From Fervidobacterium pennivorans (lineage in GTDB: Bacteria; Thermotogota; Thermotogae; Thermotogales; Fervidobacteriaceae), in NCBI RefSeq assembly GCF_001644665.1, contig NZ_CP011393.1, positions 248,001-312,000 on the forward strand: a stretch of DNA of 64,000 bases, read 5' to 3'. How positions within the stretch are numbered: the first letter of the stretch is position 1; each line of letters opens with the position of its first letter. The position numbers and the translations under genes are program-made. Shown in pieces: positions 1 through 64,000 of the stretch. The notes beneath the pieces were generated by a model that saw only the letters and a program-made list of their open reading frames with translations, made no database searches and was not told where the DNA came from.

Positions 1-651
1 CAAATACACGTAAGCAACTTCGATTGGTTCTCCAAGGCGTTTAAGTGCCGCTCTTTCTGCCATCATAGTCAGAATCTTTTCTGGAACCTTTTCTGTCATC
101 GGCGTTTTGATAAAGCCTGGTGCAACGGCGTTAACCCTGATTTGCGCACCCTTTCTCGCAAATTCTTTTGCCCAGGTTTTCGTCATACCAATGACACCTG
201 CTTTTGTTGCCGCATAATTTGTCTGACCTATGTTTCCGTAAACCCCAACAACAGATGATGTGTTGATTATACTACCCTTGCCTGCCTCCAACATGTATGG
301 GACAACGGCTTGTGTCATATTGAAAACACCTTTTAAGTTCACATTGATAACCTTATCCCAATCTTCCTCGGTCATGTTTTGAATCAACGCGTCACGTGTA
401 ATACCTGCGTTGTTGACAAGCACATCTATCTTTCCAAATTTTTCAACAACATCCTTCACTACCTCTGCTATTCTGTTTCTGTCTGTTACATCAAGCTTGT
501 AGAAATGTATATTCGGATGTTCATATGTTGCTTCACTTACGTCACACGCGATAACTATTGCTCCTTCCTTTGCAAACAATTCAGCAGCTGCTCGTCCAAT
601 CCCACTACCTGCACCGGTAATAATACACACTTTGCCTTCTAATCTCATCAT
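1..651 (-). CDS. fabG: 3-oxoacyl-ACP / acetoacetyl-CoA reductase, SDR family (partial)
   Basis: The gene runs off the left edge, so about 30 C-terminal residues of a roughly 245-residue FabG are missing. It is a classical short-chain dehydrogenase: the NAD(P)-binding glycine motif TGAGSGIG lies near residues 12-19, NNAG near 80-83, and the catalytic Ser/Tyr/Lys are about S133, Y146 and K150. The family reduces a 3-oxoacyl thioester to the 3-hydroxyacyl form. It follows the thiolase gene after 23 bases, so the pair could also be a thiolase plus acetoacetyl-CoA reductase rather than part of fatty-acid synthesis. Two adjacent ATG codons (651 and 648) follow an AAGGGGG ribosome-binding site, and 648 has the better spacing. 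The family is certain. The in vivo substrate is not. Confidence 0.9.
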   Translation of the reverse strand, partial: MMRLEGKVCIITGAGSGIGRAAAELFAKEGAIVIACDVSEATYEHPNIHFYKLDVTDRNRIAEVVKDVVEKFGKIDVLVNNAGITRDALIQNMTEEDWDKVINVNLKGVFNMTQAVVPYMLEAGKGSIINTSSVVGVYGNIGQTNYAATKAGVIGMTKTWAKEFARKGAQIRVNAVAPGFIKTPMTEKVPEKILTMMAERAALKRLGEPIEVAYVYL

Positions 652-674
652 CTAACCCCCTTATTTTTAGAATA

Positions 675-1877
675 TTACTCGATATTTTCAACAATTACTG
701 CCGTACCCATTCCTCCACCGATACAAAGTGTAGCCAAACCATACTTTGCATGCCTTTTCTTCATTTCATAGAGCAACGTTACTATAATCCTGTTCCCACT
801 AGCACCGATTGGATGACCGAGTGCTATCGCCCCACCATTGACGTTCGTGCGCTCAAGTATCCAATCTTTCGAAACTCCAAACGCTTTCTCCCAGCCTTTT
901 ATAACCGCAAGGCTTTGCGCAGCAAACGCTTCGTTAAGTTCGATGAGTTCTATATCCTGGAATGACAAACCTGCTTTTTTAAGTACTTTCTCCGTTGCTG
1001 GAACAGGTCCAAAACCCATCCTCATCGGGTCTACACCAGCCTGAGCCCATGCAACAATCCTGCCCAGCGGCTTAAGTCCTTTCTTTTCAACATACCTTTC
1101 ACTTGCAAGAACTATAGCACTTCCTCCATCGTTTATTCCACTTGCGTTACCTGCTGTAATCGTTCCATTGGGCTTAAATGCGGGTTTTAACTTCGCCAGC
1201 GATTCAAGTGTTGTATCGAAACGCGGGTATTCGTCCGTATCAAAAATTTTTACACCCTTTTTGTCTGGAACTTCAACTGGCACAATTTCGTCTTTGAACT
1301 TACCTGCCTCGATAGCTGCCTTTGCCTTCATCTGACTGTTGTAAGCAAATTCGTCCTGTGCTTCACGAGATATGTTGAATTCTTCGGCAAGTGCTTCAGC
1401 GGTAAGCCCCATGTGCACTTTATTGAAAACATCCGTAAGTCCATCGAGTATCATGTGGTCTTGCAATTCTTGGCTTCCAAACCTCAGACCGAACCTTGCA
1501 CGATAAGAGAGCAAAAATGGAGCTTGTGACATATTCTCAATTCCACCTGCGAGCACTACATCAGCCTCACCAAGCTCGATGTCACTAGCACCTATCATGA
1601 CCGCCTTCATCCCACTACCGCACAGCATATTGACAGTGTAACCTGGCTTCTCAACAGGAATGCCCGCATAGATACCTACCTGTCTACCCGGTCCCATACC
1701 TTGCCCTGCCGTTAGAATACAACCTACAATAGTTTCGTCAAAATCCTCAACTGGTATTCCAGCTTGCTCTATCGCCGCCTTTGCTGCAATTGCACCAAGC
1801 TGTGGTGCAGGAATATCTTTCAAAGAGCCTCCAAAACTTCCAATAGCCGTCCGTTTTGCACCAAGGATGTAAACCAT
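675..1877 (-). CDS. acetyl-CoA C-acetyltransferase (thiolase)
   Basis: A 400-residue thiolase of normal length. The acyl-accepting Cys86 lies in NMLCGSGM. The NEAFAAQ motif, His355 in ALGHPIGASG and Cys385 in CIGGGMG complete the active site. It condenses two acetyl-CoA to acetoacetyl-CoA or does the reverse cleavage, in the cytoplasm. The ATG at 1877 is preceded by a run of AGGTGG-type ribosome-binding sequence. The short-chain reductase gene follows after 23 bases, so the two are probably one transcript. A possible promoter and a pair of 9-base direct repeats lie upstream, which suggests local control. The biosynthetic thiolase assignment is favoured over the degradative one because of the small compact length and the reductase neighbour. 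Confidence 0.93.
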   Translation of the reverse strand: MVYILGAKRTAIGSFGGSLKDIPAPQLGAIAAKAAIEQAGIPVEDFDETIVGCILTAGQGMGPGRQVGIYAGIPVEKPGYTVNMLCGSGMKAVMIGASDIELGEADVVLAGGIENMSQAPFLLSYRARFGLRFGSQELQDHMILDGLTDVFNKVHMGLTAEALAEEFNISREAQDEFAYNSQMKAKAAIEAGKFKDEIVPVEVPDKKGVKIFDTDEYPRFDTTLESLAKLKPAFKPNGTITAGNASGINDGGSAIVLASERYVEKKGLKPLGRIVAWAQAGVDPMRMGFGPVPATEKVLKKAGLSFQDIELIELNEAFAAQSLAVIKGWEKAFGVSKDWILERTNVNGGAIALGHPIGASGNRIIVTLLYEMKKRHAKYGLATLCIGGGMGTAVIVENIE

Positions 1878-1940
1878 ACAAGGACCACCTCCACCTCAAA
1901 TATGAAAATACATGATAGTAATACATGAATCACCTGTCAC

Positions 1941-1969
1941 ATTATCTATCTCAATTAGACCATTTTTAA
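1941..1969 (-). promoter_or_regulatory. candidate promoter for the thiolase gene
   Basis: On the minus strand, TTAAAA (1964-1969) is followed after 17 bases by GATAAT (1941-1946), a fair sigma-70 type match. Two copies of AATACATGA (plus-strand 1907-1915 and 1920-1928) lie between it and the start codon and could be an operator. This is a visual match only. The 347-base gap 1878-2224 also carries the receptor promoter and a tandem repeat described separately. Confidence 0.35.
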
Positions 1970-2076
1970 CATTGCGATGTCAAAGGATACGTTCCTGCGA
2001 TAAGAGCTGAAATTCAATGCATTATATCAAAAAAAGGTGTTGCTAACCTTAGTTGAGTTTAAATTCCCTTTTTTAA

Positions 2077-2100
2077 GAAAATTGCTACGAAAATTGCTAC
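2077..2100. repeat. perfect 12-bp tandem duplication
   Basis: The 12-mer GAAAATTGCTAC occurs twice head to tail just upstream of the receptor promoter (-10 at 2122-2127). It could be a regulator site or a chance slippage duplication. Confidence 0.5.
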
Positions 2101-2118
2101 TCTGATATCTTACAGTTG

Positions 2119-2127
2119 TGGTATAAT
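2119..2127 (+). promoter_or_regulatory. extended -10 promoter of the chemoreceptor gene
   Basis: TGG followed by TATAAT (2122-2127) forms an extended -10 element. No good -35 is visible at 16-18 bases upstream, which is common for extended -10 promoters. The implied leader is about 90 bases, ending in a strong GGAGG site before 2225. Confidence 0.5.
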
Positions 2128-2224
2128 TTATACATGTCAACTATCAAGGTATTAAGAGTGTCTACTAATTTTCAGCTTTTGTGAATTCTCAACAAAAAAT
2201 TCTATTAAAGAAGGAGGGACCACT

Positions 2225-4210
2225 ATGCGAAACATGAGTATTTTCCAGAAAATTTTGGTCATAGTGGCTGTGCTCGCCATCGGTATGGTTGTTATTGGTA
2301 TTTATTCGGTGCTTTCTTTACGTTCTAACATTACCGAAAAAACAAAACAAAACCTTCAAGCGTTGGCGGAAAACAGTGGGGAAAACTTTTGGAATTTTAT
2401 TGAACAACATTCCAAACTAATCGACCTGCTCTCCAAAGATGCAAACGTTATGGGCGTTTACAAGAATGAATACCAAGAAGATGTTTGGATGAAAAAGCTG
2501 TTTTACAGCGTTGTTAAAAGCTATCCCGATGTCATGTATGTCTACGTGGGATTGAAAGATAAACGCATGTATTTAGTACCTGAAGAAACGCTCCCAGAAG
2601 GATACGACCCAACCTCAAGACCGTGGTATCAAGCAGCTGTGGCAAAGCCAGGTCAGATAATCATAACTGAGCCATATGCGAATGCATCAACAGGAAAACT
2701 CGTTGTAACAATAGCAAAAACCATCCAAACCGATGAGGGTATCGTTGGAGTAGTTGCACTCGTCTTTGATATATCAAAGCTTACCGATGCTCTTCTATCG
2801 AAGGGTAAAGAATTAGGATACCTAAATGCAATAGTATCTGCTGAAGGTAACATCATAATGCATTCTGACAAGACGTTGATTGGCAAGAACGTAAAAGACA
2901 CAGAATTCTTCCAGAAATGGGTCTCCGGTCCGGATAGTGGGGTGTTCGGATACACGTTCAACAACGCAAAAAGAATCACAGGTTACAAGAAACTTCCAAA
3001 CGGATGGATTTATGCAACGTTTGTTCTTGAGAAAGATTTGATGAAAGAAGTCAATTTGCAAACGCTAATCAACGTCTCCATAACAATTGTGGCTATTGTA
3101 TTAGGTGTTATTGTAGCACTCTTCATAAGTCGAGTGTTTGTTGTTAAACCTATTAATTTTATTGTTGATAAAGCAGAAAAAATAGCTAACGGTGACCTTA
3201 CAGTCAGAATTGATTATTCATCTAAAGACGAGATTGGAAAACTTGCTGCAGCATTAGACAAGATGGTTTTGGCACTTAGGGAAATAGCAACGACCATTGA
3301 AAGGGATTCTCAGACAGTTAAACAAGAAGCTTCGCAAGTTGCTGTTATATCTGAAGAAGTTAGTGCAACAATCGAAGAACTCACAGCACAGGTTGATAGT
3401 GTCAATTCAAATGTTAACAACGCATCTGCTGCGATAGAAGAGATGACAAGTGGAATAGAAGAAGTTGCAGCAAGTGCGCAGAATGTTGCCCACGCTTCTC
3501 AAAAGCTCAGTGAAGAAGCGCAAAAAGTCTCGCAACTTGCGAGCGAAGGTCAAAAAGCAATCCTTTCAATCGCAGATGTTATCGTTCAAACAAGAGAAAA
3601 AGCCGATGTTACGTTCCAAATTGTAGAAAAACTCAGTGAGAGTGCAAAGAACATAGGTGAGATTGTTGATACGATAAATTCCATTGCTGAACAAACCAAC
3701 CTACTTGCTTTGAACGCAGCGATAGAAGCTGCAAGGGCAGGAGAAGCCGGTAGAGGTTTTGCAGTCGTTGCGGATGAAATTAGAAAACTTGCAGAAGAAA
3801 GTAAACAGGCAACTCAAAATATCGCAAACATACTCCGAGGTATCGTTGATAATAGTATGAAGGCAAGCGACGCAACAAAGGAAACTGTTGAAATTGTCAA
3901 CAAGGCATACAATGAATCAGACTTGGTGAAATCACAATTCGAGCAGATTCTTCAAAGTATCGTACGTATGTCACAAATGACGGAGAACCTTGCAGCCAGC
4001 GCACAAGAGCAGAGTGCGGCGGCAGAAGAAATGAGCAGTGCTATGGATAGTGCAAGTAAATCGATGGTCAGTGTGGTTGAACAGATGAACGAAGTCACAA
4101 TGGCAATAAAACAACAAGCGGATGCTATATCAAATGTTGCAAGGACTGCCGAGAACCTTGACGCTGTTGCGGAAAAACTTGTTGAAACGGTGAGAAGATT
4201 TAAAATTTAA
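2225..4210 (+). CDS. methyl-accepting chemotaxis protein with Cache-like sensor
   Basis: A 661-residue transmembrane chemoreceptor. TM1 is near residues 8-28, followed by an extracytoplasmic region of about 250 residues with Cache-like features ([10 protein letters not shown], the stretch before [12 protein letters not shown]). TM2 is near 280-303, then a HAMP domain and the long signalling coiled coil. The highly conserved hairpin tip, including [20 protein letters not shown], is present. It relays ligand binding to CheA/CheW and is adapted by methylation and by CheD deamidation; cheD and cheC lie about 40 kb away in this window. The start follows AAGGAGGGACCACT. It is a single-gene unit with its own promoter and a terminator just after the stop. 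The ligand cannot be told from sequence; dCache receptors often bind amino or organic acids. Confidence 0.93.
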
Positions 4211-4223
4211 TAGCTAAAATTCA

Positions 4224-4260
4224 AAAGGGCTCCCGGTATTATTGGGAGCCCTTTAATTTT
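4224..4260. terminator. bidirectional intrinsic terminator
   Basis: An 11-bp perfect stem, AAAGGGCTCCC (4224-4234) with GGGAGCCCTTT (4244-4254), has a 9-base loop and T-rich sequence on both sides. It sits between the convergent chemoreceptor and yitT genes and can serve both. Confidence 0.85.
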
Positions 4261-4274
4261 ATCTTGTCCGTTGT

Positions 4275-5159
4275 TCAAACCACCTTATCTATCCTCCTAA
4301 AGCCTTCACCGAGAACATACCTCGCTTCTGTGACGATAACGAACGCTTCAGGGTCGATATGACGAATTACGTTCAGCACTTCACCAAGTTCTCTGCGCTT
4401 TAGTGCTACGTAGAGCACGTCGATATCTCTACCCGAGTAAGCGCCCTGCGCTTTGAGTATCGTTGCACCGCGTTCCATTTTCTCAAGGATGTATCTTTTA
4501 ATCTCATCCACTTTTTTTGAGATAATCATCATCGTTACGGAGAGTTCAAGGCCTTTGAGCACAAAGTCAATGGTGATACCATTTATAATTATCGCAAGCA
4601 ACGCATACATGGCGATTCTCGCGTTGAACGCAAATCCTGCAAATATACCTATAGCGAAATCAACCATAAGTAGCGTTGTCCCTATCGGCGTGTGGAAATA
4701 TTTCGAAATTATCTTTGCTATAATATCCGTGCCACCCGTTGATGAGTTGTTCGCAAACGCTATAGCCATACCGATGGATGCTAATACGTTACCAAAAAAC
4801 ACAGCAAGCATTAAATCTTCACCAGTATATTTCGGAATATTTATTATTCTGTCAAACAAATCGACAAAGAAGTTCAAAGCAAACGTTGAGTATATCGTCT
4901 TGAAACTGAAATCTTTACCAACAAGTAAAAAGCCTAACACGAAGAGGACAACGTTAATGATGTACATCCAAATGCCCACAGGAACGGTGGAAATCAACTT
5001 GTGCAGAATCATTGCCATACCACTCGCGCCACCTGCTGCGATGTTGTTTGGAATGAAGAATATCACTAGTCCAAGCGCGGTTAACATAACACCTACCGTA
5101 GAAAGCACATACTCTTTTATCTGTTCTTTCAAATCGAAATCTTTCGAAAACTTAACCAT
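4275..5159 (-). CDS. YitT family membrane protein (DUF161 + DUF2179)
   Basis: A 294-residue protein with five or six hydrophobic helices between residues 17 and 205, including the conserved FANNSSTGGTDIIA region near 135-150. A soluble C-terminal DUF2179-type domain follows (near 215-285, with ALKRRELGEV). YitT proteins are widespread in Firmicutes and Thermotogota; no transport or enzymatic activity is firmly established. The ATG follows GGAGGG. The gene stands alone, converging on the receptor gene, with the IS110 element directly upstream in what should be its promoter region. Length is normal for the family. A long open frame on the opposite strand across this gene is a coding shadow. Confidence 0.85.
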   Translation of the reverse strand: MVKFSKDFDLKEQIKEYVLSTVGVMLTALGLVIFFIPNNIAAGGASGMAMILHKLISTVPVGIWMYIINVVLFVLGFLLVGKDFSFKTIYSTFALNFFVDLFDRIINIPKYTGEDLMLAVFFGNVLASIGMAIAFANNSSTGGTDIIAKIISKYFHTPIGTTLLMVDFAIGIFAGFAFNARIAMYALLAIIINGITIDFVLKGLELSVTMMIISKKVDEIKRYILEKMERGATILKAQGAYSGRDIDVLYVALKRRELGEVLNVIRHIDPEAFVIVTEARYVLGEGFRRIDKVV

Positions 5160-5305
5160 ATCCTTTCCCTCCTCGTATAATAAGTTCGGTAAAAATTAAA
5201 ATTGGTCTTTGAAAATTGAATGCATATTTTTTAACACCTCTGGTAAAATAGTTTCAGGTTGCCCCTCCTTGAGACTTTGTTCTCTTAAATAAGATTGCCT
5301 AACTA

Positions 5306-5380
5306 GAGTACAGCTTTTTACTTGCCGGAAAATGTTTTGCCTCGTTTTCTTATGTACCGCGAGGTTGTAAGGCTGTACTC
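5306..5380 (+). ncRNA. candidate IS110 bridge RNA (structured leader)
   Basis: Seen: a perfect 9-bp helix, GAGTACAGC (5306-5314) with GCTGTACTC (5372-5380), continued inward by TTAC (5318-5321) with GTAA (5367-5370), then a hairpin CCTCG (5340-5344) with CGAGG (5360-5364). This leaves a large internal loop at about 5322-5339 and a 15-base end loop. Known: in the IS110 group a bridge RNA is encoded just 5' of the recombinase and uses loops to pair with donor and target DNA. Inferred: this helix is all or part of that RNA, which probably begins further upstream (5240-5300). Promoter, ends and guide bases are not established. Confidence 0.45.
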
Positions 5381-5398
5381 AATCCGGAGGTGATTCCT

Positions 5399-6547
5399 TT
5401 GGCTATTTTAGCTATTGATGTCTCAAAGAACTATCTTTCTTTCTTTTCTGATTTCATCGGTAGTGGGACTGTTGAGAACTCTCCTCAAGGTATTGTTGAA
5501 CTTTTTAACAAAGCTTTTGCTTCTTCTTCCGATTTTTCTCTTGTCCTTGAATCAACTGGTGTTTTTTCTTTTAATGTCGCTAACTTCTTCTTTCAAAACA
5601 ACGTACCTGTCTTTTGGGTTAAAACTGATAACATTAAGCTCTATCGCAAAATTCTCAATCGTCCTAAAACTGACAAAATCGATGCTGAACTTATTTTCTC
5701 TATCGCTTCTAAATTTCCTGAGTCTTTAGTCCCTTTTGTCAATAACTCATATATCATCTCTGAGCTTCGTAATCTCACCAGACTTTATTTAAAGTTCAAC
5801 GAAGATATCGCTCGATTGAAACTTAGGCTCTATTCGTATGTTTCTCTTTATTTCCCTAAACTTGACTTTAAACTAAATAAGACTTTCGAATGCCTGCTTA
5901 AAGATTATACAATCGAAGAAATCGCAAACATGCCAATTGAAGAGTTATTTGAATATATTGCGAAAATTTCCAGACACAATGTCTCTTCACAAGTCTTAGC
6001 AGAAAAACTCCAAACTCTTGCTAAAGATGCCTTGAGGTTGTCTGTTAATCCTTCAAACACTCTGAGAATATCTATTGTTTCCACTATCGATTTGATACAG
6101 CACTATGAAAAACAAATCGAACTAGTAAAGAAAGAAATAAGTAAATTACTTAAAGTAATTTCGAACACACTAACAACAGTCAAAGGGATAGGAGAAATAA
6201 CTGCAGCTGGAATTATAGCCGAAATAGGAGACATCAATCGTTTCGAAAAAGCCTCAGCGTTAGCATCATACGCAGGGCTTGTATGGACAATCAATCAAAG
6301 TGGAAATTACAAATCAGAAAACAACCAACTAACGAAAAAAGGGAACAAGTATCTAAGAACATACCTAGTAATGGCAGCGAACGGAGTAAAGACATACGAT
6401 CCTGTATACAAAGAATATTATCGCAAAAAGTACGCAGAAGCAACAACACACAAACACATGAGAGCGCTAATATTAACTGCAAGGAAATTAGTAAATTTAG
6501 TGTATTATTTACTAAAGAACAACGTACCGTATGTACCGATGAAATAG
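5399..6547 (+). CDS. IS110-family recombinase (DEDD transposase)
   Basis: A 382-residue recombinase with both halves of the family. The N-terminal RuvC-like domain shows D7 in AIDVSK, E51 in LESTG, and D92 and D95 in KTDKID, the DEDD set. The C-terminal transposase_20 domain has TVKGIGEITAAGI, YAGLV and the catalytic serine S301 in NQSG, followed by KKGNKYLR. All key residues are present, so the enzyme looks intact. The TTG at 5399 is chosen because GGAGGTGAT (5386-5394) precedes it with good spacing. The GTG at 5390 overlaps that site. The sense strand is T-rich in the first third to half and A-rich afterwards, a marked change in third-position use near 5880. Neighbouring genes do not show this. 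Confidence 0.93.
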   Translation: MAILAIDVSKNYLSFFSDFIGSGTVENSPQGIVELFNKAFASSSDFSLVLESTGVFSFNVANFFFQNNVPVFWVKTDNIKLYRKILNRPKTDKIDAELIFSIASKFPESLVPFVNNSYIISELRNLTRLYLKFNEDIARLKLRLYSYVSLYFPKLDFKLNKTFECLLKDYTIEEIANMPIEELFEYIAKISRHNVSSQVLAEKLQTLAKDALRLSVNPSNTLRISIVSTIDLIQHYEKQIELVKKEISKLLKVISNTLTTVKGIGEITAAGIIAEIGDINRFEKASALASYAGLVWTINQSGNYKSENNQLTKKGNKYLRTYLVMAANGVKTYDPVYKEYYRKKYAEATTHKHMRALILTARKLVNLVYYLLKNNVPYVPMK

Positions 6548-6699
6548 GTAAAAAGAACGAAATCAAGTATGTGAAGAATGAAAGTGAAATATTAAGTTAT
6601 TGAAAGTCAAAGTGTTGACTAGGTTTTTTATTTTTCTATTTTTTCTCCTCTTGACTTATTACCGGAAATCTTCCTTGCCATATTTTTTGTTTTTTCCTT

Positions 6700-6727
6700 T
6701 TTACTTCTGCATTTTCCGTGATATGAT
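6700..6727 (+). promoter_or_regulatory. candidate promoter for ecfA
   Basis: TTTACT (6700-6705) and TATGAT (6722-6727) are separated by 16 bases, with T-rich sequence upstream. It lies 50 bases before the ecfA start and downstream of the IS110 recombinase, so the gene could be transcribed independently of the element. Confidence 0.4.
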
Positions 6728-6776
6728 TATATCAGAACAACCTAAAAGTTCAAATTTATCAAAAGGAGAGGCTAAG

Positions 6777-7481
6777 TTGGTCTTAAAATTAAAAAACATC
6801 AACGTATCTTACGCAAGTAAGCAAACACTGAAGAATATTTCAACATCTTTCGAAACTGGAGAAATTGTCATGATAATAGGAGCAAACGGCTCTGGGAAAT
6901 CAACTTTGCTGAAAGTTCTCGCCGGACTAATAGATTACAATGGTGAAATCATTCTTCCTGAAGGGATAAACGATGTATCTGAAATCACGGGGTACGTTTT
7001 CCAAAACCCTGAGACCCAAATCATCGGTTCAACCGTTTGGGAAGACGTGATATTTGGATTGGAAAACATAGGCCTCGACAGAAAGGAAATGGAAACAAGG
7101 GCAAACTATGTTTTAAATCTTTTGGAACTCGCAGAGTTGAAAGATGTAGACCCCTACTATCTGTCTGGTGGGCAAAAGCAAAGGCTTGCAATTGCATCGG
7201 TACTGGCTCTCCAGCCTGAGTTTTTATTGCTCGACGAGGTTACAGCAATGCTCGATAAAAACGGGAAACGCGAGGTTGTTGAAGCCGTTGTGAAATTGAA
7301 AGAAGCTGGCAAAGGTATAATTATCGCAACACATGAACTGAACCTTTTCAGCCCCTATGCAGACCGGTGTATTTATATAGACGGTGGAACTGTTGTTTTC
7401 GACGGTAATCCCAACGATGGAATAAAGCTTTATCGCGAGAAAGTTCACAGAGAGTTCACTACAAAGGCTATAAACTTGTAA
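6777..7481 (+). CDS. energy-coupling factor (ECF) transporter ATPase
   Basis: A 234-residue ABC ATPase of the EcfA/CbiO type. Walker A is GANGSGKST near residues 34-42, the Q-loop is VFQNPETQI, the signature is YLSGGQKQR and Walker B is FLLLDEV; the switch His follows in IIATHEL. ECF ATPases drive uptake of vitamins or metal ions with a T protein and an S component. Neither partner is in this window, so the substrate is unknown and the protein may serve several S components. The TTG at 6777 follows AAAGGAGAGG. A longer reading from 6600 would add a hydrophobic, low-complexity stretch that is more likely non-coding flank. ridA follows 16 bases later. Confidence 0.85.
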   Translation: MVLKLKNINVSYASKQTLKNISTSFETGEIVMIIGANGSGKSTLLKVLAGLIDYNGEIILPEGINDVSEITGYVFQNPETQIIGSTVWEDVIFGLENIGLDRKEMETRANYVLNLLELAELKDVDPYYLSGGQKQRLAIASVLALQPEFLLLDEVTAMLDKNGKREVVEAVVKLKEAGKGIIIATHELNLFSPYADRCIYIDGGTVVFDGNPNDGIKLYREKVHREFTTKAINL

Positions 7482-7497
7482 AACGGAGGTGTTCGGT

Positions 7498-7881
7498 ATG
7501 GAAGTGTTGAAATTTGAAAAAGGTCCCAAGGCGGTAGGACCGTATTCATCTGCTGTGAAAGTTGGAAACCTTATCTTTTTCTCTGGGATTTTGCCGATTA
7601 ATACGGAAACCGGTGAACTTGTGAATGATACTGTTGAAAATGCAACGGAGCAAATATTGAAAAATTTGAGCACTATGCTCTCTGAAATTGGTTTATCTTT
7701 GAAAAACGTTGTGAAAACAACCATCTTCACTGTGAAATTGGAAGAGTTTTCAAAAATCAACGAAGTTTACCAAAAATATTTTGAAAACTTTACCAAAGAC
7801 TTCCCGGCAAGAAGTACCGTTGGAGTTGCAAGTCTCCCGAAGGGTGCGTTAGTAGAGATGGAGTTTATCGTACAAGTTTAA
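7498..7881 (+). CDS. ridA: RidA family enamine/imine deaminase
   Basis: A 127-residue protein of typical RidA length. It has the family pattern GPYSSAVKVG near residues 14-23, a SGILPI stretch, and the conserved Arg in FPARSTVGV near residue 102, followed by LPKGALVEME. The family hydrolyses reactive 2-aminoacrylate and related imines made by PLP enzymes, in the cytoplasm. The ATG at 7498 is preceded by GGAGG (7485-7489), which overlaps an alternative GTG at 7489. It is second in an operon with ecfA. Its stop lies three bases from the end of the convergent membrane-protein gene. Confidence 0.92.
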   Translation: MEVLKFEKGPKAVGPYSSAVKVGNLIFFSGILPINTETGELVNDTVENATEQILKNLSTMLSEIGLSLKNVVKTTIFTVKLEEFSKINEVYQKYFENFTKDFPARSTVGVASLPKGALVEMEFIVQV

Positions 7882-7911
7882 ACTTCATCTCTTTTTTTCT
7901 TGTACGTTTTT
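7869..7911 (+). terminator. possible weak terminator after ridA
   Basis: CGTACAAG (7869-7876) and CTTGTACG (7899-7906) form an 8-bp stem with a 22-base loop, followed by TTTTT. It overlaps the ends of both convergent genes. The hairpin at 8002-8028 is the stronger candidate. Confidence 0.4.
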
Positions 7912-8463
7912 AAAAAGTTCTATTCTGTTTTTTATAATTTCATCAGTTTCCTCGTTCGAAAATGGGTTCATAAGTTTATAAGCATACCTCAAAGCTTCGA
8001 TAGGGTCACCACTTTTTTCGGTGGCCCTCTTTATTTTTTCCTCGAAGCTTTTCATATTAGAAATATCAACAATCCACAACAACAAAACCATAATCAGTGT
8101 AATAATGCTTATAGTCACCGGATAGTTCTTAACAGAAGGGAGCGCAAACCCCAGGAAAACACTTCCTGTCAATGCGAGCATTAAATAAGTTTTGCTTCTA
8201 AGCATAGTTCTGTTGAATAGATAACTCTTTAAATCATGAATCACATCTTTTCCAACAGGGGTATAGAAATAACGTGAGGGTATTAAAATTATCGTCATTA
8301 AGACAATTAAATATGGGTTCTTAACAAAAAAACCAATACCTAAAAGAGTCAGCAAAAGTATCACTTTCGATAGCAAAGTATTCTTCACTTTGATGTTCAA
8401 AATGAGACCTGCGAAAAACGCAGTGAATCCGATTAACTCCAAAAGAACGTTAAATCTTTCCAT
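7885..8463 (-). CDS. membrane protein of unknown function
   Basis: I do not recognise this 192-residue protein. It has five likely membrane helices (near residues 7-24, 32-47, 48-64, 90-106 and 113-130), then a charged cytoplasmic C-terminal tail of about 60 residues rich in Glu and Lys. The ATG at 8463 is chosen because GGGAGGT lies 6-12 bases upstream; a start seven codons earlier has no such site. It follows the glycogen debranching gene after 33 bases on the same strand. The plus-strand terminator at 8002-8039 is built into its coding sequence. Confidence 0.65.
   Translation of the reverse strand: MERFNVLLELIGFTAFFAGLILNIKVKNTLLSKVILLLTLLGIGFFVKNPYLIVLMTIILIPSRYFYTPVGKDVIHDLKSYLFNRTMLRSKTYLMLALTGSVFLGFALPSVKNYPVTISIITLIMVLLLWIVDISNMKSFEEKIKRATEKSGDPIEALRYAYKLMNPFSNEETDEIIKNRIELFKNVQEKKR
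8002..8039 (+). terminator. intrinsic terminator for ecfA-ridA, inside the convergent gene
   Basis: AGGGTCACC (8002-8010) pairs with GGTGGCCCT (8020-8028), with one G-U pair and a 9-base loop, followed by CTTTATTTTTT. An outer pair of palindromic arms, AAAGCTTCGA (7991-8000) and TCGAAGCTTT (8042-8051), encloses it. It would end plus-strand transcription about 120 bases past ridA, within the antisense gene. Confidence 0.6.
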
Positions 8464-8496
8464 GAATCTACCTCCCTGTTTCAAGCCATGTTCTAT

Positions 8497-10659
8497 TTAC
8501 TGGGCATCTGAGATAAATATGACCGTGCTGCGTGGTTGTGCAATGTAGTATCCATCTATCTTTTCAGGCACGTCAAGAAAGTCTCTTGGATATTCTTGAG
8601 CAGTATCAACAACTCTATACCAGAATTGTCCGTAAAGTGGTGGCAAGACAAATTTCAAAGGTTCAACCCACTGGTTCAGAATAACATAGATATCGTTATC
8701 TATCCTCACACCTTTCACAGGGTCAAATCCTGAAATCATGAATGCTATCGAATGTGAATGATAGCTTGTATCTGGTTCAAATGGGTTTACACCATGCCAG
8801 GTTATGTCTGTCACAAGGTTTCCAAACTTGTCGTATCTTTGATAAAAGCATTCTCTTTTCAATGCGTTATGCAATTTTCTGCAGTGTATAATTTTCTTCA
8901 CAAACTCGAACAAATCTTTGTGTTTCTCTTTTAGTGTCCAATCTACCCATGTGGTTTCGTCATCTATACAATAAGCGTTGTTGTTACCCTTCTGCGTCCG
9001 GAACATCTCGTCACCCATCAATATCATGGGAGTGCCATGTGAAACCATAAGGATAGCAAAGAAGTTCTTTATCTGTTGCTTTCTTATCTTAATTATATTC
9101 TCATCGTCGGTATCGCCTTCAACACCGTAGTTGTAACTGAAGTTCTCATCGGCACCATCTTTGTTATTCTCGCCGTTTGCTTCGTTGTGTTTTTGATTGT
9201 AGGAAACCAAATCACGCATAGTAAAACCATCGTGGCAGGTTATAAAATTGATGCTGGCATGTGGTTGTCTATTTGCGTATAAATCCGGGCTTCCTGCAAT
9301 ACGGAGCATAAGTTCCTGGATAGTCCCATTATCACCACGCACAAAACGTCTTACACAATCGCGGTACTTACCATTCCACTCCGCCCAACCTTCCGGGAAT
9401 TGTCCAAGGTAATAACCGCCCGCTGCATCCCAACCTTCAGCTATGAGCTTCAGTTTTCCAACTATCGGGTCTTCTGCGATATCTTTAAGTAATGAGAAAT
9501 CCCCAATCCAACGTCCATCTGGCGTTCGGCCAAGTATGGATGCAAGGTCGAATCTGAACCCATCCACGTGCATCTCCGTCGCCCAGTAGCGAAGACTGTC
9601 TATTATCATCTCTTTGACTACAGGATGATTGCAATTTAGCGTGTTACCACAACCTGAGTAATTCAAATAATACCTTTTGTTCTTTGGGTCAAGCATGTAG
9701 TATATTTCGTTATCGATGCCTCTAAAACAAATCGTGGGACCTCTTTCTCCACCTTCGCCAGTATGATTGTAAACTACGTCAAGAATAACCTCGAACCCGT
9801 TCTTGTGCATCAACTTTACAAAGTCTTTGAAGAGAAAAACCTGTTCCCCAAGTTTCAAACTAACTGAGTAGTTTCCGGTAACAGCAAAAAAGTTCAGAGG
9901 ATTGTAGCCCCAGACATCTTTTAAGCGTTCACCTGTCAGCGGATTTATGTTTGGATTGGAATTAAGGTTGAACTCAAAAATGGGCATCAGTTCTATCGTT
10001 GTTACCCCGAGTTCTTTCAAGTGGTCCAACTTTTCGATTATCCCCAAAAACGTACCTGGGAATTTTACGTTCGAAGTAGGGCTTATAGTAAAAAGCCTTA
10101 CATGCATCTCGTAAATGATGGTTTCGTTCCACGGTATATGGAGTTGTCTGTCATCTTCCCAGTCGTATTTAGAATCGTCTATAACTATGGACCTTATCAT
10201 ACTCTTAGCCGAGTCCAGTGTTGAGAACGAAAGGTCGCCCATTGGTGAGTTTCTGTCGTAACCGTAAACCGCGTCATCGTTCCAATCAAAAAACGTTGTA
10301 ATAGCCTTTGCATAAGGGTCTATCAACAATTTATTGACATTAAATCGCTTCCCGTTGATAGGGTCATAAGGACCATCTATCCTCCAGCCGTAGTACTGTC
10401 CATGTCCAACACCATAAACATAGATATGCCATATGTCCCCGGTTTTGTTCTTCACAGGGTCCAGTTCAAAAACGTGCGATGGTTTATCATCGTAGTAATT
10501 TTGGTAAAGTTCTAAAATAACCCTCGTTGCGTGGCGTGAGAATATTGCAAAATTCACACCTGTTTCATCTGGAGTTGCACCAAGTCTTGGATAACCGCGT
10601 TTGGTCTTCAAAACAACATCAGGTCCAGGATTTTTATACTGAAGTGGATAATCCGCCAT
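8497..10659 (-). CDS. glgX: glycogen debranching enzyme, GlgX/isoamylase type
   Basis: A 720-residue GH13 enzyme. The N-terminal third is a CBM48-like domain (RLGATPDETGVNFAIFS near 22-38). The TIM barrel carries the usual motifs: DVVYNHTGEG, the nucleophile Asp in DGFRFDLAS, the acid Glu in LIAEGWDAAG, and CHDGFTMRDL. A C-terminal beta domain follows. It hydrolyses alpha-1,6 branch points of glycogen or limit dextrins. No signal peptide is seen, so it is cytoplasmic. The ATG at 10659 follows GGTGGT at short spacing; a TTG four codons upstream is possible. It lies 22 bases downstream of the polyprenyl synthetase gene on the same strand. Length and architecture match the GlgX/TreX group. Whether the natural substrate is stored glycogen or imported maltodextrin is not shown. 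Confidence 0.92.
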   Translation of the reverse strand: MADYPLQYKNPGPDVVLKTKRGYPRLGATPDETGVNFAIFSRHATRVILELYQNYYDDKPSHVFELDPVKNKTGDIWHIYVYGVGHGQYYGWRIDGPYDPINGKRFNVNKLLIDPYAKAITTFFDWNDDAVYGYDRNSPMGDLSFSTLDSAKSMIRSIVIDDSKYDWEDDRQLHIPWNETIIYEMHVRLFTISPTSNVKFPGTFLGIIEKLDHLKELGVTTIELMPIFEFNLNSNPNINPLTGERLKDVWGYNPLNFFAVTGNYSVSLKLGEQVFLFKDFVKLMHKNGFEVILDVVYNHTGEGGERGPTICFRGIDNEIYYMLDPKNKRYYLNYSGCGNTLNCNHPVVKEMIIDSLRYWATEMHVDGFRFDLASILGRTPDGRWIGDFSLLKDIAEDPIVGKLKLIAEGWDAAGGYYLGQFPEGWAEWNGKYRDCVRRFVRGDNGTIQELMLRIAGSPDLYANRQPHASINFITCHDGFTMRDLVSYNQKHNEANGENNKDGADENFSYNYGVEGDTDDENIIKIRKQQIKNFFAILMVSHGTPMILMGDEMFRTQKGNNNAYCIDDETTWVDWTLKEKHKDLFEFVKKIIHCRKLHNALKRECFYQRYDKFGNLVTDITWHGVNPFEPDTSYHSHSIAFMISGFDPVKGVRIDNDIYVILNQWVEPLKFVLPPLYGQFWYRVVDTAQEYPRDFLDVPEKIDGYYIAQPRSTVIFISDAQ

Positions 10660-10681
10660 ACTTACCACCAACGGTTAGCAT

Positions 10682-11764
10682 TTAAAACGCAACTTTTGGG
10701 ATATCCAAAACCTTTCTGAAAATCTTCTCTATCTCAGCTTTGTAGTACGTATCCATCTTGAGAACAGCCAATATTGAAAGCGCTTCCGTTACTAGTTTTG
10801 TCACATCTTTAATTGTCTCATTTAAAGCACCAGATTTGAGCATATACAATTTTATCATTTCGATATCACTTTCAGACTTATCCTTTTTGTTTATCAGACC
10901 TAAGAATTTTTCTTTCTCATCTTCCGCAAGTTTGTCCATCGTTCTCTTAACAAGGATGGTTGCTTTCCCTTCGAGGATGTCGTTAGCGCTTTTCGTATCA
11001 CCACCGAACGTGCCAAGTATATCATCCCTATACTGGAACGCAATACCTACCTTTTCACCTATTTGTTGAAGTTTTCGAGTCTCTTCTGTTTCCTGTCCAC
11101 TTGCCAAATAATAACCAAAGAGCATAGGATAGACGAAGGTATAGTAAGCGGTTTTGTAGAGACTAATGTGGGTCGGAATATCATCTCTTAGAGCACTCTC
11201 AGTCACATTTCCTGTGAAAAGGATGTCGAGCAATTGACCGTACCCAGTTCTCACGTAACAGTCAGCGAAGAGTTTTAAAAGCTTTTGGAACGGTTCTTTT
11301 TCGATACCAAAACCAACTAAATCTGAGAGCTTTCCAAAATAGTAAAAACTTGCTATATCACCAACGACGATTGCAAGGTCTTTCCCTATTTTTTCACTAC
11401 CAGTTAGTTGTTCATAAATCTTGTGGAGTGTAGGTTCACCTCGTCTAAGTGAAGACTCATCGATAACATCATCATGCACAAGCAAAAACGCGTGCATTAT
11501 CTCTAATATCCCGGCTAGCATGTAGGCCCTTTTATCACTCTCGTCATCTGTTGAGATGAGGTATCCATAATATGTCAACAACAACAGAAGAGGTCTAATT
11601 CGCTTGCCTGGCCTCAAGGTAAACTTAGCAAACTCCTGAGAGTATACCTTCAACGTATCTGGCGTGTTTTCAATTAATTCTTTCAATAAAGACTGAATTG
11701 TCTCATTTACTCTCTCTGTCAAATACTGGGTATCAAACCTTTTAACTGCTCTTTCCTCACCCAT
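10682..11764 (-). CDS. polyprenyl (trans-prenyl diphosphate) synthetase
   Basis: A 360-residue all-helical prenyltransferase of the IspA/IspB family. The first Asp-rich motif is HDDVIDES near residues 96-103 and the second is QYRDDILGTFG near 243-253. LRPGKRIRPLLL near residues 51-62 is the expected substrate-binding segment. It elongates allylic diphosphates with IPP to make precursors for quinones, membrane lipids or carrier lipids. Chain length cannot be fixed, though small residues before the first Asp motif suggest a medium or long product. The ATG at 11764 follows GGAGAGAG. It has its own promoter, divergent from the holB-like gene, and probably leads the short operon with glgX. Confidence 0.9.
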   Translation of the reverse strand: MGEERAVKRFDTQYLTERVNETIQSLLKELIENTPDTLKVYSQEFAKFTLRPGKRIRPLLLLLTYYGYLISTDDESDKRAYMLAGILEIMHAFLLVHDDVIDESSLRRGEPTLHKIYEQLTGSEKIGKDLAIVVGDIASFYYFGKLSDLVGFGIEKEPFQKLLKLFADCYVRTGYGQLLDILFTGNVTESALRDDIPTHISLYKTAYYTFVYPMLFGYYLASGQETEETRKLQQIGEKVGIAFQYRDDILGTFGGDTKSANDILEGKATILVKRTMDKLAEDEKEKFLGLINKKDKSESDIEMIKLYMLKSGALNETIKDVTKLVTEALSILAVLKMDTYYKAEIEKIFRKVLDIPKVAF

Positions 11765-11815
11765 AGTAGTTTACTCTCTCCTTATTCGAGCATCGAAATA
11801 CTAGCCATTTCAATG

Positions 11816-11844
11816 ATTATACCACAACGGAAAGCAATAGTCTA
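11816..11844 (-). promoter_or_regulatory. promoter of the polyprenyl synthetase operon
   Basis: On the minus strand, TAGACT (11839-11844) is followed after 17 bases by a perfect TATAAT (11816-11821). It overlaps the -35 region of the divergent plus-strand promoter. Confidence 0.55.
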
Positions 11845-11866
11845 AATCCGTTGTTTGTGATATAAT
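11838..11866 (+). promoter_or_regulatory. promoter of the long housekeeping operon
   Basis: A perfect TATAAT (11861-11866) is preceded by TGA, giving an extended -10. A weak TAGTCT (11838-11843) sits 17 bases upstream. The implied leader is about 110 bases before the start at 11983. Confidence 0.55.
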
Positions 11867-11982
11867 TAAAATGCAAGTAAAAATTTCTAAGTTCCGAACG
11901 TACTCGGAAAGAATTGAATTATTACAGCTACATGTTATACAAACACTTGAAGAACATATCAGGAGTCTCGGTGGTGACAACA

Positions 11983-12819
11983 ATGACGTTTGAGGAAATT
12001 AGAGATAAAATATCTAAACATTTGGAAAGCGGAAAATCGTATGGTTTAGTTGTCCCAAACAAGGCTTATGCAAAAGCGCTGCTAAAAGCTTTAATACGGA
12101 CTTCCAACGTACAGGACACCATGATAATCGAACCAGATACAAACATTGGCATCGATGAGGTTAGAACCGTTATCGAGTTTCTTGACTTCGCCCCAAAAGG
12201 CGAAATAAAAAAGGTTATTCTCTACGATGCTGACAAAATGACACAAGAAGCTGCAAATGCGTTTCTAAAAACTCTTGAAGAGCCTCCGTCATATGCGATA
12301 TTGATTCTCGTTACTTCAAGATGGTTTTCACTTTTGCCGACGATAAGAAGCAGATTACAAAAGCTACAAGTACAATTACCTATCGAACCAGGATTGGACG
12401 AATTTGAGAGATATCTGGTGTATTGGAATTACGATTTCCTTGAACCAATTAAGGAAAAGGCCTATTCAATCCTTTCCGAAGAAGAATTTCTCGAAGCTAT
12501 AGACGAAATCGATGAACCAAGCCAAGAGCCCGATGTTATCATGTCTTTAAAACATCTTCTCGAGCAATATTTAAACAAAGACCTGGCAACTTATGCGAAT
12601 TTTGTTTCACAGTTAGCTAAAAAGAATAACATAGAGTTTCTAAGAATTGTTTCAAAAGTTGTTTCTTGGCTGATTTACAAAAATGATTCACTTCCTCCAA
12701 ATCTGAAGATAAAATATCTGCGCATATGTGATGAGATTCTTAGGTCTAAGATTGCGAACTTCAACTACCAACTAACGTATTATACACTACTACTTGGATT
12801 AAGAGGTGATAATCTGTGA
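11983..12819 (+). CDS. DNA polymerase III delta prime-like clamp-loader subunit
   Basis: A 278-residue protein resembling HolB. It has the conserved DADKMTQEAANAFLKTLEEPP region near 75-95, followed by a sensor-1-like LILVTSRW and TIRSRLQ, the SRC-motif position with its Cys replaced. There is no Walker A loop and no cysteine quartet, so it cannot be an ATP-binding subunit of the clamp loader. This matches the role of delta prime as a stator. The ATG at 11983 has GGTGGTGA upstream at good spacing. GTG at 11971 behind AGGAG is a real alternative, and an open frame reaches 11914. The next gene overlaps its stop by four bases, so they are translationally coupled. Confidence 0.8.
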   Translation: MTFEEIRDKISKHLESGKSYGLVVPNKAYAKALLKALIRTSNVQDTMIIEPDTNIGIDEVRTVIEFLDFAPKGEIKKVILYDADKMTQEAANAFLKTLEEPPSYAILILVTSRWFSLLPTIRSRLQKLQVQLPIEPGLDEFERYLVYWNYDFLEPIKEKAYSILSEEEFLEAIDEIDEPSQEPDVIMSLKHLLEQYLNKDLATYANFVSQLAKKNNIEFLRIVSKVVSWLIYKNDSLPPNLKIKYLRICDEILRSKIANFNYQLTYYTLLLGLRGDNL

Positions 12820-13712
12820 GTTTAGAGGCTACCGTTTATGGTGTTGAACTGATGCCACTGGGGAAAATTGTTTATTACTTAGATAATGGTGAAACATTTA
12901 ACTATGGTGATTACGCAATCATCCTAAGCGAATTTGGAACAGATTATGGCAAAGTTTTGTTGGGTCCAAAGAACATAAGCATAGATGATGTCAATTATGA
13001 ACTCAAAGCCATTATCAGAAAAGCAACAAAAGAAGATTTGGGGATTATTCAAGAAAACGAAGAAATTGCAAAGAAGGCGCGAGAAGTGACCATCGAGCTC
13101 GTCAAAAAACACAACCTTCCAATGAAGGTTTTGCAATCTAAATATATATTTGACCGGAGCAAGTTAGTAATTTACTTTAGCTCAAAAACAAGGGTGGACT
13201 TTAGAGAACTTGTAAAAGATATTGCAAAAGAGTTCAAAACGCGTATTGAGTTAAGACAAGTCGGTGCGAGAGACGAGATGAAATTCATCAAAGGATTGGG
13301 ACTTTGTGGTCGAAAGAGCTGTTGTTCCTATTTTTTGAGAGAATTCGATAGTGTGACTCTGAAACATGCAAAACAACAACAGATGATGATAAACACTTCT
13401 AAAATTACAGGGCCGTGTGGTAGATTGCTTTGTTGTTTAACGTTTGAGCACGATTTTTATGTTGAAGCATTGAAAAACATTCCCGATGAAGGTTCCACAA
13501 TTTACTACGATGGAAAAATTGCGAAAGTGATTACAGTAAACGTATTTCTCTCAAGGGTAACACTACAGACCGACGATGGCGAGATGGTCGCACTTCCATT
13601 CTCCTACTTCAAGGAGGGAGAAAATGCGGGAAATTGGAAAATTATTGATCATGCTCGGACTAATAACCATTACGATGGGCTTGACGATGTTTCTGATATC
13701 GAAGATGAGTGA
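12816..13712 (+). CDS. PSP1-domain protein, RicT/YaaT-like
   Basis: A 298-residue protein with the PSP1 domain in its first half and two cysteine-rich clusters, GLCGRKSCCSYF near 165-176 and GPCGRLLCCLTF near 197-208. These match the Cys clusters of YaaT (RicT), which in Bacillus forms an iron-sulfur-containing complex with RicA and RicF affecting RNA maturation. No ricA or ricF is in the window. The GTG start overlaps the TGA of the delta-prime gene and follows AGAGGTGAT. The neighbourhood (holB upstream) is the usual one for this family. The acidic tail, about 30 residues, is encoded in DNA that also encodes the start of the DUF2905 gene. Confidence 0.88.
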   Translation: MSLEATVYGVELMPLGKIVYYLDNGETFNYGDYAIILSEFGTDYGKVLLGPKNISIDDVNYELKAIIRKATKEDLGIIQENEEIAKKAREVTIELVKKHNLPMKVLQSKYIFDRSKLVIYFSSKTRVDFRELVKDIAKEFKTRIELRQVGARDEMKFIKGLGLCGRKSCCSYFLREFDSVTLKHAKQQQMMINTSKITGPCGRLLCCLTFEHDFYVEALKNIPDEGSTIYYDGKIAKVITVNVFLSRVTLQTDDGEMVALPFSYFKEGENAGNWKIIDHARTNNHYDGLDDVSDIEDE

Positions 13713-13845
13713 CCTTAACTGGCTTCCTGGAGATATCGTTATCAAAAGAAAGAATTTTGTTTTCATCTTCCCAATAACAACGATGATTATATTGAGTGTG
13801 ATACTTACAATAGTGCTGAACATCATAAGCAGGTTTTTCAAATGA
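13624..13845 (+). CDS. DUF2905 small membrane protein
   Basis: A 73-residue protein with two membrane helices (near residues 5-24 and 46-68) joined by the conserved LPGDIVIKRKNFVFIFP segment, which is typical of DUF2905. No function is known. The start at 13624 follows AAGGAGGG and gives the usual family length. It overlaps the 3' end of the preceding gene by 89 bases in another frame, a long overlap even for this tightly packed genome. Confidence 0.82.
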   Translation: MREIGKLLIMLGLITITMGLTMFLISKMSDLNWLPGDIVIKRKNFVFIFPITTMIILSVILTIVLNIISRFFK

Positions 13846-13887
13846 CGAGAAGACCTAAACCAGTCAGGGGATAGGGAGGGAAAAATT

Positions 13888-15333
13888 ATGTTCATTGGTT
13901 TGGACCAAGGAACTACAAGCACAAGGGCAATTTTATTTGACGATGATTTTTCCATGGTTCACGAGGCACGTAGGGAATTCCGTCAGATATACCCGAAAGA
14001 AGGATGGGTCGAACATAATCCGGAAGACATCTGGCAAACCGTTGTTGAGGTTCTTGAAGAATGCAAACGAGTTGCAACTTCAAAGGGGAAGAAGATAGAT
14101 GTCATCGGTATAACGAACCAAAGAGAGACAGTTGTTGCTTGGGATGCAGAAACAAAAGAAGTTCTACACAACGCCATAGTTTGGCAGTGTCGTAGAACGG
14201 CGGAGAGATCAAGTTATCTGAGAAAAGAATACGGACGTGTGATAAAAGAGAAAACAGGATTAGTTGTAGACCCGTACTTTTCAGCAACTAAAATGGAATG
14301 GCTTATTCAAAATGTGCCAGAAGTACAAAAAGCTTATAACAAAGGGACGTTGAGGTTCGGAACGATAGATAGTTTCCTTGCTTGGAAATTGACAGGCAGG
14401 CACGTGACAGATTATTCAAACGCATCAAGAACTATGATATTTAATATAAACACTCTCGATTGGGACGACGAACTTTTGGAATTGTTCGGCATCAAGAGGG
14501 AATTCTTACCTGAAGTTGTTGATACAGCACAGTTCATAGGTTACACAGACGACGGTATTCCTGTGGCATCTTTAGTTGGTGACCAACAGGCGGCACTCTT
14601 TGGTCAAACGGCGTTCCAAAAAGGAGATGTAAAATGCACGCTCGGGACTGGCAGCTTTATTTTAATGAACACAGGAAATGAAAAAATCTATTCAGAACAT
14701 AACTTGTTAAGCACCGTTGGATGGAAGATTAAGGATGAGCTTGTCTACGCACTCGAAGGTAGTGTGTTCATAACGGGCACGTTGGTAAATTATCTCATCA
14801 AAAACCTTGGTTTCGCAAAAGATAGCTTGGAATTAACTGAGCTAGCACTCCAGGTTGGCAACAATGGAGGAATCTACTTCGTTCCAGCACTCACAGGACT
14901 TGGCGCTCCTTACTGGGACCCATACGCAAGGGGATTGATAATCGGGCTCACCCCCGGAACTGACAAAAGACATATCATCTACGCTGCATTCGAGGGTATC
15001 GCATTTTCCGTCGGACAATTAGTCATGTTGATGGAAAAAGAAAGTAATATAAAGATTAACACTTTGAAAGTAGACGGCGGAGTATCCAAAAACAACCTTA
15101 TTATGCAAATCCTCGCCGATGTGGTGAACACAGTGGTTGAAAGACCAGTTAACAGGGAAACAACAGCCCTCGGTGCAGCCAGCCTGGCTGCAATTGCTTT
15201 AGGCCTAGTTACAAAAGAAAAGCTTCAGGAAATTAGGAAGATAGATAGGATATTTACCCCAAAACAATCTCGTGAGGAGGAATTCAACAAGTGGAAACAA
15301 GCAGTCAACCGCGCATTGAATTGGGAATCTTGA
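13888..15333 (+). CDS. glpK: glycerol kinase
   Basis: A 481-residue FGGY-family kinase, slightly shorter than the usual 495-500. The N-terminal phosphate motif is GLDQGTTSTRAI, and the glycerol-binding EGWVEHNP and ITNQRET are present. The C-terminal domain has GGVSKNN and TALGAASLAA. It phosphorylates glycerol to glycerol 3-phosphate with ATP. The ATG follows AGGGAGGG. No glycerol facilitator or glycerol-3-phosphate dehydrogenase is nearby, so the gene sits in a housekeeping operon. tsaE begins 43 bases before its stop. Confidence 0.95.
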   Translation: MFIGLDQGTTSTRAILFDDDFSMVHEARREFRQIYPKEGWVEHNPEDIWQTVVEVLEECKRVATSKGKKIDVIGITNQRETVVAWDAETKEVLHNAIVWQCRRTAERSSYLRKEYGRVIKEKTGLVVDPYFSATKMEWLIQNVPEVQKAYNKGTLRFGTIDSFLAWKLTGRHVTDYSNASRTMIFNINTLDWDDELLELFGIKREFLPEVVDTAQFIGYTDDGIPVASLVGDQQAALFGQTAFQKGDVKCTLGTGSFILMNTGNEKIYSEHNLLSTVGWKIKDELVYALEGSVFITGTLVNYLIKNLGFAKDSLELTELALQVGNNGGIYFVPALTGLGAPYWDPYARGLIIGLTPGTDKRHIIYAAFEGIAFSVGQLVMLMEKESNIKINTLKVDGGVSKNNLIMQILADVVNTVVERPVNRETTALGAASLAAIALGLVTKEKLQEIRKIDRIFTPKQSREEEFNKWKQAVNRALNWES

Positions 15334-15773
15334 ATGAAGAGGAACTGAAAAGTGTAGCTAAAAAGCTTGCAAATTGTCTTTCAGACGGCGATATACTGAT
15401 TCTGTCTGGTGAAATCGGAAGTGGAAAGACCACATTTGTTCGTGGTTTGGTTACAGGACTTGGTTGTAGTGAACACATTGTCACAAGTCCAACATTCACA
15501 TTGATGAACATTTATTCCTGTATAAAAACGGTCTATCATATAGACGCTTACCGTCTTAACAACTTGGAAGAGGTATTTTACGTGCTTGAAGGGGAAATAG
15601 AAGAAAAGGATGGGATATTTGTAATCGAATGGGGAGAACTGGTAAAGGAGTTTTTCTTAGAAGATTTCATAACTATTGTCTTTGAGCATGTTGACGAAAC
15701 TCACAGAAAAGTAAGTATCACAGCGGACAGTGAAAAAATCGAACTAATAAGGAGGTGCATGCACATTGGATAA
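15291..15773 (+). CDS. tsaE: tRNA threonylcarbamoyladenosine biosynthesis ATPase TsaE
   Basis: A 160-residue P-loop protein with [10 protein letters not shown] near residues 39-48, [10 protein letters not shown] and HIDAYRL, as in TsaE/YjeE. It works with TsaB and TsaD to attach the threonylcarbamoyl group at A37 of ANN-decoding tRNAs. tsaB and tsaD are not in the window. The GTG at 15291 lies behind GAGGAGG at a rather wide spacing and inside the end of glpK. A later TTG is possible but has a weaker site. lon begins eight bases before its stop. Confidence 0.92.
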
Positions 15774-18234
15774 GACCGAAAAAAAGAACAACCAAAATAA
15801 TCAGAAAAGATTTGCAAAGCTGGAAAAAGAAGCTAAAAAGAGTAGAGAAGAAAGAATATCTATTCCAAATACACTGCCTGCAATAGCGATGCGTAGCAAC
15901 ATGGTGATTTTCCCCAACACCGTTGTTCCGTTCTACGTAGGTAGGGAAAAATCCCTAATGGCTCTCGAACACGCAATGGAACACACAAACAACTTGGTCT
16001 TTGTGGTGAACCAAAAAGACCCAGCAATTGAAGACCCAAAGGAAAGCGACCTTTACAAAGTAGGGACAATTGTTCGAATTATTCAGGTCGGCAAATTACC
16101 CGATAACACTTTTAAAGTGCTCGTTGAGGGAATTGCACGGGCGAAATGGATAAAAAATGTTGGTGAGAAGTTCTTTGAGTTTGAACTTGAAATACTCAGA
16201 GCACGCTATGGCAAATCAAAACGTCTAATTGCCTTAATGCGAATGGTCAAAGAAGAACTCCATAAATATGTCCAGTATTCAAGGAAAATACCACCTGAGA
16301 CGTTAATGTTGTTAGAAGATGTTGATAATGCTGATGTTTTCGCAGATATAGCGGCATCTTTGTGTCCGGGAAGTATTGAAGAAAAGCAGGAACTGCTCGA
16401 AACAGTTCATCCTGCCAATCGTCTTGAAAAAATCTTAGACATATTAGCTCGGGAAACTGAATTACTGGAGATAGAACAGCAACTGGACCAAAAGGTCAAA
16501 GAAAGAATTGAAAAGAGCCAGAGGGAATATTACCTGAGAGAGAAGTTACGTGTTATTCGCGATGAGCTCGGCGGAGAAGAAGATGTTGAGATAAAGGAAA
16601 TAAGAGAAAAGATAGAGAAAGGAAATTATCCAGAACACGTTAAAGAAAAGGCACAGGCCGAACTGCAGAGATTAGAAAAGATGTCCCCATACGCACCCGA
16701 AGCGAGTGTGATAAGGACTTACCTTGACTGGATTCTCAATTTACCATGGTATGAAAAAACAGAAGATACTGTTGATATAGAGTACGCTGAAAAAGTTCTA
16801 AATGAAGACCACTACGGTTTGGAGGAACCAAAGCAGAGAATACTGGAATACCTTGCGACAAGAAAACTTTCCGACAAGACCAAAGCACCTATAATCTGTT
16901 TCGTCGGCCCCCCGGGGGTCGGTAAAACATCTCTGGCGAAGTCTATAGCCCGTGCAATGAACAGAAAATTCGGGCGCATGTCACTTGGTGGTCTAAGGGA
17001 CGAAGCCGAAATCCGTGGTCACAGAAGAACATACGTAGGTGCAATGCCCGGTAGAATCATTCAACTGATAAGGAAATTGGGAGTTAAAAACCCTGTGATA
17101 CTACTTGATGAGATAGATAAAATGGGAATAAGTTTCCAAGGTGACCCAGCTTCCGCACTGCTTGAAGTTCTTGACCCTGAGCAAAACAAAGATTTCGTAG
17201 ACCACTACATAGAGTTACCATTCGACCTATCTGAGGTTCTTTTCATTACAACAGCGAATGTATTATACACAATACCACCCGCACTAAGAGACCGTATGGA
17301 AGTTATTGAGATTTCAAGCTACACCGATGTTGAAAAGTTCTATATAGCCAAGAACTACATAATACCAAAGATATACGAAGAATTTACGGAGAAAAAGACA
17401 AAGATTTTTGTTTTCAAAGACTCAGCGATAAAAAAAATAATCCATGAATACACATTGGAACCTGGTGTTCGTGAACTGGAAAGACAACTGAGAAGCGTTG
17501 TGAGAAAGGCAACACTTGAATTCACAAAGACTAACAAGACCGTTGTGATAACCCCTGAAAAAGTAGCTGAATACTTGGGACCTGAGAAAATAAGAGAGGA
17601 AGATTCTTTGGAGGAACCACTCGTTGGCATTGCAACGGGACTTGCTTGGACTCCTAACGGAGGAACAACACTTTACATAGAGAGCGCTTTGATTCCTGGA
17701 AATGGGCAACTGATAATCACCGGCCAGCTCGGTGATGTCATGAAAGAATCCGTCCGAATCGCTTTGAGCTTGGCAAGAAAACTGTGTGGAGAAAATTATT
17801 CGGAAAAATTCACAAAATACGATATACATATCCACGTGCCTGAAGGTGCTGTTCCAAAAGATGGTCCGAGCGCAGGTGTCACTATTACAACGGCTTTAGT
17901 TTCGGTAGTAAAAGACATTCCCATTAGAAACGATGTAGCAATGACTGGAGAAATTACGCTAAGAGGAAGGGTACTACCCGTTGGAGGTATAAAGGAGAAG
18001 GTTTTAGCAGCTTACAGGAAAGGTATTAAAACGGTCATACTGCCCAAGAAAAACGAAGTAGACCTGGAAAAGATACCCGAGGAAGTTAAGAAAAACATGA
18101 ACTTCATCTTCGTTGAAACAATCGACGAAGTGCTGGAGGTGGCTTTGTGTGAAACAAACGCAAACAAGCAAACCAACAAAACCAATAGAGGTAAAAAGCG
18201 TAGAACTCGCAAAAGTGATAGCGAAACCAAATGA
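15766..18234 (+). CDS. lon: ATP-dependent Lon protease
   Basis: An 822-residue LonA. It has an N-terminal substrate-binding LAN domain (residues 35-230), a coiled coil near 240-300, and an AAA+ module with Walker [10 protein letters not shown] near 380-388 and Walker [10 protein letters not shown]. The protease domain has the Ser702/Lys745 dyad in KDGPSAG and GGIKEK. It degrades misfolded and regulatory proteins in the cytoplasm. The TTG start follows AAGGAGGTG and overlaps the end of tsaE. The N-terminal 25 residues and the C-terminal 30 residues are unusually rich in Lys, Asn and Arg. The C-terminal tail is also the DNA that carries the start of engB. Confidence 0.97.
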
Positions 18235-18778
18235 TAAATTCCCGGACCCTCTCCGTGGAGAATTCGCGTTTGTGGGGCGTTCGAACGTTGGAAAATCAAG
18301 TCTTTTGAACGCACTTATTGGGAAAAAAGTTGCATTCGTCAGTAAGAATCCCGGAAAAACCAGGACAATTAACTATTATTTGATAAATAGCAAGTTCTAC
18401 CTCGTTGACCTTCCGGGTTACGGATACGCACGGGCATCCAAAAAAGACAGGGAAGAATGGCGAAAGGTCATCGAAAGATATTTCTCTGAACGTTCTTGGA
18501 ATATGAAAACGCTCTTCGCACTGATAGATTCCAGACACGAACTCATGGAGTCTGATGCTCAGTTGCTAGAGTGGTTGGAAGTTCTAGGGATTTCCCCTGT
18601 TGTTGTTTTGACCAAAATTGACAAGTTAAGTTCCTCAGAACTAAACAAGCAACTTAAGTATTTTGAACAGGTGCTATCAAACTACAAAATACGAGAAATC
18701 ATTCCATGTTCCTCACTCAAAAAGGAAGGTCTGGATAGGATATGGAATGTTATAATTGAAGAAATATCAAAAGAATGA
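18149..18778 (+). CDS. engB: ribosome biogenesis GTP-binding protein EngB/YsxC
   Basis: A 209-residue TRAFAC GTPase. G1 is GRSNVGKSS near residues 37-45, the switch region includes [12 protein letters not shown]3 is [10 protein letters not shown]4 is LTKIDKL and G5 is CSSLKKEG. The family assists assembly of the large ribosomal subunit. The GTG at 18149 is chosen because GGAGGTGG lies about 9 bases upstream and it gives the usual family length; it makes the gene overlap lon by 86 bases. The lon-engB order is common in bacteria. Confidence 0.95.
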
Positions 18779-18816
18779 AATATAAAAAACTGTGAAACTA
18801 GGAGGTTACAGCGTAG

Positions 18817-20445
18817 ATGATTCGGAAAGAAATAGAAAGCCTTTTGAAAAGTTTTTTGATGGAAAGTGGATACGAATACGACTTCGTTGTTGAGGTACCA
18901 GAAGAACAATTCGGAGATTTTTCAACAAATATCGCTTTAGTTGGTGCAAAACACTTCAAAAAGCCACCAAGAGAGGTGGCGAAATATTTTGTAGAAAAGC
19001 TTTATGGACATCCGATGTTTGAAGAAATAACAATAGCCGGCCCTGGATTCATCAATTTTAAGGTTTCCAAGACTTTTTACAGAAATTTTCTTGAAAATTT
19101 CCTCAGAAATCCTTCAGGCATATGGAAGTTCAAAAATAAGGGTAAAATTCTTCTCGAATACGGCAGTGCAAACCCAACAGGTCCTCTGACTGTTGGACAT
19201 GGTCGTCAGATTGTTATTGGAGATGTGCTTGGTAATATCCTCAGATACATTGGATACGATGTAACAAAGGAAATGTATTTAAATGACGCAGGAAGGCAGA
19301 TAAAACTGCTTGCCAAATCTATCTGGGCAAGGTACAATCAGCTTCTTGGCTATGAGGAACCTATACCAGAAGACGGATACCGTGGAGAATACGTGATAGA
19401 TATTGCGAAACTCGTTTTGAAAGACCACAACGACAAATTCTTCCGCGTTTGGAACGAAGAGGTAGAAGAAGTTTTTAAAGATTATGCACTCCGAGAAATA
19501 ACTAAGATGTTTGAAAAAACGCTGGAAAAGCTCGATGCAAAGTTCGATAGTGTTGTAAGTGAAAAGAGCTTAATAGATGATGGGACCGTTCAGAAAGTGC
19601 TTGATATACTGAAAAGCAAAGACTTGGTATACGAACACGAGGGCGCTATTTGGTTTAAAGTATCCCAATTTGAAAACGATAACGATAAGGTCCTAATCAA
19701 AAGTGACGGAAGTTACACGTACTACTTGACAGATATCGCATACCATTACAACAAATTCAAACGGGGCTATGATATTGCAATCGACATCTTTGGTAGTGAC
19801 CATCATGGACATTTGCCAAGGATGTACGCAGCAATTAAGGCACTCGACATTCCAGAAGATTTCCTCATCTTCGTTTTACACCAGTTCGTAACACTTAAAC
19901 GTGGAAATGAGATAGTCAAGATGAGTACCCGTGCCGGTGAATTCGTTACATTGGACGAGCTGATAGACGAAGTTGGAAAGGACGCTACAAGGTATTTCTT
20001 TGCAATGGTTGATGTGAATACACACCTCAACTTTGACCTTGAATTAGCCAAAGCCCAAACAACCGACAACCCAGTTTATTACGTCCAATACGCACACGCA
20101 AGAATCTCGAGTCTTTTCGAAAACGCACAGGCAAAAGGTTTAAAATTTGAGCTTCTTAACAATATCGAGCTTCTCGAAAATGAAGCTGAACTGAGAATCA
20201 TAAAGCTTATTTCTACATTTGACGACGTCTTGGAGCGTGTTAGGGACAAGCTCTCACCGCATTATCTAACTGACTATCTAGAAAATCTTGCTGCAGCATT
20301 CCATAAATACTACGCAGACTACAAGATAGTAGACACGGAAAACCCAGAACTTTCAAATGCACGTCTCAATCTTGCACTTGGTGTTAAGATTATCATTTCA
20401 GAAGGTTTGAAATTACTTGGTGTAAGTGCTCCTGAAAAGATGTAA
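18817..20445 (+). CDS. argS: arginyl-tRNA synthetase
   Basis: A 542-residue class I synthetase. The N-terminal additional domain (residues 1-95) is followed by SANPTGPLTVGHGRQ, the HIGH region with GHGR. A KMSTR sequence stands for KMSKS near residue 370. The C-terminal DALR anticodon-binding domain follows (from about 425). It charges tRNA-Arg. The length is normal for the compact Thermotogota type. The start follows AGGAGGTTACAGCGTAG. The gene stands between engB and a histidine kinase with short gaps. Confidence 0.97.
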   Translation: MIRKEIESLLKSFLMESGYEYDFVVEVPEEQFGDFSTNIALVGAKHFKKPPREVAKYFVEKLYGHPMFEEITIAGPGFINFKVSKTFYRNFLENFLRNPSGIWKFKNKGKILLEYGSANPTGPLTVGHGRQIVIGDVLGNILRYIGYDVTKEMYLNDAGRQIKLLAKSIWARYNQLLGYEEPIPEDGYRGEYVIDIAKLVLKDHNDKFFRVWNEEVEEVFKDYALREITKMFEKTLEKLDAKFDSVVSEKSLIDDGTVQKVLDILKSKDLVYEHEGAIWFKVSQFENDNDKVLIKSDGSYTYYLTDIAYHYNKFKRGYDIAIDIFGSDHHGHLPRMYAAIKALDIPEDFLIFVLHQFVTLKRGNEIVKMSTRAGEFVTLDELIDEVGKDATRYFFAMVDVNTHLNFDLELAKAQTTDNPVYYVQYAHARISSLFENAQAKGLKFELLNNIELLENEAELRIIKLISTFDDVLERVRDKLSPHYLTDYLENLAAAFHKYYADYKIVDTENPELSNARLNLALGVKIIISEGLKLLGVSAPEKM

Positions 20446-20493
20446 AGACGATTAAAGCTGGAAAACACAAATCCATTGAGAAGGTGACTGTCG

Positions 20494-21900
20494 ATGGAAA
20501 TTCAACAACTCCTTTCAAAATACATGCTTGAAATATCAAAGGTAGACGATGAGAACAAACTTTACAGCGCTTTGGTTGGTATTTTAAAACGTATTCTTGA
20601 TTTTCAGGTTCTAAATGTCTTGAAAGATAAAGAGCTCATATATTCAGAACCTTGGGACGTAACTATAGCCAAAGAATACTATGCCGATTACCTTGCATGG
20701 GTAGAAGAAAGGCTCCATCCAACCTTTCTTCCTTTTGAGGATATTTACGTTGGACTCATTCCTATTTTCAAAGGGAGTAATGTACTATCACTTATAGTAA
20801 TTCTAACAACTAACGAACCCACTGCTGAGGTTATAGACTATCTACAACTGATCGCCTATCTTTCAGGCATCACGCTTGAAAACCTGAGGCTATTTAAGAT
20901 TGTTGACGATTCTCGCCAGTACTATGAAACCATAATAAATGTTTCAAACGATGGCATTATTGTCTTTAAAGACCACGAGGTTGAGTTCAAAAACATAAAA
21001 GCAGAGCAAATACTCAACGAGCACAACAGATTATTGGATGAGATTTTGAAAAATATAGAAAACGGGACGGAGTTTTTTGAGTTCGAGGAAGCGAACTCTT
21101 TCTTTAGTGTATCGCTCAAAGAAATTAAACTTTTCGGTGAAGATAGGATACTTGTAAATGTTAGAAATATCACCACCGAGAAAGAGATTCAGAAGTTAAA
21201 AGAAGTAGATAAAATAAAGACGAACTTCATTGCAAACATCTCTCACGAATTAAGAACACCACTCGCTGCGATAAAGGCGTACGTTGAAACGATACTGAGT
21301 ATGCATATGAGTTACGAAGAAATACAAGAATTTCTCAATATAGTTCACGAGCAATCCTTAAGACTTGAACAGCTCTTAAACGATTTGCTCGACTTCTCTC
21401 AGCTGGAATCTGGAACCATGCGCATAGTAGTAGAACCCTCCGATATTTGCGACATCATTGAACGTGCAGTAAGTGCAGTTCAAGCATTTGCCGAAGAAAA
21501 GAAAGTGAAGATTGAGAGTGAATGCTTACCAACTACAATTGAATGTGACCATCGGAGAATTGAGCAGGTGATTGTAAATCTTTTAAGCAACGCAATAAAA
21601 TTTTCTGATCCGCAGAAAGACAGCAAATACGTCAGAGTCACAGTAACAGATGAAGGAGAGAAAATTAGGATAGCCGTTGAAGACAACGGTATAGGCATCC
21701 CAGAGGATAAACTTGACAAGATATTTGACAAGTTCTATCGCGTAGATAACGAACTGACTTACGCAATACCAGGTACAGGACTTGGCTTGGCAATAGTAAA
21801 AGAAATTGTGGAAATGCACGGCGGAGAAATTCAAGTTAAATCAGAAGTCGGTCAAGGAAGTATCTTTGAGATAACTCTTCCAAAAAGAAAAAATGTTTAA
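20494..21900 (+). CDS. sensor histidine kinase
   Basis: A 468-residue kinase without membrane helices, so probably cytoplasmic. Residues 1-135 form a GAF-like domain (weak match). A short PAS-like region follows (150-230, with ETIINVSNDGIIVF). HisKA carries His251 in NISHELRTPL, and the HATPase domain has the N box VNLLSNAIKF, the G1 box DNGIGIPE and the G2 box GTGLGLAIV. No response-regulator gene lies next to it; an HDOD gene follows after 33 bases. The partner is therefore elsewhere. The start follows GAAGGTGACTGTCG. Confidence 0.9.
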   Translation: MEIQQLLSKYMLEISKVDDENKLYSALVGILKRILDFQVLNVLKDKELIYSEPWDVTIAKEYYADYLAWVEERLHPTFLPFEDIYVGLIPIFKGSNVLSLIVILTTNEPTAEVIDYLQLIAYLSGITLENLRLFKIVDDSRQYYETIINVSNDGIIVFKDHEVEFKNIKAEQILNEHNRLLDEILKNIENGTEFFEFEEANSFFSVSLKEIKLFGEDRILVNVRNITTEKEIQKLKEVDKIKTNFIANISHELRTPLAAIKAYVETILSMHMSYEEIQEFLNIVHEQSLRLEQLLNDLLDFSQLESGTMRIVVEPSDICDIIERAVSAVQAFAEEKKVKIESECLPTTIECDHRRIEQVIVNLLSNAIKFSDPQKDSKYVRVTVTDEGEKIRIAVEDNGIGIPEDKLDKIFDKFYRVDNELTYAIPGTGLGLAIVKEIVEMHGGEIQVKSEVGQGSIFEITLPKRKNV

Positions 21901-21933
21901 AATCGGTGAAATTCTACACTGGAGAGAGTGTAA

Positions 21934-22803
21934 ATGATGAAAGAACTGCTCGGAACGATTTCTGAAATACCAACTCCAGATATTGTTGTTCAACAAATTA
22001 TTTCAACTGCATCAAATCCAAATGCGAGTGCAAAGGACCTTGAAAAGGTCATTTCTTTGGATGTTGGACTTTCGACAAAGATACTTCGCCTTGTCAATTC
22101 AGCATACTATGGTTTGCCAAGAAAAATTACAAAATTGAGTGAAGCCATCGTTATAGTTGGTTTCAAAACTGTGCGTAATCTTGCGCTCAGCGTTTTTACG
22201 TATTCTGCGTTACATGCAAAACATACATTTATTGACCACGACAAACTGTGGTCCCACTTTATGACAACCGCTATTTTCGCAGAACATATTGCAAAGAATA
22301 TCGGATTCATGAACAGAGAAGAAGTTTTTCTTGCAGGGATGATGCACGATGTTGGAAAAATAGCGATAGATTTGGTTTTTCCAACGTACATGTATGAACT
22401 TGCAAAATTTAGCGAGGAAAAACAAATACCAATGTTTTTAATCGAATACAAATGTCAAGTCGAAGACCATATGGAGTTAGGCGGTGAGCTTTTAAAACTA
22501 TGGAAGTTTCCCGACGAATACGTTTCTGTTGCCCGGTATCATGAGAAACCTTCACTCAACCCCGATTCACAACATATAGAGATGATTTCTATTGTTCATT
22601 TGGCGAATGTTTTTTCAAATATCTTTTTGCCCGGTTATTCTTTGTCTTATGGTCCACCTTACTTGGATCCTTTGGTTTTCAGTGTTCTCGGGATTAAACC
22701 TAGTAACTTGAAAATACTGTTCCACGAACTCGAAAGAGTGTTTGAAAAATCAAAAGATATGATTTATGGAGGTGTTAAAGATGAAGCAGGAATACAAACT
22801 TAA
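21934..22803 (+). CDS. HDOD-domain signalling protein
   Basis: A 289-residue HDOD protein, a degenerate relative of the HD phosphohydrolases. It has IPTPDIVVQQII, LVNSAYYGLPRKI and AGMMHDVGKIAIDL near 130-145, where HD is retained. HDOD proteins generally act as signalling scaffolds in two-component and motility control. Here it follows the histidine kinase closely and may be its output or accessory protein. It lies upstream of rbfA, whose start is inside its last 23 bases. A phosphodiesterase activity is possible because the HD pair is retained, but the remaining metal ligands are not clear. Confidence 0.87.
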   Translation: MMKELLGTISEIPTPDIVVQQIISTASNPNASAKDLEKVISLDVGLSTKILRLVNSAYYGLPRKITKLSEAIVIVGFKTVRNLALSVFTYSALHAKHTFIDHDKLWSHFMTTAIFAEHIAKNIGFMNREEVFLAGMMHDVGKIAIDLVFPTYMYELAKFSEEKQIPMFLIEYKCQVEDHMELGGELLKLWKFPDEYVSVARYHEKPSLNPDSQHIEMISIVHLANVFSNIFLPGYSLSYGPPYLDPLVFSVLGIKPSNLKILFHELERVFEKSKDMIYGGVKDEAGIQT

Positions 22804-23158
22804 GATGCTCGAATCCGAACTAAGAAAAGTTTTAGCTGAAGCATTAATGGAGATGAAGGACCCTTACATAGATACGGTAAGGTCGCTCATCACATTTTCA
22901 AGGGTGGAAGTTTCAAAGGATAAAAGATACGCCGACATCTTTGTTAGTGTTCTTGGTGACGAAAACAAAAGAAAAGAGGTCGTTGAATATTTGGAATCAA
23001 AGAAGGGGTATTTTAGGACTTACGTTGCCAAGAACATAAGAATGTACGTCGCACCTGAACTTAGGTTTAAGGAAGACAAAGGTATTGAGGCTACCGTAAG
23101 AATAGCTCAGTTATTGGATTCAATTAAAGAAAAAGAAAAAAGTGACGATAATAAATAA
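22781..23158 (+). CDS. rbfA: ribosome-binding factor A
   Basis: A 125-residue KH-like protein with MKDPYIDTV, SRVEVSKDKRYADIFVSV and PELRFKEDKGIE, the typical RbfA pattern. It binds the 30S subunit and helps 16S rRNA maturation. The ATG at 22781 follows GGAGGTG; an in-frame ATG five codons earlier overlaps that site. It overlaps the HDOD gene by 23 bases. In many bacteria rbfA follows infB; here it does not, which indicates operon rearrangement. Confidence 0.93.
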   Translation: MKQEYKLKMLESELRKVLAEALMEMKDPYIDTVRSLITFSRVEVSKDKRYADIFVSVLGDENKRKEVVEYLESKKGYFRTYVAKNIRMYVAPELRFKEDKGIEATVRIAQLLDSIKEKEKSDDNK

Positions 23159-23195
23159 GGATAGGTCTAATCCGACTTTTCATGGAGGGGTAGCC

Positions 23196-23582
23196 ATGGA
23201 CGGAGTGAAAGGTATTGGAATCAAAAGCGATGTCGTTGAACCAGAATTACTCAACAAAAGTCATTTAGCACAAAACGAACAAGGTGGTCCCGTTGAAAAC
23301 GTTGTAAGAGAACAGTCTTCGGTAAACGGTGAACTGAAAAATATTTTGGGCAAACAGAAAGATGAAGACCTGGAAATATTTAAGGAAAACTTCGAGAAGC
23401 TAAAGAAAATATTTAGAGGAGAGGCCGAGTTCCGTATTGATAAAGATACAAAAATGATAGTTATTAAGATTAAGGACCCTGAAACAGGGGAGGTTATCAG
23501 ACAGATACCTCCAGAGCTTGCAATTAAACTTGCCAAGAACATCCAAGAGCTTCTGGGGGTATTGATGGACGAAAGGGTGTGA
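23196..23582 (+). CDS. flaG: FlaG family flagellar protein
   Basis: A 128-residue protein. The first 65 residues are low complexity and polar. The C-terminal half is a FlaG domain: ELKNILGKQKDEDLE, FRIDKDTKMIVIKIKD and TGEVIRQIPPELAIKLAKNIQELLG. FlaG influences filament length and lies next to fliD in many genomes, as here with a 4-base gap. The ATG at 23196 follows GGAGGGG. An open frame reaches 23142 but lacks a better site. Confidence 0.88.
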   Translation: MDGVKGIGIKSDVVEPELLNKSHLAQNEQGGPVENVVREQSSVNGELKNILGKQKDEDLEIFKENFEKLKKIFRGEAEFRIDKDTKMIVIKIKDPETGEVIRQIPPELAIKLAKNIQELLGVLMDERV

Positions 23583-23586
23583 TGCT

Positions 23587-25377
23587 ATGGACCTTTCCAA
23601 CATAGCTAACAACATCAATTACCGGTACCAACAATCGTCAAGAATGCAGATTGGTGGTGCCGTAAGTGGTCTTGATACGCAGAGTATCATAGAAAAGCTT
23701 TTGGAAATCGAGTCTCTACCCCTCCAGAGACTAAACGATAAGTATACGCAATACACAAACCTCCAAAAAGCGTACAAAAAGGTCTCAGAAAAGATAAGAG
23801 ACTTTTACGATTACATTAGCAACTTTTCCCTACAAGCAACCCTAATACCAAAGACAGCAACTTCATCAGCTACCAACGTGCTCTCGGTAAGTGCTGCACC
23901 ATCGGCACTTGACGGCACTTACAACATTGATGTACTAACTCTTGCAACAAACAGCGTTTTTAAAAGTGGCAAACTTGGAAGAGAAATTCAGACAACTGAT
24001 ACGTATGCGAGTCTCGATACGCGATACACTCCTGTCGATAATTCAACAGTGAAAATCAAGATCGGTTCGCAAGAACAGCAAATCACCGTATCTCATAGCG
24101 ACACAATAAACGATATTATATCAAAACTACAGCAAGCGTTTACAGATTTAGGAGTGACTGCCAATATAACGTTCCAAAATGGTAAAATGAAAATTGAGTC
24201 GAACAAAGCATTCCAAATCTCAAACGTCTCGGGTAACTTCACATTTGTCTTCAGGCTAAATGATGCGAGTTTAAAACAGTCAAGTACGACCTTTACACTT
24301 GAAAGCTCAGGAGATATCGGTGTTTACTCAACATTCAAAACGCTATCGAGTCTTGGTATCAGTTCAGATACTACAATAAAAATAAACGGAAAAGAAATCG
24401 CCCTTAAAACTTCTGACACGCTACAAAGTATGATTCAAAAAATTAACAGCACCGTCAGTGATGTGTACGCAAAGTACGATGACAAATCAGGTCAAATTGT
24501 GCTCACAAGCAAAACGACGGGAGATAACATCATATCGGTTGAGGGAGATAACGCGGTATTGACTTCTTTAAGGCTTGATAATGCTAATTCCACTTTTGTC
24601 CTTGGAGAGTTGGCTCAAGTTAGGGTGACATTCAACGGTGTTACTGAAGAAATGTCATCAAAAACTAACACATTGACCTATAACGGTCTTACTTTGAACC
24701 TTTCAGCTTTAGGTAGTGCCGTCGTTACAGTTGGAACTGATAGAGACAAAATCGTTGAACGTGTAAAAGATTTTGTTAACAAATGGAACGAAATTACCGA
24801 TTTTCTCTATAAAAAACTAACTGAAGATAAAGTCAAAGGCAAGTCAGAAGACCAGATGAACGAAGATGAGAAGCTCCAAGGTTTGTTGAAAAATGATGCA
24901 TTCTTAAGACGTATCTTTGATAGATTTAGAAGTTTCTTGACAGCAAATGTGAATGGAAAAACTCTAGGAGATTTAGGTATTTCTTCCGGTGAAACAGGTA
25001 GAGGTTTCCAAAACACGATGAAAGGCAAGATTACTTTAGACGAAGACAGACTAAGAAAATTCATAGATGACAACGGTCCTAACGCGGTGTGGGAATTCTT
25101 CGGAAACAGTGAATCCTATAAAGGATTAGCAATTCAAATCAAGGAATATAGCTGGAACTTAACAAAGTTCAACGGTGAAATCGACACGGTTGCCGGGGTA
25201 AACGGAAGACTTGAGAGAGAAAAACGGATTCTTTCAAAACGCATGGTCACAATGATGGAGTATCTCCAAAAGAAAGAACAACAGCTCTGGGCAAAGTATT
25301 CGGCTCTCGAAAGTGCCTTGGCAAAATTACAAGCTCAAGGTGCATTTATGGCTCAAGCATTTGTGCAAAAGAAATAG
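23587..25377 (+). CDS. fliD: flagellar hook-associated protein 2 (filament cap)
   Basis: A 596-residue FliD. The N-terminal FliD_N domain starts with GAVSGLDTQSIIEKLLEIE near residues 25-43. The variable middle region includes a hook_IN motif (ISSDTTIKINGKEIAL). The FliD_C domain occupies about 365-590, with ERVKDFVNKWNE and GDLGISSGETG, and ends in a long coiled coil. Five copies cap the growing filament and guide flagellin folding. It is exported by the flagellar type III apparatus, of which FlhA is encoded at 48001-50061. It is the last gene of the plus-strand run; its terminator is at 25488. Confidence 0.94.
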   Translation: MDLSNIANNINYRYQQSSRMQIGGAVSGLDTQSIIEKLLEIESLPLQRLNDKYTQYTNLQKAYKKVSEKIRDFYDYISNFSLQATLIPKTATSSATNVLSVSAAPSALDGTYNIDVLTLATNSVFKSGKLGREIQTTDTYASLDTRYTPVDNSTVKIKIGSQEQQITVSHSDTINDIISKLQQAFTDLGVTANITFQNGKMKIESNKAFQISNVSGNFTFVFRLNDASLKQSSTTFTLESSGDIGVYSTFKTLSSLGISSDTTIKINGKEIALKTSDTLQSMIQKINSTVSDVYAKYDDKSGQIVLTSKTTGDNIISVEGDNAVLTSLRLDNANSTFVLGELAQVRVTFNGVTEEMSSKTNTLTYNGLTLNLSALGSAVVTVGTDRDKIVERVKDFVNKWNEITDFLYKKLTEDKVKGKSEDQMNEDEKLQGLLKNDAFLRRIFDRFRSFLTANVNGKTLGDLGISSGETGRGFQNTMKGKITLDEDRLRKFIDDNGPNAVWEFFGNSESYKGLAIQIKEYSWNLTKFNGEIDTVAGVNGRLEREKRILSKRMVTMMEYLQKKEQQLWAKYSALESALAKLQAQGAFMAQAFVQKK

Positions 25378-25378
25378 T

Positions 25379-26050
25379 TTATCTCTTCTCTTTAAAGTAC
25401 TTGCAGCATGCTGTTAAAAAGCACGTCTCACATTTAGGCGAAATTGGACGGCAAATCTGTTTTCCGAATTCAACCATAGAACCGTTGACTGGACCCCAAA
25501 GGTTGGGGTCCAGTATTTTTTTCAATTCTTCTTCCGTTTGTTCCGGAGTTTTCGTATTTACCCACCCCAATCTATTCGATATCCTGTGAACGTGTGTATC
25601 TACCGCAAGTGCTTGCTGCCCGAAACTCACATGCAAAACAATATTTGCGGTTTTGCGACCTACACCAGGTAATGAAAGAAGTTCCTCCAAGTTACTCGGA
25701 ACCTTCCCCCCGTACTTTTCTAATATTATTTTCGAAACAGCGATTATCCTCTCAGCTTTCTCTTTGTAAAGTCCAGATGGTTTAATCAACTCGTATAATT
25801 CTTCTGGTTTTGCACGAGCTAATTGCTCGGCATTTTCATAGACATTAAAAAGATTTCTTGCAGATACTTCCGTGTTCTCATCGCGACTTCTTTGGCTGAG
25901 AATTGTGGTGATAAGTACTTTGAAAGGGTCTTTTTCCTCGTGTTCACGTGGAAACTTTTCTACTATCATTCTAGCGAGCTCATTAATATTATCGCAATTT
26001 ACTTCAGATCTGTTTTGAGTCTTTCGGCTCGAATTTCTCATACTCTTCAA
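25379..26050 (-). CDS. nth: endonuclease III
   Basis: A 223-residue HhH-GPD DNA glycosylase. It has the helix-hairpin-helix [16 protein letters not shown] with the catalytic Lys, the catalytic Asp in [14 protein letters not shown], and the [4Fe-4S] cysteines in the spacing C-x6-C-x2-C-x5-C starting at CRPISPKC. It removes oxidised pyrimidines and nicks the abasic site. The TTG at 26050 follows AGGAGGTTAA; ATG at 26041 is an alternative. The start overlaps ribF by 47 bases. The coding sequence for [10 protein letters not shown] doubles as the plus-strand terminator at 25488-25522. Confidence 0.95.
25488..25522 (+). terminator. strong intrinsic terminator of the fliD operon, inside nth
   Basis: A perfect 12-bp stem, ACTGGACCCCAA (25488-25499) with TTGGGGTCCAGT (25503-25514), has a 3-base loop and is followed by A and seven T. 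It ends plus-strand transcription about 110 bases past fliD, within the antisense nth coding sequence. Confidence 0.85.
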
Positions 26051-26942
26051 TTAACCTCCTTGCGTTTTTCAAATCATCGTTCATTTGTTCTACCAATTGA
26101 GTTATAGTATCGAATTTAATTTCAGGTCTTAGGTATTCAAGGAACTCTACACGTATCTCTTTGCCATACAAATCCCCTGAGAAGTCAATTATATAAACTT
26201 CGTATTTTATCTTTCGCGAGTGTTCTATCGTTGGACGAAATCCCACGTTCATCAATCCATAGTACTGTTTCGGTGTATAGACCTTTACAAAATACACACC
26301 AGTAGCTGGTTCAACAAGGTAAAGGTCAGGCCTTTTCACATTGGCAGTGGGGAAACCTAATTTTCTTCCAATCTGTTTATCTTTGTAAACTACACCATGT
26401 ATAGAATAGTTCCTACCTAAAAATCTCTTTACATCCTTCACTTGACCGTTTTTTATCATCTTTCTGATATGACTACTGCTCACTCTAATACCATCCACGA
26501 CAACAGGTGGAACTACCTCGAGCTTTATACCCTTTCGTTCGCAAAGCTTTTCAAGCAAGTGAACATCACCGGTTCCACCCTTGCCAAATTTGAAATCGTG
26601 ACCAACAACAATACCTCTTACCCCTTTGGAAATCCACTCGAAAAATTCCTCGGCCGTTAGGTTTTTGATTTGTGGTAGCTCGAGTATCTTTACATCTCCA
26701 TAGACAGAAAGCAAATCTAATCTATCTTCAACGGATGTAATCAAACCATCAAACTCTCCCAAATAATAATCCATGGGATACAAGATAGTGTAGATTCTTG
26801 CTTGACCGTTATTCTCCTCAGAAAGTTGTAAAAGTTTTGAAAGAATCTTTGTGTGGCCCTTATGCACGCCATCAAAGACACCGATTGTAATGAATACACT
26901 GTCAACATACTCAATACCTTTTGAACCTTCTAAGTATGTCAT
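26004..26942 (-). CDS. ribF: bifunctional riboflavin kinase / FAD synthetase
   Basis: A 312-residue RibF. The N-terminal nucleotidyltransferase domain has [12 protein letters not shown] near 24-35, [15 protein letters not shown] and the [10 protein letters not shown]-like segment [10 protein letters not shown]. The C-terminal riboflavin kinase domain has [11 protein letters not shown] and MNVGFRPTI. It makes FMN and FAD from riboflavin and ATP. The covalent FMN of RnfD/RnfG and other flavoproteins depends on it. The ATG at 26942 follows AAGAGGTGG-like sequence. No FMN riboswitch is visible upstream. Confidence 0.95.
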
Positions 26943-26973
26943 ATCATTCCACCTCTTGCAATTGCTTTTTGCA

Positions 26974-28281
26974 TTAATCCCTTGACCTTTTCAACAATAT
27001 TTGACCAATCTCCACAAATTTCAAAGGCCTATGTCCCTCTGTGCCAAAATCTAGCTTTGTAAATGAAATCAAAGCACCTATCCTTAAAGCAAAGGCAATC
27101 ATGAACATGACGTTATATCCCGTAAGTCCAAAGAACCGCCAATCCTTAATTGCATTTAAAGTAACTCCACCTGCGTATGATGCGAGCAGTGAAGAAATTC
27201 CAGCGACAAGTGCGTGGATGGAGATGTATATTTCGCTTGGTTCTTCGACAATCTTCAAAAGTAAAGTAAAATACGCAAGGTTTATAGCACTCCACGCCAT
27301 CGCTGCTATAACTACGTCGATAATAAGTAGATATCTATAATTATTTGGCGTCATCATTGAATAAAGAAATGGGATAGCTAGCGCCAAAGTAATCCCGTAT
27401 CTAATCATATTCTTTTCCCCAACACGCTCGGCAACTTTCCCGTAAAACGTGTAGAAAAACATCGCAAGCAGCGAGTTTATAATGTTCAGTATTCCAAGGA
27501 ATGAGTACGGAACTTTAAGTTGCGATACTTCAAAGTAACTGAAGAACGGACCAGCAAACTGTATGGCAAAGTTCCAAATGAAGACGAATAATACAAAATT
27601 CCTGAACTTCTTATTCTTCAGAGTTCTAAATGGCGTCGTTAATCCGTATTCGACGACTTTTGTCTCTGGGATATCGTGCAAATAAAGTAAATATGCAGTA
27701 TAGATAAAAACCAAAGAACAGATAAGGTAAATAAGCAAAAGAGCCGTTACGCGGTCAAGGTATTGAAGAATCATTGAATAAGAAACCCATGCAATAAGAC
27801 CTGCAAATGTAGCTACTGTGTTTCTCATTCCGAAATATTTATTTCTTCTATCTTCAGGAACGATGTCTTTCATCGCTGACGTCCAAAGACTGCCAACCAA
27901 ACTGTTGAGAATACTAAAGACTATGAACGGTATCGCTACAATAAACTTGTTCTTAGCACCCGTTACTAGTGAAAGTGGAATAATCACAAAACTTGCCCTT
28001 GCAATAAACGCGATCCAAAATATTGCCTTTTTTCTCGAAGGAATGATTTTGTAAATCACTGGGGAGAAAAACTGAACCAATTGAGAGGAAGCAGGCAAGA
28101 CTGCAAGAACCGATACAAGAACCGGGTCAAAATTAAAATATAGTGCAAGTGTAGAGTAAACAAAACCCTGCGTTGCATTAAACGCAAGTGTGTAAAGCGC
28201 ACCTTCTATAACTGATAATCTCATCGTTCTTGTATAGTCCTTCTTTGAACTACTCATACTACTCAAATTACCTGACGACAT
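26974..28281 (-). CDS. major facilitator superfamily transporter
   Basis: A 435-residue protein with about 12 membrane helices in two groups of six, starting near [20 protein letters not shown]. It is of the MFS_1 type seen repeatedly in Thermotogota. The substrate is not evident and no catabolic genes adjoin it. The ATG at 28281 follows AAGGAGGAG at a wide spacing. A GTG at 28311 adds ten residues and cannot be excluded. It is separated from the upstream permease genes by a terminator and from ribF by 31 bases. Confidence 0.85.
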
Positions 28282-28379
28282 ATAACCAACTACTCCTCCT
28301 TCTGAAAACACCTAACCACATCCTTTCATAAAATCCTACCACGATTTGTTCGCTTTTTGAACTATCCATTTTAAAATAC

Positions 28380-28404
28380 GCCCCAGGCAGCTTACACCTG
28401 GGGC
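28380..28404 (-). terminator. terminator of the ABC permease genes
   Basis: GCCCCAGG (28380-28387) pairs with CCTGGGGC (28397-28404), an 8-bp stem with a 9-base loop. On the minus strand it is followed by GTATTTTAAAA. It lies 47 bases after the stop of the second permease. Confidence 0.7.
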
Positions 28405-28450
28405 ATGTTTGTTGTTTTTGAATTTTCGATTATTTTTGTTTGCCTGAAAA

Positions 28451-30610
28451 TTATTTTAAACCGGTTCTTGCAATACCTCTGACGAAGTATTTTTGTGCAA
28501 AGAGGAATATAATCACAACTGGGAGTATACTGAACGTTGCTGCTGCCATAAGTAAGTTGTAGAGTGTTCCAACTTCCGAGCTGAACGATTGCAATCCAAC
28601 TGTGAGTGTTCTGTACTTCGGGCTGTTCGTAACAATTAGTACCCACAAAAACGCGTTCCAGCTACCAACAAATTTTAAGAGGGCACTTGTTATAATCACA
28701 GGTTTGCTGAGAGGAACAACTATCTGCCACAAAAATCTCCAATGTGATGAGCCATCGATTTTCGCAGCATCAAATAGTTCCGATGGTATACTCATGAAAT
28801 GTTGCCGCATCAAGAATATCGAAAAGACACTAACGACCCACGGAACTATAAGTGCGTAGTATGTATCTATCCATCCAAATTTTGTTATCGTGATAAAGTT
28901 TGGAACAAGCAAGACTTCACCTGGCACCATCATCGTTGCAAGGAATATACTAAATAACAGACCTTTTCCTGGAAAGTTCATCCAAGAAAACGCATACGCT
29001 GCCATTGCAGAAATTACGATTTCCAAAATGGTCGTTACTGTTGCAATAAAAACAGTGTTGAAGTAGTACCTTCCAAACGGAGCAGCGTTCCAAGCATTCA
29101 CGTAATTCTGAAATACATTTTTGAACACATCACCAGTGCTGAACTTAACATGAACAGTTTTGATTCCATCGTCAACAAAGTACACTGGGTGAACATCCTC
29201 AAGAAGGATTTCTATCGTCTTACCTTCCTTCACCAACACGTCTTTAACAAAACTTGGAGCTGATACAACCCGCCAAGCATAAACTGTCTGTTCATATATA
29301 GCTCTCAAAGATTGTAATTCTAGAGAGTTAAGTGCAATCGTTCTGAAAACTTCTTTAGCATTTTGAATTTCTTCGGCATACGCATCAAGCTTTGACCTTG
29401 TAGCTGAATAAGAAAGGTTAAAGCCTACTTTGGACTCTATTGCTTTGATGAAAGCGTCGTAAGAATCATTTAGCAAAGTTTGTGAATCCAAGCCGTTTTC
29501 TCCAGCGATATTTATCAAGTTGCCCAGAAGTGTCTTAAGAGATGCCAAATCCTGTGTATTTATCTTGAATTTCTTTACGACTTCATCATCAAGCCTCTTA
29601 GCAAATTCTTCCACAACGTCCTTTAACGATGTGTTCTTTACTATTTCGACAAGCAAATCTTTATCTTTAAAGTCCTGAACGCGGTTTATCAGCAAATTAA
29701 TACGCTCTTGCTTACTAAGAGGAACGGCAACTATGTCAGTTTCAGCTTGCTCATCTTGAATTTCGGAAAAGTACGCCTTAACTTTCACATAGAAATCTAT
29801 GTTTTCTAAGTATTTTCCTATGGTGTTCTTAACAGTGGTATTGTAATTCTCACTTACCTCATTAGTCCCAGAATAAACAAAGTTGTATCTGCTCAAAATG
29901 TCTCTTATCGCGTTAATTTCCTCATCACTAAGAACTATTTCTGTCCCTGCCTTATATTTGTTAATCTCTGCCTTAACCATCTCGATATTCTTCACAACAT
30001 CCTCTAAGAACTTTTCAAATGTTGATTTTTCGGTTTCGTCAGTAATTCTGTCAATTCCAAAGGTAGAAATCGTGTCTATTGTATCAGATAGTGATTCAAG
30101 TGAACCTACCAGACCTTCGACAAAAACATCTCTCCTAAAGAACGGATTAGCACCGGTTTTATAAAACAAAAAGACATTTTCAAAAAACTGCTCAGGGTTA
30201 CTTGTATCAGCATTGAAATCACTTGGAATTGATACCTGCGAAAGGAAACTACTAAATTCCTCTTGAGATACTCCTTTTGAATACTTCGCACCCTTAAACG
30301 GAATCGTCAAGGTCCCTCTGTAAAACGGGTCATCGTTAACGTTTAAATTCAATCCTGCGCTCTTCTTTGCAATGAATGCTAAAGCTTCCCTTAAACTCAA
30401 GCCTTTCACGGTCGATACAGTTCCAGTTGAAGGAATAACCTTTACATCTCTACTAAATGCAAAGGACCTGGTAGTCCACTTCGGGGGCCACGAATTAACT
30501 TCCGACGGTAATTTAAAAGAAGTTACTATCATCCATGCAAACGGAGCTATCATGATAATTGAGCCAATCGCTAAAAGCACGTAAATTAAGAGCTTTTTCA
30601 ATTCTTTCAT
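28451..30610 (-). CDS. carbohydrate ABC permease (MalG type) with very large inserted domain
   Basis: A 719-residue protein. Residues 7-29 are TM1 and residues 515-719 are an ordinary MalG-type permease core, with five further helices and the EAA loop ELFDAAKIDGSSHWRF near 611-626 that contacts the ATPase. Between them lie about 450 mostly polar residues, rich in Asp, Glu, Lys and Ser and probably helical, placed on the outer face by topology. Ordinary MalG proteins are about 280 residues. The insert ends near a short strand-rich stretch before YYFNTVF. No binding protein or ATPase gene is adjacent. It lies 21 bases after the frameshifted first permease. The ATG follows GGGGGAG. The family is clear; the insert is not recognised. 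Possibly it replaces or docks a substrate-binding protein. Confidence 0.85.
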   Translation of the reverse strand: MKELKKLLIYVLLAIGSIIMIAPFAWMIVTSFKLPSEVNSWPPKWTTRSFAFSRDVKVIPSTGTVSTVKGLSLREALAFIAKKSAGLNLNVNDDPFYRGTLTIPFKGAKYSKGVSQEEFSSFLSQVSIPSDFNADTSNPEQFFENVFLFYKTGANPFFRRDVFVEGLVGSLESLSDTIDTISTFGIDRITDETEKSTFEKFLEDVVKNIEMVKAEINKYKAGTEIVLSDEEINAIRDILSRYNFVYSGTNEVSENYNTTVKNTIGKYLENIDFYVKVKAYFSEIQDEQAETDIVAVPLSKQERINLLINRVQDFKDKDLLVEIVKNTSLKDVVEEFAKRLDDEVVKKFKINTQDLASLKTLLGNLINIAGENGLDSQTLLNDSYDAFIKAIESKVGFNLSYSATRSKLDAYAEEIQNAKEVFRTIALNSLELQSLRAIYEQTVYAWRVVSAPSFVKDVLVKEGKTIEILLEDVHPVYFVDDGIKTVHVKFSTGDVFKNVFQNYVNAWNAAPFGRYYFNTVFIATVTTILEIVISAMAAYAFSWMNFPGKGLLFSIFLATMMVPGEVLLVPNFITITKFGWIDTYYALIVPWVVSVFSIFLMRQHFMSIPSELFDAAKIDGSSHWRFLWQIVVPLSKPVIITSALLKFVGSWNAFLWVLIVTNSPKYRTLTVGLQSFSSEVGTLYNLLMAAATFSILPVVIIFLFAQKYFVRGIARTGLK

Positions 30611-30631
30611 ATTCTGCTCCCCCTCATCGCG

Positions 30632-31955
30632 TCAACTAACGTATTCGACGACCTTGTCGCCGACTCTGTATTGGATGAATGTGAAGACCAGAATTACCAA
30701 GAATAACAGATATGCCGCCGCACTTGCGATACCCATCCTTTGTTGACGATAGAACAAATCGAAGACGTAATAAACCATCGTCATACCACTGTTTCCGTAT
30801 GGTCCAGGTAATCCATCGTACAAAGTGAAGACCTCTTGGAAGACCTTGAACGCACCTATGACAGAAACTATCAACAGGAAGAATGTTGTTGGCGAGAGCA
30901 GTGGCCAAGTAATCTTCAAGAACTTTTGCATACTGTTCGCCCCATCAACTTCCGCAGCTTCATAATAGAACGTATCGATATTCTGTAAACCAGCCAAAAA
31001 AAATCATGGCATTGTATCCGACATGTCGCCATATTGAGACTATACTAACCGTTGGTATTGTCCATTTCGCATCTTTTAACCACTTTACGGGTTGTAAGCC
31101 CATAGAGACAAGTATGTAATTGAGTAACCCCACCTCATCGTTAAAAATCCATTTCCAGATAAGTGAGACTGCAACAACTGAGGTGACAAATGGTATGAAA
31201 AAAACCGTTCTGAAGAAAGCTTTGAACTTCTCTATACTGTTCAAAAGAAGTGCGATAAGCAGAGCCAGACTCAAACCAATAGGAACCGTGAGAATCACGT
31301 AGTAAGTAGTGTTCACTAAAGCTTTAAAGAACAAATTCTTCTCCGACGCATCGATGAGAAAATCAACAATTCCATAGCTTTGACCATTAACCCCCGCTGT
31401 GAATCTAAATTCAAAAAGAACATAAGTAACAAGCCATATGGCAAAGCCAAGCCATGCGTGGTCTGATAGCAACTTAGAACTAACTATCTTACCGCGCCAG
31501 ACCCAAGTAAGAAGTCCAGCTGAGACTAAAAGAAAAATCAACAATTTACCCATATTAAGATCAGCCTTTGAAATTCCATAAGCAACAAGCAATATTCCAT
31601 ACACAGCAACGAAAATCACTTTTTTCCGGTCCAGTTTCCTTTTTCCCAACATCTCAGCTATAGTAAATATTACAAGTAACAACAGGACAGATAATAAAAT
31701 GTAAAGTGCACTGTAAATCACCCCTTTGTAAAATGGGAACTTCACGGGATAATCGAATTTCAAAATCTCCTTGTAGTTGCCAAGTCCATAAAAGTATGGG
31801 TTCTTCATGTTCCTAAAGTCCCACTTAAAAAAGCTTAAGACAAAAGAAAAACCGATGGGCCAGAACGTGAAGATACTTAGCACTATCAGCGAGGGTAGTA
31901 AAAATAAATACGCTAACAAACTCTCCCTAACACGGCTTGGTTTCACACGCACCAT
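30632..31955 (-). pseudogene. carbohydrate ABC permease (MalF type), frameshifted
   Basis: Two frames together make one MalF-type permease of about 440 residues. The first (from 31955) ends at 30960 after GYNAMIFFGWFTEYRYVLL. The second continues as AGLQNIDTFYYEAAEVDGANSM, the EAA loop. Removing one base from the run of eight T (minus strand, plus-strand A at 30996-31003) restores MIFLAGLQN and joins them exactly. The cause may be a real one-base insertion, a sequencing error in a homopolymer, or transcriptional slippage. About eight helices are predicted, two or three more than usual, before the EAA loop. The ATG follows GGGGTGGAG. It lies 33 bases after hslU, so it may be cotranscribed with it. 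Confidence 0.75.
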
Positions 31956-31988
31956 CAAACTCCACCCCTCAAATATCTAAATTTAGCA

Positions 31989-33389
31989 TTAGAGAATGTA
32001 CGCAGCTGCGTTTTCGTCTTCCACTATACTTCCAAGCTTTTTGGTAACGTAATCTTTGTCTATGACTATCCTCTTTTCTACTTCAGGTGCTTCAAACATG
32101 ATATCTTCCAAAAGCTTTTCAACTACCGTGTAAAGCCTTCTTGCTCCTATATTCTCCATCTTCTCGTTCAGTTTGTATGCTATCTTTGCAATCTCACTTA
32201 TTGCATCGTCAGTAAAATCAAGCTCTACTCCTTCCGTATAAAGAAGCGCTTTATATTGTTTTAATAGAGCGTTTTCTGGCTCTGTGAGTATTCTTACGAA
32301 ATCTTCTTCTTTGAGAGGTTCCAGTTCTACCCTTATCGGGAACCTACCCTGAAGTTCAGGAATCAAATCTGAAGGTTTGGACATATGAAACGCACCAGCA
32401 CCTATGAAAAGAATGTAATCCGTTCTAACTGGTCCGTACCTTGTTGTAACAGTTGTTCCCTCAACAATTGGAAGTAAGTCTCTTTGAACCCCTTGCCTTG
32501 ATACATCTGGTCCGTGCCCTTGGCCTGTTGCCGCTATCTTATCAAGTTCGTCGATGAATATGATTCCTCTTTCTTGCGCCAACGTGAGTGCTTTTTGAAT
32601 GACCTCATCCATATCGATGAGTTTTTCGGATTCTATAGGGGTGAGTATTCTTCTTGCTTCTGAAATCTTCATTCTTCTCTTTTTCTTCTGCTTTGGTAGT
32701 ATGTTTCCAAGAATCTGAGAAAAATCGATACCCATGTCCTCCATATCTGGCATGCCGATAAACCCAACACCTGGCTGGCTGACCTCAACGTCTATTTCTA
32801 TTTCCATGTCTTCCAATTCACCGTTTCTAAGCTTTTCCCTTAATTCTGCTCGCTTTCTGCGAATATCAACTTCTTCCGGTTGTTCTTGCTGACCTTGGAA
32901 TGCCGCTTGAAAACCGAATATATTTGCAAAGGGTATATTTTGTTTTTTACTCGGAACCAAAGCTTCCAATATCCGCTCCTCAACCAAATCTTTCACCTTT
33001 GGTTCAACTTCTTTTATCTTTTCCTGTTTGACCATATTAACAGCTATTTCGACCAAATCCCTTATCATTGAATCTACGTTCTTACCAACGTAACCAACTT
33101 CCGTGAACTTTGTCGCTTCGACTTTTAAAAACGGTGAACCAGATAATTGTGCTAACCTTCTTGCAATCTCTGTCTTACCAACACCTGTTGGTCCTATGAG
33201 CAAGATATTTTTTGGTATTACCTCCTTTCTCCATTCTTCAGGTAACTTTTGTCTTCTAATTCTGTTTCTTATTGCTATAGCAACTGCCTTTTTTGCTTCA
33301 TACTGTCCTATGATGTACTTATCAAGTTCTGCAACAATTTGGCGGGGCGTCAGATTGTCAAAACTTGTCTGATTTGAAAAGTTGCTCAT
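31989..33389 (-). CDS. hslU: HslU, ATPase subunit of the HslUV protease
   Basis: A 466-residue AAA+ unfoldase. It has [17 protein letters not shown] at the N terminus, Walker [10 protein letters not shown] near residues 54-62, an intermediate domain from about 110 to 230, and Walker [12 protein letters not shown]. The C terminus ends AAAYIL, the hydrophobic tail type that docks into and activates HslV. No hslV gene lies beside it; the upstream neighbour is an M16 peptidase. The ATG at 33389 follows GGAGGTG. The intact tail suggests a partner HslV encoded elsewhere. Confidence 0.94.
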
Positions 33390-33413
33390 TGAAAGCACCT
33401 CCAATGATAGTGA

Positions 33414-34634
33414 TTAAACATAAATGTTTTGTAGTTCAACTTCCAATTCCTCTTCAGGGGTTACATACGCAAGTGACCATTGACCTGAAATCATCTTTTC
33501 GAAAACTCGCTCCACGTCTTTCTCACTAACTGCCCTTACACGTTCTATAATTTCATCTACACTCTTAACTGGAATGTCATTTGCCAAATACTGGGTGTAA
33601 AGTGAGATAAGTGATGACGTGCTCTCAGTCAAAAGTTCAAGATATCCAAGTAAACGCTTTTTCCCATAGTCAAAAACCTTTTTCGTGAGTTTGAAATTCT
33701 TAAAGAGTGAGTAGAGTTCATCAACTAGTCTTAGAACATTCTCAAAAGAAGTCGCTGCATATATCAAGAAAACTCCCCATTCTTTGCCCTGCAAATGCGA
33801 TACGCTGATATCATAAACAAGAGCCTTTCTTTCTCTTATTTGTTCAAACAAAACAGAACTCATACCGCTACCAAGTAATGTCTTAAGAACCATCGATGCG
33901 TAAATATTCTCCTCATCGACCAATGGTATCCCATCGTGAGCAAATAGAAGATGAACTTGCTGCGTTTCTTTGAATTTGTCACAAACAATACCTGTTTTGA
34001 GCTTTGAACTTTGCTTTGCTGTCTTGAAGCCTTCTACTAAATTCATCCCTTTAACAACTTTTAAATCCTTTTCGTCAACATGACCAGCAATGACAAGTTT
34101 CACATTGTACGGTGAATACATCTCCGCGTGAAACTGTTCCAAGTCTTCCTTTTTGATATTCTTTATCGTTTCTTCCGTTCCAATTATAGATTTAGAATGC
34201 GGACCATCGATAAGTTCTTCGAAGAATTTGTTAAACAACCTCTGTTCTGGTATTTCCAAGTCGGAGTAGTATTCCTGAAGGATTATCTTTCTTTCAAGTT
34301 CAACGTTTCTCTCTGTGAACTCCGGTTCAAAAACAATTTCCCTTAGTATATTGAATGCGGTTTTGAAAAATGAAGAAGGAACCTTTGCATAATAAACCGT
34401 ATCCTCTTTGTCAGTCCAGGCATTTAACAGCCCGCCAACCTGCTCTATGGGGAATTTTATTTCTTTTAATGTCCTTTTCTTTGTCTTACGGAAGACCGTA
34501 TGTTCAATAAAATGGGAAATTCCGAGTAAATGGTCCGGTTCATAGACCGGACCACTTCCAACGATAAAAGCAATTGTCGCTGACCTAACACCTGGTATTT
34601 CGTAATAGTAGATGTTTTCTCCGAGTTTAACCAT
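33414..34634 (-). CDS. M16 family zinc peptidase (insulinase type)
   Basis: A 406-residue single-module M16 protein. It has the inverted zinc motif HFIEH near residues 36-40 (numbered from the chosen start), with the distal Glu expected in the EFTERNVELERKIILQEY segment. The second half is the inactive M16C domain. The family degrades peptides or processes precursors in the cytoplasm. The ATG at 34634 gives the usual N terminus (MVKLGENIYYYEIPG); an open frame to 34673 would overlap pnp by 35 bases. It lies next to pnp, a common pairing in bacteria (pnp followed by ymxG-like genes). Confidence 0.9.
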   Translation of the reverse strand: MVKLGENIYYYEIPGVRSATIAFIVGSGPVYEPDHLLGISHFIEHTVFRKTKKRTLKEIKFPIEQVGGLLNAWTDKEDTVYYAKVPSSFFKTAFNILREIVFEPEFTERNVELERKIILQEYYSDLEIPEQRLFNKFFEELIDGPHSKSIIGTEETIKNIKKEDLEQFHAEMYSPYNVKLVIAGHVDEKDLKVVKGMNLVEGFKTAKQSSKLKTGIVCDKFKETQQVHLLFAHDGIPLVDEENIYASMVLKTLLGSGMSSVLFEQIRERKALVYDISVSHLQGKEWGVFLIYAATSFENVLRLVDELYSLFKNFKLTKKVFDYGKKRLLGYLELLTESTSSLISLYTQYLANDIPVKSVDEIIERVRAVSEKDVERVFEKMISGQWSLAYVTPEEELEVELQNIYV

Positions 34635-34638
34635 ATGC

Positions 34639-36723
34639 CTATTCTTCAACCCTCCTAAGTTGGAACCTTCCAATTTCGTCTATGCTTATAACTTCTACTT
34701 TCACCCTATCTCCAACTTTGAAAGATGTAGGCTTCACATTCCCCAATTTAGAGGCATGTGCCAAACCTATCTTACCTGGTGCGATTTCTACGAAGATGCC
34801 GTAATTCTCAACTCTTGTTATCTTACCATCGTAAATATCCCCAACCGAGATATCACGGAACATATTTTGGATGTAATCAATTGCTCCCTGCACCTTTTCT
34901 GGATCTACACCGCTGACTGTGACCTTTCCTGTTTCATCATCTATAGATATCTCAACATCGAACATCTTTATAATGGACTTAATCACTTTTCCACCAGGTC
35001 CTATAAGTTCACCACTCCTGGTTGGGTCAATGTAGAACCATTTAATCCTTGGTGCATAAGGTGAGAGTTCTTTTCGTGGTTCAGAAATCGTCTCGTATAG
35101 CTTATCAAGTATGAACATCCTTGCCTCTTTTGCCTGGTAAAGTGCTGCTCTAAGTAAGTCTTCGCTAACGCCGGAAACCTTACAATCCATTTGGAATGCC
35201 GTTATTCCATCTCTTGTTCCTGCGACCTTGAAGTCCATATCACCCCAGTGGTCCTCAAGTCCTATAATATCTGTTAATATGACCGATTTATCTCCTTCAA
35301 GAATCAAACCCATCGCAACACCTGCAACGTGCTTTTTGATAGGAACCCCGGCATCCATCAAGGCAAGCGAAGCAGAACATACTGTTGCCATCGACGAAGA
35401 GCCGTTGGATTCAAGGATTTCCGAAACAACCCTTATAACGTACGGAAATTCGTCTTCCGAAGGTATAACAGCTTTAACCGCCCTTTCTGCAAGGTGCCCG
35501 TGACCTATTTCTCTTCTGCTCAGTCTCAACGGTTTCACTTCACCTGTGGAAAACGGTGGGAAGTTATAATGCAGCATAAACCTCTTCGTGCCTTCTTCAA
35601 TCAAAGTGTCAATTATTTGTTCTTCCGCTGGCGAACCGAGTGTCACAATACCAAGGCTTTGGGTCTCACCCCTTGTGAAGAGTGCGGAACCGTGTGTTCT
35701 TGGAAGTAGCCCTACCTCACAACTGATGGGTCTTATATCCTTTGGTCCTCTTCCATCAGCCCTAAGACCACGCTCGATTATTATCTTTCTCATAAGCTTT
35801 TTGGATAGCTCATCATATTTTTCCTTCAACGGCAGTTTGTATTCTTCTTGTTCTTCCTCGCTTATGTTGTTCTCCTCAAAGAATTTTTGCACGATGCTTT
35901 CATAGTATTCATCAGCCAACTCCACACGTTCTTGCTTACCACGTGCGAAAATCCTCTTTTCTAATTCGTTCATATCCACATATTCCGCAAATTTTTCAAC
36001 AAGTTCAACATTGTACTTTGGCTCTGGTAAAGGCATTTTCTCCACATTGAATTCCTTGATAATTTCTTCCTGGAACGCTACAATTTCTTTGATAGCTTCA
36101 TGGGCAACCATGAGAGCTTGTAGCATCTCATCTTCGGTAACTTCTTTCGCTTCACCTTCGACCATGGTAATCGCGTCTTTTGTACCCGCAACAACTATAT
36201 CTATCTTACTTCTTTCAAGTTGTTCAGCTGTTGGAAAGACAATGAACTGCCCATCCACGTAACCAACCTGGACACCTGCAACAATGCCATCGAACGGTAT
36301 TTTTGAAATATTCAAAGCCAACGACGCAGCAGATATACCAAGCACATCAGTTGGACAATCCGGGTCTACCGAAAGCACCGTCACAATAACTTGAACTTCA
36401 TTTCTTAGCGTTTTTGGGAAGAGGGGTCTTATTGGTCTGTCTATAAGTCTTGAGGAAAGTATCCCGCTTTCCGAAGGTTTACCTTCTCGTTTGATAAAAC
36501 CACCAGGAATCTTACCTGCTGCGTAGAACTTCTCCATATACTCTACTGTTAACGGGACAAAATCGATACCTTCAACTACGTTGTCCGAAACGTTTGCTGT
36601 TGCAAGGACAACACTATCACCAAATCTTGCCCAAATTGAACCTGCTGATTGCTTCGCTACCTTTCCGTGTTGAAACACCCACTCCTTTCCAAATAATACC
36701 TTTCGCCACTCTCGAACTGACAT
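34639..36723 (-). CDS. pnp: polyribonucleotide nucleotidyltransferase (PNPase)
   Basis: A 694-residue PNPase with two RNase PH domains (about 5-220 and 305-535), a helical linker, a KH domain (550-610, [11 protein letters not shown]) and an S1 domain (615-690, [21 protein letters not shown]). It degrades RNA 3'-5' with phosphate and is part of RNA turnover. The ATG at 36723 follows GGAGGTGGAGCT. The promoter and terminator upstream separate it from rnfA. Confidence 0.97.
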
Positions 36724-36780
36724 AGCTCCACCTCCGGTTTTTTCTCTATTCATATTTTCAATTTTTCTTTCAATCATATT

Positions 36781-36809
36781 ATTTTATCACAGATTTAAAA
36801 ATTTTTGAA
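36781..36809 (-). promoter_or_regulatory. promoter of pnp
   Basis: On the minus strand, TTCAAA (36804-36809) is followed after 17 bases by TAAAAT (36781-36786), preceded by TGA (extended -10). It lies about 60 bases before the pnp start and drives pnp, the M16 gene, hslU and possibly the permeases. Confidence 0.5.
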
Positions 36810-36829
36810 TCATAAAACACACCCAAACA

Positions 36830-36867
36830 AAAGAAAGAAGTCCCGTGAAACCGGAACTTCTTTCTTT
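36830..36867 (-). terminator. terminator of the rnf operon
   Basis: AAAGAAAGAAGT (36830-36841) pairs with ACTTCTTTCTTT (36856-36867), a perfect 12-bp but AT-rich stem with a 14-base loop. The minus-strand side has a short TTTTGTTT tail. It follows the rnfA stop by about 23 bases. Confidence 0.65.
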
Positions 36868-36890
36868 GTTACTCAATTTCAAAGTTGTTT

Positions 36891-37463
36891 TTATTTTATC
36901 ATACCTTGGAATCCCATAAAAGCAAGTGAAAGTAGAGAAGCTGTTATCATCGATATCGGAAGATTAAGGAACGGCCTTGGCACATCGTAAAGTTCTAGTC
37001 TTTCCCTGATACCTGAAAAGATAACCAGCGCCAGCAAAAATCCAAGACCTGCTCCAAGTGCGTTAAAAATAGCCTCAAAGAAAGTATATTTTGACAAGCT
37101 ATTCACTATTGCGATACCCAAGATGATACAGTTTGTTGTTATCAAAGGTAGGTAAATACCCAATGCTTCGTAAAGTGAAGGGTTATTCTTTTTCAGGAAC
37201 GCTTCAACGAACTGAACAAACGTTGCAATAACAAGTATGAAAACTATAGTCCTTAGAAACTCCAATTGGAGTTTTATGAGTAACAAATCGAGTCCCCAAG
37301 AAATAGCGGAAGACATAACCAATACGAATATAACTGCAAGTCCCATTCCAATGGCAGTTGAGGTTTTCTTCGAAACACCTAAGAATGGACAAATCCCTAA
37401 GAACCTAACAAACACGTAATTATTGACAAGCATTGCGGATAGCAAAATCAAGAATAATTTCAT
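36891..37463 (-). CDS. rnfA: Rnf complex subunit RnfA
   Basis: A 190-residue integral membrane protein with six helices, including NNYVFVRFLGICPFLGVS near the start, as in RnfA/NqrE. With RnfE it forms the membrane core that passes electrons across the bilayer through a bound iron-sulfur centre; Cys25 and Cys112-type cysteines are present in FLGICPFLG and TTNCIILG. It overlaps the rnfE stop by four bases. It is the last gene of the operon; rnfB, which usually follows, is absent. Confidence 0.95.
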   Translation of the reverse strand: MKLFLILLSAMLVNNYVFVRFLGICPFLGVSKKTSTAIGMGLAVIFVLVMSSAISWGLDLLLIKLQLEFLRTIVFILVIATFVQFVEAFLKKNNPSLYEALGIYLPLITTNCIILGIAIVNSLSKYTFFEAIFNALGAGLGFLLALVIFSGIRERLELYDVPRPFLNLPISMITASLLSLAFMGFQGMIK

Positions 37464-38140
37464 TTCGCCTCACCCACCCTTTGCTGAGTCTGTTGAACCT
37501 GTTGAGTTTGTTGTGATTGTTGTGCTTGGGCTATTTTCTTTGCCTTTTCTTGGCGATTAATTGAAATTGCGGCAAAGAGTGCTGCTAAGAGTCCGAGAGT
37601 CAGATAAGCACCTGGTGGAAGAATCATAACGAACATATTGAACGCCTTGCCCCAGACTTTGATATCAAAAATCGTCCCGTTCCCAAAAAGTTCCCTTATA
37701 CTGCCAAGAAGCGTGAGGCTAAGTGTGAAACCAACCCCCATACCCAAGCCATCGAGCAAAGAATCAACAACTGAGTGTTTGGAAGCGTATGCTTCCGCCC
37801 GTCCCATAATGATACAGTTAACGACTATGAGAGGTATGAAAAGCCCCAAGGTTTTCCACAAATCATACGTGAACGCATGCATTACCAAATCCACGATGGT
37901 AACAAAAGTTGCAATTACCGTGATGAAGATTGGAATCCTTATCTTTTCTGGCACAGTTTTCCTAATGGCAGATATGACTATATTTGACATAACAAGCACC
38001 GCTGTTGCTGCTAATCCCATTCCAAAACCATTTTTTGCACTCGTTGTTGTCGCAAGTGTCGGACACATTCCAAGAACCTGAACGTATGTTGGGTTCTCCT
38101 TTATTATCCCCTTAGTGAATTCTGAAATCTTAGAGGCCAT
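37460..38140 (-). CDS. rnfE: Rnf complex subunit RnfE
   Basis: A 226-residue membrane protein, homologous to RnfA and NqrD, with six helices. It has NPTYVQVLGMCPTLATT and VNCIIMGRAEAYA with the conserved cysteines. The C-terminal 35 residues are a cytoplasmic tail very rich in Gln (a run of QQ-containing repeats, then RVGEAK), which is not a normal part of the family. It is translationally coupled to rnfG and rnfA. Confidence 0.95.
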   Translation of the reverse strand: MASKISEFTKGIIKENPTYVQVLGMCPTLATTTSAKNGFGMGLAATAVLVMSNIVISAIRKTVPEKIRIPIFITVIATFVTIVDLVMHAFTYDLWKTLGLFIPLIVVNCIIMGRAEAYASKHSVVDSLLDGLGMGVGFTLSLTLLGSIRELFGNGTIFDIKVWGKAFNMFVMILPPGAYLTLGLLAALFAAISINRQEKAKKIAQAQQSQQTQQVQQTQQRVGEAK

Positions 38141-38841
38141 TACTTTTCACCCCCGAGATACTTTTCTTTAAGGAACTTGTACATCACATTTAAGGAACTC
38201 ACAACTGCCCTTGGAGTGATGGTTGCACCAGTCATCACATCAGATACCTTTACAACCCCTTCTTGTTTTGCCTCTTCTGGATCAATCCCTTGTTTCCCTG
38301 CATCCTTATCAACCTTCAATCCATTTTTAAGTCCTGTCTCTGGTATCGGGAAGAACCTCTTCTGCACATTGGGGTCGGCTATTTTCGCACCAAGTCCCGG
38401 GGTTTCTTGCGAGTAATCAAGTACTTTAATAGCTTTTAACGACAATTCACCTGTGGTTTTATCAAGCTTGAATGCTGCCATCGTTACAACGTTTCCGCCG
38501 TAACCAACCGCGTAACCGGTTAGCAGATAATACTTTGCACTATCTGTTTCAAACTCATACACAGGAGATATCACTGTTCCTACATTGTCGGTGAACAATA
38601 CATTACCCATTTCGTTCCTTTTTGAAAGCACGATTTTTTTTATCTCATCAATACTCACAATGGTATTCCCGTTCTCATCAGTTAGCAAACTCTCCATGGA
38701 AGATATAACGTTCGCAAGTTCCGCTTCGGCTATTCTATCCTTCGTAATTGTGTAAACCAGACCAAGTGCAATCCCCGCAATTAACGTGTAAACCATCAAC
38801 GTGATACTCATCTTCAGCATTTCACGCCTATTCTCTTTCAT
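38140..38841 (-). CDS. rnfG: Rnf complex subunit RnfG (FMN-binding)
   Basis: A 233-residue protein with one N-terminal membrane anchor (about 10-30) and an extracytoplasmic FMN-binding domain. The covalent flavin attachment motif is TGATITPRAV near residue 205, with the second Thr as the attachment site. The start overlaps the rnfD stop. The flavin is loaded by ApbE, which is not in the window. Confidence 0.94.
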   Translation of the reverse strand: MKENRREMLKMSITLMVYTLIAGIALGLVYTITKDRIAEAELANVISSMESLLTDENGNTIVSIDEIKKIVLSKRNEMGNVLFTDNVGTVISPVYEFETDSAKYYLLTGYAVGYGGNVVTMAAFKLDKTTGELSLKAIKVLDYSQETPGLGAKIADPNVQKRFFPIPETGLKNGLKVDKDAGKQGIDPEEAKQEGVVKVSDVMTGATITPRAVVSSLNVMYKFLKEKYLGGEK

Positions 38842-39821
38842 GCTTTTCGCCTCCCAAAAACCCTTGGCTGTGTGTGTCTATCGATTATGGGAACAAGGGC
38901 GTTCATAAGAAGTATAGACAAGGAAACACCTTCCGGATAACCTCCGAAATATCTGATAAGCATTGTTACAACACCACAACCAAGGCCAAATATAGCTTGT
39001 CCCTTAAGTGTCATTGGACTGGTTACCATATCCGTTGCCATGAAGAGAGCACCAAGCATCAACCCACCCGCCAAAACGTGGAAGATAGGTGAACCAAACC
39101 TTTCTGGATTGATAGTGTAGAATATCGAGGCGATGAGTAACACGCTACCAATATAGGTAGCTGGAATGACTACCTTAATTCTCCCTCTAAAAACCAAATA
39201 GAGGAAACCTATAAACAGAAGAATAGCACTTGTTTCACCTATACATCCACCAACGTTTCCAAAAGCCAAATCAAGGTAATTCGTGCTCTCCATAACCTTG
39301 CTGAATCCCTGTAATTTCAATATCGCAAGTGGTGTTGCAGTTGTTTGTGCGTCTGTATACCACCCACCGAACGATGCTATTGGCTTATACCATGTTGTCA
39401 TGAAGGTCGGAAAAGAAACAAGCAAGAATACCCTTGCTGCGAGTGCTGGGTTGAAGATATTCTGACCTAGTCCACCGAATGCGTGCTTCACAATAGCAAT
39501 AGCAAAGACCACACCTATGAGTAGCACCCACCAAGGTGTTGCCACACTGACGTTCAAAGCGAGCAACAACCCTGTGACTGCAGCACTACCATTTGGGACA
39601 AAATTTTTGTCTTTCCTCAAAACTCTCATTATAAAAAATTCAATCAGTTCAGCACTAATCATACCAAGAATAGATAATATTAATGCGTACAACCCAAAGA
39701 AAAATGTAGCTGCAATGGTGGCTGGGGCTAAAGCAATTAACACATCTATCATTATCTTCCTTGTCGAATCTTGCGTTCTTACATGTGGTGCCGATGTTGT
39801 GAGTAACTTTACATTCTTCAT
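38838..39821 (-). CDS. rnfD: Rnf complex subunit RnfD
   Basis: A 327-residue membrane protein with nine or ten helices, homologous to NqrB. It has GSAAVTGLLLALNV, GGLGQNIFNPALAARV and DMVTSPMTLKGQAIFG; the last holds the Thr for covalent FMN. It takes part in electron transfer and Na+ or H+ translocation. It overlaps rnfC and rnfG by four bases each. Confidence 0.95.
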   Translation of the reverse strand: MKNVKLLTTSAPHVRTQDSTRKIMIDVLIALAPATIAATFFFGLYALILSILGMISAELIEFFIMRVLRKDKNFVPNGSAAVTGLLLALNVSVATPWWVLLIGVVFAIAIVKHAFGGLGQNIFNPALAARVFLLVSFPTFMTTWYKPIASFGGWYTDAQTTATPLAILKLQGFSKVMESTNYLDLAFGNVGGCIGETSAILLFIGFLYLVFRGRIKVVIPATYIGSVLLIASIFYTINPERFGSPIFHVLAGGLMLGALFMATDMVTSPMTLKGQAIFGLGCGVVTMLIRYFGGYPEGVSLSILLMNALVPIIDRHTQPRVFGRRKA

Positions 39822-41125
39822 TTCTTACCACCTCGCAGTGTGCGGTAGACTTTCTTTGCGAGCTTTATCGACTTGACGTGTTCAACGTTAGCTGGACAGA
39901 TGTAAGTACAAGAACCACATTCAATACAATCAAGCAAACCGATAGCTGCCGCTTCATCGTATTTTTTCTTTCTTGCAAGCAAATCAAGCAAATAAGGCTG
40001 TAGGTTCATTGGACACACATGGACACAGTAAGAACACCTGATACAGTTCGTACTTTCACGTTTTTGTTCCGGTATAACGGTAATACCGTTATTTCCTTTT
40101 AAAAGAGGTGTATCCAAATTTGGAACTGGTATACCCATCATTGGTCCGCCCATTAACACTTTTAATTCGTTGTAACCTTCGGCAAACCCATCTCCCAGTC
40201 TTTCAATAATCCACGAAATCGGGGTTCCTATTCTAACCCACCAATTCCCCTTCCTGTTCACACCATCACCAGTTAGTGTCATTCCACGCTCAACGAGTGG
40301 TCTCCCATCTACAACTGCCTGTTTTATCGCAACCATCGTACTGACATTTTGCACAACTACACCAACATCCATTGGTAAACCACCACTTGGCACTTCCCTG
40401 CCAGTAATCGCCTTTATCAATTGTTTTTCAGCACCCTGAGGATATTTTGTTTTCAACGCTGCAACCTTTACCTTCCCTTTCCATTTCCTCTCAAGATGTT
40501 CAATGGCATCCTTCTTGTTGTACTCGATGCCTATGTAAACTTCTTTGACACCTAAAATCTTCTTGGTAATCTCAATGCCTTCTAAGAGCTCTTCATCCAT
40601 CTCAAGCATTACTCTGTGGTCAATAGTAAGATATGGCTCGCACTCCGCTCCGTTTATTATGAGTGTATCAACGGGTTTTGAAGGGTTCAGTTTCACATGT
40701 GTCGGGAACATCGCTCCACCAAGTCCAACAACACCTGCTTTTTTGATTTGCTCGATAAGCTCTTCTTTTGTGACCGTTGTCCAATCCAGTTTAGGTAGTA
40801 ATTCCCACTCATCCTCTCCCGTTCTTTCGATAGTTACAGCTTCGACAGCCATACCGTGGACTGCACTGTTGATTTTTGCTACGTTTGTCACAGTCCCTGT
40901 AACAGGAGAGTGCACATAAGCGGAAACAGGACCCTGTGGTTCCCCAATAACCTGCCCTGTTTTCACTTGCTGGCCAACTTCCACAACAACCTTTGCTGGT
41001 GCACCTGTGTGTTGTGCCATGAGCACAACAACTTTTTCTGGCAGTGGTGCTTTTTGAATCTTTTCGTGCTCTGTTAACTTCTTTTCAGGTGGATGGACTC
41101 CTCCTTTAAACGTTAACAACTTCAC
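39818..41125 (-). CDS. rnfC: Rnf complex subunit RnfC
   Basis: A 435-residue peripheral subunit. The N-terminal domain (HPPEKKLTEHEKI) is followed by an NADH/FMN-binding fold related to NuoF (GLGGAMFPTHVKL, NGAECEPYLT), a SLBB segment, and two [4Fe-4S] motifs (CIRCSYCVHVCP and CIECGSCTYICP near 365-420). It is the NADH-oxidising or NAD-reducing end of the ferredoxin:NAD+ oxidoreductase. The GTG at 41125 follows GGGAGGTG. It leads the operon rnfC-D-G-E-A. Confidence 0.95.
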   Translation of the reverse strand: MKLLTFKGGVHPPEKKLTEHEKIQKAPLPEKVVVLMAQHTGAPAKVVVEVGQQVKTGQVIGEPQGPVSAYVHSPVTGTVTNVAKINSAVHGMAVEAVTIERTGEDEWELLPKLDWTTVTKEELIEQIKKAGVVGLGGAMFPTHVKLNPSKPVDTLIINGAECEPYLTIDHRVMLEMDEELLEGIEITKKILGVKEVYIGIEYNKKDAIEHLERKWKGKVKVAALKTKYPQGAEKQLIKAITGREVPSGGLPMDVGVVVQNVSTMVAIKQAVVDGRPLVERGMTLTGDGVNRKGNWWVRIGTPISWIIERLGDGFAEGYNELKVLMGGPMMGIPVPNLDTPLLKGNNGITVIPEQKRESTNCIRCSYCVHVCPMNLQPYLLDLLARKKKYDEAAAIGLLDCIECGSCTYICPANVEHVKSIKLAKKVYRTLRGGKK

Positions 41126-41244
41126 TCACCACACCTCCCAGTGAAGGAAATAAAAAATCAATGTCAAACATTTTTCTTACATTCCGTGGAGAATCTATAA
41201 GATACAACAAAAAAAGGTAGGTTAAATGAAACCCACTCAATGAT

Positions 41245-41274
41245 ATTATATACCCTTTTTGCAAGTTTTTAAAA
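41245..41274 (-). promoter_or_regulatory. candidate promoter of the rnf operon
   Basis: On the minus strand a perfect TATAAT (41245-41250) lies about 120 bases before rnfC, with only a poor TTTTAA-like -35 about 18 bases upstream. No terminator for the preceding gene was seen in the 180-base gap, so read-through from the flagellar operon is possible. Confidence 0.35.
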
Positions 41275-41305
41275 GAGAATTTTTGTCTAATTTATATGAA
41301 TTTTC

Positions 41306-42145
41306 TTAAACCAAATGATAAACGAATCTATCTTCATACTTAAAAACAATGAAATCTCTTTCAAGTACCTGCTTACGTTTTAGTCTTTCTACTTTCGAAT
41401 AGTCGAAAAATACTCGCAAATTCTTATTCGGCAATATCTTCATACCAGAAACAACATCCAGTGGAATGCCTCGATAATAACCATAGAACTTCAAAAGTGA
41501 TATATTGTACTTTGAGCTAATGGCTTGAACGGCATTTAATATGGCAGATTTTTCAACATACTGGGCAGGTACATAATCGATGGAAGACAGAACAGGTGGG
41601 AATTTTTCTGGCTTTCGGAACTCTACTTTGAATAGCTGCCTTGGAGTTTTAAACCCTAACCCATTAATCGTTAGGTCGTTTCCTAAAACTTCTACGCTTT
41701 CCACTTTTGAGATATGTACATCAGGATTTAATATCTCAACGTCCGCTACGTTTAATTCATTAATAGCAAAACGAAAATTCTGTGCTTCATTGAAAACTAT
41801 CGTGGAACTGTTTGAATTTAGAGAATTTAAACCATCAAATGAACTTACCGTCAGGTTATGCTCGCTCAAGCAAAAACCCTCAATATTTTGTTCTATTGAA
41901 TCTTTTATGTCTTTAAAAACAAAGTTCTCATTTTCCTGTGGGAAGGAATAATCTTTGTATGAAACATCAAATGAAGAGTGCAGATCATGTATAGCTGGGG
42001 CATCGAATTCAAAACCTTCTACCTTTGTTGGAAAAGTCACTTCGATACTGTGAAACACCGTTTCGACCGAAACATCGGGACTTTTGTATTTCAAAAACCC
42101 GAGTTCCATCCGTAGTGTTTCAATTATTTCTCTTGCGATTCGCAT
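41306..42145 (-). CDS. protein of unknown function, end of flagellar operon
   Basis: I do not recognise this 279-residue protein. It has no signal peptide or membrane helix and no clear nucleotide or metal motif. The N-terminal half is acidic and rich in Ser, Asn and Phe with repeated short hydrophobic-polar alternation. The C-terminal 90 residues look more globular (VPAQYVEKSAILNAVQAI, MKILPNKNLRVFFDYSKV). It overlaps the preceding unknown gene by 22 bases and is the last gene of the flhA operon, so a motility or cell-surface role is only suggested by position. There is no strong ribosome-binding site at the ATG, consistent with translational coupling. Confidence 0.65.
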   Translation of the reverse strand: MRIAREIIETLRMELGFLKYKSPDVSVETVFHSIEVTFPTKVEGFEFDAPAIHDLHSSFDVSYKDYSFPQENENFVFKDIKDSIEQNIEGFCLSEHNLTVSSFDGLNSLNSNSSTIVFNEAQNFRFAINELNVADVEILNPDVHISKVESVEVLGNDLTINGLGFKTPRQLFKVEFRKPEKFPPVLSSIDYVPAQYVEKSAILNAVQAISSKYNISLLKFYGYYRGIPLDVVSGMKILPNKNLRVFFDYSKVERLKRKQVLERDFIVFKYEDRFVYHLV

Positions 42146-42612
42146 ACGTATTTCAGCGCCTTTTCAACCCTATCAAAAGGTTCCATGATATCAATCTTGG
42201 AGGCGTAATCTAAAATTTTCTGAACAACATTATCATCAACCTTAGCGTTTTCTGGGAATGTAATCCTTATACTCTTGTTGTTGAAATTAACAACCGCTTC
42301 GTTACTTTCCCTTTTCTCAGAAACAGGCTGTGGCAACAACGTTACCATAACCGTGTTCTTATCAAACAACAAGGTCGGGTCTTGGACAAGTATCACTTCA
42401 GGCTTATTCTCCAAGCGCTGAACCAATCCTTTTGCAATGATTTCTGCGTGTAGGTAGTATTCGAGAGAATTCCCATAGATGATTTCCTGGAGTTTCGTAG
42501 GTGTGACAGGTTCGGAGTATTTGAACTCAACTGGTATACCTAAATCGTTTATAACCAGTACTCCTCCAAGATGCTTACCATCTATATTCATTACACTTAA
42601 GTAACCAATCAT
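42124..42612 (-). CDS. protein of unknown function in flagellar operon
   Basis: An unrecognised 162-residue protein. The first 90 residues look like an alpha/beta fold (IGYLSVMNIDGKHLGGVLVI, EYYLHAEIIAKGLVQRL). The C-terminal 50 residues form a likely helical end (VVQKILDYASKIDIMEPF). No catalytic motif is evident. It overlaps the genes on both sides by a few bases, so it is coupled to them. Its position after fliA and the 42609 gene suggests a Thermotogota-specific motility accessory, not proven. Confidence 0.65.
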   Translation of the reverse strand: MIGYLSVMNIDGKHLGGVLVINDLGIPVEFKYSEPVTPTKLQEIIYGNSLEYYLHAEIIAKGLVQRLENKPEVILVQDPTLLFDKNTVMVTLLPQPVSEKRESNEAVVNFNNKSIRITFPENAKVDDNVVQKILDYASKIDIMEPFDRVEKALKYVCESQEK

Positions 42613-42935
42613 ACTCTCACATCCAACAGATGGGCTCCATCCTGCCTGAGAATTTCTTTTTCATTTCTTTCTTGTTTTTTACCACCTCTTGCCTGAGTTC
42701 CGATATATTCACCTTGGCTTCTACCCTCGGTGGCTGTTTTTACATTTTTTTGCTCTGTGCTTTGCACATTGGTTGTACTTTGAAGCTGAGCTTGTGCTTT
42801 TCTTTCAACACTTTGGGCACTATGTGCAACAGCTGCTTGCGCAGCGTATTGTTGCAAACTAACCATATGGGAACTGTCATGACTCACCCTTAAAATAATC
42901 GTTTGATTTTGAATCCCGCTGATTGGTTCAGCCAC
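42609..42935 (-). CDS. low-complexity Gln/Ala-rich protein of unknown function
   Basis: A 108-residue polar protein. The middle is rich in Ala, Gln and Ser (QQYAAQAAVAHSAQSVERK), and the end is charged and basic-acidic. No domain is recognised; it is probably disordered or helical. The GTG at 42935 follows GAGGTGA; a GTG at 42944 overlaps that site. It lies 33 bases after fliA. Low-complexity proteins of this kind occur after sigma-28 genes in other phyla, but no homology is claimed. Confidence 0.6.
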   Translation of the reverse strand: MAEPISGIQNQTIILRVSHDSSHMVSLQQYAAQAAVAHSAQSVERKAQAQLQSTTNVQSTEQKNVKTATEGRSQGEYIGTQARGGKKQERNEKEILRQDGAHLLDVRV

Positions 42936-42968
42936 GGTCTTCACCTCGAAGTACTCACAAATAAAACT

Positions 42969-43724
42969 CTATCCTTGTGTATCTTTATTGCCTGTTCTGT
43001 CCTTTGAAGATTCCAACTCTTGTTCTCCCTCAAGCATCTTTCTGAGCTTTGAAAGAATTGCGCCGATGATTTGCGAAACCCTGGATTCGGTCACACCAAG
43101 CACAGCAGCGATTTCTTTTAAAGATAAGTCGTGCTCAAATCTCAATGAAAGGATAAGTTTTTCTTTCTCGTCTAATTTATTTATCGACTCAACGAGCTGT
43201 TCATAAAGTATGGATTTCCAAGCCTTTTCCTTGACATCTTCACTACTTGGAATTTCATAATAATTTGATGGGTCCGAACTTTCCTCATCTACACCAAATA
43301 AATATTCATCTAAATTCACATACTGTTTCAACAACAGTTCATTGTAAATTTGTTCGACTTCTTGAACACTCATCCCCAAGATTTCAGCAAGTTCCTCATA
43401 GGTGGGCAACCTCTGGTGCTTAGTATAAAACTCAGCAATTTCATTATCCAACTTCTTTATATCCTGCCTCACATTTTTTGGTAAATAATCTAACTTTCTT
43501 AGATAATCTATCATAGCACCTTTTATACGTGTGTAAACGTATGTCTTGAACGTAGCTCCATGACGTGGGTCGTATTTATCTACGGCTTGAAGCAGGGCTA
43601 CAACCCCTTCTTGTATAAGGTCGTCAATTTCTACGTTGTGCGGTAAATTCACCTTCAAATCCCTTGCCAAACGTGTGACAAGTGGCAAATATTCCTTCAC
43701 AATGGCATCTTTGTTGAGAATCAA
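42969..43724 (-). CDS. fliA: flagellar sigma factor FliA (sigma-28)
   Basis: A 251-residue sigma-70 family factor with regions 2, 3 and 4. Region 2 has YLPLVTRLARDL, DDLIQEGVVALLQAVDKYDP and FKTYVYTRIKGAMIDYLRK. Region 3 is VRQDIKKLDNEIAEF through EELAEILG. Region 4 has LSLRFEHDLSLKEIAAVLGVTESRVSQI, the DNA-binding helix-turn-helix. It directs late flagellar and chemotaxis genes. The TTG start overlaps the cheD stop and lies behind GGAGG at a wide spacing. No anti-sigma FlgM is seen in the window. Confidence 0.93.
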   Translation of the reverse strand: MILNKDAIVKEYLPLVTRLARDLKVNLPHNVEIDDLIQEGVVALLQAVDKYDPRHGATFKTYVYTRIKGAMIDYLRKLDYLPKNVRQDIKKLDNEIAEFYTKHQRLPTYEELAEILGMSVQEVEQIYNELLLKQYVNLDEYLFGVDEESSDPSNYYEIPSSEDVKEKAWKSILYEQLVESINKLDEKEKLILSLRFEHDLSLKEIAAVLGVTESRVSQIIGAILSKLRKMLEGEQELESSKDRTGNKDTQG

Positions 43725-44200
43725 ATCTCAACAACCTCCACAGAATCTCCTGTTTTGACCTTTCGAATAAGTAATTTTCCAGTTTCGATGTCGTATTCTA
43801 TACTCCTTGCCTTGTTTCCGCCAGTGTCTTCTGCTAACAACTTAACCCCATTCCTCTGCAAAGCAGTCTTAACTGCTTCAACGTTTCTTGCACCTATATC
43901 CATTGCCGATTGAAACATCGATGCTCCACCCGCGATTTTTGCTTCCAACCTTGAACGTGAGGCTCCCATTTTTACTAATTCTTCGACAACCAAGCTAACA
44001 CCCGTATCAGCGAATTTACCAGGCGTATTCGTTGGTCTACCTCCACTATCTGGAAGCATCACATGGACCATTCCACCCACTTTGGCAACAGGGTCACGAA
44101 TACAGACTCCCACACAAGACCCAAGACCCAAGGTAACTAAAATTGCAGGATTTTTTTCAACTGCCCATTCTCCGATTCCGATAATAACTTTTTTCTTCAT
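43721..44200 (-). CDS. cheD: chemoreceptor glutamine deamidase CheD
   Basis: A 159-residue protein. The catalytic Cys lies in GLGSCVGVC near residues 26-34, with His in GGMVHVMLPDS near 45 and Thr in FADTGV. It deamidates receptor glutamines and, when bound to CheC, is held inactive and stimulates CheC. The two receptors in this window are its likely substrates. It directly follows cheC with a 4-base gap. Confidence 0.95.
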   Translation of the reverse strand: MKKKVIIGIGEWAVEKNPAILVTLGLGSCVGVCIRDPVAKVGGMVHVMLPDSGGRPTNTPGKFADTGVSLVVEELVKMGASRSRLEAKIAGGASMFQSAMDIGARNVEAVKTALQRNGVKLLAEDTGGNKARSIEYDIETGKLLIRKVKTGDSVEVVEI

Positions 44201-44204
44201 ATTG

Positions 44205-44822
44205 TCACATCCCCAACGCCTTTAGAAGTTTCTCAAGAGAATCTACAGAAGGTACTAACAGTAAGTAGCCTTGGAGTGCTTCTTCTAACCCTTCTATCTC
44301 TATAATGGTTTCAACAAGAAGTATATTTTCCTCACCTGCCAATGCAAGTGGTATCGAGATTTCAGAGATTATAGCACTTATCATGTCAACTATTAACTCT
44401 GGTGGTTCCGGATTTATGAAAAGATTCGTAAACCCAGCAAGTGCTGTTATATAGGAACCGCACATAATATTACCAATCTCTTTCATCATTGAAGATGTAA
44501 ACTCGTCCATCTCCGTTATGTCAGTTATTTCCATCCCGGTAAGCACTCTGGCAAGCGTTTTAACAGTTTTCGGGTCAAAGACCAAAAGTATCTCACCAGT
44601 CATGTCTTCTTTGAGTTCCATTTTCACTGAGCAAACCACTTCTTCAGGATTTTCGAAAAGAAAGGGTATTTTAGAAATAGGTATCACCTTTACCTGAGGG
44701 ACTGAAATTTCCACTTTTTTGTCAAGCATCATGGAAAGTGCTGTAGCTGCGTTACCAGTGCCTATATTCCCTACTTCTTTAATTGCATCCAGTTGTGCTT
44801 CGTTGAGTTTTTCTAACATCAT
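44205..44822 (-). CDS. cheC: CheY-P phosphatase CheC
   Basis: A 205-residue CheC with two phosphatase signatures, LDAIKEVGNIGTGNA near residues 11-25 and FTSSMMKEIGNIMCGSY near 103-119, each with the Glu and Asn pair. It dephosphorylates CheY-P and binds CheD. Two ATG codons (44822 and 44819) follow GGGAGG. It is the usual partner gene of cheD in Thermotogota. Confidence 0.94.
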   Translation of the reverse strand: MMLEKLNEAQLDAIKEVGNIGTGNAATALSMMLDKKVEISVPQVKVIPISKIPFLFENPEEVVCSVKMELKEDMTGEILLVFDPKTVKTLARVLTGMEITDITEMDEFTSSMMKEIGNIMCGSYITALAGFTNLFINPEPPELIVDMISAIISEISIPLALAGEENILLVETIIEIEGLEEALQGYLLLVPSVDSLEKLLKALGM

Positions 44823-44846
44823 CTTTCCTCCCTTCGAATCTACTTT

Positions 44847-45515
44847 TTATTTGACGGCCTTCATCTTAATTTCTTTTTGGAATATAAACCTTACAAGTGC
44901 TTTTTCCAAAGCAAGTGGTACGTCGAGGAACTGTACACCGTACATAAATCCCTCATCTATTTGCTCGTCTTGTCGTACAACCTTAGATTTCTGTTTGTTT
45001 AACAAAAGCTCGTTGTCAAGCTTTAAATCGATATATATTATATCACCCATTTTCAAATATTTTTTCGTTACCATCATCATTCCACCTGCACTAATGTTGC
45101 GTGTGGTAAATGCGTAGGACTCTGCATCTGGTTCATCAGAGAGATAAAATCTTCCTTCCAGGTAAAGGGGTATCCTAACAAACTTTCTTCTTTCCGTTTT
45201 GCGAACGGTTTCAGGAAAAGGAACGGGTATAACATAAATATTGTCACGCTTGATAACACCAAGAGAAATTGTGTCAAATTCGTAAATCGAAGACCGGTCA
45301 AATAAGTTGACCGTCATACGCACACCTTTGGGTATGGGGATAAATCTTCCCTTGTAAGAAGGTATTGAGAGAAAAAGAATGCGTTTTTCTAAATCTATGT
45401 CAACAACATTGCTCTTGTACTCGCCCTCGAGTTCTTTCACCATTGTTATCCTTATCAATGCAGGTATTCCTACTTTTAAAGCTTTTTGGGCATCAACCAA
45501 TTCCACATACGCCAT
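44847..45515 (-). CDS. flagellar brake protein with PilZ domain (YcgR type)
   Basis: A 222-residue two-domain protein. The N-terminal YcgR-type beta barrel (residues 1-100) is followed by a PilZ domain with the c-di-GMP contacts RRKFVR near 108-113 and NISAGG near 141-146. It probably binds c-di-GMP and slows or biases the flagellar motor. It is coupled to the next gene at 45515, and the ATG follows GGAGAGG. Confidence 0.88.
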   Translation of the reverse strand: MAYVELVDAQKALKVGIPALIRITMVKELEGEYKSNVVDIDLEKRILFLSIPSYKGRFIPIPKGVRMTVNLFDRSSIYEFDTISLGVIKRDNIYVIPVPFPETVRKTERRKFVRIPLYLEGRFYLSDEPDAESYAFTTRNISAGGMMMVTKKYLKMGDIIYIDLKLDNELLLNKQKSKVVRQDEQIDEGFMYGVQFLDVPLALEKALVRFIFQKEIKMKAVK

Positions 45516-46072
45516 CAGATAACCTCTCCTATGGTTTTGTATTTTTCAACAAGCTTCATCCAAAAGGCTTCAGGATTTGGAATATAGATACCGTATCGAT
45601 AACATTCTTCTTCTTCGACCGACCACATTACATTTCCCTCTAAAGTTTTCTCATCGTTACCCTTGAATTTAAGTTCGACGTTTTCTCTGACTCTCGGCTT
45701 GAACTCAGAAATCACCTGGCAACCGTTTTCCGAAACATCAATAATCAAAGAATTAAAGCCGTATATTGAGCAAGGTTCAAAAGCTGCATAACGTGGTTTT
45801 GAACGCCTTTGTAAAATTCCTGCTTTTTCTAAAGCCACGTATTCATATATTCCTTCCTCGTGACTTGATAATTTAACTATAACCGAAAGTACAAAACCCT
45901 CTATGGGTATATCCACTCTCAAAACTTCTGGTACTGACGCAAAAGAGAGGAAAGAGACCTTGATGCTCTTTCCTTTTAATTCCTTCAACTTTACGAGCAA
46001 TTCTCCATCCTTTGAAAAACCTCTTAGCACCGCACCAGACAAATTAGCATTCACATACTCTTCCAGCGTCAC
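45515..46072 (-). CDS. second PilZ-domain protein
   Basis: A 185-residue protein with an N-terminal YcgR-like region and a PilZ domain. The motif RRSKPR lies near 88-93, followed by IDVSENG near 111-117, the DxSxxG contact. The N-terminal part is divergent. With the next gene it makes a tandem pair of putative c-di-GMP receptors between flhG and cheC. The GTG start follows GAGGTGAT and overlaps flhG by four bases. Confidence 0.8.
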   Translation of the reverse strand: MTLEEYVNANLSGAVLRGFSKDGELLVKLKELKGKSIKVSFLSFASVPEVLRVDIPIEGFVLSVIVKLSSHEEGIYEYVALEKAGILQRRSKPRYAAFEPCSIYGFNSLIIDVSENGCQVISEFKPRVRENVELKFKGNDEKTLEGNVMWSVEEEECYRYGIYIPNPEAFWMKLVEKYKTIGEVI

Positions 46073-46905
46073 TTATTATCACCTCGGAAGAACCTCAAGA
46101 ACTTCTGTATTAGTGTATCTCCTTGTACCTTTTTTACTTCGCCTTTAAGCAAATAGGAAGCTATGCGCATGACTGAAAACGATGGTTGTATACTTCTGTA
46201 CTTTAAAGCAAACAACTGACGGTCGTGGATACTTTTTACCACAAGTGGATGTTCTTTTATCATTGTGACTGATGAAACCTTGTTCCCAATGAATTTTTCC
46301 ACGACTTCGGAAAAACGTTCCATAAGACTTGTCGCTTCCTTTATATTTTGAACCATATTCGCCACAATGTGTATATCCTCGCCTTTTATTCCCTTTATGC
46401 TAAGTAATTTTACCATCGTGTATGTGTTAACAACAGACGTTGGTTCCGGCGTGGTGAGAACAATAAATTGATCAACCAGAGCTAAAAACGGCATATACGA
46501 ATTTGAAAATCCAGGCGGCATATCCATAAAGACGATATCGTAATTTTCAAGAAGTTTCAGAAAGCTTGTTGCAAAGTCTTTGATAACAAATTCATTCATT
46601 GCAAGCAAATCCGACACATCACCACCCAAGGAGATAAGGTCTACACCATAACTCGTTGGTGTTATCAACTCTTCTATGCCACATTTGTGGTTCACGAAAT
46701 CTTTTATAGAATGTTTCGGATATACTCCAAGTAATATATCAGCGTTAGTAAATCCCACATCCGTATCGAGTAGCAAGACCTTCTTACCATTTTCGGCAAC
46801 TACTGCTGCCAAATTTGTTGCAACAAGTGTTTTTCCAACCCCACCTTTTCCACTTATGACAGCTATAATATCACTTTTCTTAAGGTTACTTGCTTGATCT
46901 TGCAT
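46069..46905 (-). CDS. flhG: flagellar number regulator FlhG (MinD-like ATPase)
   Basis: A 278-residue ParA/MinD-type ATPase with the deviant Walker A GKGGVGKT near residues 20-27, DTDVGFTNADILLG and MDMPPGFS. FlhG with FlhF sets the number and place of flagella. It overlaps flhF by 20 bases. The C terminus lacks an obvious MinD amphipathic membrane helix, though the end is basic and hydrophobic. Confidence 0.92.
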   Translation of the reverse strand: MQDQASNLKKSDIIAVISGKGGVGKTLVATNLAAVVAENGKKVLLLDTDVGFTNADILLGVYPKHSIKDFVNHKCGIEELITPTSYGVDLISLGGDVSDLLAMNEFVIKDFATSFLKLLENYDIVFMDMPPGFSNSYMPFLALVDQFIVLTTPEPTSVVNTYTMVKLLSIKGIKGEDIHIVANMVQNIKEATSLMERFSEVVEKFIGNKVSSVTMIKEHPLVVKSIHDRQLFALKYRSIQPSFSVMRIASYLLKGEVKKVQGDTLIQKFLRFFRGDNK

Positions 46906-48004
46906 CTTTCAACACCTCACGTGCTAGAAGAACAGCTAACTCTCTACTATTCGCTTCCATTATATCGTCTGGCACACGTTGTCCATTCGTTATATACGCT
47001 ATTGGAACATTTAAGAACGTAGGAACATTGACAAAATGTCCATAAGAAGAGGTTTCATCCATCTTCGAAAGTACAACATGCGTAGGCGAAACTATTGAGA
47101 ACCTACTAGTTATTTCCTTGACATCCTCTGACCTGTATTGCATACCTACTATCAAGAAGACGAGGTCTGGGTCAACAACCTCAGCCATTGCTTTTATTTC
47201 CGTCATATGCAGCTCGTTTTTCTGACTCCTACCTGCTGAATCGATGAGGATAACATCGTAGTCAGATAGCGCCTCAACCTCTAACTTTGCCTCCTTTGGT
47301 GTGTAAGCCACTCTGATAGGTACATCCAGAAGCATTGCGTACGTCTTTAACTGGTCAACTGCGGCTATTCTGTAAGTGTCAAGTGTAATAATCCCTACAC
47401 GTTTGTGGTCATTGAGCTTCAATTTCGCAGCCAATTTTGCTAAAGTGGTGGTTTTACCAACACCTGTCGGTCCAACAAAAAGAACCTTTCCTTTTATATC
47501 AGGCACGGATGTGTTTAAAAAAGGAAGAAACATTTCAGAAAGTATCAGCCTAGTGTTTTCGTTGCTGAAATCGAGTTCCTGATACTTAACTCTGGCATAC
47601 TCTATAACCTTTTCTGCAATCTCGTCGTCGACATCTTGCTTTTCTAATGCTTTTCTCAAATCTTGCACCCACTGTGGTTCGTTCGCCCTTTGTGATGCGA
47701 TCATCGATTTCAATTCCATCATCATTCTCTTAAGCTCAGTCAAATCTTCTGAAGATTGCTGTGGTTGTTTTGTTTTAGAGAGTATCTCCTGAAGTTTGTA
47801 AATCTGCCCCTTCTCCTCGGTCTGTGGCACTTTCTTTTCCTCAATTGCTGCCGTTACTTCAAGATAAGTCTTGGCGCCTATCCCAAGGAAACCGCCTTTT
47901 TTTACCTTTCGTGTGCTTAATATAACCGCATCTTTTCCCAGCTCGACTCTTATCTTTTCGAAAGCTTCTTTGATGTCAGTCACCAGATACTTTTTCACAA
48001 TCAT
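46886..48004 (-). CDS. flhF: flagellar biosynthesis GTPase FlhF
   Basis: A 372-residue SRP-type GTPase. The N-terminal B domain (residues 1-140) starts IVKKYLVTDIKEAFEKI with LGKDAVILSTRKVKKGGFLG. The NG domain has G1 [15 protein letters not shown] near 178-192, DTYRIAAVDQLKTYA and IDSAGRSQ, with IVLSKMDETSSYG near the end. It localises flagella at the pole with FlhG. It is translationally coupled to flhA and flhG. Confidence 0.94.
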   Translation of the reverse strand: MIVKKYLVTDIKEAFEKIRVELGKDAVILSTRKVKKGGFLGIGAKTYLEVTAAIEEKKVPQTEEKGQIYKLQEILSKTKQPQQSSEDLTELKRMMMELKSMIASQRANEPQWVQDLRKALEKQDVDDEIAEKVIEYARVKYQELDFSNENTRLILSEMFLPFLNTSVPDIKGKVLFVGPTGVGKTTTLAKLAAKLKLNDHKRVGIITLDTYRIAAVDQLKTYAMLLDVPIRVAYTPKEAKLEVEALSDYDVILIDSAGRSQKNELHMTEIKAMAEVVDPDLVFLIVGMQYRSEDVKEITSRFSIVSPTHVVLSKMDETSSYGHFVNVPTFLNVPIAYITNGQRVPDDIMEANSRELAVLLAREVLKDARSSK

Positions 48005-50061
48005 ATCCTCACCACACCCTCGATTGAAAGGTTAACATCCTCAGGAACCTCTTCAAATGCTATAACCGTAATACCTGGTATGAACCTGAGCACCATTCTT
48101 GCAAGGTAAGGGCGAATAGCGCCAGAGACTACGAGAATTGGTGAATAACCTTTCCTCATGAGTTGTTCCAATTCCTGGGAAATCTTCTCTATAATTTCCC
48201 TCATAATTTGTGGGTTGACGCTTAGATATCTACCCTCATCGCTCTCCGAAATCGATTCGGTTAGAATTCTTTCTAATTCACTATCGAGTGCAACTGCATG
48301 AATTTGCTTGTCTTGACTCACCAGTTTACTTGCAATCTGCCTTTTCAACCCTCTTCTTACGTATTCTACTAAACTTTCAACGTCCCTAGCCCTTTCAGTA
48401 TTGTCGAGGATAAGTTCAAAAATAAACGGCAAATTCCTTATTGACACACCTTCGCGTAACAACTCTTGTAAAACTTTCTTTACCACCGTGGGCTTCACAA
48501 CGTTAAAGACATCATCCACCAATCTATCAAATTTGTTCCTTAAACCGTCGACAAGAAGCTGGAATTCTTTGTTACCTAGTAATTCCGGTGCATACCTTCT
48601 CAGGATTTCTGTTACGTGCGTGGCAAAGACCGTCGGTGGGTCAACAACCGTGTAACCTTTTTGAATTGCCTCGTCTTTCTTGGACTCATCTATCCAAAAC
48701 GCTTGCAACCCAAAGGCTGGCTCCTTAACCTCTATACCGGGTATGCGTTCGGTGATGAAACCTGGGTTGATTGCAAGCAATCTATTTGGGAAGAGTTCAT
48801 ACCTTGCAACTTCTGCACCACGTATATAGATTGCATATTCGTTTGGTTTTAGTAAGACGCTATCCCTGACCCTTATAGGTGAAAGAACAAGACCTAATTC
48901 TTGAGCAAGTTGCCTACGTATCATTGTCAAACGTTCTAACATATCTCCGCCTTGGGACAAGTCAGCCAACGGCAAAAGTCCATATCCAATATTTACCTCA
49001 ACAGTGTCCGACTGCAATACCTCTGCCACTTCCTCAGGAGTTGAAAGTACAGGACCCGCTGGCGCTCCAGTTGGTGGTCCACCAACTACACCTGGAGTTC
49101 CCGCCACACCAGGTTGTATTTGTGGCTGTGCTTCTTCTTTAATCATGATTCCAACAACCAAAAACATGCCACCTATAAGCAAGCTTGTGAAAGTTGGAAG
49201 CGGGGTAAACAATCCAAGAAGTATAATGACAACACCTGTGAGTATGATAACTTTCTTTTCCCCGGAAAGCTCCTTTAGCAGTTCTGTTCCAAGATTATCT
49301 TTTGTTGCGCTCCTTGAAACAATAATACCGGTAGCAGTCGATACCATCAACGCAGGTATTTGGGATACCAATCCATCTCCAACCGTGTAGAGCAAAAAAA
49401 TCTTCGCCGCATCTGCGAACCCTAACCTGTGCATCAATACACCGATTATTATACCACCAATGCTATTAACCAACGTTATAATTATGCTCGCTATAGCATC
49501 TCCACGGACAAATTTCGAAGCACCGTCCATTGCACCGTAAAAGTCCGCTTCGCGTCTTATTTCTTCTCTGCGTCTTCTCGCCTCTTCTTCCGTTATCAAT
49601 CCAGCGTTCAAATCAGCATCAACGCTCATTTGTTTTCCAGGCATAGCATCGAGCGTGAACCTTGCAGCAACCTCAGCAATCCTCTCAGAACCACGTGTAA
49701 TAACAATAAACTGAATTATCACAAGTATCAGAAACACAACGATACCAACAACGTAATTTCCACCAACGACAAAATTACCAAACGTCTGTATGACCCTTCC
49801 CTGAAACTTCGGACCTTCCAACAAGATAGCCCTTGTTGATGCCACATTCAAAGCCAACCGGAATATCGTCACAATCAACAGTATTGTCGGGAAAGAAGCA
49901 AGCTCTAGTGCATGAGTGATGTACATTGTGGAGAAGAGAATAACCAAAGATATTGATATATTAAATAGCTGGAAAAAATCCAGCAAAAAATCCGGAATTG
50001 GTATTATCATCAAAAGCACAATAGCAACAACTAACAACGCTACTGCAACATCTGCCTTCAT
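48001..50061 (-). CDS. flhA: flagellar type III export gate protein FlhA
   Basis: A 686-residue protein. The N-terminal half has eight membrane helices with the FHIPEP-type loop (AARFTLDAMPGKQMSVDADLN). The cytoplasmic C-terminal half (from about 345) forms the export-substrate docking domain. It powers and gates export of rod, hook and filament proteins such as FliD. The proline/glycine-rich linker near 320-340 is typical. It heads the flagellar regulatory operon; the ATG follows GAGGTGATAAG. Confidence 0.96.
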   Translation of the reverse strand: MKADVAVALLVVAIVLLMIIPIPDFLLDFFQLFNISISLVILFSTMYITHALELASFPTILLIVTIFRLALNVASTRAILLEGPKFQGRVIQTFGNFVVGGNYVVGIVVFLILVIIQFIVITRGSERIAEVAARFTLDAMPGKQMSVDADLNAGLITEEEARRRREEIRREADFYGAMDGASKFVRGDAIASIIITLVNSIGGIIIGVLMHRLGFADAAKIFLLYTVGDGLVSQIPALMVSTATGIIVSRSATKDNLGTELLKELSGEKKVIILTGVVIILLGLFTPLPTFTSLLIGGMFLVVGIMIKEEAQPQIQPGVAGTPGVVGGPPTGAPAGPVLSTPEEVAEVLQSDTVEVNIGYGLLPLADLSQGGDMLERLTMIRRQLAQELGLVLSPIRVRDSVLLKPNEYAIYIRGAEVARYELFPNRLLAINPGFITERIPGIEVKEPAFGLQAFWIDESKKDEAIQKGYTVVDPPTVFATHVTEILRRYAPELLGNKEFQLLVDGLRNKFDRLVDDVFNVVKPTVVKKVLQELLREGVSIRNLPFIFELILDNTERARDVESLVEYVRRGLKRQIASKLVSQDKQIHAVALDSELERILTESISESDEGRYLSVNPQIMREIIEKISQELEQLMRKGYSPILVVSGAIRPYLARMVLRFIPGITVIAFEEVPEDVNLSIEGVVRI

Positions 50062-50200
50062 CTTATCACCTCAGCTAATCGAAAGCTTACGGCTGTTCTT
50101 TTCTCAATTAAAGCTTAAAGCATTATCTATCCAAGACGTATTTTAAATTTTCTAAAAATTTTCAAAAATCCTTTGAACGATTTCAGATTTCAGTGGTCTA

Positions 50201-50206
50201 ATTATA
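50201..50206 (-). promoter_or_regulatory. possible -10 element for the flhA operon
   Basis: A perfect TATAAT on the minus strand lies about 140 bases before flhA, without a convincing -35. No sigma-28 type promoter was seen. The rest of the 347-base gap is AT-rich and holds the plus-strand unit at 50250-50402. Confidence 0.3.
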
Positions 50207-50249
50207 ATAGAGGGCGAGGAAAAAGAAATTCGATTTTCGAAAGTATACC

Positions 50250-50278
50250 GTAACAAGTTTGTTCTGCAATATTATAAT
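50250..50278 (+). promoter_or_regulatory. orphan plus-strand promoter
   Basis: GTAACA (50250-50255) is followed after 17 bases by a perfect TATAAT (50273-50278). No plus-strand gene lies downstream; the nearest feature is the intrinsic terminator at 50378. Confidence 0.5.
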
Positions 50279-50284
50279 TAAAGT

Positions 50285-50402
50285 CACTAATAAATTAACA
50301 CAAACTAATTCAACCTATGGTACACTTTAACCAGAGAACCCCCTATCCCCCTTGAGATACACCCCCCACGGCTTTATGCGGGCGAAAAAGCCCGCTTTTT
50401 TT
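50285..50402 (+). ncRNA. candidate small RNA of about 115 nt
   Basis: A promoter (50250-50278) and a terminator (50378-50402) on the plus strand enclose about 115 bases. There is no convincing reading frame; a 12-codon frame at 50317-50355 lacks a ribosome-binding site. The RNA would contain three C-runs at 50339-50343, 50347-50351 and 50362-50367, well suited to pairing with G-rich ribosome-binding sites. It does not match SRP RNA, 6S RNA or tmRNA by visible features. Confidence 0.4.
50378..50402 (+). terminator. intrinsic terminator, plus-strand orientation
   Basis: GCGGGC (50378-50383) pairs with GCCCGC (50390-50395), with a 6-base A-rich loop and seven T after it (50396-50402). In the minus direction, just after mnmE, the stem lacks a T tail (ATAAAG follows), so the mnmE terminator role is less convincing. 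Confidence 0.75.
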
Positions 50403-50408
50403 AACTTA

Positions 50409-51797
50409 CTATTTTCCAACACAGAAGTTAGCGAAGATATTGTCCAACAAATCATCCGTAAAATTCGTCCCAAGTAATTTATCAAGCTCAGAAAGTGCGT
50501 TTCGAATATCTATTGAGACGATATCTACTGGATACCCACCGCTGAGTGCTTCCAAAGCTTTTTTCAAATGCTGATAGACTATTCTCAAATGCTCAAGTTG
50601 CCTTCTAGTGGTTACATGAGACAGCTGCCCATCCTCTATCAAAGGTCTCACACGTTCAATGATTTTATCTTCCAAAGTTCTCAAACCTTCGCCTGTGGAG
50701 GCACTTATGTAAACATCACTTCCATTATCTGAAAGTTTCGAGACTTTATCCCCGATATCCGTCTTGTTCCAAACTGCGATAAAATTGCTATCCCTAATGA
50801 TATTCAAAATATACTCATCTTCTTTCGTAAATCCTGTAGTTGCGTCAAGCACGAATAATACAACATCAGCTTGACTTGCTTCTCGTATCGCCCTTTCGAT
50901 TCCTATTTTTTCAACAACATCTTCCGTTTCCCTTATCCCTGCTGTGTCGGATATAACAAAATGTATACCACGAATCTTTATTTCTCCCTTTATCACATCT
51001 CTCGTCGTGCCAGGGATATCCGTAACAATCGCTCTATCTTCCACAAGCAACCTGTTGAGTAGGGTACTCTTGCCCACGTTTGGCTTTCCAACAATAGCAA
51101 GTGTAACCCCTGTGGTAATATGAATTCCCTTATCCGCGTGCGCTAATTTCTCTGACAAGAACTGGATTGCATTCTCAACATCATGAGCTATCTCTTCCCG
51201 GGGGATTTCAATATCATCACCGTAGTCTATTGTTACCTCTATCTTCGAAAGCACATCTATCAACATCTTTCTTATTGCCGACACTTCTCCAGATAACTTA
51301 CCTTTCAAGTTGTCGATGGCCAATTTCAAGCTCTCTTCACTCTTTGCTTCTATTATCTGCAAAATCGCTTCCGCTTTTATTAAGTCTATCTTCCCGTTCA
51401 AAAAAGCTCTTCTTGTGAACTCACCGTTCTTAGCAAGTCTAGCACCCCTTTTCACAAACTCTTCCAAAATCTTTTGAGTTACGAGAACTCCTCCGTGGCA
51501 GTAAACTTCCACCATATCTTCTGCTGTATAACTTCTTGGAGCCTTGAATCCAACAAAAAGTACCTCGTCTATAACATTTCCTTCGGTATCGTAGAAATTG
51601 CCATATCTGACTTTCCTTTCAATGCCTATACTTTTTCGCACACAGTCTTCCAAAATTCGCCAAGAATCAGGTCCAGAAGCCCTTACGATACCGATAGCTC
51701 CCACACCTGGTGGCGTTGCGATTGCAACAATCGTATCGCGGATATTACCATCATTTTCTATCATCTTGAGTTCTTCTATTCTTTCCGTCTCTACCAT
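50409..51797 (-). CDS. mnmE: tRNA modification GTPase MnmE (TrmE)
   Basis: A 462-residue MnmE. The N-terminal formyl-THF-binding domain has TPPGVGAIGIVRASG and GEFTRRAFLNGK. The G domain has GKPNVGKST and DIPGTTRD, with DTAGIRE. The C terminus is FCVGK, the conserved CxGK end. With MnmG it adds carboxymethylaminomethyl to U34 of tRNAs. mnmG is not in the window. The ATG at 51797 follows AGGAG at good spacing. Confidence 0.96.
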   Translation of the reverse strand: MVETERIEELKMIENDGNIRDTIVAIATPPGVGAIGIVRASGPDSWRILEDCVRKSIGIERKVRYGNFYDTEGNVIDEVLFVGFKAPRSYTAEDMVEVYCHGGVLVTQKILEEFVKRGARLAKNGEFTRRAFLNGKIDLIKAEAILQIIEAKSEESLKLAIDNLKGKLSGEVSAIRKMLIDVLSKIEVTIDYGDDIEIPREEIAHDVENAIQFLSEKLAHADKGIHITTGVTLAIVGKPNVGKSTLLNRLLVEDRAIVTDIPGTTRDVIKGEIKIRGIHFVISDTAGIRETEDVVEKIGIERAIREASQADVVLFVLDATTGFTKEDEYILNIIRDSNFIAVWNKTDIGDKVSKLSDNGSDVYISASTGEGLRTLEDKIIERVRPLIEDGQLSHVTTRRQLEHLRIVYQHLKKALEALSGGYPVDIVSIDIRNALSELDKLLGTNFTDDLLDNIFANFCVGK

Positions 51798-51864
51798 TTC
51801 GCACACTCCTGTTAAAGTTCACAGTAGAAAAACCTATTTTCAATTATACCATGAAACCGATTTA

Positions 51865-51891
51865 CAAAAAAGGTGGCTCTTTCGAGCCACC
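51865..51891 (-). terminator. terminator of the second chemoreceptor gene
   Basis: GGTGGCTC (51872-51879) pairs with GAGCCACC (51884-51891), an 8-bp stem with a 4-base loop. On the minus strand it is followed by TTTTTTGT. It lies 24 bases after the receptor stop. Confidence 0.85.
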
Positions 51892-51914
51892 CTTCATCTT
51901 TCCAAAATTCCTCC

Positions 51915-54203
51915 TCAACTTAATTTAAACCACTGTGATATATTTTCCATCTTCTTTGCTATCTCTTTCAACTTTTCGGTACTTTCACTTAACTGTTCAA
52001 ACACCCTTGTAATCTGCTTGAACTCCTCGTTGAATCTTTGTAGCTGTTCAGAAGAGGATATAACCGAATTTGATACGTCATCCATTAGTGATTCTATTTT
52101 AGAGAACGTGGAGTTATTTTCTTGTATCTGAACACTTACCTGAGCACTTAGCGTACCGATGTCTTGAACCTTTTCGATAACCGTGTAGTAATTTGCTGAG
52201 AATTCTTCTTTTGCTTGCTGTAACTTTCTGAACTTCTCGCCAGAAGTTTCATAGAGTTGGTCGAGTTCCTTAAGGTCATTTGTGTATGTGTCAACTTCTT
52301 TAACAAGGTTCTTGGAAAGATTGTTGATTTCCACGGAGAGTTTCATAACTTCGTCAGCGACAATAGCAAATCCTCTGCCTGCTTCTCCTGCTCTTGCCGC
52401 TTCAATTGCTGCGTTCAAAGCAAGCAGGTTCGTTTGCGATGCGACGTTCTGGATTTTCGCAATAGCTTCTTTGATAGATGCAAACTTTTCTATCGTTCTT
52501 CTAACGGTGGTGCTAAACTTCTCGAAGACCTCTACGTTCGCATTGACCGACTCGTTCATATCTTCTATCAATGTGACATTTCTCAAAATCTCTGCTTGCG
52601 CGTTCTCTATATCTTTCAGCAATTCCAAAAGTTGCTGCGATAGATTTTCGTTGCTTTTCATAGATGACTCCACCGTTTGCTGGAGCATCATGATTTTTGA
52701 TTTGACATCCTCAACCTCAGTTATGTACCTACCAACGAACTCACTGAACCTTGAAACGGAGTTCTCCAGTGTCTCCTTTATCATCGTTACTTGCTCGATT
52801 TCACCTGTCAACTTCTTGGAGCTCTCCTTCATATCCTTGGCGTAATCACGCAAATTTTCCGAAAGTCGTTTTAGTGAATAAATAACTCTTTCAAATTCGC
52901 CAAACGTCTTTACATCGAACGATACGAGCTCGCCGTTTGAGAATCGTTCAATAATCTCGGAAGACCTGACAATCTCCTTTGAAATGCTGTTAATCATAGG
53001 TACCGAAACAATGAGCGCAATCGCAAGAATGACCATTCCAACAATCAGATTAATTACAACCAACCTTGCAAGGTTCAAATCAACACTGACCTTCACTTCT
53101 GGCATCTTAATCTCAGGCATCTGGAACTTTTCCGGTTGTGGTATCTCAATTTGGGCATTCACTGTTTCTTTCTTGATAGCAACCTCGAGCTTACCCAAAG
53201 ACTCACCGGCTACGTTCAAATCGCTTTTAACTGCGAGGTATTCTTCATCCCCTACTTTGAACGTGTATTTCTCTTCCGCAGGCTCAGTAACATTCAATAT
53301 TCTTTCTCCAGTTTCATTCACTTTTGTTGTTGCATAAGCTCTTCCATCGATGTATATTGTCAATTCAGCATTCGTAAGCCTTTTGATATCGTCCAAGAAA
53401 TTATCTGCTAGCCTTCCTGCTGCTACAACAAAACCTGTGACTGTATTGCCCAACTGCGGATGCATGACAGGATTAATCGCAATGAAATATATTCCCTTAC
53501 CGCCTTTAAATACGAACGATTCCGAATAAGCCGAAGCAGAGCCCAGAATTTTTTTAATTCTTTCAGTGAGTTCATTTGCAAATTCAAGGTCCTTATAAGT
53601 CGTTGCATCCACACCCGGTGCAAGTGAATAGGCGTATTCAACGAGGTATTTCGCCCCGAGGTTTACAAATGGCCTTATCTTCAGCCTTGGTTCGGAAGAT
53701 TCTATCGTCCAAAGCGAAATGTAATCAAACAACGGACGTTCCACATAGTTGAGTAATAGGCTTCTTTTTTCAGCTAACCCTAAATTCTTTTCAGCTGCCG
53801 CATTCACCACATCTTTGGAAGCAGCAGCTACCTTGGAAAGGTTTTCTATCGTACTCACTTTGTCCTTTATAAGGTTTTCAACTACGTTCTTTATAGAGTT
53901 TGCCTCTTTTTCAAGCGCCCCAAGGTATACTTCTTCAAATGCTTTCTGAACGCTTTCCTTCTGCTTCTCAACAGCGGAAACCAGCTTTTCGTTGTATGCA
54001 CTGATGTGTTCTTCCAGCTGTTTTGAGAAAGTCTCAAAGAAATCTTTGAAAATGACCTTTGGGTCACCCAATTGCTGTTTAACCTCGTTCTCAATTCGTG
54101 CACTCTCTCTTGATAGATTTATTACGGTGAAGAGAACAGAGATTGTTAGTGGAACCGATACCAGTAATATCGCCAACAAAAGAAGTCTAGTTCGAATAGA
54201 CAT
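51915..54203 (-). CDS. methyl-accepting chemotaxis protein
   Basis: A 762-residue receptor. TM1 is near residues 6-28, then a long extracytoplasmic part of about 340 residues. Its first 100 residues are a predicted coiled coil, followed by a Cache-like region (residues 145-330). TM2 is near 371-393. The signalling coiled coil has the tip [29 protein letters not shown]. It is larger than the first receptor and has a different sensor, so probably a different ligand. The ATG at 54203 follows AGGTGAAAAGT; the ATG at 54218 is five codons earlier and has no good site. It lies 34 bases after the nucleoside phosphorylase gene. Confidence 0.92.
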
Positions 54204-54237
54204 ACTTTTCACCTGCATTATCGCCGCAGTTTAAAGG

Positions 54238-55071
54238 TTAGATTCTTTCCAACACTTTTATCATAATCTTTGCAATCAGTTGTCCTGTTCTGTGTGCAAC
54301 TTCAAGGACTTCTTCTGCTGTGAGCGGTTTCAAATCATCCGGGACAGCTCTGTCAGTTATCGCCGAGATAGCGAGCACTTTTGTTCCCCTGTGAGCTGCC
54401 GCGATGACTTCTGGAACCGTAGACATACCAACTGCATCTGCCCCCATCCATCTGAGCATTCTCAATTCAGCAGGGGTTTCGAAATTTGGACCTGCAACGG
54501 CAACATAAACACCTTCGTAAACTGGGATGTTGAGTTCTTCAGCAACCTTTTTCGCAATTGCCCTGAGTTCTTTGTCGTAAGCATTAGACATATCTGGGAA
54601 TCTCGGACCCCATTCTTCTACGTTTGGTCCGATAAGTGGATTGTCACCCATCATATTGATATGGTCACTGATAATCATTGGTCTTCCTACTTCAAAATCA
54701 GGGTTAAGCCCACCTGCTGCGTTCGTTAAGAACAAGTATTTAACGCCAAGTTCTTGCATGACCCTCACACCGAACGTAACATCCCTCATGTGGTAACCTT
54801 CGTAATAGTGGAACCTTCCGTTCATAAGTGCCACATATTTTCCTGAAATCTTTCCAAAAATCAATTCTCCTTTGTGACCTGGAGCTGTTGAAACCGGAAA
54901 CTCGGGAATTTCTTTGTAAGGTATTCTAATCGGGTTTTCAACAATTTCGGCAATTCCATGGAGACCAGAACCTAGCACTATACAAACCTCAGGAGTTTCC
55001 GTAATCTTGGACTTGATAAACTCTGCAGCTTTTTTAACCCTTTCAACGTATGTTTTGATATCCTGAACCAT
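54238..55071 (-). CDS. purine nucleoside phosphorylase (trimeric type)
   Basis: A 277-residue enzyme with IVLGSGLHGIAE near residues 31-42, FPVSTAPGHKGELIFG, GRFHYYEGYH and FLTNAAGGLNPDFEVG, the signature of trimeric PNP. MGADAVGMSTVPEVIAA is at the base-binding site. It cleaves inosine or guanosine with phosphate. The ATG follows GGAGGTGTGAGGG. The gene sits between potC and the chemoreceptor gene; its link to polyamine transport is not obvious. Confidence 0.94.
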   Translation of the reverse strand: MVQDIKTYVERVKKAAEFIKSKITETPEVCIVLGSGLHGIAEIVENPIRIPYKEIPEFPVSTAPGHKGELIFGKISGKYVALMNGRFHYYEGYHMRDVTFGVRVMQELGVKYLFLTNAAGGLNPDFEVGRPMIISDHINMMGDNPLIGPNVEEWGPRFPDMSNAYDKELRAIAKKVAEELNIPVYEGVYVAVAGPNFETPAELRMLRWMGADAVGMSTVPEVIAAAHRGTKVLAISAITDRAVPDDLKPLTAEEVLEVAHRTGQLIAKIMIKVLERI

Positions 55072-55130
55072 CCCTCACACCTCCGTTTCCGTTTTCAAAA
55101 CTTTTGAGAGTTTACATCCTGTGAACCAAT

Positions 55131-55901
55131 TTATATTATATAACGCACATACTTTCTAAGCAAAATACTTATGAAAATCGTTCCAACGAGCAAAAGGGTA
55201 GAAATCGCATTAATCACCGGAGAAATGCCAAATCTTACCATAGAGAATATCTGCAACGGCAAGGTTGTCGAGCTTGGTCCTGCAACGAAGAATGTGATGA
55301 CAAAATCATCTATTGAAAGGGTAAACGCCATGAAGAACGCGGCAACAATCCCGGGGAGCGCTATCGGTATAATCACTTTCCAAAGTGCGATAGGCCTTGT
55401 GGCACCCAAGTCGTATGCCGCTTCGATTATAGACTTATCGAAGTCTTGGAGCCTTGTGAGGATAATCATCATCGTGTAAGGAATAGAGAACGTCACATGC
55501 GCTATGAATATCGTAAGCAAACTGAGCCTAAGGTGTATCGTTGTGAAAAAGATTAGCAAAGATACACCGATAATGATGTCTGGGATGATAAAGGGAATAT
55601 ACGTCGTTGTCCACATGAGTTTTTTGAATTTTTTAGCCCCCATATACATAGCAACCGCACCGAACGTCCCCAAAATAACACCTACGAAGCTTGAACCGAT
55701 ACCAACGATAATGGAGTTCATAAACGTTCGCCAGATGTGGGCAGATGATGTGAAAAGCTTTTCGTACCATTTCAAACTGAAACCTGTCCATACAGGAGAT
55801 TTCGAAGAATTGAACGAAAAGAGTACAACGATAAATATGGGGATGTAGAAAAAGAGTAGCACAATCAGAATCATTGTAAATGCAAATTTACCTGGCTTCA
55901 C
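55131..55901 (-). CDS. potC: spermidine/putrescine ABC permease PotC
   Basis: A 256-residue permease with six helices and the EAA loop IEAAYDLGATRPIALWKVI. It is homologous to PotC, the second membrane subunit of the polyamine importer. The GTG at 55901 is chosen because GGTGGTGA precedes it and it overlaps potB by 14 bases; an earlier start at 55928 is in frame. potD, the usual next gene, is missing. Confidence 0.92.
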   Translation of the reverse strand: MKPGKFAFTMILIVLLFFYIPIFIVVLFSFNSSKSPVWTGFSLKWYEKLFTSSAHIWRTFMNSIIVGIGSSFVGVILGTFGAVAMYMGAKKFKKLMWTTTYIPFIIPDIIIGVSLLIFFTTIHLRLSLLTIFIAHVTFSIPYTMMIILTRLQDFDKSIIEAAYDLGATRPIALWKVIIPIALPGIVAAFFMAFTLSIDDFVITFFVAGPSSTTLPLQIFSMVRFGISPVINAISTLLLVGTIFISILLRKYVRYII

Positions 55902-56745
55902 GTTTCTCACCACCAAACATAAAGACAATCACTGCAATTATCGTAATCGCAAGCAAAACGGAGGATATAGCCGCTGCGGCGGGCCAATTCCTTGCCGTAG
56001 TTAGAAGCCTTGCAATTTCGTTACCAATCAACCTTGAGTTCTTTCCACCTACCAATTCCGGTACCGCGTAAGTACCTATCGCAGGTATAAAAACAAACAC
56101 AAAAGCCGAGATTATCCCTTGCCTTATGTTCGGTAGCAAAACCCTGAAAAATACCTGCCTTTTTGTGCAACCCAAATCCATCGCCGCTTCAAAGATGTTC
56201 TTCTCGAGCCTTTCTATTGCCGAATAAAGTGGCAAGATGGCAAACGGTAGATACGTATAAACAAGCACAAGCACAACAGCGAAGTTGTTGTAGATAAACT
56301 GAACATAAGACTCCGTGAACCCCATTTTTATCAAAAACTGGTTAACAAGACCGTTATTTCCAAGGATAAATATCCATGCGTAAATCCTTATCAACGAATT
56401 CGTCCAAAATGGCACTATCACCAGGAGCAAGAGGATGTTTTTCCACCTACTGAACGCAATGTAGTAAGCCACAGGAATAGCGAGAATTATGGAAACAACA
56501 GAAGAAACAAGCGAAATGAAAATAGTTCTCAAAAACACCGCAACGTAGTTCGGATTGAGAATATCTTTGTAACCCTGCAGGGAGAACTTGAAAATTACTC
56601 CACCTTGGTAATCCCTTTCGAAGAAACTGTACGTAAGAATTACTATCACAGGGATTAAGAAAAACACTGCGAGCCAAAGCAAATAAACAAGCCCGTAGCT
56701 TTCATAACCTCTGCTTAACGGTCTTATATGCTTTTTCCTACTCAC
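55888..56745 (-). CDS. potB: spermidine/putrescine ABC permease PotB
   Basis: A 285-residue permease with six helices and the EAA loop FEAAMDLGCTKRQVFFRVLLP. It pairs with PotC as the translocation pathway. The GTG start overlaps potA by four bases. Loop and helix order match PotB/PotH proteins. Confidence 0.93.
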   Translation of the reverse strand: MSRKKHIRPLSRGYESYGLVYLLWLAVFFLIPVIVILTYSFFERDYQGGVIFKFSLQGYKDILNPNYVAVFLRTIFISLVSSVVSIILAIPVAYYIAFSRWKNILLLLVIVPFWTNSLIRIYAWIFILGNNGLVNQFLIKMGFTESYVQFIYNNFAVVLVLVYTYLPFAILPLYSAIERLEKNIFEAAMDLGCTKRQVFFRVLLPNIRQGIISAFVFVFIPAIGTYAVPELVGGKNSRLIGNEIARLLTTARNWPAAAAISSVLLAITIIAVIVFMFGGEKREAR

Positions 56746-57857
56746 CCTTTGTCAACCTCCACGATGAAGCTGTCATCAGGGTTCCAGTAGAGGAACACTT
56801 CATCTTTCCACTGGATAATCTTCTCATCGAGCAGGTAACTTGCGTGCTGTTTGTAGACCCTGAGGATATACCCACCATCCGTTCTTACAAAATACTTTGT
56901 TTGATAACCCATATATATCGTTTCATCCACGACACCGTGCAAGATGTTTGTGAAAGAATCCTCAGGTAGCTGAGGTTTGGAGTGGGTTATCCTGATTTTC
57001 TCTGGTCTCAGTGTCACCAAAACATCATCATTGACTTCAACGGGCTTGTCGCGGTAACAAACGATTTCACCCAACGTGGGGAATTCCACAAGCACGTAGG
57101 TCTCTGAGATTAACTTCTTCACCGTTCCCTTCATCAAGTTGCTCTCACCGATGAACGTTGCAACAAAGGCATCAGCTGGGCTCTCGTATATTTCGTACGG
57201 AGTGCCGTATTGGACAACCTCTCCGTTGTTCATAACCGCCACGTGGTCCGAAACGCTTATAGCTTCTGCCTGGTCGTGCGTGACATATATAAATGTAATA
57301 CCCACTTTGTCGTGCAAATTATCCAGTTCTATCAACAGCTCTTGTCTTAACTTCGCATCAAGTGCGCTCACTGGTTCATCAAGCAAAAGCACCTTCGGTT
57401 CATTCGCAAGTGCCCTTGCAAGAGACACCCTCTGCTTTTGCCCACCCGAAAGTTGTGCAGGTTTTTTCCTCGCATGTTCTTCAAGCCGAGTGAGCGAAAG
57501 TAACCATTCAACCTTTTCTTTTATTTCACTCTCGGAAAGCTTTTTAATTCTTAGCGGGAAAGCGATATTTTCGTAAACATTTAAGTGAGGAAAAAGTGCA
57601 TAGTTTTGGAAGATCGTGTTGACCGGTCTTTTGTTCGGGGGAAGGTGAAGGATACTCTTACCATCAAGAAGCACATCACCATCATCAACATCTTCAAGTC
57701 CTGCAATGATACGTAAAAGCGTAGTCTTTCCACAGCCGGAAGGTCCCAGAAGTGAGAAAAACTCATTCTCCTTGATTTCAAGGTTTATATTTTTCAGCAC
57801 GTGGAAATCGCCAAAGTATTTATCCACATTAACAATACTGACACTGCTGCCAGGCAA
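56742..57857 (-). CDS. potA: spermidine/putrescine ABC ATPase PotA
   Basis: A 371-residue importer ATPase. Walker A is GPSGCGKTT near residues 38-46, the signature is LSGGQKQR near 137-144, Walker B is VLLLDEP and the H-loop is YVTHDQ. The C-terminal TOBE_2 domain (about 290-370) is present. The TTG start follows GGGAGTG. It is the first gene of potABC. The 31-base gap upstream holds no promoter that I can see, so it may be read from the upstream small genes. Confidence 0.94.
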   Translation of the reverse strand: MPGSSVSIVNVDKYFGDFHVLKNINLEIKENEFFSLLGPSGCGKTTLLRIIAGLEDVDDGDVLLDGKSILHLPPNKRPVNTIFQNYALFPHLNVYENIAFPLRIKKLSESEIKEKVEWLLSLTRLEEHARKKPAQLSGGQKQRVSLARALANEPKVLLLDEPVSALDAKLRQELLIELDNLHDKVGITFIYVTHDQAEAISVSDHVAVMNNGEVVQYGTPYEIYESPADAFVATFIGESNLMKGTVKKLISETYVLVEFPTLGEIVCYRDKPVEVNDDVLVTLRPEKIRITHSKPQLPEDSFTNILHGVVDETIYMGYQTKYFVRTDGGYILRVYKQHASYLLDEKIIQWKDEVFLYWNPDDSFIVEVDKG

Positions 57858-57888
57858 CTTCTCATCACTCCCATAACCGGACTTTTAT

Positions 57889-58104
57889 TTAGAAACCAAA
57901 CAAGTAAAGGAGTATCAAGAAAAATACTATTATCAGCACAAGCGAAAAAATGATAAACCCGTACGACCATGTAAACGCTGCAAATATGTGGAAAATCAAA
58001 CTGAGAGCAAAGAATATATTTGCGTATCTTAACTTAAGTGGTAAAACCTTTACTGCAATGTATGCAAGAAATAAAAAACCAAGGATAATTAAAACAAGCT
58101 TCAT
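57889..58104 (-). CDS. small membrane protein of unknown function
   Basis: A 71-residue, very hydrophobic protein with two or three helices (near 2-22, 27-45 and 48-70). No family is recognised. It lies 16 bases after the histidine phosphatase gene and before potA, with a ribosome-binding site (AAGGGGG) upstream of its ATG. Its reality is supported by its open frame, its tight position and the clean start, but the evidence is slight. Confidence 0.55.
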   Translation of the reverse strand: MKLVLIILGFLFLAYIAVKVLPLKLRYANIFFALSLIFHIFAAFTWSYGFIIFSLVLIIVFFLILLYLFGF

Positions 58105-58120
58105 CGATTATCCCCCTTTT

Positions 58121-58747
58121 TTAAAATTGAGAGAGAAGCGGAAAATCCTCACTCGTCACATTCAAAAACTTCACCCTAAGGTTCCCATCCTTAGCAACCA
58201 AGCAACTCAAAGATGCGTTGTCCAAACCGAAATTCAAATGTGCCGGAGGCATCAAACCTAACACCTTGGCAATCAACATCCTGAGTGCTATCGCATGCGA
58301 AACAATTATAACATTTTCGTTCGGATAGTGAACAACAATTTCTTGCAAAAAGTTGTACATTCTTTCTTGAACGCTTCCTAACGATTCTGCCCCCTCAACG
58401 TTAGAAAACAAATTCGTTCTCCATTCATTGAACACGTCATGATGGTCTGAAAGCACCTGCTCAAAGTTCTTCCCATTCCAAAGCCTGATTTCACATTCAC
58501 GCAACCTAAAATCTGTTACTATATCCCATTTATAACCTATTTCTTGCGCTATTATCCCTGCTGTCTCAAATGCACGTCTCATAGGACTCGAGAAAATCTT
58601 TGATATTTCTTTCCCTTTTAAAAACCGCGCGATTGCTTTTGCTTGTATGCGCCCCTTCTCAGAAAGTTCCGTATCCACAACACCTTGCCACAATTGACGC
58701 TCGTTCCATTCTGTGCTGCCATGTCGAACAAGATAGATGCACGCCAT
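58121..58747 (-). CDS. histidine phosphatase family protein (phosphoglycerate mutase-like)
   Basis: A 208-residue protein with the RHG motif LVRHGSTEWNE near 6-16 (catalytic His9), Arg in SSPMRRAFETA near 56-66, the acid Glu in LRECEIRLWNG, and the second His in VIIVSHAIALR near 151-160. It belongs to the family of cofactor-dependent PGMs, cobalamin phosphatase CobC and others. The length fits a phosphatase better than a dPGM (about 250). The substrate is unknown. Confidence 0.88.
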   Translation of the reverse strand: MACIYLVRHGSTEWNERQLWQGVVDTELSEKGRIQAKAIARFLKGKEISKIFSSPMRRAFETAGIIAQEIGYKWDIVTDFRLRECEIRLWNGKNFEQVLSDHHDVFNEWRTNLFSNVEGAESLGSVQERMYNFLQEIVVHYPNENVIIVSHAIALRMLIAKVLGLMPPAHLNFGLDNASLSCLVAKDGNLRVKFLNVTSEDFPLLSQF

Positions 58748-58782
58748 CTTCGTCCCGTGCCCCTTTCAAAAAAATTCTAAAC

Positions 58783-59709
58783 CTATGAATGTTTGTGTTT
58801 AGATATATTTGTAAAATACTCAACGAACGCTTCCTTCAAATTGTTAACATCCGTAATCTTCATAACTTTATTTCTGAATTCCCTTGCATGTGGCATATCT
58901 TTGGTATAGCCTGCTACAAATTTTCTGAACTCTATTACCCCATGTTTACCGTATTCCCCGGTCAGCAAATCTATGTGTTGTAAGACAACCCTGAGCTTAT
59001 CATCTATCGACGGGGGATTTTGATTTTCTGAAAATATCCACGGATTGCCGATTGCACCTCTTGCGACAATTACACCATCCGCACCTGACAACTCCATTGC
59101 CTGCTTTATATCCTCCTTCGAATATATATCCCCGCTTATGTAAAGCGGAACGGCTCCGGGATTGTAGATATCCCACTTTGCTTTCCCGGAGTACATCTGC
59201 TTTGCCGTTCTACCATGCACGAAAATAATATCGACACCCTCACTCACAAGTGTATCGTAGATTTTCTCAAACTCATCCTTTTCCCAACCTATCCTGGTTT
59301 TTACACTGAGCTTATTGACAACTCTTCTCATCTCACGGACAATCTTTTTCAACAAATCAATATCCTTGAGCAACGCACTACCAGCACCTCTTTTCACAAC
59401 CTTTGCCACAGGACAACCCGCGTTCAAATCAACCCAAAGACCTCTCTCTTCAACTAAGGCTGCCGCTTGTGCTAATTCGAACGGGTCAGAACCAAAAAGC
59501 TGTACACCGACTAAATTTTTCTCATCTGTTCTTGGAAAATATTTTTCATTTACGGCGATATTCAAAAGCACACTCTTTGCACTTATCATTTCAGTAAATG
59601 CAAATTTTGCGCCCTGCTCAAAACATATCTTTCTAAACGGATAATCCGTAACTCCTGCCATGGGAGCCAATCCAACGGTTCCTGGAAGAAAATTGTTCTT
59701 AGTTCCCAT
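58783..59709 (-). CDS. dusB: tRNA-dihydrouridine synthase, DusB type
   Basis: A 308-residue flavoenzyme. The N-terminal barrel starts GLAPMAGVTDYPFR. The catalytic Cys lies in DLNAGCPVAKVV near 95-106, followed by GSALLKD, SVKTRIGW and FVHGRTAKQMYSG. It reduces specific uridines in the D loop of tRNA with NADPH and FMN. It directly abuts the nadD stop. dusB is the usual single Dus outside the enterobacteria. Confidence 0.92.
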   Translation of the reverse strand: MGTKNNFLPGTVGLAPMAGVTDYPFRKICFEQGAKFAFTEMISAKSVLLNIAVNEKYFPRTDEKNLVGVQLFGSDPFELAQAAALVEERGLWVDLNAGCPVAKVVKRGAGSALLKDIDLLKKIVREMRRVVNKLSVKTRIGWEKDEFEKIYDTLVSEGVDIIFVHGRTAKQMYSGKAKWDIYNPGAVPLYISGDIYSKEDIKQAMELSGADGVIVARGAIGNPWIFSENQNPPSIDDKLRVVLQHIDLLTGEYGKHGVIEFRKFVAGYTKDMPHAREFRNKVMKITDVNNLKEAFVEYFTNISKHKHS

Positions 59710-60366
59710 CTACCATCTTTCCCCTTCTTCAACATACTTGTAAGTTTCTATAACTTCATCCTCTATTTCTTTTGGTACCAAACCCGTTATCGTCTTTCCT
59801 TCCCGGACAAACCTTCTAATTTCCGAAGAGGAAACCTCAACAATCGGAAAGTTCAATTCCAGCACCCTATTGTAGAGTTTCCCAAGCACCTCACGTCCAC
59901 GTTTGTAAAGGCTCCCATCACGTGTTCTTGGATAAACCGCAAGTGTTGATTTATTGAGCAACTCGTCGTATCTATACCATCTTTCGATATTTCCGAGCGC
60001 ATCTTCTCCAACAAGAAGTATCACTTTCTTGTAGTATTTTAGAAAATACTCAACGTTATGGATTGCATAGTTTACACCTTCTATATGCCTTTCCATGTCG
60101 GTGATGAATATCGCTTTATTAGTGTCTGAGAAAACTTTGTATGTTTTCACCGCCCAATCGAAACGCTTTTCAAATGGGACTGCCAGCTTTTTGTGAGGTG
60201 GCACATTTGTTGGGACAATGTAAAAATCCGCATCGAAATAATTCACTGCGTAATTCAAAATCACAACGTGCCCAACGTGTGGTGGATTGAACGAACTACC
60301 AAAGACAACTGCAGTATCATTCTTTGTAAGTGAATTCAACTCCTTCAATCCATACAGTATCTCCAT
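59710..60366 (-). CDS. nadD: nicotinate-nucleotide adenylyltransferase
   Basis: A 218-residue adenylyltransferase with [12 protein letters not shown] near 23-34, the (T/H)xGH nucleotidyltransferase motif. The C-terminal segment [14 protein letters not shown] is the ISSTxIR counterpart. It makes NaAD from nicotinate mononucleotide and ATP. The N terminus is about 20 residues longer than usual if the ATG at 60366 is the start. It overlaps the end of obg by 50 bases, and the ribosome-binding site is weak. A start closer to 60310 remains possible. Confidence 0.9.
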
Positions 60367-61633
60367 CCTTCGCACCAGCCTTCCTCAATTTTTCATCAAG
60401 GCCGTTCTTTTCAAGGATTTCAAGAATATCCTCAAGCATGTATTTTGCTTCCTTCTTGTATTTCTCTAAATACGTCGAGATGTACTCACTATGCACCTCG
60501 AATTCACCTTTATCGTTCTTAGTTATAGTTATATCCACCTTCTCAGGCAACAGAATCTTCACAGGCTCTGGCTTTACAAACTCGATTTTGTCAATATCAA
60601 TCTTCTCCGCGAGCAACTTTCTACTTTCCTTTATACGCTCCCAGATAGCGTATTTCAATACATCGAGGTTGTAACCTGTCACCGCAGATATGGGCAAGAC
60701 ATCTTTTCCTGTTTCTTTTTTGAACCTTTCGATGTTAACCTGCAATTCTTCTTGTGTAAGTAAATCCACCTTATTCCCGACAACAATTTCTTCTTTGCTT
60801 GCAAGCTCTGGGCTGAAGAATTCCAGTTCCGCGCGTATGTCGTAATAATCCTGGACAGGGTCTCTTCCTTCACTACCAGCGATATCTACAACGTGCACAA
60901 TCAAATTACAACGTTCCACATGCCTTAGAAAAACATTTCCAAGCCCTTTCCCTTGACTTGCCCCTTTGATAAGTCCCGGGATATCGGCTATCACAAACGA
61001 ATTTTCTGGCTTTTCAACGACAACAACTCCGAGGTTCGGAACAAGCGTTGTGAAGTGATAATTTGCTATCTTTGGTTTGGAATTACTGATACGCGAGATT
61101 ATCGAGCTCTTACCAACATTTGGATAACCAACCAATCCCGCATCCGCAAGTAATTTTAATTCCAACAATATGTGCCTCTCCTCGCCTGGTGCACCTTTTT
61201 CAGCAAGCTTTGGTGCTTGATTTGTCGAGGATTTAAAATGTGTGTTGCCTCTTCCACCCTTTCCACCACGTGCAACACAGCAATATTTCCCAGGTTCGTC
61301 AAGGTCTGCGATAATCTCGCCCGTATCGTAATCACGCACGATAGTGCCAACAGGGACCCTCAAAATTAAATCTTTTCCATTCCTACCATGCATCTTCTTT
61401 CTGCGACCGTTTTCCCCGTTCTCAGCAAAATACTTTCTCTTTTCAGTCAACGGATAGAGCGTGGAGATAGTTGGGTCTGCAACCAAAAAGACATACCCAC
61501 CATCTCCACCATCTCCGCCATCTGGACCACCGAACGGGACATATTTTTCTCGCCTAAACGTAGCAGCACCATTTCCGCCATTACCGGCCTTTACATAAAA
61601 ATCAACAACATCAACAAATCCAACCTTTTCCAT
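60317..61633 (-). CDS. obg: ribosome-associated GTPase Obg (CgtA)
   Basis: A 438-residue Obg. The glycine-rich N-terminal OBG fold has [24 protein letters not shown]. The G domain has [29 protein letters not shown] and GNKVDLL. The C-terminal OCT domain (about 350-430, GVEFTYKE at the end) is present. It works in late assembly of the 50S subunit and in stress signalling. The ATG follows GAGGTG. The neighbouring nadD is a frequent partner in Firmicutes and Thermotogota. Confidence 0.96.
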
Positions 61634-61704
61634 ACTTTTAACACCTCTTCCTTCTGGTCACGTAAAATTTTCGCTTCTTCGAAAATATTATACACTCAAA
61701 CTGC

Positions 61705-61732
61705 AAAAAAATAAGGACTCCCCATGGAGTCC
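61705..61732 (-). terminator. terminator of the tRNA genes
   Basis: GGACTCC (61715-61721) pairs with GGAGTCC (61726-61732), with a 4-base loop. The minus-strand tail TTATTTTTTTGC follows. It lies about 28 bases after tRNA-Thr. Confidence 0.8.
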
Positions 61733-61759
61733 ACCCTTGAGTCTTGCCTTTTTTACTTT

Positions 61760-61835
61760 TGGAGCCAGCGGAGGGACTCGAACCCTCAACCTGCGCATTA
61801 CGAATGCGTCGCTCTACCGGTTGAGCTACGCTGGC
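61760..61835 (-). tRNA. tRNA-Thr (anticodon CGT)
   Basis: A 76-base cloverleaf read on the minus strand. The acceptor pairs GCCAGCG with CGCTGGC, the D arm is GCTC...GAGC, the anticodon loop is TTCGTAA with anticodon CGT, the T arm is GAGGG TTCGAGT CCCTC, the discriminator is T and CCA is encoded. It decodes ACG. The outer anticodon-stem pair is A27 opposite C43, a mismatch. It is 29 bases after tRNA-Met and cotranscribed with it. Confidence 0.93.
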
Positions 61836-61864
61836 TCGCATAGCTTGTTTATAATTAAAAAATC

Positions 61865-61940
61865 TGGTGGCGGCGGAGGGACTCGAACCCTCGACACGAT
61901 GATTATGAATCATCTGCTCTAGCCACTGAGCTACGCCGCC
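61865..61940 (-). tRNA. tRNA-Met (anticodon CAT)
   Basis: A 76-base cloverleaf on the minus strand with acceptor GGCGGCG/CGCCGCC, D arm GCTC...GAGC, anticodon stem GATGA/TCATC, loop TTCATAA and encoded CCA with discriminator A. It has a G1-C72 pair and lacks the three G-C pairs of the initiator anticodon stem, so it is not fMet. Elongator Met is favoured. A tRNA-Ile with lysidine at C34 also has CAT and cannot be fully excluded. Confidence 0.9.
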
Positions 61941-61965
61941 ACACATATTCTCAAACAGCGGTATG

Positions 61966-61994
61966 ATTTTACCATACACTTTATTACGTGTCAA
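61966..61994 (-). promoter_or_regulatory. consensus promoter of the tRNA operon
   Basis: On the minus strand a perfect TTGACA (61989-61994) is followed after 17 bases by TAAAAT (61966-61971), preceded by TGG (extended -10). It lies 26 bases before tRNA-Met and overlaps the stop codon of the preceding gene. Confidence 0.85.
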
Positions 61995-62722
61995 GAATCT
62001 TTCACACCTGCAAGTTTAACACTCCAATTAAATAGGTGTTGCCCATTTTTCCTTAACCAACTTTTGTGCAACTTGTAATCCGGGCAAAACGTTGCAACAT
62101 ACTTCCAAAAATACTTACTGTGGTTCGGATGGACAATATGTGCAAGTTCATGGATTAACACATAGTCTATCACTTCAGAAGGTGCCATTATCAACCTCCA
62201 ATTCAACGAGATAGTCCCTTTTGAAGAACAACTCCCCCAGCGTGATTTCACATCCTTAACTTGCACCTTCTTGTATCTCACACCAAGCTTTTGTGCAAGT
62301 TCCTTCAGCCTTTTCGGTAAGTACTCTTCAGCCTTTTTAATCAACCACCGCTGAGCAAGTGTATTTACATTATCAGCGTACCTTGGGTTCAAAATAAAGT
62401 GGTCCGCGTCAAACTTGAAAGGCACAAGAACAGAACTATCAAGGACGATTTTTCTTGGCACGCCTAAGTAGAGTAAAGTATCGCTACCGTTAGAAACGAA
62501 CTGCTCACTGAACCCTTGAACCGATGATTTAATCTTTCTCAGATTATCTCTCACAAACTGGAGCGCTTCTTTTTCGCTAATTCTCCAGGGAAACGTCAAA
62601 ACCACACGCCCATCTCCGTCAATCCGTAGAGAGACCTTCTTCAAATACCGCTTGCTCTTCTCGATTCTGAACTCAAAGCCATCAATTGTATAAACGCCAA
62701 CCTTAGAATCTTGCTTTTTCAA
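61991..62722 (-). CDS. YgjP-like (DUF45) metal-dependent hydrolase
   Basis: A 243-residue protein of the SprT-like/YgjP family. The zinc motif HELAH near 182-186 is followed by HPNHSKYFWKYV with the third His. It has the family segments YLPKRLKELAQKLG and KDVKSRWGSCSSKGTISLNWRL. Members are putative metallopeptidases, sometimes tied to restriction-modification loci, but no such genes are near. The TTG at 62722 follows GGGAGG; the open frame continues to 62755. Confidence 0.85.
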   Translation of the reverse strand: MKKQDSKVGVYTIDGFEFRIEKSKRYLKKVSLRIDGDGRVVLTFPWRISEKEALQFVRDNLRKIKSSVQGFSEQFVSNGSDTLLYLGVPRKIVLDSSVLVPFKFDADHFILNPRYADNVNTLAQRWLIKKAEEYLPKRLKELAQKLGVRYKKVQVKDVKSRWGSCSSKGTISLNWRLIMAPSEVIDYVLIHELAHIVHPNHSKYFWKYVATFCPDYKLHKSWLRKNGQHLFNWSVKLAGVKDS

Positions 62723-62761
62723 CCTCTTTCCTCCCAAAAATCTCAGCACTATCAATTCCGT

Positions 62762-63850
62762 TCAATTCTGGCTAAAGCTCACCGTCCATACAAAAAAGTC
62801 CTTTCCATTAAAAGTAAAAATGTATATATACGAGTAGTCGTAACTTACGCTTGTTAGATTAAGTTTAAACATAGCTTCTTGCATAGCGCTCGACAAATAC
62901 TTTGTTACAAAACTTATAGATGACACAAACCTTACTTCAGGTTTACTGGTAATATTTTTCAAAGCATCCGTTAGGTATATTACGAATTCGTCGTACTTTT
63001 CTATCAAGGTTCCATACAGCAAATCAAACAAATTGCGCGACCGGATATTCCCAGCGACTATCTCTTCGTAGAGTTTTTCTGCATAGCTCTTTGTTGAAAC
63101 AGTAACCGAGACTTTTGTTGTAGGATAGTGAGAATAACGTGCTTGGTTCTTACCGAAAAGAAAGTACGCATTGGTTCGTGTGCTATCGTTCCATGTAGTG
63201 TCTATGTAATACCAACTATCTTCAATTTTTACTATATTCCAAGCATGCGACTGCAATTTATCAGCCGAAGCTTCTGCAGGTTTCGCTTGTCCACTGACAA
63301 GGTAAACATCGAGCCCTGCTGCCTTCGCAAGTTTGTAGAACAAAAGAGCATATCCTTGACAAACCCCGGTTCTATCTTTTAAAGTTGCATAAACACTCTT
63401 GTGCGAGTAGGACTCGTCATACGTAATATACGTCTTTATCCATTCGTTAATTGCAAAAACTTTCTCTAAGTCACTTTTCGCATTACCAACAATTTTAGGT
63501 AGATTTTTAGATATAAAATCATCGACTGCTTTTCGTTCTGCTGAGGTTTCCGTATAGATATATGTAATCGTTGTTTCAACATTGCCTAATTGCTCAAGTG
63601 ATTTTGCCTCCCAACGCTCAATAAACAGCTTTTCCGGAAGGCTTTCTATTATCGTACCTATTACCTTGAGCATTGAAGCATTGTTAATCCCTTTTGCTCT
63701 AAGCACCGTTGCCTGCTCGTAATTCAATATATCTGTAGCTATAGCCTTCTCGATATCATCAACTGAGTAAACTTGATAGACTTTTGCGAAAATCATACTA
63801 CATAGCAGTACCCAAACAATAAGAACAAACATTCGAAACCTTTCTTCCAT
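62762..63850 (-). CDS. exported transglutaminase-like protein
   Basis: A 362-residue protein with an N-terminal signal peptide or membrane anchor (RFRMFVLIVWVLLCSMIFAK). The transglutaminase-like domain has the catalytic triad Cys in TGVCQGYALLFYKLA, His in SHAWNIVKI and Asp in YIDTTWND. The C-terminal 110 residues are of unknown fold. Such proteins are usually extracytoplasmic cysteine peptidases or cross-linkers. The ATG at 63850 puts the signal sequence at the N terminus. An in-frame ATG at 63955 with its own weak site would add 35 residues rich in cysteine, and the frame stays open to the window edge. The cysteine-rich reading may instead be non-coding repeats. Confidence 0.8.
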   Translation of the reverse strand: MEERFRMFVLIVWVLLCSMIFAKVYQVYSVDDIEKAIATDILNYEQATVLRAKGINNASMLKVIGTIIESLPEKLFIERWEAKSLEQLGNVETTITYIYTETSAERKAVDDFISKNLPKIVGNAKSDLEKVFAINEWIKTYITYDESYSHKSVYATLKDRTGVCQGYALLFYKLAKAAGLDVYLVSGQAKPAEASADKLQSHAWNIVKIEDSWYYIDTTWNDSTRTNAYFLFGKNQARYSHYPTTKVSVTVSTKSYAEKLYEEIVAGNIRSRNLFDLLYGTLIEKYDEFVIYLTDALKNITSKPEVRFVSSISFVTKYLSSAMQEAMFKLNLTSVSYDYSYIYIFTFNGKDFFVWTVSFSQN

Positions 63851-64000
63851 CCACGCGTTCCCCTTCCCAAAACAAGCCATCTGCTCGACATCGTCGACAC
63901 ACTCGACACACATTGGACAGGCTCGACAACTTATGGATAAACAATTTTCGCACATTTCACCCTTTATTCCGCAAATCTGAATTTTTGACTGAATTGATCT

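What the first reader, a model, noticed from the sequence alone, without database searches (positions are those of the whole stretch)
5160..5399. IS110 leader folds into a candidate bridge RNA
The 240 bases upstream of an intact DEDD/serine recombinase contain a perfect 9-bp helix (5306-5314 with 5372-5380), an inner 4-bp helix and a CCTCG/CGAGG hairpin, with an 18-base internal loop and a 15-base end loop. IS110-group elements encode their bridge RNA at this position, so this may be a thermophilic version of a guided DNA recombination system. Only the shape is seen. The guide sequences, ends and promoter are inferred.
Basis: partly seen in the sequence, partly recalled or inferred. Interest (0 to 1): 0.6.

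Follow-up and report, generated by a model that had tools for sequence, protein, structure and literature searches.

The report
Bridge RNA aimed at ribosome-binding sites
The leader of this heat-loving bacterium's IS110 jumping gene very probably encodes a 'bridge RNA' whose guide copies the ribosome's own recognition sequence, so the element inserts almost always into the ribosome-binding site just in front of other genes.

Summary
Observation confirmed; interpretation supported and extended. The 9-bp helix (5306-5314/5372-5380) exists and folds better than shuffles, but is only the donor-loop half; a target loop lies just upstream (5249-5305). The element (5174-6669, CT core on each side) occurs in six identical copies in its genome and in relatives down to about 40% protein identity. 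Joining the flanks across one CT reproduces empty sites of related genomes. Stems covary. The donor guide (CCGGAAA) matches the element's right end and changes with it in relatives. The target guide (GCCCCTCCT) matches the left flank and covaries with it across lineages (permutation p = 0.007). Joining RE to LE creates a TTGACT-17-TATAAT promoter. So: an IS110-group element with an IS621-like bridge RNA.

Guides resemble the 16S anti-Shine-Dalgarno (CCTCCTT), and most insertions lie inside a gene's Shine-Dalgarno, leaving AGGAGG and the start codon intact. Two distant IS110 lineages in the genus also hit Shine-Dalgarno sites; several others in the phylum do not. Precedent: IS900 targets translation initiation signals, but no RNA-guide explanation for it was found. 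Transcription and activity untested. New member of a known kind.

The parts
5167..5173 (+). Left target CCCTC + CT core; on the other strand the Shine-Dalgarno AGGAGGG of the gene 4275-5159(-), whose ATG starts at 5159
   Evidence: the empty site in related genomes reads ..CTCCT-T
5174..6669 (+). IS110 element (1496 bp), six identical full copies in the genome
5176..5181 (+). -10 hexamer TATAAT, completed in the circular form by the -35 at 6651-6656 (17-base spacer across the junction)
   Evidence: conserved in relatives
5204..5220 (+). Conserved leader motif GGTCTTTGAAAATTGAA (boxA-like, function unknown)
5249..5305 (+). [quoted passage not shown]
5261..5269 (+). Left target guide GCCCCTCCT (followed by T); anti-Shine-Dalgarno-like
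5290..5293 (+). Right target guide UAAG (pairs with CT-T-R); UGAG in Marinitoga, where the right target is CT-C-A
   Evidence: read by eye
5306..5380 (+).
5325..5331 (+). Left donor guide CCGGAAA, equal to bases 6662-6668 of the right end; CGGTGA and CCGGAGA in relatives with those right ends
5349..5359 (+). Tentative right donor guide CTTATGTACCG, discontiguous complement of LE CGTATAATAAG (5174-5184)
   Evidence: sequence; weaker in relatives
5238..5389 (+). Outer closing stem CTCTGG (5238-5243) / CCGGAG (5384-5389), the latter overlapping the recombinase Shine-Dalgarno
5390..6547 (+). IS110 recombinase (GTG 5390 or in-frame TTG 5399); D10, E54, D95, D98 and S304 assigned by motif
6651..6656 (+). 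-35 hexamer TTGACT in the right end
6670..6671 (+). Right copy of the CT core

Best explanation
This is an IS110-group insertion sequence whose left end encodes an IS621-type bridge RNA. On excision, RE and LE join in a circle and create a sigma-70-type promoter that would transcribe the leader (inferred). The first internal loop (LTG GCCCCTCCT, RTG UAAG) pairs with the target and the second (LDG CCGGAAA, RDG tentative) with the element's own junction; the DEDD/Ser recombinase then recombines the two at a CT core (by homology with IS621). The LTG imitates the 16S anti-Shine-Dalgarno sequence, so the preferred target is CCCTC-CT-T, the complement of AAGGAGGG, found at many gene starts. Exchange at A|AG|GAGG with the core kept at both ends rebuilds AGGAGG beside the gene, so the coding sequence and its ribosome-binding site survive. 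Shown here: ends, empty sites, guide-end and guide-target matches with covariation, stem covariation, Shine-Dalgarno context. Inferred: RNA expression, complex formation, recombination, and the effect on the host gene.
For: Copies and ends. Empty sites at three loci (exact at rplV-rpsS and gap, junction conserved at the YitT-family gene), core CT. Stem covariation. The leader model finds members in 13 of 103 phylum genomes, four genera. Guides against flanks in relatives; LTG-target permutation p = 0.007; for example LTG CATCCCCCT has targets AATCCCCCT, LTG CCACTCCCT has TGACTCCCT, LTG ATCACCTCT has TTCACCTCT. 20 of 32 insertions meet a strict Shine-Dalgarno + ATG-ORF rule against 78 of 7456 background CT dinucleotides, binomial 5e-32. 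The guide shares CCTCCTT with the 16S 3' end. Junction promoter in six lineages. Protein.
Against: No transcript data. Alignment A2 leans to the model structure, and few independent changes underlie A1. The LDG lacks a clean match at the core, and the RDG match is discontiguous and weak in relatives. Some insertions do not fit: L020 (AAAAGATCT) matches neither guide nor Shine-Dalgarno; L128's guide does not match its target; L130 lies at CCCTCCT but not before a detectable gene start. The six copies in this genome are identical, so insertions there are separate events but not separate lineages.
Confidence: 0.93

Rival explanations
1. The leader hairpins are only a translational or transcriptional control structure for the recombinase (the outer stem covers its Shine-Dalgarno), and target choice is made by the protein.
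For: The outer stem pairs 5238-5243 with 5384-5389 over the recombinase's own Shine-Dalgarno.
Against: It does not predict that loop sequences equal the element's right end and the flanking target, or that they change together between lineages.
Confidence: 0.04
2. The Shine-Dalgarno bias reflects selection: insertions elsewhere were lost because they broke genes, rather than guidance by RNA.
For: Surviving sites leave the gene and its ribosome-binding site intact, and one lies before the ribosomal protein gene rplV.
Against: Position is exact to the base with a fixed orientation, empty sites read CTCCT-T, a CCCTCCT site lacking a detectable gene start (L130) was still used, and guide differences track target differences. 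Selection may add to guidance.
Confidence: 0.03

Closest known systems
IS621 bridge RNA system (PMC11208160, PMC11208158)
   Same: IS110 DEDD/Ser recombinase, guide RNA upstream of the gene, target loop then donor loop, LTG on the 5' side of the loop matching the left target with the CT core, junction promoter, CT core, discontiguous RDG pairing
   Different: Targets the Shine-Dalgarno complement rather than REP elements; thermophile; recombinase only weakly similar (C-terminal domain E about 1e-7); the donor-loop end hairpin CCTCG/CGAGG encloses the proposed RDG
IS900 of Mycobacterium avium subsp. paratuberculosis (PMC8141618; Doran et al. 1997, known here by its title only)
   Same: IS110-family element; target CATGN6TCTCCTT reads as start codon plus Shine-Dalgarno complement, the same order as here
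   Different: No bridge RNA guide has been linked to that target in the papers found; high-GC mesophile; carries the antisense hed ORF
ISEc21 seekRNA (PMC11187229)
   Same: IS110 type with an upstream non-coding RNA that sets the target
   Different: Targets a coding region of IS3 elements
IS110_I-III transposase groups of Fervidobacterium (PMC5398504)
   Same: IS110 transposase genes in this genus already catalogued
   Different: No target or RNA described there

Membership tests
IS110 family (IS110 group) | DEDD RuvC-like domain plus Transposase_20 domain with conserved serine | tested here: met
   PF01548 E 5e-18, PF02371 E 4e-25; D95 and D98 invariant in the alignment, E54 and S304 in conserved motifs
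IS110 family (IS110 group) | Long non-coding region upstream of the recombinase, no long terminal inverted repeats | tested here: met
   LE about 216-225 bp, RE 122 bp; ends CGTATAATAAG / TTACCGGAAAT
IS110 family (IS110 group) | Scarless insertion at a short core shared by both ends | tested here: met
   Core CT, empty sites at three loci
IS110 family (IS110 group) | Circular intermediate that builds a promoter at RE-LE | tested here: inconclusive
   TTGACT-17-TATAAT arises on joining; the circle itself was not observed
IS621-type bridge RNA | Two internal loops on covarying stems in the LE | tested here: met
IS621-type bridge RNA | First loop complementary to the target and covarying with it | tested here: met
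   LTG permutation p = 0.007; RTG read by eye only
IS621-type bridge RNA | Second loop complementary to the donor, left side (LDG) | tested here: met
   LDG matches RE in three variants
IS621-type bridge RNA | Second loop complementary to the donor, right side (RDG) | tested here: inconclusive
   Discontiguous match in the focal element, weak in relatives
IS621-type bridge RNA | RNA is expressed, bound by the recombinase and required for recombination | not testable with these tools
   Needs RNA sequencing and biochemistry

The most novel reading that the evidence does not exclude
Recognition of the Shine-Dalgarno by anti-Shine-Dalgarno mimicry is a repeated strategy of RNA-guided IS110 elements: at least three deeply diverged lineages in Thermotogota, and probably IS900, aim at this sequence, which stands before many genes of most bacteria, and exchange strands so that the host gene keeps its ribosome-binding site.
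Probability: 0.55. Interest if true: 0.68.

Novelty: new member of a known kind. Interest (0 to 1): 0.56.

Why it matters
It gives a bridge RNA from a thermophile with guides placed, ends fixed to the base, and natural guide-target covariation. It offers an RNA-guide explanation for an older observation, that IS900 chooses translation initiation signals, and shows how an element can have many mild, host-independent landing sites with a guide of about eight bases. It makes a direct test possible: change the left target guide and see whether insertion leaves the Shine-Dalgarno.

Tried and rejected
Rfam at gathering threshold finds only tRNAs in the window, so no described bridge RNA family there. 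Viral contigs: no relative of the recombinase. Genome contigs gave only two loci. A TC core was considered first; rejected because clade-2 right flanks share only CT and the empty sites fit CT. RNAfold's minimum-energy form pairs the LDG with the end loop; not adopted, because relatives support CCTCG/CGAGG or TTGC/GCGA instead (the two alternatives cannot be told apart here). Two apparent non-Shine-Dalgarno insertions (L032, L023) proved to be nested: a third-lineage IS110 had landed in the Shine-Dalgarno beside the focal element; L023's target, read by eye across it, is TCTCCTCCT, identical to its LTG. Other multi-copy IS110s in the phylum (G068, G038, G044) do not show Shine-Dalgarno flanks, so this is not a property of all IS110. 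No outward promoter from the left end towards the host gene was found by the consensus scan. No structure prediction was run; sequence hits to IS621 and ISCro4 sufficed.

Full report
The observation. The helix and loops are at the stated coordinates, and the region folds better than dinucleotide shuffles (z -3.85 for 5290-5399; z -2.80 for 5160-5399). The ORF behind it has both IS110 domains, and its C-terminal part matches the IS621 and ISCro4 recombinases of solved structures.

The element. Its own genome holds six identical full copies and a fragment. All copies share left ...CT|CGTATAATAAG and right ...TTACCGGAAAT|CT. Joining the flanks over a single CT gives the sequence found uninterrupted in related genomes: CCCTCCTTATTTC at rplV-rpsS, CCCTCCTTAAAATG at gap, and TCCTCCTTTCTTG (two differences outside the junction) at the YitT-family gene. 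So the element is 5174-6669 with a CT core, the same core as IS621 (PMC11208158).

The target. In every own-genome copy the left flank is the reverse complement of a Shine-Dalgarno, and a gene runs away from the element. Genes hit in the genus include rplV, gap, an alcohol-dehydrogenase-like gene and a transporter-permease-like gene (named from N-terminal sequence, my reading). Over 32 insertions of the lineage, 20 pass a strict rule (ATG ORF of at least 50 codons, 6-18 bases away, with Shine-Dalgarno-like bases), where 1.05% of CT dinucleotides in the window do; several others use GTG or TTG starts. The exchange falls at A|AG|GAGG and the core is kept at both ends, so AGGAGG is rebuilt beside the gene.

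The RNA. Relatives down to about 40% protein identity were found in Fervidobacterium, its family, Marinitoga and beyond, and further leaders with a covariance model. On the MAFFT alignment of six leaders 95.7% of cells pair and six pairs change on both sides. On the model-fitted alignment of eleven distinct rows 90.8% pair, against 31-49% for slid partners, and 18 pairs change on both sides, with the caution that this alignment leans towards the structure. Examples: GAGTACAG/CTGTACTC becomes GCATACAG/CTGTATGC; the apical stem of the target loop is GAGA/TCTC, GAGC/GCTC or GCAC/GTGC.

Guides. Target loop: LTG GCCCCTCCT against CCCTCCT targets; in other lineages guide and target change together (4.35 of 7 identities against 3.48 permuted, p = 0.007, although all guides are already Shine-Dalgarno-like). 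Right target guide, by eye: UAAG with CT-T, UGAG in Marinitoga with CT-C, UUUAG in G019 with CT-A or CT-G. Donor loop: CCGGAAA with right end CCGGAAAT; CGGTGA with CGGTGA; CCGGAGA with CCGGAGA. The RDG is proposed only. The RE-LE junction gives TTGACT-17-TATAAT, kept with 17- or 18-base spacing in six lineages. This order and strand logic are those of IS621 (PMC11208160).

Why Shine-Dalgarno. The 16S 3' end in this genome is GGATCACCTCCTTTCT; the LTG and the next base share CCTCCTT with it. In the window, 4 of 5 CCCTCCT sites precede an ORF start, so the guide alone would explain the preference.

Wider picture. A second IS110 lineage (25-28% identity; G000, G002, G004) also sits at GGAGG before start codons in most of 22 sites examined, with a different core (CC fits one exact empty site) and a longer candidate right guide that differs between G000 (TTACAGGAGTC, right targets mostly YGT) and G002 (TTTAAGGAGTC, right targets mostly TTA). 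A third (G003) inserts in the opposite orientation with the Shine-Dalgarno on its right. Elements of G068, G038 and G044 do not. IS900 has the target CATGN6TCTCCTT (PMC8141618), so targeting of translation initiation signals by an IS110 element is not new; the RNA-guide reading of it was not found in the papers searched.

Limits. There are no expression or activity data. That the RNA guides the reaction rests on homology and covariation. The literature library holds only open papers, so earlier descriptions of Shine-Dalgarno-aimed bridge RNAs may exist elsewhere.

Noticed in passing
L140-L148 (G000, G004), L149-L158, L169-L172 (G002): A second, distant IS110 lineage in the same genomes also inserts at Shine-Dalgarno sequences; its candidate right guide differs between species in step with the right flank.
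   Followed up: partly
L160-L164 (G003); L040 (G012): A third IS110 lineage inserts in Shine-Dalgarno sites in the opposite orientation, twice into the site beside the focal element; its leader has a long perfect inverted repeat over the transposase ribosome-binding site.
   Followed up: partly
window 5204-5220 and equivalent places in relatives: Conserved GGTCTTTGAAAA / TGCTCTTTGAAAA early in the predicted RNA, resembling an rRNA boxA; in this genome the 17-base pattern occurs only in the six element copies.
   Followed up: partly
L002 (G000:C1:19931-21437): One copy lies between rpsS and rplV in the ribosomal protein operon, antisense to it, in a single-contig genome; how rplV is transcribed there is unclear.
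   Followed up: no
window 5261-5270: The guide-coding DNA itself contains CCCCTCCTT, a fit to the element's own target, so self-insertion must be rare or avoided.
   Followed up: no
L186-L193 (G068): A multi-copy IS110 with T-rich target flanks, not Shine-Dalgarno.
   Followed up: no
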